Below, one piece after another: positions 1-64,000 of a stretch of DNA of 64,000 nt. This DNA comes from Paenarthrobacter aurescens (lineage in GTDB: Bacteria; Actinomycetota; Actinomycetes; Actinomycetales; Micrococcaceae). The notes under the pieces are model-generated. The model saw only the letters and a program-made list of their open reading frames with translations. It was not told the origin of the DNA and did no database searches. The stretch's first letter is position 1, and every line of letters begins with the position of its first letter. The stretch covers positions 1,736,001 through 1,800,000 of the forward strand of contig NZ_CP157456.1 in assembly GCF_041549525.1 (NCBI RefSeq), read 5' to 3'. The translations under genes and the position numbers were made by a program.

Positions 1-107
1 TGAACCAAGAGGGAAATTTCGGGAACGCTTTTCTTGGTCCGATCGTTATGGAAACAGACGCACAGGAAGCGTTATGTCCGGACGTTGGCTGACTAAAGGA
101 GGTCGCG
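1..107. other. Leading non-coding stretch before the DUF3040 gene
   Basis: No gene of useful length is visible. A 7-bp inverted repeat (ACCAAGA at 4-10, TCTTGGT at 32-38) could be the end of a terminator for a gene outside the window. A strong ribosome binding site AAAGGAGG lies at 95-102 and serves the next gene. Confidence 0.4.
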
Positions 108-476
108 ATGCCCCTCTCGGAGCATGAACAGAAGCTGCTTGAGCAACTGGAAAAGCAACTTCATGAGGACGATCCGAAGTTCGCCAACACCATGGGTTCG
201 GATCCCATCCGCAGCTGGTCTACCCGGCATGTGATCATTGGTGTGCTCGGTGCCATTGCCGGTATCCTGCTCCTGCTTGTTGGTGTCTCGCTGCAGGCCA
301 TTCCGGTGGGAGTGCTCGGTTTCGTCGTCATGGGTGCTGGCGTCTATTTCGCTACGTTGCGTGGCGCGGCTTTTGGCAAAGCCGGCAAGGGCAAACCCGG
401 AAAAGGCAAAGCGAAGAGTTCATTCATGAGCAACCTGGAAGAACGGTGGGACGAGCGGCGTCGCGACGACCACTAG
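108..476 (+). CDS. DUF3040 family membrane protein
   Basis: A 122-residue protein of the actinobacterial DUF3040 family; its molecular role is not known. It opens with the typical acidic N-terminus beginning MPLSEHEQKLLEQLE, which predicts a short amphipathic helix, and has two closely spaced membrane segments at about residues 44-62 and 66-85. The C-terminus is Gly/Lys-rich and positively charged, likely cytoplasmic. The ATG start is fixed by an AAAGGAGG ribosome binding site six bases upstream. It is followed by a terminator at 557-580, so it is transcribed apart from the dcw cluster. In actinobacteria this family is commonly found just upstream of mraZ, as here. The family call is confident; function is open. 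Confidence 0.85.
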   Translation: MPLSEHEQKLLEQLEKQLHEDDPKFANTMGSDPIRSWSTRHVIIGVLGAIAGILLLLVGVSLQAIPVGVLGFVVMGAGVYFATLRGAAFGKAGKGKPGKGKAKSSFMSNLEERWDERRRDDH

Positions 477-556
477 GAGCCCGCACCGCATCACCGGCCG
501 GCGCACCCGGCCTCTCCTGAGTCAACCCTGCCCCTGAGGTTCGAAGAGGGATAACG

Positions 557-580
557 AAAGACCCGCACTGCGGGTCTTTT
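557..580 (+). terminator. Rho-independent terminator after DUF3040 gene
   Basis: Perfect 10-bp stem AAAGACCCGC (557-566) with GCGGGTCTTT (570-579), 3-base loop ACT, short T run at the 3' end. It separates the DUF3040 gene from the cell-division cluster. Confidence 0.8.
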
Positions 581-822
581 CGCATTTAAAGACCCTGGGC
601 TCCACTTTCCACCCTTTTCTCCACTTTCTTCCCCGCTTCCTGCCTCAGGGTGGATCGCGCGCGGTTTTAGCGGCAACGGAGCAGGCAATACGCCGGGACG
701 GTGCGGGTGGCTCTCTGCTTGCGCCTCCAGCCCTCCACTCTTCGCCACCGTCCCAAAAACCGCGTGATTTCAGGCCTGATGATTCTCGAAGTGGTGGAGA
801 AACGCCCCGCGGTGCGTTGACT

Positions 823-848
823 GTGGGGCGTTGTGGAGTAAAGTGGAG
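823..848 (+). promoter_or_regulatory. Probable MraZ operator (GTGG repeats, 10-bp phase)
   Basis: Three GTGGRG motifs start at 823 (GTGGGG), 833 (GTGGAG) and 843 (GTGGAG), exactly 10 bp apart. MraZ is known to bind phased direct repeats containing TGGG/GTGG upstream of its own gene and repress the dcw operon. A further GTGGAG lies at 794-799. The position, 65-90 bases before mraZ, fits autoregulation. Confidence 0.7.
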
Positions 849-913
849 TACATAAGAGGGTAGTGGCAGTGTTGGGAATGTGCGGGCACCTTGATTGAGG
901 GGCGGTGGGGCCA

Positions 914-1345
914 GTGTTTCTGGGTACTCACTCGCCGCGTCTTGATGAAAAGGGCCGGATCATTCTCCCAGCCAAGTTCCGTGAGGAGCTTGCCGATGGA
1001 TTGGTTCTCACCAGAGGCCAGGAACGCTGCATCTACGTCTTCAGCCAGAAAGAATTCGAGCGAATCCACGAGTCGATGCGGGAGGCGCCACTGTCTTCCA
1101 AACAGGCACGTGACTACATTCGGGTTTTCCTGTCTGGAGCCTCTGACGAGGTACCTGACAAGCAGGGGCGCGTGACAATTCCGCCGGCGCTCCGGTCTTA
1201 TGCAGGCCTCGGCAGGGAACTGGCGGTCATCGGAGCCGGAACCCGGGCCGAGATCTGGGATGCCGAAGCTTGGAATGAGTATCTCAACGAGAAGGAAGCA
1301 GCCTTCTCGGAAACGGATGACGAGAATCTGCCCGGGTTCATCTGA
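914..1345 (+). CDS. mraZ: Transcriptional regulator MraZ
   Basis: A 143-residue DNA-binding repressor of the dcw cluster, made of two SpoVT/AbrB-like repeats (about residues 1-60 and 75-125). The N-terminus [15 protein letters not shown] and the second copy [15 protein letters not shown] carry the conserved D-x-K/Q-G-R motif of the family. The start is placed at the GTG at 914, because the family begins with M-F-L-G-T-H and has about 143 residues. An upstream in-frame GTG at 905 would add three residues with no better ribosome binding site. Phased GTGG repeats at 823-848 are its likely operator. A 168-base gap separates it from rsmH. Confidence 0.95.
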
Positions 1346-1513
1346 GTCCGGTTGGAGGAAACCGCAGTCCAGCTTCTTGAATGGGATCTCCAGCCGCCCA
1401 TCGAACTGTTTTCCTGGCTCAACTTCCCCTGAGCCAGGCCGGCAGCCGATAGGCGCGGATGGGGATCCGATTTAAGAAGCAGCACGTAAGCGATTGAGGA
1501 AAGAGGAGGCAGC

Positions 1514-2512
1514 GTGGAAGAGCAGGACGCGGCAAAGCCCACATCGGAGCGCCACGTGCCCGTCCTCAAAGACCGCTGCATCAATCTGCTCGCCCCCGGC
1601 TTCGAAGCTGCCAGGGAACGCGGCGAAACCCCCGTGGCCATCGATGCCACCTTGGGTATGGGTGGACACTCCGAGGCCATGCTGCAGCGTTTCCCGGATC
1701 TGCACCTCGTAGGCATTGATAGGGACGAAGAGGCTCTGGCCCTGGCAGGCGCGCGGTTGGAACCCTTCTCCCACCGCACGGACCTCGTACACGCGGTCTA
1801 TGACGAGATCGAGGATGTCCTGTTGGACCTTGGAATTTCCGAGGTCCATGGCATTTTGATGGACCTTGGAGTCTCCTCCCTGCAGCTCGATGAGCGCGAG
1901 CGGGGTTTTGCCTACTCCTACGATGCGCCGTTGGATATGCGCATGGACACCAGCCGCGGGCAGACCGCAGCTGATGTGGTCAACAACTACACCGAAGACG
2001 AACTGGTGCGCATCATCCGCAAATGGGGTGAGGAGAAGTTCGCCGGCCGGATCGCCAACAGGATCGTCAATGCCCGCACGGAGAAGCCCTTTGCCACCAC
2101 GGGGGAACTCGTGGAACAGATTCGCAGCGTAGTCCCTGCCGCGGCGGCCAAGAGCGGCGGACACCCGGCCAAGCGCACCTTCCAGGCCCTGCGGATTGAG
2201 GTCAACGAAGAACTTGATGTCCTCGAACGTGCAGTTCCGGCAGCCGTAGCCGCAACCGCCATGGGTGGCCGGATCGTGGTGATGTCCTATCACTCACTCG
2301 AAGACAAGATCGTGAAGTCCGTTTTCCAGTCAGGTTCCAAATCTTCGGCGCCGCTTGGCTTCCCGGTGGAGCTTGAAGAACATAAACCCGAATTGAAGAC
2401 CATTACCAAGGGCACGGAAGTGCCTACGGCAGCAGAAATCGCTGAAAATCCCCGCGCGGCGTCTGCCCGGTTGAGGGCAGTGGAGCGTATCAAACAGAGG
2501 AGAGAAGCATGA
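1514..2512 (+). CDS. rsmH: 16S rRNA (cytosine(1402)-N(4))-methyltransferase RsmH
   Basis: A 332-residue SAM-dependent enzyme that methylates N4 of C1402 in the 16S rRNA P-site region. It starts with the family signature HVPVLKDR near residue 14. The SAM-binding stretch [13 protein letters not shown] lies at about residues 45-57, followed by GIDRDEEAL. The C-terminal hallmark [12 protein letters not shown] is at about residues 257-268. The GTG start at 1514 is preceded by AAGAGGAGG at 1501-1509. Its TGA overlaps the ATG of ftsL (ATGA), so the two are translationally coupled. Length is normal for the family. Confidence 0.97.
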
Positions 2513-3165
2513 GCAACGCCGCAGCGAAGACTGTGCCCTCCACGCTGGGCACGGCCCGTAGCCTCACCGCGCCCGCGGAAAAGGCCGGGGCCGGCCGCAA
2601 GGCGCGTACTCCTCTGTCGCTGGTCCGCAGCGCCCCGGGTAAGCGAAGGACCCCGTTCGTGGTTCTGTGCTTCGTGGCGATGGCAGCCGCCCTCCTGACA
2701 GTCCTGGTGTTGAATATCTCGGTGTCCACAGCGCAGTACCAGTTGGTGCAGCTCAAAGCCGAGGCTGCCACGCTCAACAAGGAAAACCAGGACCTGACAC
2801 AGAAGAAGCAGAACTACGAAGCTCCCCAGAACCTGGCCGCAAAGGCTGCAGAATTGGGAATGGTTGCTTCCACCACCAAAGGTCAGATCGATCTGAACAC
2901 CATGGCGGTGACCGGCAAGGCATCACCGGCGGTTAAGGGAGATAATCCCGGTGCCCTCCTTGCTGCTCCCGCCGTGGAGGGGTTGATTGACGTGGTTCCG
3001 TCGGTGACTACCAAGGAACCGCTGGAAAGCCGCAAACCGGAGGCAACCCCGGTGGCCCCGGCTGCAACGCCGTCCACCCCGGCAGCACCGCCGGCGGCCG
3101 CGCCTCCTGCTGAGCTTTATGGGGGATCGGTACCGGCACCCCGGCAAAAGGTGCCAGGGCAGTAG
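2509..3165 (+). CDS. ftsL: FtsL-like septum protein
   Basis: A 218-residue bitopic membrane protein in the ftsL position between rsmH and ftsI. A cytoplasmic N-terminus rich in basic residues (1-45) is followed by one membrane segment (about 47-69). An extracytoplasmic coiled coil (about 70-110: [18 protein letters not shown]) then matches the FtsL/DivIC zipper. A long Pro/Ala-rich tail follows (about 160-218) that is typical of actinobacterial versions and probably disordered. FtsL partners with FtsQ and DivIC to activate FtsW/FtsI. Sequence conservation in this family is low, so the call rests mostly on topology and on the position in the cluster. Confidence 0.85.
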
Positions 3166-3207
3166 ATCGTCAAACCATCGAAGCAGGGCCAGCAGCAAGG
3201 AATCAAC

Positions 3208-5004
3208 GTGGCAAAGAACCCCGGCACATCGACAAAAACGAAGACGCCGGCGGCAAGAAAGCGGTTGCGCGTTGGCCTTGGCATCATGCTGACCCTGCTT
3301 CTCGTGGTGGGCGGCAAGCTGTTCATGGTCCAAGGCCTGGACATGGGCGGGATGGCCGAAGCTGCCCTGGCCAGTCGCCTGACCCCGCAGGTACTCCCTG
3401 CTGAACGTGGCCAGATTGTGGACGCCAACGGAACTGTGTTGGCATCGAGCGTGATTCGCTACAACATCGTGGTGGACCAGACGGTCAATACCACCACACA
3501 GACCTTCCACCGCTTCAACGAGAAGACCGAAACGCTGGACGAGATCACACGTGACCAGGGGATAGCCGATCTCGCCGGGCTGCTCGGAGCGGACGAAAGC
3601 ACCATCCGGGAATCCCTCACTGGCGACAAAAAGTACTTCATGGTTGCCAAGGACGTAAAACCGGAGCTGGAAGACCGCATTTCGAAGCTGTACATTCCGG
3701 GACTCAGTGCAGAAGGTGTGAGCAAGCGCGTCTATCCCAACGGCAGCGTGGCCGGTGGGGTGGTTGGTTTCCTCAAGGACGGAACCAACGGCCAGGCCGG
3801 CATCGAACAGACCCAGGATGAGATTCTTCGTGGGGTTGAAGGTAAACGGGTCTTCGAAATCGGCGCCGATGGCCTGAGGATCCCGGTGGCCACTGACGAG
3901 CTCACTCCGGCAGTTGACGGCAGCGACGTCAAACTCACCATCAACACGGACATTCAGTACTTTGCCCAGCAGGCCATCCAGAGCCAGGTCAACAAGATGA
4001 ACGCCGAGTGGGGTTCCATCATTGTGATGGACACCAAAACGGGCAATCTCATTGCCTTGGCCGATACCAATGCCCCGGACCCCAATGACCCCGGGAAAGT
4101 TGATGCCAAGGACCGTGGGGTCAGGTCCGTGACGGCCGCTTATGAGCCAGGCTCGGTGCAGAAGATGATTACCGCCGCAGCCGTGATTGAAGAGGGAAAG
4201 TCGTTCCCCTTGGATCACTTCACCACCCCGGCGGCCTACACCATTGACGGACAGACCTTCACCGATGCGTTCGAGCACGGCACGGAAGAGCGCACTCTCG
4301 CCGGGATCCTGGGCTGGTCCATGAACACCGGAACAGTGATGGCCGGCAGCCGCCTGACCAAGGAACAACGCTACGACTGGTTGAAGAAGTTCGGCATTGG
4401 AGAACAGACGGACATCGGCTTGCCCGCTGAGGCCACCGGCATACTGGCAAAGCCTGAGCAGTGGGATGACCGTCAGCAGTACACGGTGCTTTTCGGCCAG
4501 GGTGTCTCGCAATCGACGCTCCAGACCGTGCGCGCCTTCCAAAGCATCGCCAATGATGGTGTGATGCTGCAGCCCAGGCTCATTGACAGCTACATCACCC
4601 CCGAGGGCGAGGAACAGAAGGTTCCCGCAAAGGATTCACGCCAGGTGGTCTCCAAGGAAACCGCCCAACAAGTCCGGGACATCCTGGAGAGCGCAGTCAC
4701 CGAGGGCCAGATCAAGGACGCCGCCATTGACGGCTACCGCGTGGGGGCGAAGACCGGAACCTCGCAGGCGCCCCGGGAGGACGGCTTGCCCGGCTTTGAC
4801 GGCTTCACGGCCTCCATGGTGGGCATGGCCCCCATGGATGACCCCCGGTTCATCGTGGAAGTGGTCCTTCAGCGGCCCAAGGGAAACATCTATGGCGTCA
4901 CGAACGGTCCTGTTTTCCGTTCGGTGATGTCCCAAGTCCTGCGGACCTACAACGTGGCCCCGTCCACGGGAACGCCCGCGCGGTTGCCGCAGTTCGTCAA
5001 GTAA
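3208..5004 (+). CDS. ftsI: Peptidoglycan transpeptidase FtsI (class B PBP3)
   Basis: A 598-residue septal D,D-transpeptidase that cross-links new peptidoglycan together with FtsW. An N-terminal membrane anchor (about residues 25-45) is followed by the PBP dimerisation domain and the transpeptidase domain. All three catalytic motifs are present: S316-V-Q-K319 in YEPGSVQK (nucleophile Ser316), S371-M-N373, and K515-T-G517 in GAKTGTSQ. The GTG start at 3208 has AAGGA about 7 bases upstream. It follows ftsL by 42 bases and precedes murE by about 100. No PASTA domain is present. Confidence 0.96.
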   Translation: MAKNPGTSTKTKTPAARKRLRVGLGIMLTLLLVVGGKLFMVQGLDMGGMAEAALASRLTPQVLPAERGQIVDANGTVLASSVIRYNIVVDQTVNTTTQTFHRFNEKTETLDEITRDQGIADLAGLLGADESTIRESLTGDKKYFMVAKDVKPELEDRISKLYIPGLSAEGVSKRVYPNGSVAGGVVGFLKDGTNGQAGIEQTQDEILRGVEGKRVFEIGADGLRIPVATDELTPAVDGSDVKLTINTDIQYFAQQAIQSQVNKMNAEWGSIIVMDTKTGNLIALADTNAPDPNDPGKVDAKDRGVRSVTAAYEPGSVQKMITAAAVIEEGKSFPLDHFTTPAAYTIDGQTFTDAFEHGTEERTLAGILGWSMNTGTVMAGSRLTKEQRYDWLKKFGIGEQTDIGLPAEATGILAKPEQWDDRQQYTVLFGQGVSQSTLQTVRAFQSIANDGVMLQPRLIDSYITPEGEEQKVPAKDSRQVVSKETAQQVRDILESAVTEGQIKDAAIDGYRVGAKTGTSQAPREDGLPGFDGFTASMVGMAPMDDPRFIVEVVLQRPKGNIYGVTNGPVFRSVMSQVLRTYNVAPSTGTPARLPQFVK

Positions 5005-5106
5005 GCTTTTTGGGCGTCTGTTTCGGCCAAATATCGATCCACCAACAACGGCCCGGGCGCCGCTGGCCCCCAGCCGGTCGTTCCACGAGCACCAACGGAG
5101 AACCAC

Positions 5107-6747
5107 GTGTCAGAGCACAATGAGGCAGCTACCAACGCCACGACGCCGGGCGCCGGCCAGACCGGATTTCGTCCTGCATCCGTGGCTGCGGTGCCGTTGG
5201 CCATAATCGCGGAAACACTCGGCGTTGCCGTTCCTGACGCAAGCCAGGACAGGGGAGTGACCGGCATTTCGCTCAATTCAAGAGCCGTGGAAGCCGGTGA
5301 CCTCTATATGGCCCTGCCCGGTGCTTCGCGCCATGGTGCGGACTTCGTTCCGCAGGCGATTGAGGCTGGAGCGGTTGCGGTAGTTACCGACGACGCCGGG
5401 GCGCGCCAGCTTGCGCTGGCAGGTGAGCAGCCCGTGCCGGTACTCATCGTGGCCGAGCCGCGGACCGCCGTCGGACGTTTGGCCGCACTGATCTATCGCA
5501 GCCAGCCTGACGACGGCGGGTTCCCAACGATGTTCGGGGTCACCGGTACCAACGGCAAGACCACCACCACCTATTTCATCAACTCCTTGCTCAGCGCCTT
5601 GGGCAAGAAGCCGGGCCTGATAGGCACCATCGAGATCCTTGCAGGCGGGGAGCCTATCCCCAGCCTTCTCACAACGCCGGAATCCACGGATGTCCACGCG
5701 TTGCTGGCCCTCATGCGCGAACGCGGCCTGGATGCCGCCTCCATGGAAGTCTCGTCCCACGCGATCTCCTTCCACCGCGTGGACGGGGTGATGTTCGACG
5801 TCGCAGGGTTCACCAACCTGACCCAGGACCATCTGGACCTTCACGGCAGCATGGAAGAGTACTTCCGTACCAAAGCTGAGCTTTTCACAGCCGGCAGGGC
5901 CAGGAACGCCGTGGTGACGGTGGACGATCAATGGGGCCGCAAGCTGGCCGCCGCAGCTGACATCCCCGTAACCACTCTCTCCACCAAACCCTCCGAACAG
6001 GTCAACGCCGACTGGAAAGTTGCCTCCATCACCGCGCGTGGACTGGGCTCGGAATTCGAACTCAGCCACGCCGATGGACGGATCCTGCGCGTACACACCG
6101 GCCTGCCGGGCGAGTTCAACGTGGCCAACGCAGCCTTGGCCACCATCATGGTCCTGGCCTCCGGAGTGGACGAGGCCACGCTTCAGGCTGCCCTGGATGC
6201 GCACGACCCCTTCACGGTGGCAGTTCCCGGACGCATGCAGCTGGTCTCAACAGAACCTGCCTCCGTTGTTGATTTTGCCCACAATCCGGACGCCCTGTCC
6301 CGGGCCCTGGAAGCTGTTCGCTCTCCCAAAGCGGGGTCCCGGGTGATCGTGGTCTTCGGGGCAACGGGGCAGCGTGACCAAGGCAAACGCCCCACCATGG
6401 GTGCAATCGCCGCCCGTCTGGCCGACGTCGTGATTGTCAGCGATGACGATCCCCATGACGAGGACGCAGCCGCAATCCGGGCCGAGGTCCTTCAAGGCGC
6501 CTACGCAGCCCGGGAAGCCGAAAACCTGAGCAGTGAGATCATCGAGTCCTACCCGCGGGATGCCGCCATCAGGATGGCCGTGGACATCGCCACCGGCGAC
6601 GACACCATTCTCATTGCCGGCCGCGGGCATGAGGTGTGGCAAGAGGTCAAAGGCGTGAACCTCGCGCTGGATGACAGAGTGGAGTTGCGGGCCGCCTTGA
6701 CATCCAAGGGATTCAGCGTTTCAACGGACCAGCGGATAGAGTCCTAA
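5107..6747 (+). CDS. murE: UDP-N-acetylmuramyl-tripeptide synthetase MurE (probably L-lysine-adding)
   Basis: A 546-residue cytoplasmic ligase that adds the third amino acid of the peptidoglycan stem to UDP-MurNAc-L-Ala-D-Glu. The ATP-binding loop [14 protein letters not shown] lies near residue 140, the central Mur ligase domain carries SSHAISFHRV, and the C-terminal domain carries GRGHE. The substrate-selecting loop, DNPR in meso-diaminopimelate enzymes, reads D447-D-P-H450, so the Arg that contacts the second carboxylate is missing. This argues for L-lysine as substrate, consistent with Arthrobacter-type cell walls. The GTG start at 5107 has CGGAG upstream. About 40 residues longer than E. 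coli MurE, mainly at the N-terminus. Confidence 0.95.
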   Translation: MSEHNEAATNATTPGAGQTGFRPASVAAVPLAIIAETLGVAVPDASQDRGVTGISLNSRAVEAGDLYMALPGASRHGADFVPQAIEAGAVAVVTDDAGARQLALAGEQPVPVLIVAEPRTAVGRLAALIYRSQPDDGGFPTMFGVTGTNGKTTTTYFINSLLSALGKKPGLIGTIEILAGGEPIPSLLTTPESTDVHALLALMRERGLDAASMEVSSHAISFHRVDGVMFDVAGFTNLTQDHLDLHGSMEEYFRTKAELFTAGRARNAVVTVDDQWGRKLAAAADIPVTTLSTKPSEQVNADWKVASITARGLGSEFELSHADGRILRVHTGLPGEFNVANAALATIMVLASGVDEATLQAALDAHDPFTVAVPGRMQLVSTEPASVVDFAHNPDALSRALEAVRSPKAGSRVIVVFGATGQRDQGKRPTMGAIAARLADVVIVSDDDPHDEDAAAIRAEVLQGAYAAREAENLSSEIIESYPRDAAIRMAVDIATGDDTILIAGRGHEVWQEVKGVNLALDDRVELRAALTSKGFSVSTDQRIES

Positions 6748-6753
6748 ACCGAG

Positions 6754-8244
6754 ATGATTGCACTTACTGCGGCGGAGATCGCCGACATCACCCATGGCCG
6801 ATTGACCGGAGATCCGGACATCGTGCCCACTTCCGTCGTCACAGATTCCCGGGAAGCGACGCCCGGATCGTTGTATGTTGCCAAACCCGGTGAGCACGCC
6901 GATGGACATGACTTCGTCGACGCCGCCTTTGAACGCGGTGCCGTTCTGGTTCTTGCCGAACGTGTTGTGACCGACTCCGACGGCCGCCCGTATCCCGCCG
7001 TCGTGGTTGAAAACGCGGTGTTGGCCATGGGGGCGCTGGCTGCAGAGTCCGTCAGGCGCATCCGCGCTGAGCGTACGAGCCACGGCGAGGACTTCACCGT
7101 GATCGGCATCACCGGGTCCGCAGGAAAAACCACCACCAAGGATCTCCTGGCGGGCATCCTGTCCACCGCTGGAGTCACAGTGGCGCCGCAGGGCTCCTAT
7201 AACGGTGAGGTGGGCGTCCCGCTGACGGTCTTCGCCGCAGATGCCGGAACCCGCTTCCTGGTCATCGAGATGGGCGCCACGGGCCTGGGGCACATCAAGT
7301 ACCTGGCAGAGATGGTGAAGCCGGACATCGGCGTGGTCCTGGTGGTTGGTACCGCCCACGCCGGTGAGTTCGGCGGCGTGGAGAACATCGCCAAGACCAA
7401 AGGCGAACTGGTGGAAGCCCTCGGCGAGCACGGTACGGCCGTCCTCAACCTCGATGACGGCAGGGTTGCCGCCATGCGCACCAGGACCAAGGCCAAGGTG
7501 CTGGGGTTCACGGCCTCGCCTGCCACCACTGAAGAGGTGGAAGCACGCAACGTTGTGGTCAATGCCCAAGGATTCCCTGATTTTGATTTGGTGCTGCCCG
7601 ACGGCGGTCCATCCGTTGAGGTGCGTAGCCGCCTGATCGGCGCCCACCACGTCACCAATCTGTTGGCTGCCGCCGCCGCTGCGTTCGCTGCAGGCATCCC
7701 GGCCAGAGACATCGCGTCCTCGCTCAGTTCCCAGTCTGCCGCCAGCCGCTGGCGGATGGAGCGGACCGAGCGCGAAGACGGTGTGACCATCATCAATGAC
7801 GCCTACAACGCCAATCCGGAATCCATGCGGGCTGCCCTGCGAACATTGGCGGACCTCGGTCAAGGCAGAAGGACCTGGGCCGTTCTTGGAGCCATGCTGG
7901 AGCTGGGCGAGGACTCCATTCGTGAACATACCGCAGTGGGGACGCAGGTTGTGCGCCTGAACATTTCCAGGTTGGTGGTGGTGGGTCGTGAGGCCCGTGC
8001 GCTTTACGTCTCGGCCATTCAGGAAGGCTCCTGGGGTGATGAGTGCTCCTTCACCGAGACTGTGGAAGAAGCCTACGAGCTGCTTCAAAATGAGCTGGAA
8101 CCCGGAGACCTGGTGCTGTTCAAGTCCTCCAACGGTGTGGGCCTGCGGCATTTGGGTGATCGGATAGCATTACCCCCACGGGCCGAGCCCACCGGAGAAA
8201 ACGCGGATGAAGCTGCCGCAAGCGAAGGGAACGAGCTGCTGTGA
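6754..8244 (+). CDS. murF: UDP-MurNAc-tripeptide:D-Ala-D-Ala ligase MurF
   Basis: A 496-residue cytoplasmic ligase that attaches D-Ala-D-Ala to the UDP-MurNAc tripeptide. The N-terminal domain recognises UDP, the P-loop [14 protein letters not shown] is near residue 115, the middle domain has [15 protein letters not shown], and the C-terminal domain has [11 protein letters not shown], a MurF hallmark. The ATG lies six bases after the murE stop. The last residues form an acidic, disordered tail, and the stop TGA overlaps the GTG start of mraY. The ddl gene that makes its D-Ala-D-Ala substrate is not in this cluster. Confidence 0.96.
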
Positions 8245-9350
8245 TTGCACTTTTGATCGGCGCCGGCGTCGCCCTTCTGGTGGCCCTGATCGGGACACCC
8301 CTGTTCATTAAGTTCCTTGTGGCCAAGAGCTACGGACAATTCATCCGGGACGACGGACCGACGTCCCACCACACCAAGCGCGGCACTCCCACCATGGGCG
8401 GGACAGTGGTGGTGGCCGCGGTGCTTATCAGCTACTTCGTGACGCACCTGATCATGTGGATGATGAATCCGGACTCCGCGGGCCCCTCGGCCTCGGGACT
8501 ATTGCTGCTGTTCCTCATGGTGGGCATGGGTTTTGTTGGCTTCCTTGATGACTTCATCAAGATCTCCAACAAGCGCAGCCTCGGCCTGAACGCACGGGCC
8601 AAGCTGATCCTGCAGGCGGCTGTGGGCATCATCTTTGCGGTGTTGGTCCTGCAGTTCCCCAATGAGGACGGCCTGCGTCCGGCCTCCACCCAGATTTCGC
8701 TCGTGAGGGACATCCCGTGGCTGGACCTCGCCTTCGGCGGGACAGTGGTAGGTGCCATCTTGTTTATCCTCTGGTCAAACCTGATCATCACCGCAGCCAC
8801 CAACGGCGTGAACCTGACCGACGGCCTGGACGGGCTGGCGGCCGGAGCATCCGTCATGGTCTTTGGTGCCTACACCATCATGGGGATTTGGCAGAACAAC
8901 CAGGCCTGCGGATCACCCCGGGAAGCCGGCAGCGGGTGTTACCAGGTCCGTGACCCCATGGACCTTGCCCTGCTGGCCGCCATTCTGAGTGCGGCTCTGG
9001 TGGGATTCCTGTGGTGGAATACTTCACCTGCCAAAATCTTCATGGGTGACACCGGCTCCTTGGCCATTGGCGGTGCCGTTGCCGCTTTCGCAATCCTCTC
9101 CCGCACCGAACTCCTGCTGGCGTTCATCGGTGGGCTCTTCGTCCTCATCACCCTGTCCGTGATCATCCAGGTGGGCTTCTTCAAGCTAAGCGGCGGCAAG
9201 CGGGTCTTCAAGATGGCTCCGTTGCAACACCACTTTGAATTGAAGGGCTGGGATGAAGTCACCGTCGTGGTCCGGTTCTGGATTCTGGCAGGGCTCTTCG
9301 TGGCCGCGGGCCTTGGAATTTTCTATGCTGAATGGGTGGTGCTGCTGTGA
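8241..9350 (+). CDS. mraY: Phospho-N-acetylmuramoyl-pentapeptide transferase MraY
   Basis: A 369-residue polytopic membrane enzyme with about ten membrane segments. It transfers phospho-MurNAc-pentapeptide to undecaprenyl phosphate, giving lipid I. Active-site motifs are visible: the aspartate pair in GFLDDFIK (near residue 97), [13 protein letters not shown] (near 190) and [12 protein letters not shown] (near 268), plus the histidine-rich cytoplasmic loop [11 protein letters not shown] (near 330). It begins at GTG 8241, overlapping the murF stop as GTGA. An extra cysteine-containing loop ([18 protein letters not shown]) lies between membrane segments, as in other actinobacterial MraY proteins. 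Confidence 0.97.
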
Positions 9351-10921
9351 ACGAAAGCCCGGAGATGACGCCGTCGAACACTGACAGGCTTAAGACACTC
9401 ACCAGCTGGGATGCTGACTGGGCCGGCCTGCGCGTTGTGGTGACCGGCATTGGTATCTCCGGCTTCGCAGCTGCAGATACCCTGATCGAGCTCGGCGCCA
9501 AGGTGGTAGTTGTTGATGCCGCTACTTCCGCCAAGGCCAAAGCCCAGGCTGACACCCTCAAGATTGTGGGTGCCGTGGACGTGTTGCTGGGTGAGGACGC
9601 GGTCACGGCCCTGCCGTTGATCGATGAGGCGTTGCCGGAGCTGGTAGTGACCTCTCCCGGCTGGCGCCCGGATCAGGCTTTGCTTGCCGCCGCCAAGCGC
9701 AAGCACGTTCCCGTTTGGGGCGACGTCGAGCTCGCGTGGAGACTGCGCGAGCGGGCAGGACGAAAGACGGCGGACTGGTTGACCATTACCGGCACCAACG
9801 GCAAGACCACCACCGTGGGCATGGCTGAGTCCATGCTGCAGGCAGCCGGGCTCAAGGCCATCGCCGTGGGAAACGTGGGTACCCCGATTCTCGACGCACT
9901 CCGGGACCCGGTGGACTACGATGCTTTTGCTGTTGAGCTCTCCAGCTTCCAGCTGCACTGGAGCCACTCTTTGTCTCCTGTAGCGAGTGTTTGCTTGAAC
10001 GTTGCCGAGGACCACGTCGATTGGCACGGCTCCTACGCTTCCTACCTCGCGGACAAGGCCAAGGTGTACGAGAACACCCAAAAGGCGGCGATCTACAACG
10101 CCGAACAGATCGAAACTGAACGAATGGTGGAAAACGCCGACGTCATCGAGGGGTGCCGGGCAATCGGCTTCACCACCAACACCCCGGCCATCAGCATGCT
10201 GGGCGTAGTGGACGGTCTGCTGGTGGACCGGGCCTTCATTGCAGAACGCAAAGATTCTGCGGCGGAGCTTGCCGCAATGTCCGATCTTGGTCCTGTGGCA
10301 CCTCGCCACATGGTGGCCAATGCACTGGCGGCAGCAGCCCTGGTGCGGGCCTATGGCGTTGATGCGGCAGCGGTGAAGCAGGGCATTGCCAATTACCTGC
10401 CAGGTGCCCACCGCATCCAGCTGGTGGCCAACCACAAGGACATCCTGTGGATCAACGACTCCAAGGCAACCAATCCGCACGCGGCCTCAGCCGCCCTTTC
10501 CGCTTTCCAGAAGGTGGTGTGGATTGCCGGCGGCTTGTCCAAGGGTGTCAATTATGAGGACCTTGTCAAAGAGCACGCGCCCCGGCTCAAAGCCGTGGTC
10601 CTCATTGGCACGGACACCGAGGCACTTGAAGGGGCGCTCCAGCGACACGCACCCGATGTCCCGGTCATAGCGCCCTCCAAGGGCGACACTGAAGGAGTGC
10701 AGACCGCAGCCGGAGACGCCGCATCGCCAATCTACGGTGAAACCATCATGGCCCGGGCCGTGGCCTCGGCGGCTGAAGTGGCAACGCCCGGCGATACGGT
10801 GCTGATGGCGCCGGCGGCTGCATCCATGGATCAGTTCTCTTCCTACGCTCACCGTGGCGATGCTTTCGTCCTGGCAGTTCGCGAGCTTGTGGAAGGGCAG
10901 GCACCGACCACCGAGGAGTAA
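9347..10921 (+). CDS. murD: UDP-N-acetylmuramoyl-L-alanine--D-glutamate ligase MurD
   Basis: A cytoplasmic ligase of about 524 residues that adds D-glutamate to UDP-MurNAc-L-Ala. The N-terminal Rossmann domain ([21 protein letters not shown]) binds UDP; the ATP loop [16 protein letters not shown] is near residue 150; [11 protein letters not shown] near residue 370 is the conserved MurD/MurC-type metal and substrate segment. The GTG at 9347, overlapping the mraY stop as GTGA, is chosen because it matches the coupling seen throughout the cluster. An ATG at 9332 (longer) or 9365 (shorter) is possible. It is longer than E. coli MurD through loops in the middle and C-terminal domains. Confidence 0.94.
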
Positions 10922-10923
10922 CA

Positions 10924-12222
10924 ATGGTCAGCACGCCCACCCGCACCCGCGGCAAGGAACCCCGGGACGGGAAGTCCGCGCCGGCATCCGGCGACGGCCG
11001 CCCGGCAAGGCTACGCGGACACCTGCGGGGCTTTTGGGAGAGCCTTGAAGGCAAAAGCAAAGCACCCAACAGCTCCACGTACTACCTGATCCTCGGCTGC
11101 GCCCTGGCGTTGACGGCAATCGGCATCATGATGGTGTTGTCCGCCTCGAGCGTTGAAGCCATTTCCGAGGGCAAATCGCCGTACGCTGACGCCCTCAAAC
11201 AGGCGGTCTTTGGTGTTGTGGGCCTCATTGCCATGTACGTCATTTCGCGGACCAACGTGAACTGGATGAAAAAGTTGTCCTGGTGGGCGCTGGGGGCCGT
11301 GATTGTGCTTCTGGCTTTGGTTCAGGTCATGGGCAACACCGTCAACGGCAACAAGAACTGGATTGACCTCGGAGGTATCACCCTTCAGCCCTCCGAGATG
11401 GCCAAGCTGATCTTGTGCGTCTGGATCGCTGCCGTTCTGGCACGTAAACAAAAGCTCCTCAACCGCTGGATGCACGTCATCATTCCCGTGGTGCCCGGAG
11501 CCGGCCTCGTCATGGGTTTGGTGATGTTGGGCAATGACCTCGGAACGGTCATCGTGATTGCGGCCATCACCGCAGCGGGGCTGTACTTTGCCGGGGTTCC
11601 CGGACGCATGCTGGCTATTGCCGGTGCGGTGGGGGCGGTCGGAGCAGTCCTGGCCACCATCAGCAGCGCCAACCGGATCTGCCGCATCACCTCCTGGTTG
11701 GGAACAGCGTCCGCGCAGTGCACCGAGCAGTTCGACTTTGACTTCCAATCAACCAACGGCATGTACGGCCTTGCGCAGGGGAGCTGGACGGGATTGGGCC
11801 TGGGCCAGAGCCGCCAGAAATACAACTGGTTGCCGGAGGCCCACAACGACTTCATCTTTGCCATCATTGGCGAGGAACTGGGCCTCGTGGGAACCATTGT
11901 GGTCCTGGTCCTGTTCGCGATCCTGGGCATCGCCATCTTCCGGGTTGTAGTGCGCCAGACAGACCCGTTCCAGCGCACCCTCGCCGGCGGAATCATGGTG
12001 TGGCTGCTCGGCCAGGCAAGCATGAACATGGCCGTTGTAACCCAGCTCCTTCCTGTGGTGGGGGTGCCGCTGCCTTTCATCTCCTACGGTGGCTCCGCCC
12101 TGATCATGTCCCTCTGCGGCGTGGGCGTAGTGTTGTCTTTGGCCCGCGGCCAATTGCCGGCGCAGCAGCGTTCAGGATTCTTCCCGCGCCTCATGTCCAA
12201 GACCGCACGAAAGCGTACCTAG
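10924..12222 (+). CDS. ftsW: Septal peptidoglycan polymerase FtsW
   Basis: A 432-residue SEDS-family membrane protein with about ten membrane segments, the glycosyltransferase partner of FtsI at the septum. A basic, Pro-rich cytoplasmic N-terminus of about 50 residues precedes the first membrane segment. Family signatures include WIDLGGITLQPSEMAKL (near residue 142), the extracellular loop with GLGLGQSRQKYNWLPEAHNDFIFAIIGEELG (near 285-320, containing the conserved catalytic region), and PFISYGGSALI near 385. The ATG lies two bases after the murD stop. Length and order (murD-ftsW-murG) are standard. Confidence 0.96.
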   Translation: MVSTPTRTRGKEPRDGKSAPASGDGRPARLRGHLRGFWESLEGKSKAPNSSTYYLILGCALALTAIGIMMVLSASSVEAISEGKSPYADALKQAVFGVVGLIAMYVISRTNVNWMKKLSWWALGAVIVLLALVQVMGNTVNGNKNWIDLGGITLQPSEMAKLILCVWIAAVLARKQKLLNRWMHVIIPVVPGAGLVMGLVMLGNDLGTVIVIAAITAAGLYFAGVPGRMLAIAGAVGAVGAVLATISSANRICRITSWLGTASAQCTEQFDFDFQSTNGMYGLAQGSWTGLGLGQSRQKYNWLPEAHNDFIFAIIGEELGLVGTIVVLVLFAILGIAIFRVVVRQTDPFQRTLAGGIMVWLLGQASMNMAVVTQLLPVVGVPLPFISYGGSALIMSLCGVGVVLSLARGQLPAQQRSGFFPRLMSKTARKRT

Positions 12223-12228
12223 CACTTC

Positions 12229-13347
12229 ATGACTTCTGACTCCACCACCGTGCCCAAGCCTTTGTCCGTCGTCCTAGCCGGCGGTGGCACTGCCGGTCAC
12301 GTCAGCCCACTTTTGGCTATCGCTGATGCCATCAAGGACCGACGACCGGACGCCGCCATCCTGGCTGTGGGGACGCCGTCGGGCATGGAAACCCGGCTCG
12401 TTCCCGCGGCCGGATACGAGCTGGCCACCATCGACCGCGTTCCCTTTCCGCGGCGCCCGTCGGCGGACCTTGTTAAGTTGCCTGCCCGGTTGAGCGGCGC
12501 GGTGCGGCAGGCCCGGCGAATCCTGGAAGAGTCCCGTGCCGATGTTTTGGTTGGCGTGGGCGGCTACGTCTGCACACCGATGTACCTTGCCGCGCGGAAA
12601 CTTCGGATTCCCATCGTCATCCACGAGGCCAACATGAAAGCCGGCCTGGCTAATCGTGTGGGCGCGCGGTTCACCAAGCATGTTGCCGTGGCCTTTGCCG
12701 GGACCCGCTTGCGGGGTGCACGCCACGTGGGCATGCCCATGCGCCGGGCGATCTCGCAATTGGACAGGACCGTAGCTGCGCCTGCGGCAAAGACCTCCTT
12801 GGGGCTCGATGCCAACCGCCCGGCTTTGATCGTCACAGGCGGCTCCTCAGGGGCGTTGAGCATCAACCGGGCCATCACTGCCGCGCTGCCCTCCCTGGCA
12901 GCTGCCGGCATTGACACCCTCCACATCACTGGCAAAGGCAAAGCGGTCAAAGATGACGAGGGCGGTGTTCTCGCCGCAGATGGATACCGCCAGGTTGAGT
13001 ACGTGGACGGTATGGAGAACGTCTATGCCGCGGCCGACGTCATCCTTGCACGCGCCGGGGCCGGAACCGTCAGCGAGGTAGCTGCCGTGGGAGTCCCGGC
13101 TGTCTTTGTTCCTCTGCCCATCGGCAACGGCGAGCAAGCCTTGAACGCAGCGCCTTTGGTCTCTGCGGGCGGCGCGCTGATGATTGATGACAAAGACCTC
13201 AGCCCTGAATGGCTCCGAAGCGAATTGATTCCGCTCTTGACGGACCGCAGCAGGCTTAGGGACATGGCCCGGAAATCCGAAGCCCTGGGTATTAGAAACG
13301 CCGATCAGCGGATGGCTGATCTTGTCTTGGAAGCGGTATCCGCATGA
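12229..13347 (+). CDS. murG: Lipid II synthase MurG
   Basis: A 372-residue membrane-associated glycosyltransferase (GT28, GT-B fold) that adds GlcNAc to lipid I. The N-terminal glycine-rich loop [14 protein letters not shown] (near residue 17) binds lipid [15 protein letters not shown] is near 108, and the C-terminal UDP-GlcNAc site [24 protein letters not shown] is near 275. ATG at 12229, six bases after the ftsW stop; the TGA stop overlaps the murC ATG. No unusual features. Confidence 0.97.
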
Positions 13348-14714
13348 CCACCAGCATCGCCGGGCTTGAGTCCCTCGGACGCGTCCACTTCATCGGAATC
13401 GGCGGAGTGGGCATGTCCGCCGTCGCCCGCATCATGGTCTCCCGGGGCGTCCCGGTCAGCGGAACGGACGTCAAGGACTTGCCGGTCATGGGTGACCTAG
13501 CGCTGGCAGGTGCCCGCATCAAAGTGGGTTACGACGCCGGAAACCTTGGGGATGCCCAGACCGTGGTGGCGGGCTCAGCCATCCGGGCCGACAACCCTGA
13601 GTTAGTGGCTGCACGCGAATCCGGACTACCTGTACTGCACCGTTCCGAAGCCCTGGCCGCCACCATGGCCGGCCACCGGGTTGTCACTGTGGCCGGAACC
13701 CACGGCAAATCCACCACCACCTCCATGGTGGCTGTCCTCCTGAAGAAAGCCGGCTTGGATCCTTCCTTTGCCATCGGTGCGAACGTGCCGGCGCTGGGGG
13801 TCAATGCCGCCCACGGCGAATCCGATATCTTCGTGGCTGAGGCCGATGAATCGGACGGGTCGTTCCTGAACTACGAGCCGTTGATTGCAGTGGTTACCAA
13901 CGTCGAGGCCGATCACCTGGACCACTACGGGACACCGGAAGCCGTCTTCGCTTCCTTTGACAAGTTCGCCGCGCTCCTGCCTGCCAACGGAGTGCTGCTG
14001 GCATGCGCAGACGACGCCGGAGCCAGGGCCTTGGCAGAACGAACAGCGTCCAAGGGCCGAACACGGGTATTGACCTACGGAACTTCTGCTGATGCCGATG
14101 TTCGGCTTCACGACGACGGTCCGGGTCAGGTGTCGGTTGACGTCGGAGGTGAAGTCCACAGTCTCGAACTGCAGGTGCCTGGACGCCACAATGCCCTGAA
14201 CGCGGCGGCAGCCTTCGCAGTCGCCGTCGAACTCGGTGTGGAGCCCGGTGCGGCAGCGGCTGCCCTGGGCCACTTCACCGGGGCGTCCCGGCGCTTTGAG
14301 TTCAAAGGCCAGGGGAGGGGTGTCCGGGTTTATGACGATTACGCCCACCACCCCACGGAGGTTCGTGCAGCGTTGTCGGCAGCACGTTCCGTAGCAGCCG
14401 GCAACAAGGTGCACGTGCTGTTTCAACCGCACCTTTTTTCCCGGACCCGTGAGTTCGCCAAGGAGTTCGCGGCCGCGTTGGACCTGGCAGATACCGCGTT
14501 TGTCCTGGAGATCTATCCTGCCCGTGAGGACCCCATCCCCGGGGTTACAAGCGCGCTGATCACCGATCGGTTGGTCCACGGAGGGCTCATATCCGCTGAT
14601 GAAGCCGTGTCCGCCGTTGCGGCCGTTGCAGGTGAGGGTGATGTGGTCCTGACCGTCGGAGCCGGAGACGTCACCGCCTACGGGCCGGACATCGTGGCGG
14701 CACTGGATGGCTAG
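13344..14714 (+). CDS. murC: UDP-N-acetylmuramate--L-alanine ligase MurC
   Basis: A 456-residue cytoplasmic ligase that starts the stem peptide by adding L-Ala to UDP-MurNAc. The UDP-binding motif [16 protein letters not shown] lies at the N-terminus; the ATP loop is [13 protein letters not shown] near residue 115; EADESDGSF near 170 and the C-terminal [15 protein letters not shown] near 330 are typical of MurC. It starts at an ATG overlapping the murG stop (ATGA), and its TAG lies inside the start of ftsQ (8-base overlap). Confidence 0.97.
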
Positions 14715-15573
14715 CACCCGGAAGCCCACTTACAGGCCGGCAACGGACCCGCGTCCCGCCAAGGCGAGCCGGTCCGGAGGCGGCTCGGCGGAGGTCATCA
14801 GCGCACAGCGCCATGTAGAACCGGACGTCAAGGGTGCCCCGGCCCCGGCTGATAACGTCATTGCCTTTCCCGAGCCCCGGAGCCGGCGCCAGCGGCGACT
14901 CGTGCTGTGGACTCTCTCCATCGTGGCCGTGGTGGTGGGTTCGTTGATCGCAGGGGCCATTTTTTCGCCGGTGTTGGCAGTTCGCACCATCACTGTTGAC
15001 GGAACCTCGCTGGTCACTCCTGACGCTGTGCAAAAAGCACTGGCCGGCCTCGAGGGCAAGCCGCTGCCACAGGTCAGCGAGCAGGAAATCAACGAACTGC
15101 TGAAGCCACTGGTCCAGGTCCGCTCCGCCACCATGGAAGCCCGGCCGCCCTCTGAGCTGCTGGTTCACGTGGACGAGCGCGTCCCGGTGGCCCTGCTGAA
15201 GCAGGGGGAGAGCTATGTAATGGTGGACGTGGACGGCGTCCAGCTCGGTGCAACACAGGATTTGGCCGCTGTGGCTCTACCTCTGATTGACGCCGGAGTA
15301 GGCACCACCAATACGGAGTTGTTCAAGGCGATTGCCGCTGTTCTGAATACCTTGCCAGCGGACATCCTGGCCCGGATGTCCACTGCTTCTGCAGCGTCGC
15401 CGGACGCCGTTGAACTGAAACTTGTGGACGGAAAGACGGTAGTGTGGGGCAATGCCGAGGACAGGGAACTGAAGGCCAAGGCTCTCGAAGCACTGCTGAG
15501 GATGCCGGCGGATCCGAAGGTGCCGGTGAACGTTTACGACGTCAGTGTTCCCCGGCATCCGTTCACGAAGTAA
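14707..15573 (+). CDS. ftsQ: Divisome protein FtsQ
   Basis: A 288-residue bitopic membrane protein that links early and late divisome proteins with FtsL and DivIC. A basic cytoplasmic N-terminus (about 1-62), one membrane segment (about 64-88), a POTRA domain beginning ITVDGTSLVTPDAVQKAL (about 95-165) and the FtsQ beta domain follow. The POTRA end shows the conserved VDERVPVALL segment. ATG at 14707, overlapping murC by 8 bases. It is followed directly by the ftsZ leader; no ftsA gene is present, as usual in actinobacteria. Confidence 0.93.
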   Translation: MASTRKPTYRPATDPRPAKASRSGGGSAEVISAQRHVEPDVKGAPAPADNVIAFPEPRSRRQRRLVLWTLSIVAVVVGSLIAGAIFSPVLAVRTITVDGTSLVTPDAVQKALAGLEGKPLPQVSEQEINELLKPLVQVRSATMEARPPSELLVHVDERVPVALLKQGESYVMVDVDGVQLGATQDLAAVALPLIDAGVGTTNTELFKAIAAVLNTLPADILARMSTASAASPDAVELKLVDGKTVVWGNAEDRELKAKALEALLRMPADPKVPVNVYDVSVPRHPFTK

Positions 15574-15789
15574 GCAGTATTGAGAACGTAACCTGCGGCC
15601 GACGGTGTGCTAATTTCCCGGCAATCACACGACACGCGCAAGCGGAGATTGCATGTGGGAACCATAGGAAATACCGTCGCAGTAGAGTTACTTGACATAA
15701 CTATAACCTTCAACTAGAGGGTTAAGGTCCAAGTATTCAAGTTGGACTCGATCAGTTTCGCTATAGGACACAAGCAAGGGGCACGAAAC
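15574..15789. other. ftsQ-ftsZ intergenic region
   Basis: A 216-base gap, the widest inside the division cluster. It carries a candidate promoter at 15692-15720 and the ftsZ ribosome binding site. No further gene is seen. Confidence 0.5.
15692..15720 (+). promoter_or_regulatory. Candidate ftsZ promoter
   Basis: Perfect -35 TTGACA (15692-15697), 17-bp spacer, -10 TAGAGG (15715-15720), about 70 bases before the ftsZ start. The -10 is weak at its last base. A dedicated ftsZ promoter between ftsQ and ftsZ is common in actinobacteria. Confidence 0.45.
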
Positions 15790-17010
15790 GTGGCAGCACC
15801 GCAGAATTACTTGGCCGTCATCAAGGTCGTCGGCATCGGCGGCGGTGGCGTGAACGCAGTCAACCGTATGATCGAGGTCGGCCTTCGGGGCGTCGAGTTC
15901 ATCGCCATCAACACAGACGCGCAGGCGCTGCTCATGAGCGACGCCGACGTCAAGCTCGACGTCGGACGTGAGCTCACCCGTGGCCTGGGTGCCGGGGCAA
16001 ATCCCGAGGTAGGCAAGCAGGCAGCAGAAGACCACGCCGATGAGATCGAAGAAGTTCTCCGCGGTGCTGACATGGTCTTTGTCACCGCTGGCGAGGGTGG
16101 TGGCACCGGAACCGGTGGCGCTCCCGTTGTTGCGCGCATCGCCCGCTCCTTGGGTGCGCTGACCATCGGCGTAGTCACCCGCCCGTTCACCTTTGAAGGC
16201 CGACGCCGTGCCGGCTCTGCAGAAGCCGGCATCGACGCCCTCCGTGACGAAGTGGACACCTTGATCGTCATCCCCAACGATCGCCTGTTGTCCATCAGCG
16301 ACCGCAATGTCTCCGTCCTGGACGCCTTCCGCTCCGCGGATCAGGTCCTCCTGTCCGGTGTGCAGGGCATCACTGACCTCATCACCACTCCGGGCCTGAT
16401 CAACCTGGACTTCGCTGACGTCAAGTCAGTGATGCAGGGTGCAGGCTCTGCCTTGATGGGCATCGGTTCGGCCCGCGGTGAAGACCGCGCCGTCAAGGCT
16501 GCGGAACTGGCCATTGCCTCCCCGCTCCTTGAAGCTTCCATTGACGGCGCCCACGGTGTCCTGCTTTCCATCCAGGGTGGCTCGGACCTTGGCTTGTTCG
16601 AAATCAACGAGGCCGCCCGCCTTGTCCAGGAAGTTGCGCACCCGGAAGCGAACATCATCTTCGGTGCCGTTATTGACGACGCCCTGGGCGATGAAGCCCG
16701 CGTGACCGTTATTGCCGCCGGCTTCGATGACGTCAAGGCAACCTCACCTTCAATGGACCAGTCGCGTCCGGCCCAGAATCCGGTGCCCTCGGATCGCCCG
16801 GCTGCTCCCAGCAGTGCTCCGTCCAATGCTGCCGCCCCGCAGCACGCCACGGCAGGAATCGGTGCTGCAGGCCTGAGCAACTGGGGCCAGCAGCGCCCCT
16901 CCGCCTTGCCCGCAGACTCCGGCTTCGACGTCGACCTCCCTGCAGTGGTTGAACCGGATCTTTCCGGCAGCCGCTCTGACGATCTCGACGTTCCTGACTT
17001 CCTGAAGTAA
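15790..17010 (+). CDS. ftsZ: Cell division GTPase FtsZ
   Basis: A tubulin-like GTPase of 406 residues that polymerises into the Z ring. The N-terminal [19 protein letters not shown], the tubulin signature GGGTGTG (in [15 protein letters not shown], about residues 103-109) and the T7 loop [11 protein letters not shown] (about 205) are intact. A variable Pro/Ala/Gln linker follows, and the conserved C-terminal peptide [10 protein letters not shown] binds SepF. The start is taken as GTG 15790, with AAGGGG at about 15776-15781 and the family N-terminus [13 protein letters not shown]. An upstream in-frame start at 15742 would add 16 unconserved residues. Confidence 0.97.
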
Positions 17011-17035
17011 GTCGGGTTGGGAGAGTCAGTACCAG

Positions 17036-17776
17036 GTGTTTTGGTGGCGAAATGAAGTACGGCCCGGCGTCTCTGTGGCTTTCACGGACACAGGCGCCGG
17101 GAACCTGGCTCTCCACGTGCAGGACAACCCCTCGGAAGTGATGGCTCGCCGGGCCCGGCTTGAACAGGTGATCGGCCTGGACAACCACGGCTCCGGTAAG
17201 CGGCACTTCCAGTACATGGACCAGGTCCACGGAAATCATGTTGAGTTCATAGAAGGCCACGGCCCCGGACCCACCGCAGATGCCATGGTCTCCGCTGCCC
17301 CTGCCAGGCCCACAGCCTCCAGTGGATCCGCGCAGCCCCTTGCGGTCATGGTGGCTGATTGTGTCCCCATCTTGCTGGTTGGGACCGACGCCAACAGCAG
17401 CCCCGTCCTGGCTGCTGTCCACGCGGGACGTCCGGGAGTGGCTTCAGCTGTTGTTCCCGCAGCTGTCACTGACATGCAGCGCCGGGGAGCTGCGGACATC
17501 GCCGCTTGGCTGGGCCCGTCCGTGTGCGGCTCCTGCTATGAGGTCCCGGAACAGCTGCGTGCTGAGGTTGCGGCAAAGATACCGGAAACCTGGTCTTCCA
17601 CCTCGTGGGGAACACCGGCCCTTGACTTGCCGGCGGGCGTGCGTGCGCAGCTGGCCGCACTCAATGTCCCGGTGGAGTACTCGGGGGAGTGCACCCTCGA
17701 AAACGACTCCCTCTTCTCATACCGGCGGAACTCCCTGACCGGTCGATTCGCAGGTTTGGTGTGGACGCATGACTAG
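17036..17776 (+). CDS. pgeF: Peptidoglycan editing factor / multicopper oxidase-like PgeF (YfiH family)
   Basis: A 246-residue cytoplasmic protein of the YfiH/PgeF (DUF152) family. Members are linked to purine nucleoside phosphorolysis and to removing wrong amino acids from peptidoglycan precursors. The conserved metal/active-site segments are present: QVHGNHV (near residue 64), VADCVPILLV (near 105) and VHAGRPGVASAVV (near 127). It starts at GTG 17036, 25 bases after ftsZ, and ends 8 bases inside yggS. The ftsZ-pgeF-yggS-sepF order is conserved in Gram-positive bacteria, which supports co-transcription. Confidence 0.9.
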   Translation: MFWWRNEVRPGVSVAFTDTGAGNLALHVQDNPSEVMARRARLEQVIGLDNHGSGKRHFQYMDQVHGNHVEFIEGHGPGPTADAMVSAAPARPTASSGSAQPLAVMVADCVPILLVGTDANSSPVLAAVHAGRPGVASAVVPAAVTDMQRRGAADIAAWLGPSVCGSCYEVPEQLRAEVAAKIPETWSSTSWGTPALDLPAGVRAQLAALNVPVEYSGECTLENDSLFSYRRNSLTGRFAGLVWTHD

Positions 17777-18527
17777 CCTTGAACATGGCAACGGGCAAAT
17801 GAACGAGGCAGCCGGCGACGCCCGCGCTGCTGAGCTGGCTCACAAACTGGGACTGGTGCGGCAGCGAATAGAGTCCGCTGCTGCAGCTGCAGGACGAACC
17901 GAGCAGCCGAGGCTGATTGTGGTCACCAAGTTTCATCCTGCTGCCGATGTCCGCCGTCTGGCTGCCCTTGGCGTAGAGGACGTGGGGGAAAACCGCGACC
18001 AGGAAGCGGCCTCCAAGAGCGCTGAACTCTCAGGGCTTGATGTCCGTTGGCATTTCATCGGACAGCTTCAGAGCAATAAAGCGAAGTCCGTGGCCAAGTA
18101 TGCTGCCTCGGTCCAGTCCGTTGACCGTCCCCAGCTTGTGGAAGCTTTGGCCAAGGCCGTGGTCCGTGAGCAAGATGCCACGGGCCGCAGTGACCTCCAG
18201 TGTTTTATCCAGGTGAACCTCGATGACGACGCCGGTGCTCACCGGGGTGGTGCCAATCCCGCTGACGTTGAGGTGCTTGCGGAAAAAATCGAAATGGCTG
18301 AGGGTCTCGTCTTGTCCGGACTCATGGCGGTGGCCCCGTTGGGGGCTGACCCGCATCCGGCGTTTGAGCGTCTCGCGAAGATTTCCGAGACCCTCCGGGC
18401 GGTGCATCCGGCCGCCACGGGCATCTCCGCCGGAATGAGTCAGGACCTGGAAGCGGCAGTAAAGTTCGGGGCGACACACCTGAGAATTGGCTCCGATATT
18501 CTCGGTTCCCGTCCGGCCGTGCGGTAG
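17769..18527 (+). CDS. yggS: Pyridoxal phosphate homeostasis protein (YggS/PLPBP family)
   Basis: A 252-residue PLP-binding TIM-barrel protein that buffers vitamin B6 and affects amino-acid metabolism. The PLP lysine is in VVTKFHPAADV (near residue 55); GVEDVGENRDQEA and WHFIGQLQSNKAKSV follow, and GMSQDLEAAVKFGATHLRIGSDILG near the C-terminus is the phosphate-binding region. The ATG at 17769 overlaps pgeF by 8 bases. Compared with E. coli YggS it has a short N-terminal extension. Confidence 0.93.
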   Translation: MTSLEHGNGQMNEAAGDARAAELAHKLGLVRQRIESAAAAAGRTEQPRLIVVTKFHPAADVRRLAALGVEDVGENRDQEAASKSAELSGLDVRWHFIGQLQSNKAKSVAKYAASVQSVDRPQLVEALAKAVVREQDATGRSDLQCFIQVNLDDDAGAHRGGANPADVEVLAEKIEMAEGLVLSGLMAVAPLGADPHPAFERLAKISETLRAVHPAATGISAGMSQDLEAAVKFGATHLRIGSDILGSRPAVR

Positions 18528-18612
18528 CGTCAAAGTATTGGAACGATGGGCCGGGGTTCCAGTATGTCAAGTCATGGCGGCCCGCCTACTGCAGAAATGA
18601 TAGGAGTGCACC

Positions 18613-19149
18613 ATGGCTGGCGCTCTGCGCAAGACAATGATCTATCTTGGGCTCGCCGACGGCGATGAACACTACGAATCTGAGCAGTCCGTCGCCGCGA
18701 ACCACGACGAAGAACGCCCCCAGGCACAGGAACGGGAAGAGCGCCGTGCGCCTGCTCCCGTCCGGGAAGTTGTCCGTGAAATGCCCACTGTAGATGCCGA
18801 AGAGGAATACCGCGCACCCGTGACACCCATCAAGCGTGCGGCGTCCAGCCGCGAAGATGCCTCGGGCCTGAGGCAGATCACCACCGTTCATCCCCGTTCC
18901 TACAACGATGCCAAGGTCATTGGTGAGAGCTTCAGGGACGGCATTCCTGTCATCATGAATGTGACTGACATGGGCGAATCCGACGCCAAGCGGCTGGTGG
19001 ACTTCTCTGCCGGGCTCGTGTTCGGCCTTCATGGCAGCATTGAGCGGGTAACCAACAAGGTCTTCCTGTTGTCTCCGTCATACGTTGAGGTCATCGGAGA
19101 CGACAAAAAGGCCAGCGAAACACAGGCCAGCTTCTTCAACCAGAGCTGA
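18613..19149 (+). CDS. sepF: Cell division protein SepF
   Basis: A 178-residue cytoplasmic protein that tethers FtsZ to the membrane and replaces FtsA in actinobacteria. The N-terminal amphipathic helix ([16 protein letters not shown]) is the membrane anchor. A charged linker (about 20-80) is followed by the SepF core (about 90-165: [30 protein letters not shown], then the GS-x-x-x-V turn). The ATG at 18613 has TAGGAGTG upstream. It follows yggS after 85 bases and is followed by a hairpin at 19165-19194. Confidence 0.95.
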
Positions 19150-19164
19150 CAACAGACTTTTGCG

Positions 19165-19194
19165 GATGCCAGGCGGGTCACCCTGCCTGGCATC
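19165..19194 (+). terminator. Hairpin after sepF
   Basis: Perfect 10-bp arms GATGCCAGGC (19165-19174) and GCCTGGCATC (19185-19194) with a 10-base loop, followed by TGTGTT. The lack of a strong T run suggests partial termination or RNA stabilisation between sepF and yggT. Confidence 0.55.
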
Positions 19195-19255
19195 TGTGTT
19201 GCAATAGTAGGGACCGATCGGCATTCCGGAACAAGTGGGAGATCTGAGCTAACTC

Positions 19256-19543
19256 GTGGGCATTGTTTTCGGCCTTATCTATATTGTGTTGTTGCTGTTC
19301 TTCATTGCCCTGATCATCCGGCTCATCTTCGAATGGGTTCAGATGTTCGCCCGTCAGTGGCGGCCCCGGGGTGTGGCGTTGGTTACAGCCCATGTGGTCT
19401 ACTCCGTGACTGATCCGCCCCTGAGCAGGCTCAGGAAGTTGATACCACCACTCCAACTGGGTGGAATATCACTGGATTTGGGGTTCTTGATCCTTATTAT
19501 TGCCGTCAGCATTGCCATGGCAGTGACCAACAGCCTGGCGTAG
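19256..19543 (+). CDS. YggT family membrane protein
   Basis: A 95-residue protein with two membrane regions (about residues 2-25 and 65-92) and the YggT-type amphipathic loop WVQMFARQWRPRGVALVTAH between them. This region is followed by SVTDPPLSRLRKLIPPL, the conserved family motif. The precise function is unknown; the gene is regularly located between sepF and divIVA in Gram-positive bacteria, which suggests a role in division or envelope assembly. The GTG start at 19256 is preceded by a weak ribosome binding site (GGGAG about 17 bases upstream). Confidence 0.85.
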   Translation: MGIVFGLIYIVLLLFFIALIIRLIFEWVQMFARQWRPRGVALVTAHVVYSVTDPPLSRLRKLIPPLQLGGISLDLGFLILIIAVSIAMAVTNSLA

Positions 19544-19699
19544 CTGCTCCGCGGAACCCGGGCCACCGATGGTCCTTAGGCCGCAAATTCTCCAAATCAA
19601 CACGATGGTGTTGAATTGGAGGAACAAGATGATATTTAGGTACCGTAGTTTTGAACGGCCGGAAGGCCTACTGACTAACTAGACCAACGAGGTGACCAG

Positions 19700-20398
19700 A
19701 TGGCTTTGACGCCAGAAGACGTTGTCAACAAGCGCTTTCAGCCGACCAAGTTCCGCGAAGGCTACGACCAGGACGAGGTTGATGACTTCCTCGACGAGAT
19801 CGTGGTGGAACTCCGCCGCTTGAACCAGGAAAACGACGAACTTCGCAAGAAGCTCGGCGAGGCCGGATCGGCCGTTCCTGCTGCAACTGCTGCGGCTCCG
19901 GTGGTCGAGAAGGTTCCGGCCCCGGTCAAGGTTGACAAGGAAGCTGAGGCAAAGGCCGAGGCCGAAGCCAAGGCAGCAGAAGATGCCAAGAAGAGGGAAG
20001 CCGAGAAGGCAGCAGCTGCTGCTGCAGCTCCGAAGGCACCGGCTGCAAACAACGGCGTCACCACTTCCGCTGAGTCCGCTGCAGGCCTGCTCGCCATGGC
20101 GCAGCAGATGCACGACAAACACGTTGCCGACGGCGCGCAGCAGAAGGAAAAGATCATTGCCGAGGCTCAGATCGAGGCTTCCAGCCTCGTCAACGACGCC
20201 CAGGAGAAGTCCCGCAAGATCCTTGGTGCCCTCGAGCAGCAGCGCTCCGTCCTTGAGCGCAAGGTTGAGCAGCTCCGTGGCTTCGAGCGCGACTACCGTT
20301 CACGCCTGAAGGCTTACATCGAAGGCCAGCTCCGCGACCTCGACGCCCGTGGTTCCGTCGCTGCCCCTGAGGTTGGCGAAGCAACCGCTGACGTTTAG
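19700..20398 (+). CDS. wag31: Polar growth protein DivIVA (Wag31)
   Basis: A 232-residue coiled-coil protein that marks negatively curved membranes and recruits the polar growth machinery. The N-terminal DivIVA domain MALTPEDVVNKRFQPTKFR... (about 1-60) carries the membrane-binding tip and the motif YDQDEVDDFLDEI. An Ala/Glu/Lys-rich low-complexity segment (about 60-130) and a second long coiled coil (about 130-215) follow. ATG at 19700 with GAGGTGACC upstream. It ends the division cluster, closed by a strong terminator at 20409-20447. Confidence 0.95.
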   Translation: MALTPEDVVNKRFQPTKFREGYDQDEVDDFLDEIVVELRRLNQENDELRKKLGEAGSAVPAATAAAPVVEKVPAPVKVDKEAEAKAEAEAKAAEDAKKREAEKAAAAAAAPKAPAANNGVTTSAESAAGLLAMAQQMHDKHVADGAQQKEKIIAEAQIEASSLVNDAQEKSRKILGALEQQRSVLERKVEQLRGFERDYRSRLKAYIEGQLRDLDARGSVAAPEVGEATADV

Positions 20399-20408
20399 CA
20401 AGTATTCT

Positions 20409-20447
20409 GAAAGCCGGTGGCTGAGGTTTCCTCGGCCGCCGGCTTTC
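20409..20447 (+). terminator. Terminator after wag31
   Basis: An 18-bp stem with two G-U pairs: 20409-20426 (starting GAAAGCCGG) pairs with 20430-20447 (ending CCGGCTTTC), loop TTT. It marks the end of the dcw transcript. Confidence 0.75.
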
Positions 20448-20497
20448 GCTGTTAAAAGCACAGACAGCACCCCACACGCTTCCCGAATGAAAGCATT

Positions 20498-21106
20498 ATG
20501 ACCGACGACTCCACCGCTGATGCCACACAGCCGACGTCCACAGGGCGCCGTAAGTGGCGTCCTGCCATGCTCTGGCTCTTCACTGGCTTTGCCGTGTTTG
20601 CCTACGTTTTTGACCAGCTCACCAAACTCTGGGTAACCAGCAACATGACTGAGGGTGAGCGCATTCCGGTGTTGCCGCCGCTGCTGCACTGGTACTTCAT
20701 CCGTAATTCCGGGGCGGCGTTCTCCATAGGTGAGAACGTTACGTGGATTTTCACGATCGTCATGGCTGTGGTCTCCGTGGCGATTCTCTTTCAGCTGCGG
20801 AAGCTGGGCTCGGCCTGGTGGGCGCTTTCCCTCGGCCTGCTCTTGGGAGGTGCGCTTGGCAACCTGACTGACCGCCTGTTCCGGGAGCCGTCCTTCGCCA
20901 TGGGCCATGTGGTGGACTTCATTCAGCTGCCGAACTTCGCCATCTTCAACATTGCAGACTCGGCGGTGGTTTCCGGCGTCGTCATTATCTGTCTCCTGAC
21001 GCTGCGGGGGATCGGAATGGACGGTACGCGTCATGTTGCCCCGCCAAAGCCGGCCAAGAATGCCAAAGCTGCCGGCGGTACAACCGGGGAGCCTGCTGGT
21101 GAGTAA
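20498..21106 (+). CDS. lspA: Lipoprotein signal peptidase LspA
   Basis: A 202-residue membrane aspartyl protease that cleaves signal peptides from prolipoproteins. Four membrane segments are visible (near 22-42, 80-98, 105-122, 148-170). Family motifs are present: DQLTKLWV (near 45), RNSGAAFS (near 70), [12 protein letters not shown] with catalytic Asp (near 128) and [11 protein letters not shown] with the second catalytic Asp (near 150). N- and C-terminal tails are hydrophilic and longer than in E. coli. ATG at 20498; it overlaps the rluD start by 8 bases. Confidence 0.96.
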
Positions 21107-22025
21107 GTCCGTGGTGGTACCCGAAGAGCTGGCCGGAGTACGTGTTGACGCCGGCTTGGCTCAGCTTCTGGACATTTCCAGGTCAGCAGCGGCATTGCTG
21201 ATATCAGAAGGAAACGTCACCAGCGGCGGAGTTGCGCTGGGCAAGTCGGCGAAGCTCGTTGCCGGCGCAGCTCTTGATGTCACGGTTCCCGAGCGGCCGG
21301 ATCCCTTGGAAGTCGTGGAGGAAGTTGTGGAAGGCCTGAAGATCCTGCTGGACGACGACGAATTTGTTGTCATCGACAAACCCGTGGGGGTAGCTGCCCA
21401 TCCTTCACCAGGCTGGGTTGGACCCACGGTGGTGGGAGGCTTGGCCGGCGCGGGATACAGGATTTCAACATCCGGAGCCCCCGAGCGCGCGGGGATTGTC
21501 CACCGGCTCGATGTGGGAACGTCCGGTGTCATGGTGGTGGCCAAGACCGAGAACGCCTACACGGTGCTGAAAAAGGCGTTCAAGGAACGTACCGTGGACA
21601 AGGTTTACCACGCAGTGGTCCAGGGGCTGCCCGATCCCCTCCAGGGCACCATTGATGCCCCGATCGGGCGCCATCCCGGCCATGACTGGCGTTTCGCCGT
21701 CATAGAGGACGGCCGGCCCTCGGTGACCCACTACGAGGTCCTGGAAGCTTTCGGCAAGGCAACCCTGGTGGAAGTGCACCTGGAAACTGGGCGTACCCAC
21801 CAGATCCGTGTGCACTTCTCAGCCTTGCGGCACCCCTGTGCCGGAGATCTCACCTATGGAGCGGATCCGCGCCTTGCTGCCACGCTGGGGCTCACCCGGC
21901 AATGGCTGCACGCACGTCAACTTGGATTCACGCACCCCCGCACGGGCGACTGGGTGGAAGTGAGCAGCGAATACCCTGCGGACCTGCAGTACGCTTTGGA
22001 CCTGCTGGCCACCGGATCCGCGTAG
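21099..22025 (+). CDS. rluD: RluD/RluA-family 23S rRNA pseudouridine synthase
   Basis: A 308-residue pseudouridine synthase with an N-terminal S4 RNA-binding domain (about 10-70) and the RluA-type catalytic domain. The catalytic Asp sits in [15 protein letters not shown] (near residue 135), followed by the family segments KVYHAVVQG and [23 protein letters not shown]. The start is set at GTG 21099, with GGGGAG six to eight bases upstream and an 8-base overlap with lspA. A longer in-frame ORF from 21033 would overlap lspA by 74 bases and lacks support. The lspA-rluD pairing is widely conserved. Confidence 0.92.
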
Positions 22026-22070
22026 ACGGAATTCACTGCCCGGGTCCGTTTTACGTATAGTCCGGGACGG

Positions 22071-22076
22071 TAGACT
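22071..22076 (+). promoter_or_regulatory. Candidate -10 of leaderless dnaE promoter
   Basis: TAGACT lies six bases before the GTG at 22083, with no Shine-Dalgarno sequence between them. The -35 region is weak (TTTTAC at 22049-22054). Confidence 0.35.
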
Positions 22077-22082
22077 GTCGTG

Positions 22083-25000
22083 GTGACTTCCAGCAATGAT
22101 TCGTTCGTCCATCTGCACACCCATACCGAATACTCCATGCTGGATGGAGCTGCCCGGCTCGGAGAGCTTTTCGATGAAACCGAGCGGTTGGGGATGCCCG
22201 CCCTGGCTACGACAGACCACGGATATCTGTTCGGAGCGTTCGACTTCTGGCGCAAAGCCACGGACAAGGGCATTAAGCCGATCATCGGCGTCGAAGCCTA
22301 TGTGACGCCCGGTACCGCCCGCGGGGACAAAGAGCGCGTGCGCTGGGGAGATGAAAGCCAGCGTAAGGACGACGTCTCCGGTGGTGGCTCCTACACGCAC
22401 ATGACGCTCCTGAGCTATAACAACGTGGGGATGCGGAACCTCTTCAGGGCTTCCTCCATTGCCTCCCTGGACTCAGTGTTCGGCAAATGGCCGCGGCTGG
22501 ACCGGGAACTGCTCAACACCTACTCCGAAGGCCTGATCGCCACCACAGGATGCCCGTCCGGAGAGGTTCAGACCAAACTGCGGCTGGGCCTCTACCGTGA
22601 GGCCGTGGAGGCAGCAGCGGAGTTCCGCGACATTTTTGGAGCGGAGAACTACTTCTGCGAGCTCATGGACCACGGCCTGGACATCGAACGCCGTGTTACA
22701 GGTGACCTTCTGCGCTTGGCGAAGGAACTGAACCTTCCGCTGGTGGCCACCAACGACCTCCACTACACCCATGAGCACGATGCCAAGGCCCACGAAGCGT
22801 TGTTGGCCATCCAGTCCGGTTCCACGCTCCTGGAACCGACGTACGACAACGGCGGATCCCGCTTTGCGTTCTCCGGCAGCGGCTACTACCTCAAGTCACC
22901 GCAGGAAATGCGGGAGCTGTTCCGGGATCACCCTGAAGCCTGCGACAACACGCTGCTGATCGCCGAGCGCTGCGAGGTTTCCTTCAACACCGGCGCCAAC
23001 TACATGCCGCGCTTCCCCTGCCCTCCCGGGGAAGACGAAACCTCCTGGTTGGTCAAGGAAGTAGATGCCGGCCTGAAGTACCGCTACCCCCAGGGCATCC
23101 CGGACAAAGTCCGCAAGCAGGCGGACTATGAACTGGGCGTCATTACGTCCATGGGATTCCCCGGGTACTTCCTGGTGGTTGCCGACTTCATCAACTGGGC
23201 CAAGAACAACGGCATCCGTGTAGGTCCGGGCCGTGGTTCCGGTGCAGGTTCCATGGTGGCCTACGCCATGCGCATCACGGATCTTGATCCTTTGCAGCAC
23301 GGCCTGATCTTTGAGCGCTTCCTCAACCCTGACCGCGTCTCCATGCCTGACTTCGACGTCGATTTCGATGATAGGCGCCGCTCGGAAGTCATTGACTACG
23401 TCACCAAAAAGTACGGCGACGAGCGCGTGGCCATGATCGTCACGTATGGCACCATCAAGACCAAACAGGCGCTGAAGGACTCTTCCCGAGTGCTGGGCTA
23501 CCCGTTCAGCATGGGTGAGACCCTCACCAAGGCCCTTCCGCCTGCGGTCATGGCCAAGGACATTCCGTTGGCGGACATCCAGAACCCGGAGTCCAAGCGG
23601 TACAGCGAAGCAGGGGACTTCCGCCAACTGATCGCCACCGATCCTGAGGCCGCCAAGGTCTTTGAGACCGCGTTGGGCATTGAGGGCCTGAAGCGCCAGT
23701 GGGGCGTTCACGCAGCCGGCGTCATCATGTCCTCGGATCCCATCATTGACGTCATTCCCATCATGCGCCGTTTCCAGGACGGCCAGGTCATCACCCAGTT
23801 CGATTACCCGACGTCCGAAGGCCTCGGCCTGATCAAGATGGACTTCCTGGGTCTGAGAAACCTGACGATCATTTCTGATGCCCTGGAAAACATCAAGATG
23901 AACCGCGGCGTTGACCTGGATCTTGAAAACCTGGAACTCGACGACGCTGCTTCCTACGAGCTCCTGGCCCGTGGCGACACCCTGGGCGTCTTCCAGCTCG
24001 ACGGCGGGCCCATGCGGTCGCTGCTCAAGCTCATGAAGCCTGACAACTTTGAAGACATTTCCGCAGTTCTTGCGCTGTACCGTCCTGGTCCCATGGGCGC
24101 CAACGCCCACACCGACTACGCCCTGCGTAAAAACGGGATCCAGGAAGTCATTCCCATCCATCCGGAATTGGAAGAGCCTCTCAAGGAGATCCTTGGCGGT
24201 ACCTTCGGCCTGATTGTGTATCAGGAGCAGGTGATGGCCGTAGCCCAGAAGTTGGCGGGCTACTCACTGGGCCAGGCAGACATCCTTCGCCGTGCCATGG
24301 GTAAGAAGAAGAAATCCGAGCTGGACAAGCAGTTCGCCGGCTTCTCCCAAGGCATGCAGGACAACGGTTACTCCATGGCCGCCGTCAAGACGCTCTGGGA
24401 CATCCTGCTTCCGTTCTCCGATTACGCCTTCAACAAGGCACACTCGGCAGCGTACGGTGTGATCTCCTACTGGACGGCATACCTGAAGGCCCACTATGCA
24501 CCGGAGTACATGGCGGCCTTGCTGACCTCCGTGGGTGATGACAAGGATAAGTCCGCCATCTACCTCAATGAGTGCCGCAGGATGGGCATCACTGTCCTCC
24601 CGCCGGATGTCAACGAGTCCTCGCTCAACTTCACCCCGGTGGGAACGGACATCCGCTTCGGCATGGGTGCCATCCGCAATGTGGGCGTCAACGTGGTGGA
24701 TGCCATGGTTGCTGCCCGCACGTCCGAGGGCAAGTACACCTCCTTCAAGGACTTCCTCCTGAAGGTGCCCGCCGTGGTGTGCAACAAACGCACCATCGAA
24801 TCGCTGATCAAAGCCGGAGCGTTTGATTCGCTGGGCCATCATCGGCGTGCTCTGGCGATGATCCATGAAGAAGCCATCGATTCTGTGATCACCCTCAAGC
24901 GCAACGAAGCGATTGGCCAGTTCGATCTTTTCGCCGGCTTTGAGGATCAGGAGCCCGAAGCGTCGCTGACCACCGAGATCCCGGACCTGCCCGAGTGGGA

Positions 25001-25640
25001 GAAGAAGGACAAGCTCTCCTTTGAACGGGACATGCTGGGCCTCTACGTTTCTGACCATCCCCTGCAGGGTTTGGAAGGGGTCCTCAGCCAGCACGCGGAA
25101 CAATCCATCACTTCGATCATCGCCGAGGACGGACCGCACGACGGCGCCATTGTCACCATTGCCGGCATGATCACCTCGCTGAGCCGCAGGATCGCCAAGG
25201 CCAGTGGCAACGCGTATGCCAGGGCGGAGATCGAGGACCTCGGCGCTTCCATGGAGGTCATGTTCTTCGGTCAGGTCTACGGTCCCATTGCCTCAGTCCT
25301 GGCCGAGGACCTCATTGTTGTGGTCAAGGGCCGGTTGCAGCGCCGGGATGATGGTGCGGTGACCCTGAACTGTATGGAGCTTTCCGTGCCGGACCTCAGC
25401 GAAAGCGTCAACGGACCGGTGGTCATCACCATCCCTACGTTCAAAGCAACAGAAGCGGTGGTTACGGACTTGCGTGATGTGCTGCGCACTCACCGGGGCA
25501 ACTCCGAAGTCCGCCTCAAGCTGATGGGCGATACAAAGGTGGAGGTTATGGGTTTGCCGGTCCATATGCGGGTCAATCCCAGTCCGTCACTTTTTGGCGA
25601 CCTGAAAGTCCTGCTGGGGCCCGCCTGCCTGGATCACTGA
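22083..25640 (+). CDS. dnaE: DNA polymerase III alpha subunit DnaE
   Basis: The replicative DNA polymerase subunit, about 1185 residues, C-family. The N-terminal PHP domain begins FVHLHTHTEYSMLDGAAR (residues 7-24). The palm carries PDFDVDFDDRRRSEVIDYV (near 420), which supplies catalytic aspartates, and DGGPMRSLLK and DYAFNKAHSAAYG follow in the fingers and thumb. The C-terminal half has the helix-hairpin-helix and OB-fold regions (IVTIAGMITSLSRR near 1020). Two adjacent GTG codons (22080, 22083) are possible starts; 22083 is preferred because TAGACT lies 6 bases upstream. An alpha-type DnaE without exonuclease domain. Confidence 0.97.
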   Translation: MTSSNDSFVHLHTHTEYSMLDGAARLGELFDETERLGMPALATTDHGYLFGAFDFWRKATDKGIKPIIGVEAYVTPGTARGDKERVRWGDESQRKDDVSGGGSYTHMTLLSYNNVGMRNLFRASSIASLDSVFGKWPRLDRELLNTYSEGLIATTGCPSGEVQTKLRLGLYREAVEAAAEFRDIFGAENYFCELMDHGLDIERRVTGDLLRLAKELNLPLVATNDLHYTHEHDAKAHEALLAIQSGSTLLEPTYDNGGSRFAFSGSGYYLKSPQEMRELFRDHPEACDNTLLIAERCEVSFNTGANYMPRFPCPPGEDETSWLVKEVDAGLKYRYPQGIPDKVRKQADYELGVITSMGFPGYFLVVADFINWAKNNGIRVGPGRGSGAGSMVAYAMRITDLDPLQHGLIFERFLNPDRVSMPDFDVDFDDRRRSEVIDYVTKKYGDERVAMIVTYGTIKTKQALKDSSRVLGYPFSMGETLTKALPPAVMAKDIPLADIQNPESKRYSEAGDFRQLIATDPEAAKVFETALGIEGLKRQWGVHAAGVIMSSDPIIDVIPIMRRFQDGQVITQFDYPTSEGLGLIKMDFLGLRNLTIISDALENIKMNRGVDLDLENLELDDAASYELLARGDTLGVFQLDGGPMRSLLKLMKPDNFEDISAVLALYRPGPMGANAHTDYALRKNGIQEVIPIHPELEEPLKEILGGTFGLIVYQEQVMAVAQKLAGYSLGQADILRRAMGKKKKSELDKQFAGFSQGMQDNGYSMAAVKTLWDILLPFSDYAFNKAHSAAYGVISYWTAYLKAHYAPEYMAALLTSVGDDKDKSAIYLNECRRMGITVLPPDVNESSLNFTPVGTDIRFGMGAIRNVGVNVVDAMVAARTSEGKYTSFKDFLLKVPAVVCNKRTIESLIKAGAFDSLGHHRRALAMIHEEAIDSVITLKRNEAIGQFDLFAGFEDQEPEASLTTEIPDLPEWEKKDKLSFERDMLGLYVSDHPLQGLEGVLSQHAEQSITSIIAEDGPHDGAIVTIAGMITSLSRRIAKASGNAYARAEIEDLGASMEVMFFGQVYGPIASVLAEDLIVVVKGRLQRRDDGAVTLNCMELSVPDLSESVNGPVVITIPTFKATEAVVTDLRDVLRTHRGNSEVRLKLMGDTKVEVMGLPVHMRVNPSPSLFGDLKVLLGPACLDH

Positions 25641-25663
25641 AATTTGCCGGGATCGCAAATTTC
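25639..25663. terminator. Bidirectional hairpin between dnaE and flavin reductase
   Basis: Perfect 9-bp stem GAAATTTGC (25639-25647) with GCAAATTTC (25655-25663), 7-base loop. It sits between convergent genes. A duplicated GGGGCACTATAT-like segment follows at about 25666-25691. Confidence 0.5.
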
Positions 25664-25686
25664 CCCAGGGCACTATATCCGGGGCA

Positions 25687-26187
25687 CTATATTTCGTAGT
25701 CGAGCGGTGCAGGTTTGCTGTAGGCGCCGCTGTGGTAGAGCAGGGGAGTGCCGTCTTCGCCGACTTGCCCGTCTACAACCTCCACCACCACTACTGCGTT
25801 GTTCTCAAAAGACAAGCGCATTTGGATCCGGCCCACAAGCCATCCGCTGACGTCCTTGAGGATGGGAACATCGTGGGGCCCGGGCTCCCAGTGATCGCCG
25901 TCGAACCGGTCGCGTGTCCGGGCAAACCGATTGGCGAGGGCCTGGTTTTCGAGCCCCAGCATGTGGACTCCGATGTATTCAGCGTTGGCCACAGCCGGCC
26001 AGGAACTGGAGCTCCTGGCCATGTTGAAGGTGAAGCGGGGCGGCTCGGCGGACAGGGAGGCCACGGACGTGGCGGTGAATCCGAAGGGGCTTCCGTTAAG
26101 GTTCGCCGTGATGATTGCCACCCCGGCGGCGTGCCGGCGGAACATCTCCCTGAAAGTCTGATCGAAGCCGGATGGTTCGCTGGACAC
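25687..26187 (-). CDS. Flavin reductase-like FMN-binding protein
   Basis: A 166-residue protein of the flavin reductase-like domain family (FMN-binding split barrel, HpaC type). Visible signatures: FREMFRRHAAGVAIITANLNGSPFGFTATSV (residues 11-41), LSAEPPRFTFNMARSSSSW, and the C-terminal YHSGAYSKPAPLDYEI. Such enzymes reduce free flavin for two-component monooxygenases, but no oxygenase partner is nearby, so the physiological role is open. The start is set at the GTG at 26187 with CAGGAG upstream; the longer in-frame reading to 26322 has an unconserved N-terminus. Convergent with dnaE. Confidence 0.85.
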   Translation of the reverse strand: MSSEPSGFDQTFREMFRRHAAGVAIITANLNGSPFGFTATSVASLSAEPPRFTFNMARSSSSWPAVANAEYIGVHMLGLENQALANRFARTRDRFDGDHWEPGPHDVPILKDVSGWLVGRIQMRLSFENNAVVVVEVVDGQVGEDGTPLLYHSGAYSKPAPLDYEI

Positions 26188-26266
26188 GTGGGCATTCTCC
26201 TGAACTGTGGCTGTGGTACATCTCTCCTTCAGCGTATTCCTCCGGTGCTGCAAGCCCCACATTTTG

Positions 26267-26294
26267 TTGAGTAGGCGTGAACCTTTGTTAATGT
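26267..26294 (+). promoter_or_regulatory. Candidate leaderless promoter of the 26302 gene
   Basis: -35 TTGAGT (26267-26272), 16-bp spacer, -10 TAATGT (26289-26294), then seven bases to the ATG at 26302. No Shine-Dalgarno sequence is present. Confidence 0.4.
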
Positions 26295-26301
26295 GAGTTC
26301 C

Positions 26302-26835
26302 ATGACCGAGCCCACCGTGCACGTCCCAGCCGTTGCAGAACCGATGCCCACCGTGAAGCCCCGGCGGGCCAGGGACCTTCTTTGGCTGGTCCTTCCGGCT
26401 GCTGCGGGCGTGGTGGCCGGGGTGTTGTGGTGGTTACTCGCACCTGGCGGTTTGAACCTGGTCTCGGGAAATCCGGACCTGGCCAATGCTGCGAATCCCG
26501 ATTCCTGGCTTCCGCGCGACCTTGTGCTCGGCGCCTTGATGTTGCTGGCAGGATGCGCTACCGGCGTCATGCTTGATGGAAAGCTGCAGGGCGAGGGTTC
26601 CGGCCGGCGCTTGGGATTTGCTCTTGCCGGTGGCGCCCTGGGCGCTTTCATCGCTTGGCTGGTGGGGCTGCTGACGGCCCAGTTGTTCGGTCCGGCGCCG
26701 GATCCGGCGCTTGGTCCGGGCTTTGGCTTCACGCTTCGCTCCTCCGCCGTGCTGGTGCTGTGGCCAGCCGCGGTCGCCTTCATCACGTTCGTCCTGGCCC
26801 TGTTCGGGGTTCTGTCAAAGAAGCCCGTAAAATAG
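26302..26835 (+). CDS. Conserved hypothetical membrane protein
   Basis: A 177-residue protein with four predicted membrane segments (about residues 25-47, 70-88, 98-120 and 145-167) and a short Pro-rich cytoplasmic N-terminus. The first outside loop ([25 protein letters not shown]) is followed by the second membrane span. It resembles actinobacterial small membrane proteins of the DUF2567 kind, but the family assignment is tentative. The ATG at 26302 is chosen because a -10 element lies 7 bases upstream; a GTG at 26293 is an alternative. It ends four bases before hisD and may be co-transcribed with it. Confidence 0.7.
26828..26833 (+). promoter_or_regulatory. Candidate -10 of leaderless hisD promoter
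   Basis: TAAAAT overlaps the stop codon of the upstream gene and lies six bases before the hisD GTG at 26840; there is no ribosome binding site. No good -35 is visible. Confidence 0.3.
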
Positions 26836-26839
26836 CCGG

Positions 26840-28213
26840 GTGACCACTTCCTCGGAAACCTCTGCGCCCTCCACTGACACCCTTTACTTCCGGAGCATCG
26901 ACTTCCGGGGCCGCCACCTGACTTTGGCGGAGCTGCGTGCGGCGGTGCCCAGGGCACAGCATCAGACCATGGCAGACGCGGAGCAGAAGGTCCTGGACAT
27001 CATTTCCGATGTCCGGAGCCGGGGCTTTGCCGCTTTGGGAGAGCTGGCCAGCAGATTCGACGGCGTGGAGCAGTCCCACCCCCGGGTTCCGGCAGAGGAG
27101 CTCGCCCGTGCCCTGAGCGAACTCGATCCCAAGGTCCGTGCCGCTTTGGAGGAGTCCATCAACAGGGCCAGGCAGTTTGCGGAGGCGCAGCGCCCTGCCA
27201 ATGTTGATGTCCGCCTGGGCGATGGCGCCGTTGTCAGCCAGAACTGGATTCCGGTGGGACGTGTTGGGCTCTACGTTCCCGGCGGGCTGGCTCCCTTGGC
27301 GTCCTCGGTCATTATGAACGTTGTGCCCGCCGTCGCTGCCGGGGTCAAGTCCATTGCGCTGGCCTCCCCGCCGCAGAAAGACTTCGATGGCCTTCCGCAC
27401 CCCACCATCCTCGCCGCCGCAAAACTGCTGGGCATCGATGAGGTGTACGCCATCGGCGGTGCACAGGCCATCGTTTCGTTCGCTTACGGCATCCCTGGGA
27501 CCGGAGATGAATTGCCCATAGAGCCTGTTGACGTGGTCACGGGTCCGGGCAACATTTTTGTGGCTACAGCCAAGCGGCTGGTTAAGGGCGTGGTGGGCAT
27601 CGACTCCGAGGCCGGAACCACGGAGATCGCTATTCTGGCCGACTCCACGGCACAGGCCCCTCTGGTGGCTGCTGATCTCATCAGCCAGGCTGAGCACGAT
27701 CCCAAAGCAGCTTCAGTCCTGGTGACTGACTCGCAGGAGCTGGCCGACGCCGTCGTGCTTGAATTGGCGCGCCAAGCCGCCACAACAAAGCACAGCTCAC
27801 GCGTTATCGAAGCGTTGTCAGGTCCGCAGTCCGGTGTTGTCCTGGTGGATGACCTCGAGCAGGGCATCGCGGTGTGCAATGCCTATGCCGCAGAACACCT
27901 GGAAATCATGACGGCGGACGCGGCAGCCGTTGCAGCGCGGATCCATAACGCGGGAGCGGTTTTCGTGGGCGATTTCAGCCCGGTGAGCCTGGGAGATTAC
28001 TGCGCCGGTTCCAACCACGTGTTGCCCACGAGCGGGACGGCTGCTTTCTCCTCGGGGCTCAACGTCACAACCTTCCTCCGCGCAGTGCAGGTCATCAATT
28101 ATGACCGTGCCGCGTTGGAGGAAGTCAGTGGACACATTGTGAGCCTGGCCGGGGCTGAGGACCTTCCCGGCCACGGTGATGCTGTTCGGATTCGTTTCGC
28201 AGAGGCCCCCTGA
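26840..28213 (+). CDS. hisD: Histidinol dehydrogenase HisD
   Basis: A 457-residue zinc enzyme that oxidises L-histidinol to histidine in two NAD-dependent steps. Signatures: [19 protein letters not shown] (near 140), [46 protein letters not shown] and [10 protein letters not shown], then the C-terminal [25 protein letters not shown] with catalytic and zinc-binding residues. Here hisD stands alone, separated from other his genes; hisC/hisB do not follow. GTG start at 26840 without ribosome binding site, suggesting a leaderless message. A strong terminator at 28290-28320 may end the transcript. Confidence 0.96.
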
Positions 28214-28215
28214 CC

Positions 28216-28252
28216 ACTACATATAAGGGTGCGCACTACTACATGTAGTAGT
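28216..28252. promoter_or_regulatory. Palindromic operator upstream of nrdR (candidate NrdR boxes)
   Basis: Perfect 18-bp palindrome ACTACTACATGTAGTAGT at 28235-28252, preceded by a degenerate copy ACTACATATAAG at 28216-28227. The two centres are 22 bp apart, about two helical turns. NrdR is known to bind paired palindromic boxes of about 16 bp spaced by whole turns. The palindrome ends 7 bases before a -35 element, so a bound protein could repress nrdR. The factor itself is inferred from position. Confidence 0.5.
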
Positions 28253-28259
28253 TACACGC

Positions 28260-28289
28260 TTGTCATTACAGTGTGGCGGACCGTAAACT
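28260..28289 (+). promoter_or_regulatory. Candidate nrdR promoter
   Basis: -35 TTGTCA (28260-28265), 18-bp spacer, -10 TAAACT (28284-28289). About 90 bases before the nrdR start. The predicted start point lies inside the terminator stem at 28290-28316. Confidence 0.5.
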
Positions 28290-28320
28290 GGTGCCGGAAG
28301 TGAAACTTCCGGCACCTTTT
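28290..28320 (+). terminator. Strong Rho-independent terminator between hisD and nrdR
   Basis: Perfect 11-bp stem GGTGCCGGAAG (28290-28300) with CTTCCGGCACC (28306-28316), loop TGAAA, followed by TTTT. It should end hisD transcription. It immediately follows the -10 of the nrdR promoter, so a nrdR transcript starting near 28296 would have only part of the left arm and escape termination. Confidence 0.85.
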
Positions 28321-28379
28321 GCGTATCCGGCATCCTGCCGGGGTCGATCCTGTGCCGGAACCGTCAGGGGAGGCCCAGC

Positions 28380-28877
28380 GTGTATTGTCCGTTCTGCCGG
28401 AATCCCGACTCCCGCGTCGTTGACAGCCGCATGGCGGACGACGGCTCCTCCATCCGCCGCCGGCGCCAGTGCCCGGAGTGCGGGCGCCGTTTCACCACTG
28501 TGGAGACCACCAGTCTGTCCGTCATCAAGAGATCGGGCGTCGGCGAGCCGTTCAGCCGGATCAAGGTCATCAGTGGAGTGCGCAAGGCCTGCCAGGGGCG
28601 GCCTGTCACCGAGGACGACCTAGCCATGCTGGCCCAGGAAGTCGAGGAGAATATCCGTTCCTCAGGTGCGGCGGAGATTGATGCCCATGAGGTGGGTCTG
28701 GCCATTCTGGGCCCACTGCGGAAGCTTGATGAAGTGGCGTACCTGCGTTTCGCCAGCGTTTATCAGGCATTTGAGTCTTTGGAAGACTTCGAGTCGGCCA
28801 TCTCGTTGCTGCGCCATGAAGCAGAAGAGGCCAAGGCAGGCGCCAAGGCCACGGGCTCGGAAAAGAGCCAACTCTAG
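28380..28877 (+). CDS. nrdR: Transcriptional repressor NrdR
   Basis: A 165-residue zinc-finger and ATP-cone repressor of ribonucleotide reductase genes. The N-terminal zinc ribbon reads YCPFC...[12 protein letters not shown] (residues 2-41, four Cys), and the ATP-cone runs from about residue 46 to 136 ([24 protein letters not shown]). The C-terminus is Ala/Lys-rich. GTG start at 28380 with AGGGGAGG about 7 bases upstream. No ribonucleotide reductase gene is in the window. Convergent with the SDR gene, with a hairpin at 28880-28919. Confidence 0.95.
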
Positions 28878-28879
28878 CT

Positions 28880-28919
28880 CCGGTGGCGGTAGCGGAGGGG
28901 AAGCCGCAGCCGCCACCGG
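28880..28919. terminator. Hairpin after nrdR
   Basis: Perfect 10-bp arms CCGGTGGCGG (28880-28889) and CCGCCACCGG (28910-28919), loop 20 bases. No strong T run; lies between convergent nrdR and the SDR gene. Confidence 0.45.
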
Positions 28920-28938
28920 CACCAATAACGGTCCGGCG

Positions 28939-29718
28939 TTAGCGTCCGCCGGACACAGGGAGTACAGCCCCCGTAATGTACCCGGCGTCTTCGGACATCA
29001 GCCACATCACTGCCGCAGCTACCTCTTCGGGTTCAGCGCCGCGTCCCATGGGGATGGTGTGGTTCAACCGCTCCACCCGGTCCGGCATTCCGGCCGCTGC
29101 ATGGAGGCCGGTATTGGTGCTGCCTGGAGCTACGGCGTTGACCCGGATACCCTGCTTGGCCACTTCCGCTGCAAGACCTACCGTCAGGACGTCAACTGCG
29201 CCTTTGGTGGCCGCATAGTGCACCCACGTGCCGGGAGAGCCGGCTTTGGTGGCTGTGGAGGAGATATTGATAATGGATCCGCCGCCACCGCCGTTGTGCG
29301 TGGAGAGCCTCCGAACGGCTTCCTGGCACATGAAGATCATCCCGGATACGTTGACGTCAACAACTCTTTGCACCGTTTCGGCCGGTACGTCAACCAAGGT
29401 GCCGATCATGTTCCCGGTGATGGCGGCATTGTTGATGACCGCAGTCAACTCTCCCAAGCTGCCGGCCTGATCGAACAGATGCACGACGTCGGCAGGGCGG
29501 CTGACGTCCGCCTGAACGGCAAGTGCCCTGCCGCCCAGGCTGAGGATGTCCTCAACAACGTTTTTGGCGCCGACGCTGTCCTCGGAGTAGTTGACCACCA
29601 CTGAATGTCCGGCGCGCGCTGCAGCGTAGGCTGTTGCAGCGCCGATGCCCCGGCTGGCACCGGTGACGATTGCAACTCCGCGCCCGGCAGGCCGGACGGG
29701 AGTCAGCTTCTCTTCCAT
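28939..29718 (-). CDS. SDR-family NAD(P)-dependent oxidoreductase
   Basis: A 259-residue classical short-chain dehydrogenase/reductase. The cofactor motif GASRGIGAATAYAAARAG (T-G-x3-G-x-G) lies near residue 20, NNAA near 91, the catalytic Ser in ISSTATKAG (near 152) and Y-x3-K in YAATKGAVDVL (near 168). The C-terminal GYITGAVLPVSGGR is typical of the 3-oxoacyl-ACP reductase/glucose dehydrogenase branch. The substrate cannot be read from sequence. ATG at 29718, 7 bases downstream of the ppgK stop, so it is probably the last gene of a map-ppgK-SDR transcript. Confidence 0.88.
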   Translation of the reverse strand: MEEKLTPVRPAGRGVAIVTGASRGIGAATAYAAARAGHSVVVNYSEDSVGAKNVVEDILSLGGRALAVQADVSRPADVVHLFDQAGSLGELTAVINNAAITGNMIGTLVDVPAETVQRVVDVNVSGMIFMCQEAVRRLSTHNGGGGGSIINISSTATKAGSPGTWVHYAATKGAVDVLTVGLAAEVAKQGIRVNAVAPGSTNTGLHAAAGMPDRVERLNHTIPMGRGAEPEEVAAAVMWLMSEDAGYITGAVLPVSGGR

Positions 29719-29725
29719 CCAATCG

Positions 29726-30544
29726 CTACTTTGCGAGCTTGTGGTGCAACGCGACCTCCAGGGCGGCGCCCACGATTCCGGCGTCGTTCTTCAGCTTTGC
29801 GGTGACAATTTTGGTCCGCAGCTGGAGGTGCGGGAAGTATTCGTCGGAGCGCTTCGAGATGCCGCCCCCCACAATGAACAGTTCCGGGGAGAACAGGAAC
29901 TCCACGTGCTGGAGGTAGCGGTTGAGCAGGACTCCGTACTCGTCCCAGCTCAAGCCGTCGCGTTCGCGGGCAACAGCGGAGGCCTTGGTTTCGGCGTCGT
30001 GTCCGTCCACTTCCAGGTGGCCAAGCTCGGCGTTGGGGACCAGCTGTCCGTTGAAAATGAAGGCTGAACCGATTCCGGTGCCCAGGGTAATGACCAGAAC
30101 GGTGCCGTCCACACCTTCGCCGGCGCCATAGCGGGCCTCGGCAAGGCCGGCGGCATCGGCGTCGTTAATGACCTCAACAGGGCGACCAAGACGCTTGGTG
30201 AAAGCGGCGTCGATGTCGGTGCCAAGCCAGGTCTTGTCCACGTTTGCTGCGGAGTTGACTACGCCGTGCTGGATGATGCCGGGAAAGGTTACGCCCACCG
30301 GGGTGTCCGCTGCTGGAGCGTCGGGGCGGCTGGAGAGTTCTTCAACGATTTGGGCCACTACCTCCGCCACAGCCTCCGGGGTTGCCGGCTGGGGAGTGGG
30401 AACGCGGAAGCGGTCGCCTATCAGCTTGCCCTTCTTCAGGTCGACAATGCCGCCCTTGATGCCGGTGCCGCCGATGTCGATGCCGATCAACGGGGCGTTC
30501 TTGTGTGTCTTCTCATCCTTCTTGGACAATGCATTTCCGATCAT
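29726..30544 (-). CDS. ppgK: Polyphosphate glucokinase PpgK
   Basis: A 272-residue ROK-family kinase that phosphorylates glucose with polyphosphate or ATP, an actinobacterial enzyme of glycolytic entry. The phosphate loop [19 protein letters not shown] is near residue 20, followed by [14 protein letters not shown], the catalytic Asp in [14 protein letters not shown] (near 127) and LGTGIGSAF. The typical ROK Cys zinc motif is absent, as in PpgK. The start is taken as ATG 30544, but no good ribosome binding site precedes it; a TTG at 30529 with GGA upstream would give the family-like N-terminus [12 protein letters not shown]. Longer readings to 30718 overlap map. Confidence 0.92.
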
Positions 30545-30600
30545 GGCAGGAGGGGATGGGCATGGCGCAGCCGCCCGGGCTGCGTGAACCTTCCGGGAGC

Positions 30601-31479
30601 TCAGGGAAGGGTAAGGATTTCCGCGCCGGTCTCGGTGACCAGCAGGGTGTGTTCGAATTGGGCCGTGCGCTTGTGGTCTTTGGTGACAACAGTCCAGTCG
30701 TCGCCCCACATTTCCCATTCGATGGTGCCAAGGGTCAGCATGGGTTCGATGGTGAACACCATGCCTGCCTCGATCACTGTGTTGTACGCCGGGGCTGCGT
30801 CGTAATGCGGAATGATGAGGCCCGTGTGGAAGGCCTCACCTACGCCGTGGCCGGTGAAATCCCTGACTACGCCATAGCCGAAGCGTTTGGCGTAGGACTG
30901 GATTGCCCGGCCGATTACGTTGATTTCGCGGCCAGGAGCCACGGCCTTGATGGCCCGGTTGAGCGACTCCTGCGTACGCTCAACCAGCAGACGGGATTCT
31001 TCATCCACGTCGCCAACCAGGAAAGTGTAATTGGTATCCCCGTGTACCCCATTGATGAAAGCTGTGATGTCAATGTTCAGGATGTCCCCGTCCTGAACCA
31101 CGGTGGAGTCCGGGATTCCGTGGCATATCACCTCGTTGAGGGAAGAACACAGTGACTTGGGGAACCCGCGGTAACCGAGGGTGGAGGGGTAGGCGTGGTG
31201 GTCCAAAAGGAACTCGTGCCCCACTTTGTCCAGGTGGTCCGTGGTGACGCCGGGCTGGATGTGCTTGCCTACCTCGACAATCGCTTGTGCAGCGATTTTC
31301 CCGGCAACCCGGATCTTTTCGATGGTCTCCGGAGACTTTACTTCGGAGCCGGTGAACTTGGCGGGTGCCTTCTTGCCGACGTACTCCGGCCTGGGAATCG
31401 ACGCCGGTACGGGACGTTCAGGGCTGATGGTTCCCGGGGTGAGGGCGCCGATGGGTGCAGTCGAAGCAAGAGAAGGCAT
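30601..31479 (-). CDS. map: Methionine aminopeptidase, type I
   Basis: A 292-residue metalloprotease that removes the initiator methionine from new proteins. The pita-bread fold is complete: [23 protein letters not shown] (metal Asp) near residue 118, [14 protein letters not shown] (His) near 200, and the C-terminal FTIEPML and [15 protein letters not shown] segments with metal Glu residues. A 45-residue N-terminal extension ([18 protein letters not shown]) matches the actinobacterial subclass with a linker and SH3-like binding motif. The ATG at 31479 is preferred: TATGAT lies 6 bases upstream and no Shine-Dalgarno is present, suggesting a leaderless message. Confidence 0.95.
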
Positions 31480-31485
31480 AGATTG

Positions 31486-31491
31486 ATCATA
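31486..31491 (-). promoter_or_regulatory. Candidate -10 of leaderless map promoter
   Basis: TATGAT on the minus strand, six bases before the ATG at 31479. No convincing -35 was found. Confidence 0.35.
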
Positions 31492-31587
31492 TAAGGCACA
31501 CAAGAGACGTAAGTAACAAAGTGTGGCCGGGTTCCTGTGACCCCGCCAACGTTACGCGTCCAGAGGCCACGCGATAGAGGAGGAGAT

Positions 31588-31752
31588 GTGACGGAGTACT
31601 GGTACAACGTCAAAACGCACGAGATCGAAGAGGACGCCATGTCCGATTGGTCCCAGCTGATTGGTCCCTACAAAACCAGGGAAGAAGCAGAGCACGCCTT
31701 GGAAAAGGTCAAGGCGCGCAATGACGCCTGGGACGCCCAGGACGAGGACTAG
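31588..31752 (+). CDS. Short SPOR-like domain protein
   Basis: A 54-residue acidic protein beginning [15 protein letters not shown], with [24 protein letters not shown] in its second half. The G-P-Y-x-T-x-x-E-A-x-x-A-L pattern is that of SPOR-type repeats, which bind peptidoglycan in larger proteins; there is no signal peptide, so it is probably cytoplasmic and its role is unknown. The GTG start at 31588 is strongly supported by GAGGAGGAG at 31577-31585. Its TAG stop shares the palindrome CTAG (31749-31752) with the stop of the convergent panB. Confidence 0.8.
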
Positions 31753-32654
31753 AAGGAGTGCTCCGGTCCGGGGAACTGCCCGGAGCGGACATCCTCCCCG
31801 TAGGCGGCGGCGGCATCGCTCAAGGTGGTGCGAAGATCGGCGTATTGCTTGACGAATTTGGCCATTTTGCCGCCCCGCAAACCTGCCATGTCCTGCCACA
31901 CAAGTACCTGCCCGGTGGTGCTCTTGCCGGCGCCGATACCCACAGTTGGTACCCGCAGGGCCGCATCCACAGCGGCGGCGGTCTCAGCAGGAACCATTTC
32001 CATGAGGACACTGAAGGCGCCGGCGTCCTGTAGCGCGAGGGCGTCCTCGATGAGCCGCTGGGCGTCATCGCCACGGCCTTGAACACGGTAACCGCCAAGG
32101 GAGTGTTCGCTTTGCGGGGTGAATCCGATGTGGGCCATGACGGGTATGCCTGCCTGGACCATGGCTTTGACGGTGTCGGCGTAGTAGGCGGTTCCCTCGA
32201 TTTTGACCGCGTGTGCCAGGCCTTCCTTCAGGAAGCGGACACCTGTGGCCACTGCCTGTCCGGGGGACACTTCGTAACTGCCGAAAGGCAGGTCAGCCAC
32301 TACCAAAGCCCTCTTGGCCGCACGGCTCACTGCCCGCGTCAGGGGCAGAAGCTCCTCCACGGTGACCGGAAGGCTCGTTTCGTTGCCGAAGACGTTGTTC
32401 GAAGCCGAATCGCCCACCAGGAGGACTTCGATTCCGGCCTGGTCAAAGATCTCGGCCGTGTACTGCTCATACGCCGTCAACATGGCGAAGTGCTCGCCAT
32501 TGTCCTTGGCCTGCTGCAGGTGGTGGATACGGACCCGGCTGATAGGCTTCCTGCCGGCCGCGGGGGGAACGGCGGCGGCGCCGGCCGGGCCCGTGCCGTA
32601 GGGTGCGGGAACTTCGGCGGGCGTGGTGGACTCAGGAAGGTTGCTTGGGGCCAT
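31749..32654 (-). CDS. panB: 3-Methyl-2-oxobutanoate hydroxymethyltransferase PanB
   Basis: A 301-residue TIM-barrel enzyme that makes ketopantoate, the first committed step of pantothenate and coenzyme A synthesis. After a 35-residue Pro/Ala-rich N-terminal extension the core begins [44 protein letters not shown] (Mg-binding Asp) is near residue 80, VKIEGT near 155, and the C-terminal [21 protein letters not shown] near 230. No panC/panD is adjacent. ATG at 32654; a TAGGCT element lies 6 bases upstream and no Shine-Dalgarno is seen. Confidence 0.94.
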
Positions 32655-32660
32655 GGATAG

Positions 32661-32666
32661 AGCCTA
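32661..32666 (-). promoter_or_regulatory. Candidate -10 of leaderless panB promoter
   Basis: TAGGCT on the minus strand, six bases before the ATG at 32654. -35 not convincing. Confidence 0.35.
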
Positions 32667-32844
32667 AGCGGTGCCGACGACGGCTGCCACCAGTGTGCCC
32701 GGCGTCACCTTATGTAAACGCTGTGTTACGCGCAGCTACTGCTGCGGCATTAGCACGGAACTCTTAGTAGAGTGAAGGCTGAGCTGCCGTGGCTTCTCTC
32801 CAATGAAACCAGCGGCATGGACACTGAATCGGAAAAGAGGCCCT

Positions 32845-34185
32845 ATGGACCGCCAGCAAGAGTTCGTTCTGCGGACAATCGAAGAGCGTGACGTGCGCTT
32901 CGTACGCTTGTGGTTCACCGACGTCGTGGGTTCCCTTAAATCGGTGGCGCTTGCGCCGGCCGAAGTTGAGGGTGCCTTTGAAGAAGGCCTTGGCTTTGAC
33001 GGTTCCGCCATTGAAGGCCTGGCCCGCGTGTTCGAGTCGGACATGCTCGCGCAGCCGGACCCGTCCACGTTCCAGATCCTGCCGTGGCGTGGCGAGACAG
33101 AGCAGACGTCGCGAATGTTCTGCGATGTCCTCACTCCCGACGGTGAGCCATCTGCCGCGGACCCCCGCAACGTCCTCAAGCGGACCCTTGCGAAGGCCGC
33201 TGACATGGGCTTTACCTGCTACACCCACCCTGAGATTGAGTTCTATCTGTTGAAGTCCAAGGACCTCGGTCCTGACGGCGCTCCTGAGCCCGTGGATGAG
33301 GGCGGCTACTTTGACCACGTACCAGGTGGTGTAGCGCAGGACTTCCGCCGTACAGCGGTCACCATGCTCGAATCCGTCGGCATCTCGGTGGAGTTCAGCC
33401 ACCACGAGGCCGGCCCGGGCCAGAACGAGATCGACCTCCGTTATGCGGATGCGCTTCAGACCGCGGATAACATCATGACGTTCCGGACGGTCATCAAGGA
33501 AGTGGCCCTTCAGCAGGGTACGTACGCCACCTTCATGCCCAAGCCGTTCACGGACCACCCCGGTTCAGGCATGCACACCCATTTCTCGCTCTTCGAAGGC
33601 GACACCAATGCGTTCTTCGAAGCCGGTGCCGAGTTCCAGCTGTCCAAGACGGCTCGCCAGTTCATTGCCGGAATCCTCAAGCATGCTCCTGAATTCACGG
33701 CCGTCACCAATCAGTTCGTCAATTCCTACAAGCGCCTCTGGGGCGGCGGAGAGGCCCCCAGCTACCTGAGCTGGGGCCACAACAACCGCTCGGCATTGGT
33801 TCGTGTACCGCTATACAAGCCGGGCAAGGGCCAGTCGGCACGCATTGAGTACCGTGGCATCGACAGCGCCACCAACCCCTACTTGGCTTACGCCGTACTG
33901 CTGGGTGCCGGTTTGAAGGGCATTGAGGAAGGTTATGAACTTCCCGCCGCAGCCGAAGACGATGTTTGGTCGTTGACCACCGCCGAGCGCAGGGCCATGG
34001 GGCATGCCCCGCTGCCGGCCAGCCTCCACGATGCCATCCGGGCCATGGAGGAATCCGAGCTGGTGGCCGAAATCCTGGGGGAACAGGTATTCGAACACTT
34101 CCTGCGCAACAAGCGTGCAGAATGGCAGGACTACCGCCTCCAAGTCACCCCGTACGAGTTGCAGCGCAACCTCGGCATTCTTTAG
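32845..34185 (+). CDS. glnA2: Glutamine synthetase-like protein GlnA2
   Basis: A 446-residue type I glutamine synthetase fold protein of the GlnA2 branch. The beta-grasp domain (WFTDVVGSLKSV near 27) and catalytic domain motifs DGSAIEGL, MPKPFTDHPGSGMHTHFSLF and NRSALVRVP, and RIEYRGIDSATNPYLAYAV are present. The adenylylation loop, K-D-L-Y-E-L-P in GlnA1, reads D-D-V-W375-S-L-T here, so the regulatory Tyr is lacking. In Streptomyces, GlnA2 is reported as a gamma-glutamylpolyamine synthetase, so glutamine synthesis may not be its main role. ATG at 32845 with AAGAGG upstream. Nine bases before glnE, probably co-transcribed. Confidence 0.9.
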   Translation: MDRQQEFVLRTIEERDVRFVRLWFTDVVGSLKSVALAPAEVEGAFEEGLGFDGSAIEGLARVFESDMLAQPDPSTFQILPWRGETEQTSRMFCDVLTPDGEPSAADPRNVLKRTLAKAADMGFTCYTHPEIEFYLLKSKDLGPDGAPEPVDEGGYFDHVPGGVAQDFRRTAVTMLESVGISVEFSHHEAGPGQNEIDLRYADALQTADNIMTFRTVIKEVALQQGTYATFMPKPFTDHPGSGMHTHFSLFEGDTNAFFEAGAEFQLSKTARQFIAGILKHAPEFTAVTNQFVNSYKRLWGGGEAPSYLSWGHNNRSALVRVPLYKPGKGQSARIEYRGIDSATNPYLAYAVLLGAGLKGIEEGYELPAAAEDDVWSLTTAERRAMGHAPLPASLHDAIRAMEESELVAEILGEQVFEHFLRNKRAEWQDYRLQVTPYELQRNLGIL

Positions 34186-34194
34186 GCCGGGGCA

Positions 34195-37100
34195 ATGAGC
34201 CTTGCGCGTCGGCTCATCTCAGCCGGATTCAGTGACCTTGAAAAAGGCGAACGGTTCCTGTCCGCTCCGGAACTTGAGGGGATAGACGAGGACGCCCTCT
34301 TCGCCGGGCTTTCCCTGTCCGCGAGCCCGGATACTGCGCTCCAGTCACTGGTCCGGCTGATTGAAAAGAACCCCGGCCTGAAAAAGCTGGCCGCCGCTGA
34401 TCCGGACACCAGCGAGCCCATGTATCGGCTCCTTGGTGCCTCGGAGGCGCTGGGGGAATTCCTCATGCGGCGGCCCGAGCATCTGGATGTGTTCAATGTC
34501 CGGGTCAGCCCCGAGCCTGTGCAGGCCTCCAGCGAGGACTTGCGGGCAGGGCTGCTGCGCTCCGTCAAAGCCGAGCCCGGTGCCCAGCGGCCCGTGGCCG
34601 GAATGACCGGCCAGCCTGCCTATGCAGCCCTGCGAAGCGCGTATCGCCGCGGCCTGACCGAACTGGCCATCAAAGATATCTGCGCCGCATCACCAACAGA
34701 TTTCATGCCCGCGGTCGGGGCGGAACTGGCCGATCTCGCCGGTGCTGCCATTGAGGCTGCGCTGGCGGTGTCCCGGGCCGAAGCTGCTGCCCAGTTCGAC
34801 GAAGCCGAGATCGCCGACGTCGGGCTTGCCGTTATCGGGATGGGCAAATGCGGCGCCCGGGAGCTGAACTACATCTCCGACGTCGACGTCATCTATGTCA
34901 TCGAAGCCACGGAAGTGGACGATGCCCGCGCGTCAACCATTGGCACAGCGCTTGCCTCCGGGATATCCAGGGCCATCTCTTCCTCGGCTCCGGAACCGGG
35001 GCTGTGGGAAGTGGACGCCAATCTGCGCCCGGAGGGAAAGTCCGGCCCGCTGGTTCGCACGCTACCCTCGCACCTGAGCTACTACGCCCGGTGGGCCGAA
35101 AGCTGGGAGTTCCAGGCTCTGCTGAAGGCACGGACCATTGCCGGGGACCGGGACTTGGGTCAGCGCTATGAGAAGGCCGTGGAGCCACTTGTCTGGGCAT
35201 CGGCTGGACGTGAGGGCTTTGTGGAGTCCGTCCAGGCCATGCGGCGCAGGGTGACGGACTACATTCCGGCCGCTGAAGAACAGCGTCAGATCAAGCTGGG
35301 GCGTGGCGGCCTCCGCGATGTTGAGTTCACGGTTCAGTTGCTGCAACTGGTGCACGGAAAATCCGACGAGTCACTGCGACGCAAGGACACCACATCGGCC
35401 ATCGCTGCCCTCTCTGCCGGGGGATACATCGGCCGTACTGACGCCGCTGCCTTTGACAACGCGTACCGCTACCTGCGCTTGCTGGAGCACAGAATCCAGC
35501 TGTTCCAGCTGCGCCGGACCCACCTCATGCCTGTTGCTGAGGACGCACAGCGTTTCCTTGCCAAGGCTGTCCTTGGACCCTTCGCTTTGGAGCGGCCACA
35601 CCCTGACCAGCTGATGGCAACCTGGCAAAAAACCAAGAAGGCCGTCCGCGAACTCCACGAGCGCATCTTCTACCGTCCGCTGCTCAATACCGCAGCGAAG
35701 CTCAGCAGCGAGGACGCGAAGCTCAGCCCGGAGGCTGCCCAGGGACGTCTGGCCGCACTGGGCTATGTGGATCCACAAGGTGCCATGCGGCACATCGAAG
35801 CACTCACTGCCGGCGTCAGCAGGCGCGCTGCATTGCAGAGGCAGCTCCTGCCGATCCTGCTGGGCTGGCTCGCGGAGGGCGTTGACCCCGACGCCGGGCT
35901 GCTCGCCTTCCGCAGGGTCAGCGAAGCCCTGGGGACCACGCACTGGTACTTGGGGCTGCTCCGGGATTCCCAGGCTGCAGCTGAGCGGCTCTGCCAAGTA
36001 CTTGCCAATTCCCGGCTGATTTCGGATTTGTTGGAAGTCTCTCCTGAGTCCGTTGCCTGGTTGGGCAGCGACAAGGAACTCGCACCCATTCCTTTTGAAG
36101 CCCAATGGCAGGAAATCCAGTCCAAACTTTCCCGGCATGCGGATCCGGAGAGTGCCATGCGGCTGATCCGGCTGATTCGACGCAGGGAGATCCTCCGAAC
36201 CGCGATCGCCGATAGCGCTGGACTGCTGGATCAGGATGCCGTGGGTTTGGCCTTGTCTGAAACGGATCGGGCTGCGGTTCTGGGGGCATTGCACGTAGCG
36301 GAGTCGGTGGTGGCGGCGTCGGGTCCGCTGAAAACCGATGTCCTGGTGGTGGCGATGGGGCGTCAAGGTGGCCGGGAGATCGGCTACGGCTCGGACGCTG
36401 ATGTCATCTACGTACACCGCGCCCGTCCCGGCTTCACCGATGCCGAGGCGCAGGAACAGGCCAGCACCATAGTGGCCAGGATTTCCAGTTTCCTCACCCA
36501 GCCGCTCAAGCCTGCCATCATGGCCGAGCGGGTGCTCATGGTGGACGCCGACCTCCGTCCGGAAGGGAAGAACGGCGCTATGGTGCGGTCCTTGGAGTCC
36601 TACGCGGAGTACTACCGGCGCTGGTCCCTCATCTGGGAGGCGCAGGCTCTACTGCGTGCCCGTCCGATGGCGGGCTCGGATGAACTGGCCGCCGACTTTG
36701 TCTCTCTCATTGATCCCATCCGGTACCCGGAGCACCTGGCGGAGAGCGATGTCCGGGAGATCCGCCGCGTCAAGGCCAGGGTGGAGTCGGAGCGGCTGCC
36801 TCGTGGCGCTGATCCTGCCCGGCACGTCAAGCTCGGCCGCGGCGGCCTGAGCGATGTTGAATGGCTGGTTCAGCTGATTCAACTCCAGCACGCCGGAGAA
36901 GACCCGGAATTGCGGACATCCTCAACCCTTGATGCACTGGCCGCTGCGGAAAAGCTCGAATACATCTCCTCGGACGACGCCTCGCTCCTGCGTGAAGCAT
37001 GGCGACTGGCCAGCCGGATCCGCTCCGCGAACGTCATCGTGACGGGACGGGCCTCGGACCTTCTGCCGTCGTCACGGAAAGACCTTGAAGCAGTGGCGCG

Positions 37101-37206
37101 GTGGTGCGGATACCAGCCTGGAAACGCGGGTCATTTCGAAGAGGACTACTTGCGGCTGAGCCGCCGGGCGCGGGGCGTTTTCGAGAAAGAGTTTTACGGC
37201 CACTGA
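34195..37206 (+). CDS. glnE: Bifunctional glutamine synthetase adenylyltransferase/adenylyl-removing enzyme GlnE
   Basis: A 1003-residue cytoplasmic enzyme that adds AMP to and removes AMP from the regulatory Tyr of glutamine synthetase. It has two nucleotidyltransferase domains. The N-terminal one carries GMGKCGARELNYISDVDVIYV (near 218), the C-terminal one AMGRQGGREIGYGSDADVIYVH (near 717); both keep the G...D-x-D catalytic pattern. A helical linker lies between, and KLGRGGLRDVEF and KLGRGGLSDVEWLVQ repeat after each. ATG at 34195, 9 bases after glnA2. GlnA1 (38620-40044), which keeps the Tyr, is the likely substrate. Confidence 0.95.
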   Translation: MSLARRLISAGFSDLEKGERFLSAPELEGIDEDALFAGLSLSASPDTALQSLVRLIEKNPGLKKLAAADPDTSEPMYRLLGASEALGEFLMRRPEHLDVFNVRVSPEPVQASSEDLRAGLLRSVKAEPGAQRPVAGMTGQPAYAALRSAYRRGLTELAIKDICAASPTDFMPAVGAELADLAGAAIEAALAVSRAEAAAQFDEAEIADVGLAVIGMGKCGARELNYISDVDVIYVIEATEVDDARASTIGTALASGISRAISSSAPEPGLWEVDANLRPEGKSGPLVRTLPSHLSYYARWAESWEFQALLKARTIAGDRDLGQRYEKAVEPLVWASAGREGFVESVQAMRRRVTDYIPAAEEQRQIKLGRGGLRDVEFTVQLLQLVHGKSDESLRRKDTTSAIAALSAGGYIGRTDAAAFDNAYRYLRLLEHRIQLFQLRRTHLMPVAEDAQRFLAKAVLGPFALERPHPDQLMATWQKTKKAVRELHERIFYRPLLNTAAKLSSEDAKLSPEAAQGRLAALGYVDPQGAMRHIEALTAGVSRRAALQRQLLPILLGWLAEGVDPDAGLLAFRRVSEALGTTHWYLGLLRDSQAAAERLCQVLANSRLISDLLEVSPESVAWLGSDKELAPIPFEAQWQEIQSKLSRHADPESAMRLIRLIRRREILRTAIADSAGLLDQDAVGLALSETDRAAVLGALHVAESVVAASGPLKTDVLVVAMGRQGGREIGYGSDADVIYVHRARPGFTDAEAQEQASTIVARISSFLTQPLKPAIMAERVLMVDADLRPEGKNGAMVRSLESYAEYYRRWSLIWEAQALLRARPMAGSDELAADFVSLIDPIRYPEHLAESDVREIRRVKARVESERLPRGADPARHVKLGRGGLSDVEWLVQLIQLQHAGEDPELRTSSTLDALAAAEKLEYISSDDASLLREAWRLASRIRSANVIVTGRASDLLPSSRKDLEAVARWCGYQPGNAGHFEEDYLRLSRRARGVFEKEFYGH

Positions 37207-37225
37207 AGGATGAGACATCCAGCCA

Positions 37226-37795
37226 ATGCGTGATGCTGAATCAGAAGAAGAATTTTCCATCCACGGTGATGCTCCGGACCAAGGTGATGTTTGGCTGATT
37301 CCCCTCAAAATGCTCGACGACGACGCCCGGGCCATCCAGCTCGGCGCGGTTGCGGAGTTGGCCGTGGAAGCACAGCAACGGGACTTTGTGGGGGACCCAC
37401 TGCGAATGATGCTGATTTCCCTGGAAGAAGAATCCCGCTTCCCGTACGTCATTGAGTCCGGGGGAGCAGCAGTGGGCGTGCTGACCCTCCAAACCGGGGC
37501 TGCAACCCTCGCGGGCTGGCCTGATGACGTCTCGGTGTGGTTGCTGCGCGGGTTCCTCATCGACTCAAAGAGCCAGGGGCGCGGTCTGGGTACCTTGGCC
37601 GCGCGGGCCGCGGTGGAGGAAGCCCGCAGGCTGACCGTCCGGCTGGGTGGCGGCCAGGCCGGCGTCGTGCTTTCAGCCAATGAGCGCAATCCTGCAGCTT
37701 TGTCCGCATACTCGAAGGCAGGTTTTGTGGACTCCGGACGTTATATGGGCGGTAGTGCCGGACCGCAGCGGACTATGTACAAGGCCTTCGGGTGA
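37226..37795 (+). CDS. GNAT-family N-acetyltransferase
   Basis: A 189-residue protein with a GNAT fold. The acetyl-CoA loop is visible as IDSKSQGRGLGTLAARAAVEEA (R/Q-x-x-G-x-G/A near residue 118), followed by the C-terminal ERNPAALSAYSKAGFVDSGRYMGG. The first 40 residues are acidic and unconserved. The substrate is unknown. ATG at 37226; upstream GAAGGATGAG is far (about 14 bases), so the start is not certain. It lies 19 bases after glnE and may be its last co-transcribed gene. Confidence 0.8.
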   Translation: MRDAESEEEFSIHGDAPDQGDVWLIPLKMLDDDARAIQLGAVAELAVEAQQRDFVGDPLRMMLISLEEESRFPYVIESGGAAVGVLTLQTGAATLAGWPDDVSVWLLRGFLIDSKSQGRGLGTLAARAAVEEARRLTVRLGGGQAGVVLSANERNPAALSAYSKAGFVDSGRYMGGSAGPQRTMYKAFG

Positions 37796-37837
37796 TGTTT
37801 GCGGCCGGTGCGATGGGCCGCGTGACCGCCAGCCCGG

Positions 37838-37883
37838 CGTCAACCATTGTTGACGTCAAGCAGCTCGTCAACTAGGGTTGACG
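37838..37883. promoter_or_regulatory. Two inverted-repeat operators CGTCAAC-N4-GTTGACG
   Basis: Copy 1 at 37838-37855 (spacer CATT) overlaps the -35 TTGACG; copy 2 at 37866-37883 (spacer TAGG) overlaps the -10 TAGGGT. Both have perfect 7-bp arms and start 28 bp apart. Such placement on a promoter implies repression, most simply by the HTH protein just downstream. The binding protein is inferred. Confidence 0.75.
37850..37878 (+). promoter_or_regulatory. Promoter of the 37886 HTH gene
   Basis: -35 TTGACG (37850-37855), 17-bp spacer, -10 TAGGGT (37873-37878), then seven bases to the ATG at 37886. A transcript starting near +7 would be leaderless. Both hexamers lie within inverted repeats. Confidence 0.65.
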
Positions 37884-37885
37884 GC

Positions 37886-38101
37886 ATGGAGGTGGACCGG
37901 ATGAAAACGCTGGTTGGATCAATGGATGGCATGGGGCCCGCTGAGGCTCTCTATGCTGTTGCCGAGTTGCAGAAAGAAGTGGGTCGCAGGGAGGCTTCGC
38001 TGGTGCGGGCTGCCCGGCAATCGGGCTTGTCCTGGGAAGCGATCGCTCTTTGCCTTGGCGTGAGCAAGCAGGCCGTTCACAAGAAGTACGGAAAGCAGTA
38101 G
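37886..38101 (+). CDS. Small helix-turn-helix DNA-binding protein
   Basis: A 71-residue protein with a predicted coiled helix (AEALYAVAELQKEVGRREASLVRAAR, about 15-40) leading into a helix-turn-helix at the C-terminus (LSWEAIALCLGVSKQAVHKKYG, about 46-67). The Val-Ser-x-Gln-Ala-Val-His recognition helix matches actinobacterial single-domain HTH proteins that often sit beside Clp N-terminal domain genes; no such gene is adjacent here. The start is ATG 37886, not an upstream in-frame codon at 37847, because the promoter and operators precede it. It has no strong ribosome binding site and is probably leaderless. It is probably autoregulated (inference). Confidence 0.8.
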   Translation: MEVDRMKTLVGSMDGMGPAEALYAVAELQKEVGRREASLVRAARQSGLSWEAIALCLGVSKQAVHKKYGKQ

Positions 38102-38198
38102 CGGGTCCTGTGACTGCCGAATGACGGCGGATCAACCATGAAGCTAAGTAACCTTATAGACTTCATGTGTATCTGTTCTCAACGCATAGGGGAAGTAC

Positions 38199-38549
38199 AT
38201 GGAATACAACGGAAATCCGTCCGAGAAGGCCATTCCTGCCGGCGAACTGGACCGGCGTCACGTGGGCCATTCTGTGAGCTTTCAGCCCAATGATTTCACC
38301 GTCGTCTTCGGAACCATCGCAGGCATCGCAAGGACTGAAGCCCTTGTGTACTTGTCGCTCGACGGGGTTTCAGGCGGGACGCATCTGAAGGATGAATACG
38401 ATCTTCCCATCGACAAGAACGTGTACCTTCAGCTGGACCCGCTGGGCAGCGCAGAAAAGGGAATTTCGGAGGCCGCCAGTTTCGTCAAGGACAAGCTGGA
38501 CGAGATCACCAAAAACCTCAGAGACCGCGACGCCGGCAAGTCCGAGTAG
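38199..38549 (+). CDS. Hypothetical protein, no recognised family
   Basis: A 116-residue soluble protein that I do not recognise. A central segment (HVGHSVSFQPNDFTVVFGTIAGIARTEALVYLSLDG, about 21-55) suggests a beta-barrel or OB-like fold, and a charged helical tail (SEAASFVKDKLDEITKNL, about 90-108) ends the protein. No signal peptide or membrane segment. The start ATG 38199 is supported by AGGGGAAG about 5 bases upstream. It lies between the HTH gene and the glnA1 terminator and is not clearly linked to either. Confidence 0.65.
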   Translation: MEYNGNPSEKAIPAGELDRRHVGHSVSFQPNDFTVVFGTIAGIARTEALVYLSLDGVSGGTHLKDEYDLPIDKNVYLQLDPLGSAEKGISEAASFVKDKLDEITKNLRDRDAGKSE

Positions 38550-38560
38550 TCAGCATCCAC

Positions 38561-38604
38561 AAAAGAGGCCAGCCCCAGTCGTGACGGACTGAGGCTGGCC
38601 TCTT
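38561..38604. terminator. Bidirectional terminator between 38199 gene and glnA1
   Basis: Perfect 13-bp stem AAAGAGGCCAGCC (38561-38573) with GGCTGGCCTCTTT (38592-38604); an inner CAGTC/GACTG pair extends it. A/T runs flank both ends, so it can stop convergent transcripts from both sides. Confidence 0.85.
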
Positions 38605-38619
38605 TGTTACGTGGTGATA

Positions 38620-40044
38620 CTAGACGCCGTAGTAGAGCTCGAACTCGTAGGGGTTCGGGCGCAGGGACAGCGGGCGGATCTCGTTCTCGTACTTGTAGTC
38701 AATCCAAGTATCGATCAGGTCCTGGGTGAAGACGCCGCCGGCTTGGAGGAACTCGTTGTCCTCACGCAGAGCCTCAAGTGCTTCTTCCAGGGAGCCCGGA
38801 GCCTTGGGGATGTCCTTGGCTTCCTCGGCCGGGAGCTCGTAGAGGTCCTTGTCGATGGGAGCCGGGGGTTCAATGCGGTTGCGGATGCCGTCGATGCCGG
38901 CCATCAGCTGGGCAGCGAATGCCAGGTACGGGTTGGACGAGGGGTCCGGTGCGCGGAACTCGATGCGCTTGGCCTTCGGGTTGGTGCCCGTGATGGGGAT
39001 ACGGATACCGGCGGAGCGGTTGCCCTGCGAGTACACCATGTTCACGGGGGCTTCGAAGCCCTTGACCAGACGACGGTACGAGTTCACGGTGGGGTTGGTG
39101 AAAGCGAGGACTGCCGAAGAGTGCTTCAGCAGGCCGCCGATGTACCAGCGAGCCGTGTCAGAGAGGCCAGCGTAGCCCTTCTCGTCATAGAACAGGGGAT
39201 CGCCGTTGCTCCACAGCGACTGGTGGCAGTGCATGCCCGAGCCGTTGTCACCGAAGACAGGCTTCGGCATGAAGGTGACGGACTTGCCCCAAGCATCGGC
39301 GGTGTTCTTGATGATGTACTTGAACTTCTGCAGATCATCAGCAGCCGCGGTCAGCGTGGTGAACTTGTAGTTGATCTCAGCCTGACCGGCGGATCCAACT
39401 TCGTGGTGGGAGCGCTCAACCTCAAGGCCAGCCTTGTCCAGCTCGATGCACATGGCATCGCGGAGGTCAGCCTGCTTGTCCGTGGGGGAGACCGGGAAGT
39501 AACCGCCCTTGACGGGGGTCTTGTAACCGAGGTTACCGCCCTCTTCCTTACGGCCGGTGTTCCAGTGTGCTTCTTCAGAGTCAATCTTGTAGAAGCTGCC
39601 CTGCGGGGAGGACTCGTACTGGATGTTATCGAAGACGAAGAATTCTGCTTCGGGGGCGAAGAATGCAGTGTCCGCGATACCCGTCGAGGCCAGGTAGGCT
39701 TCGGCCTTCTCAGCCACGCCGCGGGGATCGCGGTGGTACGGGTCACCCGTGCGGGGGTTCACGATGGAGAAGTTCAGTGCGAGCGTCTTCTCGATCCGGA
39801 AGGTGTCGATGAAGGCCGAGGTCACATCCGGGATGAGCTGCATGTCGGACTCGGCGATGCCCTGGAAGCCGCGGATCGAAGATCCGTCGAAGAGCTGGCC
39901 GTGGACGAAGAAATCGAGGTCGACGCTCTTGGCCGGCACGTTGAAGTGCTGCTGAACACCAGGGAGGTCGGTGAAGCGGATATCGACGAATTTGACGTCT
40001 TCGTCTTTGATGAACTTGAGGACTTCGTCCGCAGTCTTGAACAT
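38620..40044 (-). CDS. glnA: Glutamine synthetase type I (GlnA1)
   Basis: A 474-residue dodecameric enzyme that makes glutamine from glutamate, ammonia and ATP. Beta-grasp domain with [20 protein letters not shown], catalytic segments [38 protein letters not shown] and NRSAGIRIP, and [20 protein letters not shown] are all present. The adenylylation loop D-K-D-L-Y402-E-L-P holds the Tyr that GlnE modifies. ATG at 40044 with AAGGAG about 6 bases upstream. A GlnR-type box lies 132-169 bases upstream (40176-40213). The main glutamine synthetase. Confidence 0.97.
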
Positions 40045-40175
40045 CTATGCTCCTTATGCATATCAAGTAACAGGCCCGGAAGGCCGCGTGGTGCAGCCCA
40101 TTCCAAGGGTCCGGAGACACAGAAAGATCCCCGTGCCATGGTGGCTGGCAACTCCTACCACCTTAGGGAGATGGG

Positions 40176-40213
40176 ATTTCCCGGGGGTGTCAGTATTGTT
40201 TCCGGCAGGTTAC
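40176..40213 (-). promoter_or_regulatory. GlnR-type binding box upstream of glnA1
   Basis: Read on the minus strand: GTAAC - 6 nt - GAAAC - 6 nt - GACAC - 6 nt - GAAAT. This matches the actinomycete GlnR consensus gTnAC-n6-GaAAc-n6-GtnAC-n6-GAAAc in spacing exactly and in all but two of the conserved bases. It ends about 10 bases upstream of a TAAGGT -10 candidate, the position of an activator site for glnA1. A second reading, that it serves the divergent RDD gene, is less likely. Confidence 0.75.
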
Positions 40214-40344
40214 AGAATCATCTGTCGTGTAAACGGTAGTCGGCCATCCGGTGTACGGTCCATCCGGGTCCGGTGGGCGAACATTCCACAACGTTGAGCG
40301 CCGAACGGCGCTTCGGTGGGTCTGCTACCGGGCATACCAGCCGT

Positions 40345-40350
40345 TAGGCT
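40345..40350 (+). promoter_or_regulatory. Candidate -10 of leaderless RDD-gene promoter
   Basis: TAGGCT six bases before the GTG at 40357. The bases between (TTGGAGG) also resemble a Shine-Dalgarno but are too close to the start to act as one. Confidence 0.35.
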
Positions 40351-40356
40351 TGGAGG

Positions 40357-40794
40357 GTGGTAGATCGAAAAGACATTGGCTCATGGTTGAGCGGGCCGGA
40401 CACTTCCGGAATCTCCAAATATCCAGGCGAACGGCTCGGCCTGCCTGAGTCAGGCCCGGGCTCCATGGCGAGGGCCGGGCGCCGGATCCTGGGCATCGTG
40501 GTGGACTGGACGATCGCCTTGGTGATCAGCAATTTCGCCTTCGGCGGTAACTCCTGGGCAACCTTGGCCATCTTCGCCGCCGAGCAGATCCTCCTGATCG
40601 GGACACTGGGATACAGCATTGGTCACAGGATCGCCGGAATTCACGTGGTTCGCCTCGGCGGTGGCCCAGCTGGGCCCCTGGCCGCCGTAGTGCGGACACT
40701 CCTGCTCTGTTTGGTCATTCCTGCGGTGGTGTTCGACCCCGACCAGCGCGGATTGCACGATAAAGCGATGAACACCATCCTCATCCGGATGTAA
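40357..40794 (+). CDS. RDD family membrane protein
   Basis: A 145-residue protein of the RDD family, with two to three membrane segments (about residues 42-62, 65-85, 105-122). The family motif R-x-x-x-x-x-x-D appears as ARAGRRILGIVVDW (near 37) and GLHDKAM near the C-terminus. RDD proteins are of uncertain function; some are linked to Na+/H+ or quaternary-amine handling. GTG start at 40357. Followed by a bidirectional terminator shared with DUF4191. Confidence 0.85.
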   Translation: MVDRKDIGSWLSGPDTSGISKYPGERLGLPESGPGSMARAGRRILGIVVDWTIALVISNFAFGGNSWATLAIFAAEQILLIGTLGYSIGHRIAGIHVVRLGGGPAGPLAAVVRTLLLCLVIPAVVFDPDQRGLHDKAMNTILIRM

Positions 40795-40835
40795 CTCAGT
40801 CCAGGATCACAGCACCGCGAAACGCAGCTCACACA

Positions 40836-40889
40836 AAACCGCCCCTGTCTCTGCAGGAGATTTCTCTCTGCTGGAGACAGGGGCGGTTT
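40836..40889. terminator. Bidirectional terminator between RDD and DUF4191 genes
   Basis: Perfect 16-bp stem: AAACCGCCCCTGTCTC (40836-40851) with GAGACAGGGGCGGTTT (40874-40889), loop of about 22 bases containing CTGCAGGAG. A-rich and T-rich flanks on each side fit convergent use. Confidence 0.85.
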
Positions 40890-40901
40890 CCGTTGGTGGA
40901 T

Positions 40902-41663
40902 TTAGCGTCCGCGAGCGGCCTTGCGGTCCGGGCGGGCCTTGTAAGGGTCAATGCCCTTGGGGATCGGCAGACGATTACCGAGAGAGTTGATGCGCTTTGA
41001 TACCGCGTTAACTTCCACCTTGGTGAGTTCTTTCTTGAGCTTGCCCATGGTCTTGGCCAATTTGTTCAGGGGCACCTGTCCTTCACCGCGACCTGATTCC
41101 AGGACGTGGATGGTGACGTTGGGCAGGATGCGGTTGAGGCGCTTGCGCTCAGCATCCACGAGCGGCTTGACGCGGTGGGTGGGGCCTTCACTGACGAGCA
41201 CGACACCCGGCCGGCCGATGGCCATGAACACGGCGTCCTGGGTTCGCGGATTGACGGCAACCGGCTGATCCTGGGTGACCCAACCTCGGCGAAGAGTACC
41301 CAGGGCGGCGCCGGAAGCGCCCGGCTGGTTCTCGATCTGCGCGAACGCGGCCTTTTCGGCGCGGCGGGAGAGAATGAAAACGGCCGCGAGCAGACCCAGC
41401 GGGATGCCAATGATGAGGCCGGTAACCCAGTTCTCCAGCAGGAAGCCGATGAGGAGGGCCACGGCAACCACTGCAAGGAATGCCAGCAGCATGACCCAGA
41501 CAACCTGCGGATCATTCCGCCGGGTCATCTTGAAGACTTCAGCGATCTGCTTCAGTTGGCTGGGCTTCTTGGCCTTGGCTTCCTTGGGCTTGCGCTTAAA
41601 GAGCCCACGCTTGGGGGCGTCGGCCGAGGGGGTCGAATTGCTGGAATCAGAGGAGTTCGCCAT
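40902..41663 (-). CDS. DUF4191 domain membrane protein
   Basis: A 253-residue protein of the actinobacterial DUF4191 family. Basic/Ser-rich N-terminus (1-40), two membrane segments (about 54-75 and 82-102), then a soluble domain (about 115-235) with GWVTQDQPVAVNPRTQDAVFMAIGRPGVVLVSEG and a basic tail. Function unknown. It lies just downstream of lipA, a neighbourhood conserved in actinobacteria, so a link to lipoate metabolism or membrane is possible but unproven. ATG at 41663 with AAGGCACT upstream and a TAGAAT element nine bases before the ATG. A hairpin at 41692-41728 separates it from lipA. Confidence 0.85.
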   Translation of the reverse strand: MANSSDSSNSTPSADAPKRGLFKRKPKEAKAKKPSQLKQIAEVFKMTRRNDPQVVWVMLLAFLAVVAVALLIGFLLENWVTGLIIGIPLGLLAAVFILSRRAEKAAFAQIENQPGASGAALGTLRRGWVTQDQPVAVNPRTQDAVFMAIGRPGVVLVSEGPTHRVKPLVDAERKRLNRILPNVTIHVLESGRGEGQVPLNKLAKTMGKLKKELTKVEVNAVSKRINSLGNRLPIPKGIDPYKARPDRKAARGR

Positions 41664-41691
41664 AGTGCCTTAATTCTACGTGATGGACGTA

Positions 41692-41728
41692 GAAGGACCG
41701 GACGCCATGACGTGGCATCCGGTCCTTC
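41692..41728 (-). terminator. Hairpin between lipA and DUF4191
   Basis: Perfect 11-bp arms GAAGGACCGGA (41692-41702) and TCCGGTCCTTC (41718-41728) plus an inner GCCA/TGGC pair. No T run; it may attenuate rather than end the lipB-lipA transcript. Confidence 0.6.
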
Positions 41729-41779
41729 ACTGCTGATGATTGCTGGTGCTGTGCGCGCTGCTTGAGCCCTGGGGTGTGT

Positions 41780-42772
41780 TTAGGCGTGGGCGGCGAGGAT
41801 GGTGGAGGCTTCCTGGCGGGTGGTGCCGGAGTCCTGGATGCCCTCGGCGATGTGGGCGAGCTCGGCGGGGATGTCCCGGCCTTTCTTCCGCATGGCGGTG
41901 GCCCACAAACGTCCGGCACGGTAGGAGGACCGGACCAGGGGGCCGGACATGACACCGAGGAAGCCGATCTCCTGGGCTTCTTCCTGGAGGTCCACGAACT
42001 CCTGGGGCTTGACCCAGCGGTCCACCGGCAGGTGCCGCTCGGACGGGCGCAGGTACTGGGTGATGGTGATCAGGTCACAGCCGGCGGCGTGCAGGTCCCG
42101 GAGGGCTTCGGAGATTTCCTCGCGGGTCTCGCCCATGCCCAGGATCAGGTTGGACTTGGTCACCATGCCCAGATCCCTGCCCTGGGTGATGACGTCCAGG
42201 GAACGCTCGTACCGGAACGCCGGACGGATCCGCTTGAAAATCCTCGGCACGGTTTCGACGTTGTGCGCGAACACCTCGGGCTTGGAATCACAGATCGCCG
42301 CGATGTGCTCGGGTTTGCCGGAGAAGTCCGGGATCAGCAGCTCCACCCCGGTGCCCGGGTTCAGTTCATGGATTTTCCGGACCGTTTCGGCGTACAACCA
42401 CACCCCTTCATCGGCCAGGTCATCACGGGCCACCCCGGTCACCGTGGCGTACCGCAGCTGCATGGCCTGGACGCTGCGGGCCACCTTGGTGGGCTCGAAC
42501 ATGTCCACCGGGGACGGTTTACCCGTATCGATCTGGCAGAAATCACAACGCCGGGTGCACTCGGACCCGCCGATCAGGAACGTCGCTTCCTTGTCTTCCC
42601 AGCACTCAAAAATGTTCGGGCAGCCGGCCTCCTCACATACCGTGTGCAGGCCTTCCTTCTTCACCAGATTCTTGAGCTGGACAAACTCCGGGCCCATCTG
42701 GACCTTGGCCTTGATCCACTCAGGCTTACGTTCAACCGGGACAGCCGAGTTGCGCTGCTCAACGCGCAGCAA
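41780..42772 (-). CDS. lipA: Lipoyl synthase LipA
   Basis: A 330-residue radical-SAM enzyme that inserts two sulfurs into octanoyl groups on lipoyl domains. Both iron-sulfur motifs are present: the auxiliary cluster C-x4-C-x5-C in [12 protein letters not shown] (near residue 46), and the radical-SAM C-x3-C-x2-C in CTRRCDFC (near 73). The conserved C-terminal R-S-S-Y motif occurs as VRSSYRAG. The start is the TTG at 42772 (M-L-R-V-E-Q), the only good choice since stops close the frame upstream, with GAAGG about 7 bases before it. It follows lipB by 24 bases. Confidence 0.95.
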
Positions 42773-42796
42773 CTTACGGCCTTCAGGTTGCCAAGG

Positions 42797-43465
42797 TCAC
42801 TGGAGTGCTCCTTCGGGTGTGGAAACGAGTGCTTCTTCGTGCTTGTTGAATTCTTCAACGAAGCGGTCAACGATGTCGGCAGGATTGATGGTCCGGCCGG
42901 CTTCCAGCGACATGGTGGTGACGCTGGCGTCAGTGATGCCACAAGCAATGATCTGCGCGTAGGGCGCCAGGTCATTGCTGCAGTTAATGGCCACGCCGTG
43001 CATGGTGACGCCGTCCAGGACGCGAATGCCGATTGCTGCGATCTTGCGGTCCGGTCCGTTCTCGTCGGCAAGGATCCAGACTCCGGCCCGGCCCTTCACG
43101 GTGACGGCCTGGATGCCGTAGTCCTGCATCACGGCGATCATGATGGCCTCAAGCCGTTCAACGTAATCGCGGATGCCGGCACGGTTCTTGAGCTTGAGGA
43201 TCGGATAAGCAATAAGCTGCCCCGGGCCATGCCAGGTCAATTTGCCGCCACGATCCACGGGGACTACGGGAGTGCCGTCAAAGGGGCGCTCGTGGTCCTC
43301 CGTCAGCTTGCCTGCCGTGTAGACGGCGGCGTGCTCAAGGATCAAGACGGTGCTGTTTTTCTCGCCCGCAACAACTTTGTTGTGGATTTCGCGTTGCAGG
43401 TCCCAGCCCTGCATATAGTCAACGAAGTCCGGGGCAAGACCCAGTTGTGAAAACTCAAGAGTCAT
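42797..43465 (-). CDS. lipB: Octanoyltransferase LipB
   Basis: A 222-residue enzyme that transfers octanoyl from acyl carrier protein to lipoyl domains, the first step of lipoate assembly. The signatures RGGKLTWHGPGQLIAYPIL (near 77), GRAGVWI, KIAAIGIRV and GVAINCSNDLAPYAQIIACGI with the catalytic Cys (near 180) and Lys are intact. The ATG at 43465 gives the family N-terminus TLEFSQLGLAPDFVDYMQGW; a longer reading from 43597 is unconserved. TAAGCT lies 7 bases before the ATG and no Shine-Dalgarno is present, so a leaderless message is likely. Divergent from the kinase gene. Confidence 0.95.
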   Translation of the reverse strand: MTLEFSQLGLAPDFVDYMQGWDLQREIHNKVVAGEKNSTVLILEHAAVYTAGKLTEDHERPFDGTPVVPVDRGGKLTWHGPGQLIAYPILKLKNRAGIRDYVERLEAIMIAVMQDYGIQAVTVKGRAGVWILADENGPDRKIAAIGIRVLDGVTMHGVAINCSNDLAPYAQIIACGITDASVTTMSLEAGRTINPADIVDRFVEEFNKHEEALVSTPEGALQ

Positions 43466-43472
43466 GCGTTCA

Positions 43473-43478
43473 AGCTTA
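43473..43478 (-). promoter_or_regulatory. Candidate -10 of leaderless lipB promoter
   Basis: TAAGCT on the minus strand, seven bases before the ATG at 43465. No clear -35. Confidence 0.35.
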
Positions 43479-43614
43479 GACCCAGCAGCAGGCTGACCAT
43501 CGTTTTGTGGTGAAGCTCTCAGTCGCATCCCGGGCGGTGGGGACCGTGCAGATGACGGGACAGCGCCTGTGGATAACTTCTGCGGAAATTCCAGCATTCC
43601 GGTACACCTTGTTT

Positions 43615-45258
43615 ATGGAAAACATTGACACCGCAGGCGCCGTGGCTCCCCGCGTTCCGGGCTATTCGATCTCCCGCCCGCTGGGCCACGGCAGCAGTGC
43701 CACGGTGTGGCTTGCCACGAGGGACAGGGACGGGGTGCGGTTTGCCATCAAATGCGCCAGGACCCAACCCGTTGTTGGCGGTTCGGCCGGTGCGGAGCAG
43801 GCTCGGACGGATGTGGCCCGGACGGATGTGGCCCGGGAAATGAGGCTCCTCTCCGGTCTGCAGCACAAGCATCTCATCGGGATCCACGACGTCCTTCCCG
43901 TGGATGGAGGGCCGGAGGGCACGGTTGGGATCGTCATGGATTACGCATCGGGAGGCTCACTGGGCAATCTGGTCTTGGCGAGGGGGAGGCTCGGGATCGG
44001 AGAAGCCGTGACCATCCTGGCTCCGATCGCCCAGGCGTTGGACTACCTTCATGCAAACGGCGCGCAGCATGGGGATGTGTCGCCTGGAAACATCTTGTTT
44101 ACGGCTGAGGGGATGCCACTGCTGGCAGATCTGGGCCTTGCCGCCAGGGTAGGGGACAATCCGCAGGACCCGGGGGTGGGAACACTTGGATTTATGGAAC
44201 CTCAGGCTGAGCCACCATCGAACGCCGGATATCCGGCGGGCAGCCTCCAGCCCCAACGTGATGTCTATTCCCTGGGAGCGGTGGGCTGGTATTGCCTGAC
44301 GGGGGCGACCCCTGAGCTGGAACAGGATCGCCCTCCATTGTCGCTTCTGGTTCCTGAGGTACCCAAGGCACTTGCCGCAGTTCTGGAAGCAGCGTTGGAC
44401 AAGGACCCGCGGAACCGTCCGTCAGCAAGGGAGCTCGGGACGGCGATTTTCAGGAGTGCAGCCCCGGAAGCGGTGGACTTGTCCGCCGCAGTGCACCCCT
44501 CTGTGATCCCTGAATTGCTGACCAGACGCGAGACGCTGGGCCGCCGGACGCGCCGACCAGCCGGTGGTTTAGCGAGGGCATGGCGGAAGTTCCAGCCCTC
44601 CAGGGGCATGGCAGCTCTGCCAGCGCCGCGGCGTTCGGGGGGCTTACCACGCCGGCCAGGCCGTGGGGGGAGCCGCCGGCTCCTTCTTGCGGCAGCGGTC
44701 GCGGTCCTGGTTGGCGCCGCGTCGTGGATCCTCTGGGAGCAGAACGGCACGACGACGGCGATTGCCCCCCAGGCGGCGACGCGGACCGGTGTTGTGGCTT
44801 CCGGTCAGGCCGCGGATTTTCCGGCCACCCGGGATCTCCCGCCAGCACTCGCCGACGGCCTCCGCTCTCCGGACCCTTTGGTTGCCGTATCCGCCCTATC
44901 CGCCGTGCGGGACATTGCTTTGGGCGACCGTCGCCTGGACCTTTTGGAAACCGTGAACGCTCCCGGCTCACAAGCCGAGGCCACTGATAAACAGTTGGGC
45001 GATTACCTGAGAGGTGCCGGGACGGCTTTTGCAGGTCTCCAAACAACCCTGACAGGCGTGACCGTGGAGGGACCTGCGCAGAATGATCGTGTGCTGGTGG
45101 CCGCAACGGTCACAACGTCCGGCTACGAAGAACGCCTCGCATCCGGAGAGGTTCTCAGGACCGAGGGCGCAGGAACTCCGCAGGAGCTTCGGCTGGACAT
45201 GGTTCGTTCAGATGGTCGCTGGCAGATCTCAGGAATCATGGGCGTCGGCGCAGAATAA
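43615..45258 (+). CDS. Transmembrane Ser/Thr protein kinase
   Basis: A 547-residue protein. The kinase domain (about 16-275) has the glycine loop GHGSSATVW, ATP-binding Lys46 (AIKCA), catalytic H152-G-D154 in HGDVSPGN (where HRDLKPEN is usual) and D172-L-G174 in place of DFG. Catalytic Asp154, Asn159 and metal Asp172 are kept, so activity is possible but divergent. A basic juxtamembrane segment, one membrane span (about 356-373) and an extracytoplasmic C-terminal domain (about 375-547) without PASTA repeats follow. The start ATG 43615 is chosen because the kinase fold begins 15 residues later; the reading from 43507 is unconserved. Divergent from lipB. Substrate and signal unknown. Confidence 0.85.
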   Translation: MENIDTAGAVAPRVPGYSISRPLGHGSSATVWLATRDRDGVRFAIKCARTQPVVGGSAGAEQARTDVARTDVAREMRLLSGLQHKHLIGIHDVLPVDGGPEGTVGIVMDYASGGSLGNLVLARGRLGIGEAVTILAPIAQALDYLHANGAQHGDVSPGNILFTAEGMPLLADLGLAARVGDNPQDPGVGTLGFMEPQAEPPSNAGYPAGSLQPQRDVYSLGAVGWYCLTGATPELEQDRPPLSLLVPEVPKALAAVLEAALDKDPRNRPSARELGTAIFRSAAPEAVDLSAAVHPSVIPELLTRRETLGRRTRRPAGGLARAWRKFQPSRGMAALPAPRRSGGLPRRPGRGGSRRLLLAAAVAVLVGAASWILWEQNGTTTAIAPQAATRTGVVASGQAADFPATRDLPPALADGLRSPDPLVAVSALSAVRDIALGDRRLDLLETVNAPGSQAEATDKQLGDYLRGAGTAFAGLQTTLTGVTVEGPAQNDRVLVAATVTTSGYEERLASGEVLRTEGAGTPQELRLDMVRSDGRWQISGIMGVGAE

Positions 45259-45290
45259 CCCCAATCGTGCATAGGAAAGCGCAGAGTAAA

Positions 45291-45322
45291 GGGTGCGCAG
45301 GTCAAGGGGTGCGCAGGGCAAG
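45291..45322 (+). repeat. 16-bp tandem duplication
   Basis: GGGTGCGCAGGTCAAG (45291-45306) followed directly by GGGTGCGCAGGGCAAG (45307-45322), one mismatch, in the gap between the convergent kinase and epimerase genes. Probably a replication-slippage product. Confidence 0.7.
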
Positions 45323-45356
45323 GGGTTTAAGCGTGACAGCCTGAGCGTTGCCCTCG

Positions 45357-46256
45357 TCAGCGATTGGTATCCTGTCTCAGCCATGCCATGGCGTCACGGA
45401 GCGTGGGATGGGACCACTGGAAGCCGGCCTCCTGCAGCCGTGCAGGCTCCATTCGTTGGTTGGCCATGACGAGTTCGTCAGCCAGCCCGCCCAGGACCAG
45501 TTTCAGCGCTGGTCGGGGCACACGGAGGAACGCCGGCCGGTGGAAGGCCTTGGCGAGTTGGGCAACGATGGTGTTGACGTCAGCGCTCTCCGGGGCGCAA
45601 ACATTCACCGCTCCCTCAAGGTCTGCTGTGAGGAGGTAGGCGAGTGCGCGCGCTTCATCGGCGAGGGTAATCCATGGCCAATACTGGCGGCCGTTGCCAA
45701 AAGGACCTCCCAGCCCGAGTTTCAGCAAGGGCAGCAGCGGCCCGAGCGCTCCGCCGGAGCTGCTAAGCACCACCCCTGTCCGGGGAGCCACCACCCTCAC
45801 TCCCGAGGGCGCCGTCCTTGCCATTCGCTCCCATTCAAAGGACAGGTGTCCCAGCACGCCGCTGCCTTGTGCTGAATCTTCCCGCAGGGCACCCTCGCGT
45901 GAGGCTCCGTAATAGCCTGAAGCAGACTGGCTGATGAAAGTGGCCGGTGGTTTGCTGAGGCGCCGCATGGCAGCGGTCAGGGTCTGCGTGGGCCGAAGGC
46001 GGGACTCCGTGAGGACCTGAATGCGGCGCTTGGTCCAGGGCCGGTCTCCGATCCCTGCGCCGGAAAGGTTGACCACAGCATCGGCTCCCTCGAGAACAGC
46101 CTCATCAAGTTCGCCCTTGGCCGGGTCCCACGTCCATTCAAGCGCTGTTTTGGCGGGGCGCCGGACGAGCCGGACCACCTCGTTGCCGTCAGCTGTCAAC
46201 TGCCCGGACAGGGCCGTCCCGATCATTCCTGAAGCTCCGGACATTACGATTCTCAT
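45357..46256 (-). CDS. TIGR01777 family NAD-dependent epimerase
   Basis: A 299-residue extended-SDR protein of the TIGR01777/YfcH family. The cofactor motif VMSGASGMIGTALSGQL (G-x2-G-x2-G) is at residues 4-20; NLSGAGIGDRPWTKRR follows, then S-x-Y-G in SASGYYGASREGALRED (near 125). The C-terminal DUF1731 segment carries PRPALKLVLGGLADELVMANQRMEPARLQEAGFQWSHPTLRDAM. The natural substrate is unknown in all bacteria. Start at ATG 46256; a longer form from 46271 (ATG) is possible. Divergent from the tricorn gene. Confidence 0.88.
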   Translation of the reverse strand: MRIVMSGASGMIGTALSGQLTADGNEVVRLVRRPAKTALEWTWDPAKGELDEAVLEGADAVVNLSGAGIGDRPWTKRRIQVLTESRLRPTQTLTAAMRRLSKPPATFISQSASGYYGASREGALREDSAQGSGVLGHLSFEWERMARTAPSGVRVVAPRTGVVLSSSGGALGPLLPLLKLGLGGPFGNGRQYWPWITLADEARALAYLLTADLEGAVNVCAPESADVNTIVAQLAKAFHRPAFLRVPRPALKLVLGGLADELVMANQRMEPARLQEAGFQWSHPTLRDAMAWLRQDTNR

Positions 46257-46330
46257 GACCCATCTCACCATGGGAAGCGCTTGTGGTGGAAACGGGCAGC
46301 AGGTGCCGCAACTGAGGCGTGCCTCTTGAC

Positions 46331-46336
46331 TATGAT
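46331..46336 (+). promoter_or_regulatory. Candidate -10 of leaderless tricorn-protease promoter
   Basis: TATGAT six bases before the ATG at 46343, with no Shine-Dalgarno sequence. Confidence 0.4.
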
Positions 46337-46342
46337 CGAACA

Positions 46343-49300
46343 ATGACCTCCTCCAGCTACCTCCGTTTCCCGCATGTGCACGGCGACCTGGTCACCTTCG
46401 TGGCCGAAGACGACATCTGGATCGCCCCCCTTTCAGGTGGTCGCGCCTGGCGGGTTTCCTCACAGCAACTTCCGGCCAGGAACCCGCGGTTCACTCCGGA
46501 CGGCAAGAGGCTGGTCTGGACCACTGTTGTGGGCACATCGCCGGAGGTGGTCACAGCAAACGTCGACGGCGGCGGGTACAGGCAGCTGACGTACTTCGGG
46601 CACAGCACTACCAAGGTCAAGGGCTTTACGCCCGCAGGCAATGTGGTGGTTACCAGTGCTTTCCAGCAGGCCGAAAGCCGCCACACGTACGCCTACAGCC
46701 TCCCGCTGGACGGTGGTGCCGCCGTCGAACTTCCTTTTGGTCCGGTGGAAGCCGTTGCGTACGGTCCCGAAATCGGTGACGAGAAGCCTGTAGTCCTGGC
46801 AAGCGTGCTCTCCCGCGAGCCCGCGTGGTGGAAGCGTTACCGGGGCGGTACTGCCGGGAAGCTCTGGATCGACTCCGACGGTAACGGCGAGTTTGAGCGC
46901 TTGGCCAAGGAGATCGACGGAAACCTGACTGATCCCTTGTGGATCAAGGGGCGGATCGCCTTCCTCTCGGATCACGAGGGCTACGGAAACCTTTACTCGC
47001 TGCTTCCGGATGGTTCCGATCTGCGCCGGCATACGGACCACGAGGACTTCTACGTTCGCCACGCCAGCACGGACGGCAGCAGAGTTGTCTTTGAATCGGC
47101 AGGCGAGCTGTGGATGATCCCTTCCTTGGATGCCGAGTCCGAGCCCGTCAAATTGGACATCACGCTGGGTTCGGCATCACCGGGCCGGCGCCCCGCGCCG
47201 CTTAGGACGTCCGCCCACTTGGGGGACGTCTTCCCCAACGTGGCCGGAACGGCCAGCGCGGTGGAATCACACGGTACTATCCACTGGCTCCGTCATAAAG
47301 ATGGGCCATCGCGTGTGGTTGAGGCCACGCCGGGGGTCCGTGCCCGGCTTCCCCGGCCGCTCACCGATGGCCGGATAGCTTACGTCGCTGACCACGGGGG
47401 AGTGGAAGCGTTGTATGTCAAGCGCATTGCCGCCCGCCTGGCCCCTGTGATGGAAGTGCCTGCAGTCAGTGCTGAACCCGCGCCTACTGCAGAAGAATCA
47501 ACACCCCTGCCGAAGCCCGTTTCCGCATCCAATGTGATCGGCCAGGCAAATGCTCAGGTGCTCAGCCAAACCACGCCGGCCTCGGATGACCGGGCCCAGG
47601 CCGGTTCGGGCGACGACGCCAAGGCCGAACCATCAGCAGACACTGTGGGTGGTGGTACTGACCCCGCAGTCCCGGTGGCATCGGAAGATTCGGCGATTCT
47701 TCGTGTCGAATTCCCGGCTCCCACCCGAACGAGTGCTTTGGAAGCCAGCCCGGACGGCCGCTGGATTGCCGTGGGTACGTCCTTCGGGGACGTCTTTATT
47801 GCCGACACCACTTCAGGGACACTGGACCGGCTTGTCAGCGTGGGTGAAGGCAGCATCGAGCAATTCTCTTGGTCCAGCGACTCCCAGTGGCTTGCCTGGT
47901 CCGAACCGGTGACGTCTTTCGGTTCCCGGAGCAAGCTGCGGATTGCCCGCCCGGCAGAGCCCGGCTCCGGCATCATTGATGTCACGGACGGCCGCTTCTG
48001 CGATGAGTCTCCGAACTTCACACCGGACGGAAAGTTCCTGGCATTCCTGTCCAACAGAAGCTTTGACCCCGTGTATGACGGTCATTCCTTTGACCTCTCC
48101 TTCCCGAGTCCCATCAAGCCGTACATGGTTGCCTTGGCCGCCGATACGCCGTCGCCCTTTGGCCCTTCCATTGACACACTCGATGACGCCTCACCTGCCG
48201 CGGACAAGGCCGGGAACGTTAAGTCCGACGACGGCGAAGCTCCGGTTGTGCGCGTGGACCCCGAGGGGTTGGCCCACCGGGTTATTGCTGTGCCGGTGCC
48301 CCAGGGGAACTACTCCGGGCTGACCGTGGGTGAGGGCGCATTGTTGTGGCTCGACACCGAACTTGCGGGTGTGATGGGTGATGGGCGTGGCACACTCCAG
48401 GACAAGAAGACTGCGCCTTCCCTGGTTCGCTACGATCTCGCCAAGCGCAAACAGGTTACCCTCGTCAAAGCCGTGGACAGCTACAGGTTGTCCGGTGACC
48501 TTAGCCGGATTGTTTACGTACTCGACAAACAGGTGACGTCCGTCCCTGCCGAGAACAAGGTGGAAGAGGACTCCGCTGAACTCGTGAAGGTGGAGCTGAA
48601 CAGGGTGCGGCTCATCATGGATCCGGTGGCTGCCTGGGGACAGGCCTTTGACGAGGCGTGGAGACTGCAGAGGGACTTCTTCTGGACCGCCGACATGGCC
48701 GGCCAGGACTGGGAGTCGGTGTACAAGCGCTACCGTCCCATTGTGGAAAGGCTGGGCTCCCACGATGACCTGGTTGACCTGCTGTGGGAAATCCACGGTG
48801 AGCTGGGAACCTCACACGCTTACGTCAAACCGATTGCCGTCACCGAGCCCGGACGAAACGGTCAGGGCAGGCTTGGCGCTGAGTTCCAGCTAGGCCACGG
48901 GGGCTGGGAAATTACCCGGATCCTCGCTGGAGAGTCCTCTGACCCCTTGGCTACTTCGCCCATGACGCGTCCAGGGGCTGACGCCAAGGTGGGCGACGTC
49001 CTCTTGGCGATTGACGGCGTCGAGCTTTCTGCGGAACTGACCCCGGCGATGCAACTGGTGGGGTCGGCGGGCAGGACGGTTGAGTTGACCCTCTTGAACG
49101 GCTATGCCCATGGCGGCGCTGCGGGCGTTCAACGACGCGTTGCGGTGGTACCCGTCCGGGATGAGGAACGGTTGCGCTACCAGGATTGGGTCCGGGCCAA
49201 CCGACGCACAGTCCGGGAGGCCTCCGACGGCAAGTTCGGCTACCTGCATATTCCGGACATGATGGCCAACGGGTGGGCGCAGCTTCACCGCGACCTGGAC

Positions 49301-49870
49301 ACAGAGACAGCCTTGGATGGCCTGATTGTTGATGTGCGGCGAAACCGGGGTGGACACACATCCCAGTTGGTTGCCGAATTGATCGGGCGCAAGGTCACGG
49401 GATGGAGCATGCCGCGCGGTGAAAAGCCGCGGACATACCCGCACCACGCGCCGCGCGGACCGGTGATCCTCCTGGCCGATGAATTTGCCGGGTCCGATGG
49501 CGACATCATCACCCAGGTTTCCAAACTGAGGGGCATCGGCCCTGTCATTGGTACGCGGACCTGGGGCGGCGTGGTGGGGATCGATAACCGCTTCTCACTT
49601 GCCGATGGCACGGGAGTCACCCAGCCTCGATACGCAACGTGGTTCAGTGGCGGGATCGGTTGGGACGTCGAAAACCGTGGCGTGGAGCCTGACATCGAAG
49701 TGCTGTTCCCGCCGCACGCATATGCTGCCGGGACAGATCCCCAATTGGAGTACGGAATCGGTGCCCTGAAGGAAATGATTCAGGAACTGCCCACTGACCG
49801 TCCACCTCTGCGCGAGGGCTACCGTAAACTGCGGCCGGCGCCCCTGCCCTCACGTCCCCGGGTGGGTTAG
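46343..49870 (+). CDS. Tricorn protease homologue
   Basis: A 1175-residue cytoplasmic peptidase of the tricorn family (MEROPS S41), which degrades peptides released by the proteasome or other proteases. Two beta-propellers (about 1-370 and 455-760) begin YLRFPHVHGDLVTFVAEDDIW. C1 domain with catalytic His825 (ELGTSHAYV), PDZ domain (about 850-930), and C2 domain with catalytic Ser1051 in FAGSDGD (nucleophile) and RTWGGVVGID follow. A low-complexity Ala/Pro/Ser insert (about 376-450) joins the two propellers. Start at ATG 46343 with TATGAT 6 bases upstream. Followed by a strong terminator (49900-49945). Confidence 0.92.
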   Translation: MTSSSYLRFPHVHGDLVTFVAEDDIWIAPLSGGRAWRVSSQQLPARNPRFTPDGKRLVWTTVVGTSPEVVTANVDGGGYRQLTYFGHSTTKVKGFTPAGNVVVTSAFQQAESRHTYAYSLPLDGGAAVELPFGPVEAVAYGPEIGDEKPVVLASVLSREPAWWKRYRGGTAGKLWIDSDGNGEFERLAKEIDGNLTDPLWIKGRIAFLSDHEGYGNLYSLLPDGSDLRRHTDHEDFYVRHASTDGSRVVFESAGELWMIPSLDAESEPVKLDITLGSASPGRRPAPLRTSAHLGDVFPNVAGTASAVESHGTIHWLRHKDGPSRVVEATPGVRARLPRPLTDGRIAYVADHGGVEALYVKRIAARLAPVMEVPAVSAEPAPTAEESTPLPKPVSASNVIGQANAQVLSQTTPASDDRAQAGSGDDAKAEPSADTVGGGTDPAVPVASEDSAILRVEFPAPTRTSALEASPDGRWIAVGTSFGDVFIADTTSGTLDRLVSVGEGSIEQFSWSSDSQWLAWSEPVTSFGSRSKLRIARPAEPGSGIIDVTDGRFCDESPNFTPDGKFLAFLSNRSFDPVYDGHSFDLSFPSPIKPYMVALAADTPSPFGPSIDTLDDASPAADKAGNVKSDDGEAPVVRVDPEGLAHRVIAVPVPQGNYSGLTVGEGALLWLDTELAGVMGDGRGTLQDKKTAPSLVRYDLAKRKQVTLVKAVDSYRLSGDLSRIVYVLDKQVTSVPAENKVEEDSAELVKVELNRVRLIMDPVAAWGQAFDEAWRLQRDFFWTADMAGQDWESVYKRYRPIVERLGSHDDLVDLLWEIHGELGTSHAYVKPIAVTEPGRNGQGRLGAEFQLGHGGWEITRILAGESSDPLATSPMTRPGADAKVGDVLLAIDGVELSAELTPAMQLVGSAGRTVELTLLNGYAHGGAAGVQRRVAVVPVRDEERLRYQDWVRANRRTVREASDGKFGYLHIPDMMANGWAQLHRDLDTETALDGLIVDVRRNRGGHTSQLVAELIGRKVTGWSMPRGEKPRTYPHHAPRGPVILLADEFAGSDGDIITQVSKLRGIGPVIGTRTWGGVVGIDNRFSLADGTGVTQPRYATWFSGGIGWDVENRGVEPDIEVLFPPHAYAAGTDPQLEYGIGALKEMIQELPTDRPPLREGYRKLRPAPLPSRPRVG

Positions 49871-49899
49871 CGCCACCAGGGCATGAACACGCGGGCATG

Positions 49900-49945
49900 A
49901 AAGAGCCCCGCCACTTCCTGAAGGAGTGGCGGGGCTCTTTTTGTA
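49900..49945. terminator. Terminator after tricorn protease gene
   Basis: Perfect 16-bp stem AAAGAGCCCCGCCACT (49900-49915) with AGTGGCGGGGCTCTTT (49925-49940), 9-base loop, then TTTTGT. It sits between the convergent tricorn and OsmC genes and can work in both directions. Confidence 0.9.
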
Positions 49946-49981
49946 CCTACGGGGCCGTCTCATGACCGGCCCTCTGTGCAG

Positions 49982-50410
49982 TTATGCTGCGAGCGTGGCA
50001 TCCAAGGTGATCTCAATGCTGGCCAGTGCGCCCGATACCGGGCAGCCGGTCTTGGCGTCCTCGGAAATGCGGCGGAAGTCTTCCTCGGAGAGGCCAGGAA
50101 CCTTCGCGGTCATGGTCAGGTGGCTACCTGTGATGCCCGTTCCGGGAACGAACGTAACGTCCGCCTTGGTGTTTACTTCTTCTGCGGTGAACCCTTCGCC
50201 TGCCAGGGCGTGGCTGAAGGCCATGGAGAAGCATGCGGAGTGAGCAGCGGCGATCAGTTCTTCAGGGCTGGTCTTGCCGCCGGCCTGCTCGGTGCGGGCC
50301 TTCCACGTGACATCGAAAGTGCCCAGACCTGAGCTGTCCAGCGTTGTGTTACCGGCGCCCTCCATCAGGTTGCCGTTCCAAACCGTGTGTGCGGTGCGTG
50401 TTGCTGCCAT
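49982..50410 (-). CDS. osmC: OsmC family peroxiredoxin-like protein
   Basis: A 142-residue OsmC/Ohr-fold protein that reduces organic hydroperoxides. The reactive cysteines are at AAHSACFSMAFSHAL (near residue 60) and AKTGCPVSGAL (near 125). The N-terminus TAHTVWNGNLMEGAGNTTLDSSGLG is that of the OsmC subfamily (142 residues) rather than Ohr. The ATG at 50410 is fixed by AAGGAGT about 6 bases upstream; readings from 50506 are unconserved. Regulation cannot be read from the sequence. Confidence 0.9.
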   Translation of the reverse strand: MAATRTAHTVWNGNLMEGAGNTTLDSSGLGTFDVTWKARTEQAGGKTSPEELIAAAHSACFSMAFSHALAGEGFTAEEVNTKADVTFVPGTGITGSHLTMTAKVPGLSEEDFRRISEDAKTGCPVSGALASIEITLDATLAA

Positions 50411-50539
50411 GTCCACTCCTTGAAAATCGTTGTGAGTCGGCACCAGCCTTCGGCAGGTGCCACCGGGTTCAATCCTAGGGATTTGCCTGCCGGAGCGCAC
50501 GGTCATTCCGCTGACGGTGGATTGTGACCCCCGGGCGAA

Positions 50540-50893
50540 CTAGTTCCAGAGAGTGGCAATCGCGATGTTGATCAGAGCCAGGCCACCCACGCCGTGGGCC
50601 AGCCCGGTGGAGACCGGCTCGCCCTTCTTCACCTTGCGGGAGCCGATAACGGCCAGGACACCAACGGCTACGCCAATGGCGAACTTGACTCCGAGCTTGA
50701 AGTAGTTGGGATCCGCGTCCGGCAGCAGCGGGAAGATGCCCATCATGGCGATGCCGGTGAGAAGCTGAAGGAAGGCGCCGTCGCGCTGGCGCGGATGGAC
50801 GGTTGGCGTCTTGAGGGTGGCGATCCAGTAGCCCACAATCATGGCTGCGCCGACGATGTGCAAGAACACCAGGATGTTGAAGAGAATACTCAT
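50540..50893 (-). CDS. Conserved hypothetical membrane protein
   Basis: A 117-residue protein with four membrane segments (about 4-24, 44-58, 66-84, 95-114). No catalytic motif is visible. N-terminal MSILFNILVFLHIVGAAMIVGYWIA is family-like in actinobacteria, but no function is established that I can name. ATG at 50893. It lies downstream of the E2 gene on the same strand, separated from it by a 20-bp hairpin. Confidence 0.75.
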   Translation of the reverse strand: MSILFNILVFLHIVGAAMIVGYWIATLKTPTVHPRQRDGAFLQLLTGIAMMGIFPLLPDADPNYFKLGVKFAIGVAVGVLAVIGSRKVKKGEPVSTGLAHGVGGLALINIAIATLWN

Positions 50894-50984
50894 GGCCCCA
50901 GCTTATCCAGATGGTTCTACGTCCCGTAGCAAAGCCACGCGGACTCCTTGAGACAGCCAGGTGGTGTGACTGCGGGTCCGGTAC

Positions 50985-51030
50985 AGCAGAAGGGCAGGTT
51001 ACCGGTATCCCGGTAACCTGCCCTTCTGCT
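50985..51030. terminator. Strong hairpin downstream of the E2 gene
   Basis: Perfect 20-bp stem: 50985-51004 (AGCAGAAGGGCAGGTTACCG) with 51011-51030 (reverse complement), 6-base loop. It lies 30 bases after the E2 stop on the minus strand. No T run follows in the minus direction, so it may stabilise the 3' end as well as terminate. Confidence 0.75.
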
Positions 51031-51059
51031 TGTGCAGAGCTGTTTAGTAGTGCGGGGCC

Positions 51060-52790
51060 TTAGAGGCCGAGGTCAGCTTCGAAAGCGCCCTCTTCAAGGC
51101 GGGCCTTGAGGGTCTGCAGGAAGCGGCCCGCATCGGCACCGTCCACTAGGCGGTGATCGTACGTCAGCGACAGGTACATCATGGAACGGATAGCGATCGA
51201 GTCGTCGCCATTCTCGTCCGCCACAACCACGGCGCGCTTGACGATCGCGCCGGTTCCGAGGATACCCACCTGAGGCTGGTTGATGATCGGGGTATCAAAC
51301 AGTGCACCAACGGAACCGATGTTGGTGATGCTGAAGGTGCCACCGGACAGCTCGTCCGGACCGATCTTGCCGTCGCGGGTGCGTCCTGCGACATCAGCGA
51401 TCTTGCTGGCCAAGCCAGCAAGGTTCAAGTTGCCGGCGTCGGAAATGACGGGAACCAGAAGGCCCTTGTCAGTGTCGACGGCGATCGCCAGGTGCTCGGC
51501 GTTGTGGTAAGTGATTTCCTGCTTGGATTCATCGTAAGCAGCGTTGAGCTTGGGGTGCTGCTTCAGTGCCTCGGCCACAGCCTTGGCGATAAACGGCAGG
51601 AACGTCAGCTTGACGCCATTCTGGGCCTGGAACGAGTTCTTGGCCTTCAGGCGGAGCTTGGCGATCTTGGTCATGTCGACCTCGTGCACCTGCGTCAACT
51701 GGGTGGAGACCTCAAGGGACTCGCGCATGCGCCGGGCAATGACCTGGCGGATACGCGGTGCCTTCTCGGTGGTACCGCGCAAGGAGGACGCAACCACGGG
51801 GGCGGCGGTCTTGGCAGCGGGAGCTGCGGCCGGAGCAGCTGCAGCGGGAGCGGCAGCAGCCTGCTTGGCTTCAGCGGCGGCAAGGACATCCTGCTTGCGG
51901 ATGCGGCCGCCCACGCCGGTGCCGGAGACCGATGCGATGTCTACACCGTGCTGGTTGGCCAGCTTACGAACCAGAGGAGTGACGTAGCCGGATTCCGAGG
52001 AACCTTCTGCCGCGGGAGCAGCAGCAGTAGCAGGAGCAGCCTGGGCGGGTGCGGCAGCGGGCGCAGCCGGGGCCGGTGCAGCAGCAGGTGCGGGCGCAGC
52101 GGGTGCGGCAGCAGGAGCAGCGGGTGCTTCTGCTGCCGGGGCAGCCGCAGGGGCCGGAGCCGAAGCGGGAGCAGCGCCTGAGCCGATGACGGCCAGGACG
52201 GAGCCAACCTCAGCTGTCTCGTCCTCGCTGACGCGGATTTCCTGCAGGGTGCCGGCAACGGGGGAGGGGATCTCGGTGTCTACCTTGTCGGTGGAAACTT
52301 CGAGGAGGGGCTCATCTACCTCAACGGTGTCGCCAACTGCCTTCAGCCAGCGGGTAACCGTACCTTCAGTAACGCTCTCACCCAGTGCGGGGAGGGTCAC
52401 TTCGTGGCCTTCGCCGGAAGCAGCGGGCGCCTCGGCTGCCGGTGCTTCTTCAGCAGCAGGTGCGGCAGGAGCTTCTTCGGCAGCCGGAGCGGCCTGCTCG
52501 GCAGGGGCTTCCTCAGCCGGTGCGGCCTCGGCGGCCGTAGCGGCGGAGCCGGAACCGTCACCGATGCGGACCAGGGGAGCGCCAACTTCAGCCGTCTCGT
52601 CTTCAGCGACGAGGATTTCTTCGATGACGCCAGAGATCGGAGAAGGGATTTCAGTGTCTACTTTGTCGGTTGAAACCTCGAGCAACGGCTCGTCGATCTC
52701 TACCCGGTCACCAACCTGCTTGAGCCAGCGGGTGACGGTTCCTTCGGTGACACTCTCACCGAGGGCGGGCAAGTTAACGGATTCAGACAT
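51060..52790 (-). CDS. sucB: 2-Oxoacid dehydrogenase E2 (dihydrolipoamide acyltransferase)
   Basis: A 576-residue E2 component of a 2-oxoacid dehydrogenase complex. Two lipoyl domains are visible: both have [16 protein letters not shown] with the lipoylated Lys (near residues 43 and 168). Ala/Pro-rich swinging linkers follow each, then the E3-binding domain ([28 protein letters not shown] near 270) and the catalytic acyltransferase domain with [15 protein letters not shown] near the C-terminus (catalytic His and Asp). In actinobacteria this protein often serves both pyruvate and 2-oxoglutarate complexes, so sucB or aceF fits. Followed by lpd upstream on the same strand; lipB/lipA supply its cofactor. 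Confidence 0.93.
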
Positions 52791-52840
52791 GTCGTCCCCG
52801 TTCTCCTTATTGATCTTTATGCGGATGAATTCTGCTGGTT

Positions 52841-52886
52841 CGGGTCAGGTGCATACGGACATGGAGCGCCGCATGCACCTGACCCG
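52841..52886. terminator. Hairpin between E3 and E2 genes
   Basis: Perfect 14-bp arms CGGGTCAGGTGCAT (52841-52854) and ATGCACCTGACCCG (52873-52886), 18-base loop. On the minus strand it follows lpd. No T run, so it may modulate E2 expression relative to lpd rather than end transcription. Confidence 0.55.
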
Positions 52887-52902
52887 GGGGTCTTGGTAAG
52901 AC

Positions 52903-54285
52903 TTAGCCGTGGAGTGCCTTGCCCGCGAGGGCAAGGTGGGCTTCGCCCAGGCTTTCGTTCTGGGTGGGGTGGGCGTGGACCAGCTGGGCCACGTCCTCCG
53001 GGTAGGCTTCCCAGTTCACGATCAGCTGGGCCTCACCGATCTGCTCGCCCATGCGGGAGCCGATCATGTGGATGCCAACTACGGGGCCATCCTTCTGGCG
53101 GACAAGTTTGACGATGCCGCCGGTGCCCAGGATCGAGCTCTTGCCGTTGCCTGCCAGATTGAATTCCTGGGTCTGCACCTGGTCCTCGCCGAACTTCTCC
53201 TTGGCAGCCTTTTCGGTGTAGCCGACAGTGGCGATCTCGGGCTCGCAGTAGGTGACCTTGGGGATGTTGATGTCCTCAACGATTGCCGGGTTAAGACCGG
53301 CGATTTCTTCTGCGACAAAGATGCCCTGCTGGTAGCCACGGTGTGCCAGCTGGACGCCGGGAACGATGTCGCCGACGGCGTAAATGTTGCCGACGCCGGT
53401 GTGGAGGCGCTCGTTGGTGATGACGAAGCCGCGGTCGATGGTGATGCCGGCTTCTTCGTAGCCAAGGTTTGCGGTGACGGGACCACGGCCAACGGCGACC
53501 AGCAGGAGGTCGGCTTCGAACGTCTGGCCGTCAACCAAGGTGACCTTCACGCCGTCATCGTTCTGCTCAACGCCCTGGAAGAAGATGCCGGTGGTGAACT
53601 TGATGCCGCGCTTCTTGAAGGCACGCTCAAGGTTCTTGACGATCGCAGCGTCCTCGTTGGGGACCAAGGAGGGGAGGCCTTCGATGATGGTGACATCCAC
53701 GCCGAAGGACTTCCATACGGAAGCAAATTCGACACCGATGACGCCGCCGCCCAGGACAATGGCGCTCTTGGGGATGTAGTCCATGGTGAGGGCTTGATCG
53801 GAGGTGATGACCTTGCCGCCGATTTCCAGGCCGGGCAGCGACCGGGAGTAGGAACCCGTGGCCAGAACGATGTTCTTGCCCGTGTAGGAGGTGCCGTTCA
53901 CGACGACAGTGTTGTTGCCCTGGAGCTTTCCTTCACCCTCAATGACGGTGATGCCCTTGGACTTGATAAGCCCTTGGAGGCCCTTGAACTTACCGGCAAT
54001 GATGCCATCCTTGTACGCGTTCACGGCCGACATGTCGATGCTGTCGAGCGTAACGTTCACGCCATACTTGGCTGAATCGCGTGCATGGTCGGCCAGTTCG
54101 GCCGAGTGCAGGAGTGCCTTGGTGGGAATGCAACCGTTGTGCAGGCAGGTTCCGCCGAGCTTTGCCTTTTCCACAAGGCCAACGGTGAACCCAAGCTGAA
54201 CGGCCCGCAGGGCAGTGGCGTAGCCGCCGCTGCCGCCACCGAGTACCAGGATGTCGAATTCTTGCGCAGTTGCCTGATCGGCCAC
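52903..54285 (-). CDS. lpdA: Dihydrolipoyl dehydrogenase (E3)
   Basis: A 460-residue FAD enzyme that reoxidises dihydrolipoyl groups of E2 with NAD+. The FAD-binding GGGSGGYATALRA lies near residue 14, the redox disulfide is in GGTCLHNGCIPTKALL (C-x4-C near 43), the NAD motif GGGVIGVEFASVW near 175, and the C-terminal catalytic HAHPTQNESLGEAH near 440. The GTG at 54285 with GAGGGAG 8 bases upstream gives the family N-terminus and length; an upstream in-frame codon at 54330 is not needed. Precedes the E2 gene on the minus strand. Confidence 0.95.
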   Translation of the reverse strand: MADQATAQEFDILVLGGGSGGYATALRAVQLGFTVGLVEKAKLGGTCLHNGCIPTKALLHSAELADHARDSAKYGVNVTLDSIDMSAVNAYKDGIIAGKFKGLQGLIKSKGITVIEGEGKLQGNNTVVVNGTSYTGKNIVLATGSYSRSLPGLEIGGKVITSDQALTMDYIPKSAIVLGGGVIGVEFASVWKSFGVDVTIIEGLPSLVPNEDAAIVKNLERAFKKRGIKFTTGIFFQGVEQNDDGVKVTLVDGQTFEADLLLVAVGRGPVTANLGYEEAGITIDRGFVITNERLHTGVGNIYAVGDIVPGVQLAHRGYQQGIFVAEEIAGLNPAIVEDINIPKVTYCEPEIATVGYTEKAAKEKFGEDQVQTQEFNLAGNGKSSILGTGGIVKLVRQKDGPVVGIHMIGSRMGEQIGEAQLIVNWEAYPEDVAQLVHAHPTQNESLGEAHLALAGKALHG

Positions 54286-54578
54286 TAAAACGCTCCCTCG
54301 CGTGAATGATGACACGGGACTGCGTGCCATCTGGTCTTTGGAACTTGTTCTGCCGTGATTATGTCAGCACCTAAGTTCTCTTGCATTTGTGACTATCGAG
54401 TTCACCTTAGCGAACCACTTACCCATGCTCCACCCTCTGCGGGCGTTTTGGGGAGCGCTTGTGTCCAGACTCACGTTCACTTGTGACACAGCGCTACCGC
54501 CCGCATAATTCCGGGGTTGCGCGGGCCCGCACCGGAGATCCGGCAGGGGCGCGCGCAACCCGGAAGGGCAGATTGATG
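54286..54578. other. Intergenic region lpdA / pepA
   Basis: About 290 bases with no gene. An imperfect inverted repeat (GGGTTGCGCG at 54514-54523 with CGCGCAACCC at 54552-54561, 28-base loop) could end pepA transcription. Confidence 0.4.
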
Positions 54579-56102
54579 CTAGGCGGAGTGGTCCAGGAGA
54601 TCCTCGGCGTAGGCAAGCAGGGTGCGGACAGTGCATCCGGTGCCCTGCTTGGGCGTGTAACCATACGGGGCGCCATTGTTAAACGACGGTCCAGCGATGT
54701 CCACGTGGGCCCAAGGAATCTGTTGCCCGTCGTCGTTCTTCCCCACAAATTCGCGGAGGAAAACTGCAGCGGTCATCATGCCACCGTTGCGTTCACCAAT
54801 ATTCGCCAAATCCGCTACCTGTGAGTCCAGGCTCGGACGGAGTTCTTCGGGCAAAGGCATTGGCCAAACCAGCTCGCCGGCCCTGTCAGCGGCCGACTTC
54901 AGGGCTTGGGTGACCGAATCGGATCCCATGACGCCGGCTGTGCGCAAACCAAGGGCGATCAGCTGGGCACCTGTCAGTGTTGCGACGTCAATAATGGCGT
55001 CCGGCTTCTCCAGGCTCGCCGCGACAATGCCGTCGGCCATGACCAGGCGCCCCTCGGCGTCGGTGTTCAGGACCTCAACGGTCTTGCCGCCGTAGATGGT
55101 GAAAACATCAGCAGGCCGGGCAGCGGCGCCCGACGGCATGTTCTCCGCAATGCAGAGCCATGCAGTGGCCTTCAGCGGCAGGCCGAGCGAGGCGATGGCC
55201 AGGACGGTGTTAAGAACGACGGCGGCACCGGCCATGTCGCTTTTCATGTCGCCCATGCCCAGGGCCGGCTTGATGGAAATGCCGCCGGTGTCGAACGTGA
55301 TGCCCTTACCGACCAGTGCGATCTTCTTGGTGGCCTTTGCCGGGGCGTATTCGACTTTGACCAGGCGCGGCTGGCGGGTGGATCCCTTGCCAACGCCCAG
55401 AATTCCGCCGAAGCCTTCCTTTTCAAGGCGCTTCTCATCCCAGACGGTGATCTTGACCGGAAGGCCCTTGGCAAGTTCCTTGGCGGACTCGGCGAAGGAC
55501 TCGGGGTACAGGTGGCTGGGAGGTTGGTTGACCAACGTGCGGGTTGAATTGACGGCGCGGGCCAGCACAATGGCCCGGTCCAGTCCGGGCTGGGCGGACT
55601 TGGCATCAACATCCGAGAAAATCAGCACCTTGGCTACAGGTGCATTTAGCCCATCTTTGCTGGAACGGTGCTCGGTGTAGGAATACGCGCCCAAAGCCGC
55701 GCCCTCGGCAACAGCGGTGACATCGGCAGGGGTGGTTGTAGGGAAAGCCAAGGTGACCGACGCCGTACCGGCCAGCTGGCGAACGGCGGACCCTGCGGCG
55801 CGGCGCAGGGCTTCTTCGCCCAGGCTTCCGTCATCGTTGAGCTTTCCCACTCCTGCAAGGACAAGAATCCCCGAGCCGGTCTCCGGCAAGCCCGGAAGCC
55901 GGTGCGCCTGGTCAGTAGCCCCGGTGATTCCCAGGATCTTCAGCGACCCTGCCAGGGATTCGGCGGCCTTGGCACTCAACGGGTTGGACAGCAGTACAGG
56001 CCCGTCCGCTCCTTGGGCAACGCCAATGACAAGGGCGTCGCTGGGGGACTTTTTCAGGTCCTTGGCGATGATGCCCAGGATGATGTCAGTAGTCTTGACC
56101 AC
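54579..56102 (-). CDS. pepA: Leucyl aminopeptidase (M17)
   Basis: A 507-residue two-metal aminopeptidase. The C-terminal catalytic domain (about 180-500) has VGKGITFDTGGISIKPALGMGDMKSDM with metal-binding Lys/Asp residues (near 265), NMPSGAARPAD, and the signature NTDAEGRLVMADG (near 345). The N-terminal macro-like domain is variable. Members release N-terminal Leu and other residues and may recycle peptides. The GTG at 56102 has GAGGA about 8 bases upstream. It is a lone gene; the shared strand with lpdA and sucB does not prove one transcript. Confidence 0.94.
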   Translation of the reverse strand: MVKTTDIILGIIAKDLKKSPSDALVIGVAQGADGPVLLSNPLSAKAAESLAGSLKILGITGATDQAHRLPGLPETGSGILVLAGVGKLNDDGSLGEEALRRAAGSAVRQLAGTASVTLAFPTTTPADVTAVAEGAALGAYSYTEHRSSKDGLNAPVAKVLIFSDVDAKSAQPGLDRAIVLARAVNSTRTLVNQPPSHLYPESFAESAKELAKGLPVKITVWDEKRLEKEGFGGILGVGKGSTRQPRLVKVEYAPAKATKKIALVGKGITFDTGGISIKPALGMGDMKSDMAGAAVVLNTVLAIASLGLPLKATAWLCIAENMPSGAAARPADVFTIYGGKTVEVLNTDAEGRLVMADGIVAASLEKPDAIIDVATLTGAQLIALGLRTAGVMGSDSVTQALKSAADRAGELVWPMPLPEELRPSLDSQVADLANIGERNGGMMTAAVFLREFVGKNDDGQQIPWAHVDIAGPSFNNGAPYGYTPKQGTGCTVRTLLAYAEDLLDHSA

Positions 56103-56459
56103 GAGGATGTGTCCTCACTTCTCTCTGCATTGCATGGCGGGGCCGCATGTTTGGCGGCCCGCCCCGATACGCGCCCGACGTCTTCTGGCGACGGCGGCCT
56201 TGGTCTTCAGGTCCGTTGTCCCAAAGGATGGGGACCCGTTTCGATCGTAGTCTCTCCCAACGCTGCGGACGGCATTAAATGAGAGCTGCGGCACACCGGG
56301 GGCAGGAATGCCCCTTGGCTATGCAGCGTTGTATGGATTAATAGAGCCCCGCAACCAGCCAGTGGTGCCCGGTGGTGTGATGCCTCAGTGTCACCTCGCC
56401 GGTCATCCATTTACTGATGCGAGGGGCCCCGAACTTTGTCATTGCGAAAGGAATACGCC
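56103..56459. other. Divergent intergenic region pepA / PAC2 gene
   Basis: About 357 bases without a gene. A TACGAT hexamer on the minus strand and TTGGCT/TAATAG on the plus strand were considered as promoter parts, but no pair with proper spacing stands out. Confidence 0.4.
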
Positions 56460-57398
56460 GTGTTTGAACGGATATCCGGCTCTCTCCTGGACCCCGAATC
56501 GCTGTATGCGCGAAACATCGAGACCTTCCACAGCCCCGAACTTCGCGGGCTGAACATGGTCATGGGATTCACGGGCTTTGCCGATGCCGGTCACGTAGTC
56601 CGGCAGATCAACGCGGAACTTCTGGACGAACTGGATGCTGAGGTGGTGGCCATGTTCGACGCCGACCAGCTCATCGACTACCGCTCCCGGCGCCCCCACA
56701 TCAGCTTCGTGGAAGACCATGTGCAGGACTACCAGGCGCCGAAGCTTGGGCTGTACAAGCTCAACGACGGTCTCGGCCAGCCATTTCTGCTTCTTGCCGG
56801 CTTTGAGCCCGATCTCCAGTGGGAGCGTTTTTCGCGGGCAGTGGTTGGGATCGTTGAAGAGCTGGACGTCAACCTGGTGACCTGGATCCACTCCATCCCC
56901 ATGCCCGTCCCGCATACGAGGCCGGTTGGCGTAACTGTCCACGGCAACATGCCCGAGCTCATTGAGGGGATTTCGAGCTGGAAGCCTACCGTTGAGGTCC
57001 CCGCCGCCATTGGGCACATCCTTGAACTGCGGCTTACCGAGGCTGAGCGCAACGTGGCCGGATACGTCATTCATGTCCCGCATTACCTTGCTGAAGCGGA
57101 GTACCCTCCGGCGGCCGTAGCCGGTTTGGAATACCTGGGGGCAGCTACGTCCCTCATGCTGCCAACGGACAGGCTGCGTGAGGCGGGGCGCGAAGTAGGC
57201 CGACAAATTGCCGAGCAGATCGAAGCTTCCGAAGAAGTACAGGCTGTGGTGACGAACCTCGAAACGCGCTACGACGAGAAATCCGAAGGCATCGTCCGCC
57301 GCTCGCTGCTGGCCGATGAGAACGATGAACTGCCCAACGCCGAAGACATTGGCGCTGCGGTAGAGGCGTATCTGGCACGTAAAGACTCGCCTCAATAA
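56460..57398 (+). CDS. PAC2 family (proteasome assembly chaperone-like) protein
   Basis: A 312-residue protein of the PAC2/DUF75 family. Motifs: LRGLNMVMGFTGFADAGHVVRQI (near residue 28), FDADQLIDYRSRRPHISF (near 62), LYKLNDGLGQPFLLLAGFEPDLQWERF, and the C-terminal LPTDRLREAGREVGRQIAEQIEAS. The family includes archaeal and eukaryotic proteasome assembly factors, but a bacterial function is not established. The GTG at 56460 has GAAAGGA about 7 bases upstream; longer readings to 56436 begin at a poor codon. No proteasome gene is in the window. Confidence 0.88.
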   Translation: MFERISGSLLDPESLYARNIETFHSPELRGLNMVMGFTGFADAGHVVRQINAELLDELDAEVVAMFDADQLIDYRSRRPHISFVEDHVQDYQAPKLGLYKLNDGLGQPFLLLAGFEPDLQWERFSRAVVGIVEELDVNLVTWIHSIPMPVPHTRPVGVTVHGNMPELIEGISSWKPTVEVPAAIGHILELRLTEAERNVAGYVIHVPHYLAEAEYPPAAVAGLEYLGAATSLMLPTDRLREAGREVGRQIAEQIEASEEVQAVVTNLETRYDEKSEGIVRRSLLADENDELPNAEDIGAAVEAYLARKDSPQ

Positions 57399-57421
57399 AT
57401 CAGCTTTGTATCGTTGGCAGG

Positions 57422-57427
57422 CATAAT
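57422..57427 (+). promoter_or_regulatory. Candidate -10 of leaderless MFS-gene promoter
   Basis: CATAAT six bases before the GTG at 57434. The run of G between (TGGGGG) could also help translation. Confidence 0.3.
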
Positions 57428-57433
57428 TGGGGG

Positions 57434-58789
57434 GTGAATGCTCCCCGCGCCTGGCTTATCTGGACGATTGGCGTATTTGCCTACCTGGTGGCGGTGGCAC
57501 AGCGGACATCGTTCGGTGTGGCGGGATTGGAAGCCACTGACAGATTCCATGCCAGCGCCTCTGCCATCTCCTTTTTCACGGTCCTTCAACTGCTGGTCTA
57601 CGCAGGTTTGCAGATCCCGGTAGGCCTTCTGGTGGACAGATTCGGCTCGCGGGCCATGATTGCCGGCGGTGCCGTGCTCATGGGCTTGGGGCAGTTGCAG
57701 CTGGCCTTTGCGGACAGTGTCCCCGGCGGGGTGCTGGGCCGGGTCCTGGTAGGGGCCGGAGATGCGATGACCTTCATCTCAGTGATCCGTTTGGTCCCCT
57801 TGTGGTTCGCTCCTGCCAAGGTGCCGCTGGTCACGCAATTGACGGGCATGTGTGGCCAGCTTGGCCAGCTATTCAGCGTGGTCCCCTTCGCACTGCTTCT
57901 TCATGCGGCCGGGTGGACGCCCGCTTTCCTGACTCTGGCAGCGATGTCCGTACTGGCGGTGGTCCTGGTCCTGGCAGTACTCCGGGACGCCCCACCGGGG
58001 CACCCGCCGCGGGAAACCGGCCAGGGCCTCCGGGCCACGGGCATCTCGCTCTCCCGCGCATGGCAACAACCGGGAACCCGGTTGGGCTTGTGGAGCCATT
58101 TCACCGTTCAGTTCAGCGGGAACCTGTTTGCGATGACCTGGGGCTACCCCTTCCTGTTATCAGCCCAGGGGCTCGATCCCGCAACGGTCTCCAGCCTCAT
58201 GGCGCTGTTCGTGGCCACCGCAATAGTGGCCGGCCCGGGATTCGGCCGCTTTGTATCCAAGCATCCCATGCGAAGATCGGCCATGGTCCTGCTCATCGCG
58301 CTGGCAACTGCTATGGCTTGGGCTGCTGTACTGCTGCTTCCTGAGCGCGCCCCTTTGTGGCTCCTGGCGATTTTGGTGGTGGTGCTGGCGGTAGGCGGCC
58401 CTGGATCCATGATTGGCTTCGACTTTGCCCGCACCTTCAATCCTTCGCACCGGATCGGCACAGCCACCGGCATTGTCAACGTGGGCGGCTTCATAGCGGC
58501 GCTCGTGGCGATCTACCTCATAGGTTTGGTGCTCGATGTCCTCTACGCCAGTGGTTTCTCCGGCGGGGAACTCTACGGACTGGCACCGTTCCGTATTGCC
58601 CTCAGCGTTCAGTTCGTTCTACTGGGCCTTGGCACTGTACTGATCCTTGTAACGCGCCGGAAGGTGCGCCGTCAGATGGCCAGCCAGGGGATCCACGTGC
58701 AGCCGCTGCTGGTCGCCCTCGCCAGGCAGCGCCGGGAACGGATTGAACGACGACGCGCCGGGCGGCCTGTGTCCTCGGACGACGAATAG
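57434..58789 (+). CDS. MFS transporter
   Basis: A 451-residue major facilitator superfamily permease with 12 predicted membrane segments. The loop 2-3 signature G-x3-D-R-F-G-x-R is present as GLLVDRFGSRAMIAGG (near residue 64). A cytoplasmic basic tail (about 405-451) ends with an acidic SSDDE. The substrate cannot be deduced. GTG at 57434, 35 bases after the PAC2 gene, so co-transcription is possible. Confidence 0.88.
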   Translation: MNAPRAWLIWTIGVFAYLVAVAQRTSFGVAGLEATDRFHASASAISFFTVLQLLVYAGLQIPVGLLVDRFGSRAMIAGGAVLMGLGQLQLAFADSVPGGVLGRVLVGAGDAMTFISVIRLVPLWFAPAKVPLVTQLTGMCGQLGQLFSVVPFALLLHAAGWTPAFLTLAAMSVLAVVLVLAVLRDAPPGHPPRETGQGLRATGISLSRAWQQPGTRLGLWSHFTVQFSGNLFAMTWGYPFLLSAQGLDPATVSSLMALFVATAIVAGPGFGRFVSKHPMRRSAMVLLIALATAMAWAAVLLLPERAPLWLLAILVVVLAVGGPGSMIGFDFARTFNPSHRIGTATGIVNVGGFIAALVAIYLIGLVLDVLYASGFSGGELYGLAPFRIALSVQFVLLGLGTVLILVTRRKVRRQMASQGIHVQPLLVALARQRRERIERRRAGRPVSSDDE

Positions 58790-58868
58790 GGCCGCTTGCC
58801 GCTGTCGCTTTTCCACATAGGCACGATGCCCTCTGTCTCCGCAGGCTGGAGTTGAGCAGGGTGGAACC

Positions 58869-60125
58869 ATGACCTCGAACAGAACGCTCAGCATTCACCA
58901 GCCCGAAGATATTCTTGGCTATATTCCCCACATGTTGGGTTACTGGCCCGAAGACAGTCTTGTGGCAATAACCATGCAAGGGAAGACTCTGGGAGCCACG
59001 TTGCGGGTGGACCTGCCGCACCTCGGTTCGTTTGAGGCCCGTGCGTTCTTTGCCGACCAGATCCGAAGTTTCCTGATTGCCGATGAGGACGCCAACGGGG
59101 TGGTGCTCGCCGTCTACACCGACTCCGGATGGGAGGACGGCAACGTTGTCCGCCAGACAATCCCGTTGCTGGAGGCCCTGCAACTGAGCCTGGATGAGGT
59201 TGACTTATCGGTCCGGGATGCATGGCTGGTTGGCTCTGAGTACTGGCGAAGCGCGTACTGCACAGACGTTCAATGTTGCCCGGTGCCGGGATTGCCCGTT
59301 GAACGTATCAAGAACAGCAGGCTTAGCGCGGAACTGGTGTACAGGGGGAGTTCAATAGGGCCCTCACCCAAGCGGGCGCAAGGGAAAGCAGCGACTGCCG
59401 CCCCGGGCGTCCTGGACCCACGGGTTCTCGCCGCGGAGTCGCGCTACGGCAAGCAGATCCTGGGTAGGTGGAGGAGCGCGCATTGCATGGCCGCTGTCCT
59501 TGCTGTGTGGCACCACGTGCTGATCAAGGCAGAAGCAGGCCAGCTCCCGGCGCCGGGGACCGATGTCCACATCATGGGTTTCCTCAGAGCAACCCTCAAA
59601 ATCCCTGCGTGGCGGGACGCTGTGGTTGTCATGGCGGCAGCGGGCATGGAATCGGCGAAAACCGGCGCTTCCGCGTTCGGGTTGTTCGTTGACCAGGAGT
59701 GCAGCGACACACCCTTTGACCCTCAAGAACTTGGGATTCCACTCCCGGTCCTGTCCGCTGCCACGGCAGTACCTGACGGACATACAGAGGGGGACGTCTT
59801 TACCTACGGCGACGTACTGCTGGGAATGCAACCGGATATGCCGTGCTGGAGCATGCTTGATTCTCTGCAGAAAGTTCTCGCCGGGCTGTGCGTCGAGGGT
59901 GAATCCGGCATCGTTCCGGCCGCCTCTTTGACCTTGCAGGGCTGGATTGCCTGGTGCAAGGGGCGCGGATCAATTGCCCATGCGTGCCTCATCGGGGCAG
60001 AAGCAGCCCAGCCTGGCTACCGTCTCGCTGAGCTGCTCCTTGATCTTCTGGGGCAGGGGACCATCTGCGCCTGGGCGCGAAGTTCCAGCACTGCTTGGCG
60101 CGGACCCAAGGACACCGTTGCGTAG
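58869..60125 (+). CDS. DUF4192 domain protein
   Basis: A 418-residue protein of the actinobacterial DUF4192 family, function unknown. N-terminal LSIHQPEDILGYIPHMLGYWPEDSLVAITMQG is the family hallmark; it is followed by a beta-rich domain with GATLRVDLP. A middle segment (about 160-200) is Ala/Lys-rich and variable, and the C-terminus carries AWCKGRGSIAHACLIGA. Soluble, no signal peptide. ATG at 58869 after the loose ribosome binding site AGGGTGG. Confidence 0.85.
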   Translation: MTSNRTLSIHQPEDILGYIPHMLGYWPEDSLVAITMQGKTLGATLRVDLPHLGSFEARAFFADQIRSFLIADEDANGVVLAVYTDSGWEDGNVVRQTIPLLEALQLSLDEVDLSVRDAWLVGSEYWRSAYCTDVQCCPVPGLPVERIKNSRLSAELVYRGSSIGPSPKRAQGKAATAAPGVLDPRVLAAESRYGKQILGRWRSAHCMAAVLAVWHHVLIKAEAGQLPAPGTDVHIMGFLRATLKIPAWRDAVVVMAAAGMESAKTGASAFGLFVDQECSDTPFDPQELGIPLPVLSAATAVPDGHTEGDVFTYGDVLLGMQPDMPCWSMLDSLQKVLAGLCVEGESGIVPAASLTLQGWIAWCKGRGSIAHACLIGAEAAQPGYRLAELLLDLLGQGTICAWARSSSTAWRGPKDTVA

Positions 60126-60371
60126 AGGGTTTGGACGTTCAACCGGCGTGCGTTTAGCAAAACCGTGAGACAATGGATGCCGAGACCCGGTTGGGTCCGC
60201 GTTCGAATGCCTGTAGTGGCCCCTTCACCGGGAACAATACAGTGTCGTCGGGAGTTCTCTATAGAGACTCTGCAGACGGCGATCGCATTTGAAATTGATC
60301 GCGGACTTGACAGGGTCATAGTGGTGTTGCCCGTATGGTGATTCCACAGACCGCCGCTAGAAAGGTTTTCT
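60126..60371. other. Leader region of the sigma factor gene
   Basis: About 245 bases. A perfect 12-bp palindrome TCTCTATAGAGA (60256-60267) and a GCGATC/GATCGC inverted repeat (60279-60284, 60297-60302) are present. TTGACA at 60306-60311 is an ideal -35 but the best -10 candidate TATGGT is 21 bases away, so the promoter is unresolved. Confidence 0.4.
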
Positions 60372-61685
60372 GTGACCCCGTCTTCCGTCGAGAAGGAACC
60401 CGCCGCCCAGGCCGAACTGTCCGCTGAGGAAAAGAAGGCGGCAACATCGGCAAAGCGCGCAGCGACACGTGCTGCCAACAAGGCCTCAGAGGGCGACTCT
60501 GACAAGCCGGCACCCAAGAAGCGTGGACCCAAGCCTGGTGCGAAGGCCGCCGCTGAAGCCGCGAACAAGACCTCAGGCTCCGACGCTGAGGACTCCAGCG
60601 GCGAGGATGAAGACTTTGATCCCGCAGCTGCCGAGGAAGTCGAAGTCGGAGACGACGACGTCGAGGACGGCGCTGCGGCCACTAAGGACAAGGCTGCGCC
60701 CTCCGGCTCGGGATTCGTTTACTCGGATGCCGACGACGACGACGCACCTGTTCAGCAGGTCATGTCCGCCGGCGCTACAGCCGACCCCGTCAAGGACTAC
60801 CTCAAGCAGATCGGCAAGGTAGCACTGCTGAACGCGGAGCAGGAAGTTGACCTTGCACTTCGCATTGAGGCCGGCCTCTTTGCCGAGGAAAAGATCAACG
60901 CTGACGACGGATCCATGGATCCCAAGCTCAAGCGTGAGCTTGAATTCGTCATCCATGATGGCAAACGCGCCAAGAACCACCTGCTTGAGGCCAACCTGCG
61001 CCTCGTGGTCTCCCTGGCCAAGCGCTACACCGGCCGTGGCATGCTCTTCCTGGACTTGATCCAGGAAGGCAACCTTGGCCTCATCCGTGCAGTGGAGAAG
61101 TTCGACTACACCAAGGGCTTCAAGTTCTCCACCTATGCAACGTGGTGGATCCGCCAGGCCATTACCCGCGCCATGGCGGACCAGGCGCGCACCATCCGTA
61201 TCCCGGTGCACATGGTTGAAGTCATCAACAAGCTGGCCCGCGTACAGCGGCAAATGCTTCAGGACCTCGGCCGCGAACCGACACCTGAAGAGCTGGCTCT
61301 CGAGCTGGACATGACCCCTGAGAAGGTTGTTGAGGTCCAGAAGTACGGGCGAGAGCCAATTTCACTGCACACCCCGCTGGGTGAGGACGGTGACTCGGAA
61401 TTCGGTGACCTCATTGAGGACTCCGAGGCTGTTGTTCCCGCCGACGCCGTCAGCTTCACGCTCCTGCAGGAGCAGCTGCACTCCGTGCTGGACACACTGT
61501 CCGAGCGCGAGGCCGGAGTTGTGGCAATGCGCTTCGGCCTGACCGATGGTCAGCCGAAGACTTTAGACGAAATCGGCAAGGTCTACGGTGTTACGCGTGA
61601 ACGTATCCGCCAGATCGAAAGCAAGACCATGTCCAAGCTGCGGCACCCGTCGCGCTCCCAGGTCCTGCGGGACTACCTGGACTAA
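60372..61685 (+). CDS. sigA: Primary RNA polymerase sigma factor (SigA/HrdB type)
   Basis: A 437-residue group 1 sigma-70 factor. The N-terminus (1-130) is Ala/Lys-rich then acidic and takes the place of region 1.1. Region 1.2 begins [25 protein letters not shown]; region 2 carries [61 protein letters not shown]. Region 3 carries [19 protein letters not shown], and region 4 ends with [33 protein letters not shown] start at 60372 with AAAGG about 6 bases upstream. The most conserved sigma region is intact, so this is the housekeeping factor. Ended by a strong terminator (61734-61776). Confidence 0.96.
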
Positions 61686-61733
61686 ACACGCAGTCTGGAC
61701 TCAATACGCAGTCAACACGCAGCGCCGTTAGTT

Positions 61734-61776
61734 GAAGTGGCCTGGCCGGACATCCGGCCGGGCCACTTCTTTTTTT
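61734..61776 (+). terminator. Strong terminator after sigA
   Basis: 17-bp stem with one T-G pair: 61734-61750 (starting GAAGTGGC) with 61753-61769 (ending GCCACTTC), 2-3 base loop, then a run of T to 61776. A textbook Rho-independent terminator. Confidence 0.92.
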
Positions 61777-61817
61777 GGCGGAACATACTCCGCTGTCGAA
61801 TCCTGTAAAGCAGCGAC

Positions 61818-61875
61818 ACCCAGCGCAACGCGACAGTACCCAGCGCAACGCAACAGTACCCAGCGCAACGCAACA
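61818..61875. repeat. Tandem 20-bp repeat, three copies
   Basis: Unit ACCCAGCGCAACGCAACAGT: copies at 61818-61837 (one G for A), 61838-61857 and 61858-61875 (truncated by two bases). It lies between two terminators and codes for nothing clear. Copy number probably varies between strains. Confidence 0.85.
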
Positions 61876-61904
61876 AGGCCCCTCCCGGAGGGGAGGAGCC
61901 TTGT
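61873..61904. terminator. Hairpin after DUF7455 gene
   Basis: 14-base arms ACAAGGCCCCTCCC (61873-61886) and GGGAGGAGCCTTGT (61891-61904), one mismatch, loop GGAG. It follows the minus-strand DUF7455 gene and overlaps the last tandem repeat copy by three bases. Confidence 0.7.
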
Positions 61905-61940
61905 CATCTGATCAAAAAGGGTTTCCGGTTAGCGGACTAC

Positions 61941-62162
61941 CTAGTCGACGGGTACGGCAGCCTTCTCGTTGAGGCGCTCGGTCTCATCGTGCCAGTCCGA
62001 AGTCATGGGCCGGAGCGTAGCTTCAACTGCACGGGCGTGGTGGCCACAGAAGAGCAGCTCACCCCCGGAGGACTCGAGTACAACGCGGACGTACGCTTGG
62101 GCTCCGCAACGGTCACAGCGATCAGCTGCGTTCAGCGTGCGGTCTGCAACTGCTGTTGTCAT
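61941..62162 (-). CDS. DUF7455 family zinc-ribbon-like protein
   Basis: A 73-residue protein with two Cys/His pairs: CDRCGAQAYV (near 14) and FCGHHAR (near 37), which together suggest a small metal-binding fold. The acidic C-terminus (DWHDETERLNEK) is variable. The family is found beside sigA in many actinobacteria; function is unknown. The ATG at 62162 is supported by GGAGG about 5 bases upstream. Longer readings to 62219 are unconserved. Confidence 0.85.
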   Translation of the reverse strand: MTTAVADRTLNAADRCDRCGAQAYVRVVLESSGGELLFCGHHARAVEATLRPMTSDWHDETERLNEKAAVPVD

Positions 62163-62416
62163 GTCGGCCTCCTTAGTAGTTCTGTACATCCATATAACCA
62201 GCATTCGATGCAGATCCATGGCAAGGATGGGTCACTTTCGCTGTCCGCGTATCACATGTACGTAACGTAACCGCATTAGGCTGCTCGTGCAGGGAGTGGC
62301 AAACGGCGCTTCCCCTCTTCCCCGGCTAGGCTTGTACGGGCATTGTTTGCCTTGAATTACCAGCCAAACGCGGCTGGGAAGCACCCCGAGATATACCCTG
62401 AAGGAGCACACCGCGA
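62163..62416. other. Divergent region DUF7455 / parE
   Basis: About 250 bases without a gene; the only clear element is the parE ribosome binding site (AAGGAG at 62401-62406). TAGGCT at about 62326 could be a -10 for parE. Confidence 0.4.
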
Positions 62417-64000
62417 GTGGCACCGAGTTCTGAATACAACGCCCGGCATTTGTCTGTCCTTGAGGGCCTGGAAGCGGTTCGGAAGCGCCCGGGCATGTAC
62501 ATCGGCTCCACGGACTCCCGAGGCCTCATGCACTGCCTCTGGGAAATCATCGACAACGCCGTGGATGAGGCTTTGGCCGGCTTCGGCCATGACATCAAGG
62601 TCATTCTGCACGCGGACAACTCGGTGGAAATCCACGACGATGGACGCGGTATTCCCGTGGACGTCGAACCCAAGACCGGCCTCTCCGGCGTCGAGGTAGT
62701 GTTCACCAAACTCCACGCCGGCGGCAAATTCGGCGGCGGTTCCTATACGGCCTCAGGTGGTTTGCACGGTGTGGGTGCCTCCGTGGTGAACGCCCTGTCC
62801 AGCCGCCTCGATGTCCAGGTGGATCGCGGCAGCAAAACCTACCAAATGTCATTCCGCAGGGGAGAGCCGGGTCGCTTCGTCGATTCCGGCTCAAAGCCCA
62901 GCCCGAATGCTCCCTTTGAGCCGTTCGTCGAGAAGTCGGTGCTCGATGTTGTGGGCAAGGCAAAGCGGGGTGTCACCGGAACCCGCGTGCGCTACTGGGC
63001 TGACCGCCAGATCTTTACCCCGGATGCCAAGTTCTCCTACGACGACCTCGCCTCAAGGGCGCGTCAAACTTCCTTCCTGGTGCCCGGACTGAAGATCACC
63101 GTGCGGGACGAACGCAAGCTGGCCGGTACGCCGGGGGAGTCCGGTGTCCATGAGGAGGTCTTCCACCACGACGGCGGCATCTCCGAGTTTGTTGAGTACC
63201 TTGCGGCTGATTCCGGAGTAACGGACGTTTGGCGTCTTCATGGTTCCGGAAAGTTCAAGGAGACCGTTCCGGTCCTGGACGAGAACGGGCACAGCAAGAT
63301 CGCCGAAGTGGAACGTGACTGCGAAGTGGACATCGCCCTGCGCTGGGGCATTGGTTATGAAACCACAATGCGCAGCTTCGTGAACATCATCGCCACACCC
63401 AAGGGCGGCACACACCAGTCCGGCTTTGAAACCGCCCTGCTGAAAACGTTCCGTAAGGCCGTAGAGACGAACGCACGCAAGCTCAAAGCCGGCAACGACA
63501 AGATTGAGAAGGACGACATCCTCGCCGGGCTGACAGCGGTGCTGACCGTACGTCTCGCGGAGCCCCAATTCGAGGGCCAGACCAAGGAGATCCTCGGGAC
63601 CTCGGCCGTCAGGGCCATTGTTGCCAAGGTGGTTGAAAAGGAAATAACGGCAAGGCTGAATTCGGCCAACCGTAATGACAAAGCCCAGTCTGCCCTCCTT
63701 CTGGAGAAGATGGTGGCTGAGATGAAGTCGCGCATTTCCGCGCGCGTCCACAAGGAAACCCAGCGCCGTAAGAATGCCCTCGAAACGTCATCAATGCCCA
63801 CCAAGCTCGCGGACTGCCGTACTGATGACGTGGCGCGATCCGAACTCTTCATCGTTGAGGGCGACTCAGCCCTGGGTACGGCCAAGCTTGCGCGGTCCTC
63901 GGATTTTCAGGCGCTATTGCCTATCCGGGGAAAGATCCTGAACGTCCAGAAGGCATCTGTTGGGGACATGTTGTCCAACGCTGAGTGCGCAGCGCTGATC
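62417..64000 (+). CDS. parE: DNA topoisomerase IV subunit B ParE (partial, runs off window)
   Basis: The first 528 codons of a type IIA topoisomerase B subunit; the 3' end lies beyond the window. GHKL ATPase domain: YNARHLSVLEGLEAVRKRPGMYIGS (near 7), EIIDNAVDEALAG, DDGRGIPVD and GGLHGVGASVVNAL. The transducer domain follows, then the Toprim signature EGDSALGTAKLARSSDFQALLPIRGKILNV near 480. The Toprim motif reads S-A-L-G-T-A, whereas GyrB typically has S-A-G-G-S-A; this and the location beside sigA favour ParE over GyrB. GTG at 62417 with AAGGAG about 10 bases upstream. A parC gene is expected outside the window. Confidence 0.9.
   Translation, partial: MAPSSEYNARHLSVLEGLEAVRKRPGMYIGSTDSRGLMHCLWEIIDNAVDEALAGFGHDIKVILHADNSVEIHDDGRGIPVDVEPKTGLSGVEVVFTKLHAGGKFGGGSYTASGGLHGVGASVVNALSSRLDVQVDRGSKTYQMSFRRGEPGRFVDSGSKPSPNAPFEPFVEKSVLDVVGKAKRGVTGTRVRYWADRQIFTPDAKFSYDDLASRARQTSFLVPGLKITVRDERKLAGTPGESGVHEEVFHHDGGISEFVEYLAADSGVTDVWRLHGSGKFKETVPVLDENGHSKIAEVERDCEVDIALRWGIGYETTMRSFVNIIATPKGGTHQSGFETALLKTFRKAVETNARKLKAGNDKIEKDDILAGLTAVLTVRLAEPQFEGQTKEILGTSAVRAIVAKVVEKEITARLNSANRNDKAQSALLLEKMVAEMKSRISARVHKETQRRKNALETSSMPTKLADCRTDDVARSELFIVEGDSALGTAKLARSSDFQALLPIRGKILNVQKASVGDMLSNAECAALI

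Follow-up and report, generated by a model that had tools for sequence, protein, structure and literature searches.

A conserved operator pair over the predicted leaderless promoter of a stand-alone relative of the ClpC2 N-terminal domain

Directly upstream of a gene for a 71-residue helix-turn-helix (HTH) protein in Paenarthrobacter aurescens lie two copies of a perfect palindrome, and the same pair precedes most of the stand-alone relatives that we have examined. On the evidence of sequence comparison, the protein very likely represses its own gene through these two operators, a reading to which we assign a probability of about 0.85. The protein is homologous to the N-terminal domain of ClpC2, and sites of this form are scarce elsewhere in the genomes.

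The operator pair and its predicted promoter

The features of the locus are collected in Table 1, with positions numbered along the window, that is, the whole stretch of 64,000 nt that was analysed. The sequence-only reading had described two copies of CGTCAAC-N4-GTTGACG with 7-bp arms in a 28-bp register, and on re-reading these proved exact to the base, as did the placement of a −35 element under one palindrome and a −10 element under the other. The start codon 7 bases after the −10 element and the open reading frame (ORF) for the HTH protein were likewise confirmed in the sequence. The spacer between the −35 and −10 elements is 17 bp, and the ATG at 37886 sits 2 bases past the second palindrome, with the stop codon at 38099–38101.

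Table 1. Features of the HTH locus in window coordinates
Feature	Position	Strand	Basis and remarks
Distal operator CGTCAAC-CATT-GTTGACG	37838..37855		Right arm contains the −35; genome scan and arms kept in orthologues
Proximal operator CGTCAAC-TAGG-GTTGACG	37866..37883		Centre contains the −10; genome scan and kept in orthologues
Predicted −35 element TTGACG	37850..37855	+	Sequence; 17/18-bp register to TAnnnT kept in the family; absent from generic scan list
Predicted −10 element TAGGGT	37873..37878	+	Sequence; T1, A2 and T6 kept in the family; absent from generic scan list
71-aa HTH protein, stand-alone relative of the ClpC2 N-terminal domain	37886..38101	+	Homology, AlphaFold2 model, dN/dS
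Internal Shine-Dalgarno-like GGAGGTG before ATG 37901 (alternative 66-aa start)	37888..37894	+	Sequence; like stretch in orthologues
Helix-turn-helix, residues 50–68 (helices 50–57 and 61–68; SKQAVHKK at 60–67)	38033..38089	+	AlphaFold2, mean pLDDT 89

In the P. aurescens genome (4,355,454 bp) these two sites are the only ones within one mismatch of CGTCAACN4GTTGACG, while the reversed control gives none and the base composition leads one to expect 0.018 exact sites. Within the window, the two exact matches are conspicuous, but up to three mismatches yield 7 matches against a shuffle mean of 3.28, a modest excess, since 3 of 100 shuffles reach 7, the largest value observed among them. It is important to point out that a generic sigma-70 scan listed no promoter for the HTH gene. 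The scan missed it because the two elements match the consensus at 8 of 12 positions (3 of 6 in the −10), below the threshold of 9, and the promoter call therefore rests on conservation. The ATG at 37901 follows the internal GGAGGTG, so that a 66-aa product is possible; a similar stretch is seen in the orthologues L014, L016, L017 and L018, which start at the equivalent position.

We now turn our attention to the relatives. A pair was counted when two GTCA-N8-TGAC sites, with at most one mismatch each, lay 27–29 bp apart. By this measure the check proposed with the sequence-only reading, conservation upstream of orthologues, came out in favour of the pair, which is found at 114 of 137 stand-alone loci, where the chosen sites have N4 spacers in all 114 cases. 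The reversed core gives 0 of 137 against a shuffled expectation of 0.01, and the downstream stretch also gives 0. These 137 loci (30 from a search of 59 relatives, together with 27 and 80 picked from a class-wide profile search) are the better-scoring family members and an uneven sample. In a named set, the pair was present at 62 of 80 loci, and at 56 of the 72 that lie outside the earlier set, with a control of 0. It is absent from 23 of the 137 and 18 of the 80 family genes, some of which retain the proximal site alone.

The search of the 59 relatives gave a match at E ≤ 0.001 in 36 of them, weaker paralogues counted, and among the 30 loci that it returned only L022, a partial copy, lacks the pair. 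Class-wide, 218 of 296 genomes contain the family according to the profile search, and in distant members the half-sites are altered, for example to TGTCAG. The arms are kept while the DNA between and around them is not, as seen in those 7 of 19 upstream stretches that share one register. The pair is missing for ten stand-alone HTH proteins with KYGG at the end of the domain (L121, L128, L149, L150, L156, L165, L176, L184, L187 and L189), and four others with this ending do have it (L019, L020, L157 and L158).

The arrangement of the promoter is also kept. The first in-frame start codon lies 1–4 nt past the proximal operator in 109 of the 114 paired loci, only one of which has a Shine-Dalgarno-like stretch upstream of the start; in the remaining 5 the start is 14–26 nt away, and all of these have such a stretch. 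With the best of spacers 16–19 taken and preference given to 17, 100 of the 114 family promoters have all three of the −10 bases T1, A2 and T6, and the spacer is 16 bp in one locus, 17 in 68 and 18 in 45. An operator spacing of 27 goes with a spacer of 17 (in one case 16), 28 with 17 or 18, and 29 with 18. As 27–29 bp do not correspond to whole helical turns, it is probably the promoter, and not contact between dimers, that fixes the distance between the operators. The conservation of the pair and of the nearby start thus supports the proposal of a minimal regulator that would be leaderless and self-repressing.

Sites elsewhere in the genomes

It had also been suggested that genome-wide copies of the palindrome might define a regulon, which would make the protein a pathway regulator with its own promoter merely one target among several. 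This was not borne out, and we consider it unlikely. Among the 59 relatives, exact GTCAAC-N4-GTTGAC occurs at 37 sites in 20 genomes (the reversed pattern once), and 34 of these sites are directly upstream of a family gene. The three others, in the genomes G009, G036 and G041, compare with about 10 that composition would predict for an estimated 240 Mb, and no family gene was detected by profile in the 5–6 kb around them. A survey of 150 genomes of the genus, judged on site counts alone, gave 91 exact CGTCAAC-N4-GTTGACG sites in 60 genomes, with never more than 3 per genome, and 6 of the reversed pattern. One of these genomes, G420, has its two exact sites on separate contigs.

Two observations can be put on the side of a wider regulon. 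With the looser pattern YGTCAAYN4RTTGACR, the P. aurescens genome has 4 further places at one mismatch, and 102 places at up to two mismatches compared with 79 for the reversed pattern; however, no second operator pair is seen among the matches listed. The other is a single exact CGTCAAC-N4-GTTGACG in G036, where the HTH gene is likewise present, located at 2358–2375 of L107 (G036:C65:88857-88874) upstream of a lipoprotein-like gene. The product of that gene we take to be a substrate-binding lipoprotein, and the site is perhaps due to chance or perhaps a second target. A regulon is thus unsupported in the P. aurescens genome, in the 59 relatives and in the 150 genomes of the genus.

The protein and its relation to ClpC2 and RelI

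Pfam gives for the HTH protein only a sub-threshold match to HTH_23. A profile built from 22 relatives has its best match in the PDB to RelI (9sdc, E 4.6e-8), and it also matches the N-terminal fragment of ClpC2 (8ada_A, E 0.0013). Three designed proteins rank between the two, with no single stretch of them passing. A direct comparison by hhalign aligns 54 columns with residues 25–82 of ClpC2-type proteins, with a probability of 97.3% and an E of 1.8e-11. The AlphaFold2 model of the protein has helices at 3–15, 18–45, 50–57 and 61–68, with a pTM of 0.71 and weaker ends. Used as a Foldseek query, the model gave no match at E ≤ 0.001, and neither 8ADA nor 9SDC is among the matches listed, which says nothing against a likeness to them. 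The likeness to Fis of Escherichia coli is one of fold only, at 13% identity and a Foldseek E above 1, and may reflect just a common helix arrangement.

The gene appears to be under strong purifying selection. In the 13 of 18 comparisons with named orthologues that could be computed, dN/dS is 0.01–0.08, values which are rough because synonymous change is near saturation; against L218, for example, there are 39.5 synonymous and 1.5 non-synonymous differences. P. aurescens has one family member and the genome G001 two copies. A phage origin of the gene was considered and dropped, as no phage match was found at E ≤ 1e-3. A plasmid origin was likewise discarded, with just two plasmid records at E ≤ 1e-4, one of which, given its length of 11.85 Mb, is probably a chromosome. 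An HTH protein with 40% identity is encoded on a plasmid of Agarilytica rhodophyticola (NZ_CP021745.1, 51488–51688); as we take this organism to be a gammaproteobacterium, a transfer out of the actinomycetes is possible.

The sequence-only reading was aware of no described operator of this form for the HTH family. One is nevertheless already in print, for the HTH is related to the N-terminal domain of ClpC2, and Taylor et al. (2023, PMC10030653), in the part of their text considered here, report that CGTCAAC-n5-GTTGACG recurs upstream of clpC2 across many of their organisms, where it overlaps both putative promoter elements, the −35 and the −10; the gene is probably leaderless. In the same work, ClpC2 of Mycobacterium tuberculosis (Mtb; Rv2667) binds its own operator in EMSA, cyclomarin A inhibits this binding, and in M. 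smegmatis the clpC2 promoter is derepressed once clpC2 is lost. In the literature searched, this is the only report on CGTCAAC with GTTGACG; stand-alone or split forms with the operator pair were not found there, nor were their spread through the class, the N4 spacer or what these imply for ClpC2.

The two systems, as far as the published account of ClpC2 goes, have the half-sites CGTCAAC and GTTGACG in common, as well as two copies over the −35 and −10 with the ORF 1–2 nt downstream on a leaderless transcript (2 nt, and predicted, in the window). They also share the homologous HTH domain and self-repression, the latter reported for ClpC2 and probable here. The differences are a spacer of N5 in clpC2 compared with N4 in the window and the stand-alone pairs, and the C-terminal Clp_N domain of ClpC2, which binds cyclomarin and to which Taylor et al. 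assign DNA binding, but which the window protein does not have. The window protein is therefore without a known ligand.

In the published assignment, dimerisation of ClpC2 belongs to the N-terminal domain (structure of residues 4–72) and DNA binding to the C-terminal domain through R185 and R189 (PMC10030653). The R185A/R189A variant binds DNA more weakly, which means that the C-terminal domain contributes in ClpC2. R57A, on the other hand, raises clpC2 mRNA 4.6-fold compared with 2.0-fold for the C-terminal double mutant, which the authors read as loss of the dimer; the terms "HTH" and "helix-turn-helix" are absent from the main text (PMC10030653). In our alignment of 13 ClpC2-type proteins, the residues named by Taylor et al. 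(D46, R57, F96, F172, E181, R185 and R189) are invariant, and the first sequence has them at the published positions. The counterpart of R57 in the stand-alone family is R44, which is near-invariant. The motif GVTKQAAQKRF lies at 71–81, with the recognition helix at about residues 73–82, so that the crystal fragments reported in that paper, 4–72 and 94–252, both miss this helix. Since a 71-aa protein has the operators but no C-terminal domain, we argue that the HTH is the reader, and the N-terminal HTH is likely the part of ClpC2 that reads its operator. The C-terminal domain may help in DNA binding too.

We have also examined whether the recognition helix varies together with the half-sites. 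Where residue 63 is S or T, all 19 loci show G at base 5 in one or more of the four half-sites (50 of 76 half-sites overall), compared with 6 of 95 loci with A63 (6 of 380 half-sites), and residue 66 varies along with base 6. On the tree, the covariation is not significant, because the 2 supported independent changes (4 over all branches) are too few, and both agree with the expected direction under nearly every random pairing. The raw counts are strong but fail on the tree, so that the covariation is a hint of specificity and not proof. Among relatives with Q66, L159, L167, L185 and L188 show GTCAAG in one or more half-sites, which might mark a switch in specificity, and L110 and L117 have GTCAAT instead.

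Another option considered was that the HTH protein is an antitoxin of the RelI type, with the operators autoregulating a toxin-antitoxin unit. RelI is the best PDB match and likewise a short HTH protein, and short RelI homologues are mostly encoded beside RelS (PMC13284704). In the part of their text considered here, Han et al. (2026, PMC13284704) remark on the HTH likeness between RelI and ClpC2, but found neither inverted repeats ahead of relSI nor evidence that RelI binds DNA, which sets relSI apart from the window with its operators. As RelI is the closest match in the PDB, these findings also weigh against DNA binding by the window protein. No RelS-type toxin was found beside the HTH gene, whose neighbours are a GNAT gene (by Pfam match) and a 116-aa ORF without a Pfam match. 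The P. aurescens genome gives no match to the BrnT family PF04365 at E ≤ 1, a model that could miss RelS, which reportedly resembles BrnT only weakly in sequence. Of the neighbouring gene clusters, none is common to over 5 of the 21 loci compared (the window locus and 20 loci from relatives), as judged from crude longest-ORF gene calls that missed the GNAT gene of the window, which was traced separately. Given no PF04365 match and no widely common neighbour, we rejected a toxin-antitoxin unit as very improbable.

That the palindromes serve a different regulator, with the HTH protein a bystander, is very improbable: conservation of the operators by itself leaves the ligand unnamed, but among the 59 genomes exact core sites off family genes occur in G009, G036 and G041 alone, no more than chance would give, and ClpC2, which combines this HTH domain with Clp_N, binds identical half-sites.

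Gene arrangements and a model for self-repression

The relatives occur in three arrangements: fused to Clp_N as in ClpC2, followed by a Clp_N gene, or with no Clp_N gene as in the window, where the ORF ends at residue 71 without this domain. The fused form is represented by 14 ClpC2-type genes, taken as mycobacterial and near kin, in which the HTH is joined to the Clp_N region (Pfam tested in 2). All 14 of this type, from 18 loci examined, have an operator pair with N5 and a spacing of 28–29 bp. A Clp_N-like gene lies downstream in the same orientation at 57 of the 137 stand-alone loci, with a median gap of 2 nt (20 nt or less in 54), and all 5 downstream genes that were tested are Pfam Clp_N. 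Around the other 80, no Clp_N-like gene was found within the DNA examined. The P. aurescens genome has two frames with Clp_N above the cut-off, of 834 and 939 aa, which by size were taken for ClpC and ClpB, and two further matches below it (E 0.25 and 0.32).

In the window and in L039, L050, L052 and L053, the HTH gene lies between the GNAT gene and a glutamine synthetase gene; at the other loci of the 21 it is sited elsewhere, some of them in pairs. Translations were read as what are presumably GlnA, GlnE, LipA and LipB. The 116-aa ORF downstream of the HTH gene (38199–38549) is 74–91% identical at four other places (L218, L219, L220, which is L039, and L050).

The model that we propose is that the gene product is a stand-alone repressor of the ClpC2 N-terminal type, which would form a dimer joined through its N-terminal helices. 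Each 18-bp palindrome would take one dimer, with one recognition helix per GTCAAC half-site, and one dimer would cover the −35 and the other the −10 of the leaderless promoter. The protein would in this way set its own level by negative feedback, with the distance between the operators following that between the −35 and −10 (17–18 bp). The ClpC2 sensor domain would be a separate gene or a fused domain in the linked relatives, and either lost or never present in the window copy. The lone form looks private: no second pair was seen, no regulon and no toxin partner were found, and the protein probably acts almost solely on its own promoter. We would guess that a protein partner, perhaps ClpC, responds to its level, and not other promoters.

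Taken jointly, a broader proposal has slightly less than an even chance in our estimation. It holds that there is a large actinomycete family of one-domain ClpC2-type repressors with the operator pair kept and the sensor fused, split or lost, that the N-terminal HTH is the true reader of the ClpC2 operator, and that the lone gene, being strongly selected with itself as sole DNA target, would act via a protein partner.

The results bear on ClpC2, the protector of mycobacteria against cyclomarin, an antibiotic that targets ClpC1. They also pose a puzzle, namely a repressor that is strongly conserved although the only DNA target visible is its own gene. Finally, the presence of a sensor-like domain and a repressor as separate adjacent genes in many actinomycetes suggests a widespread sensing or decoy system.
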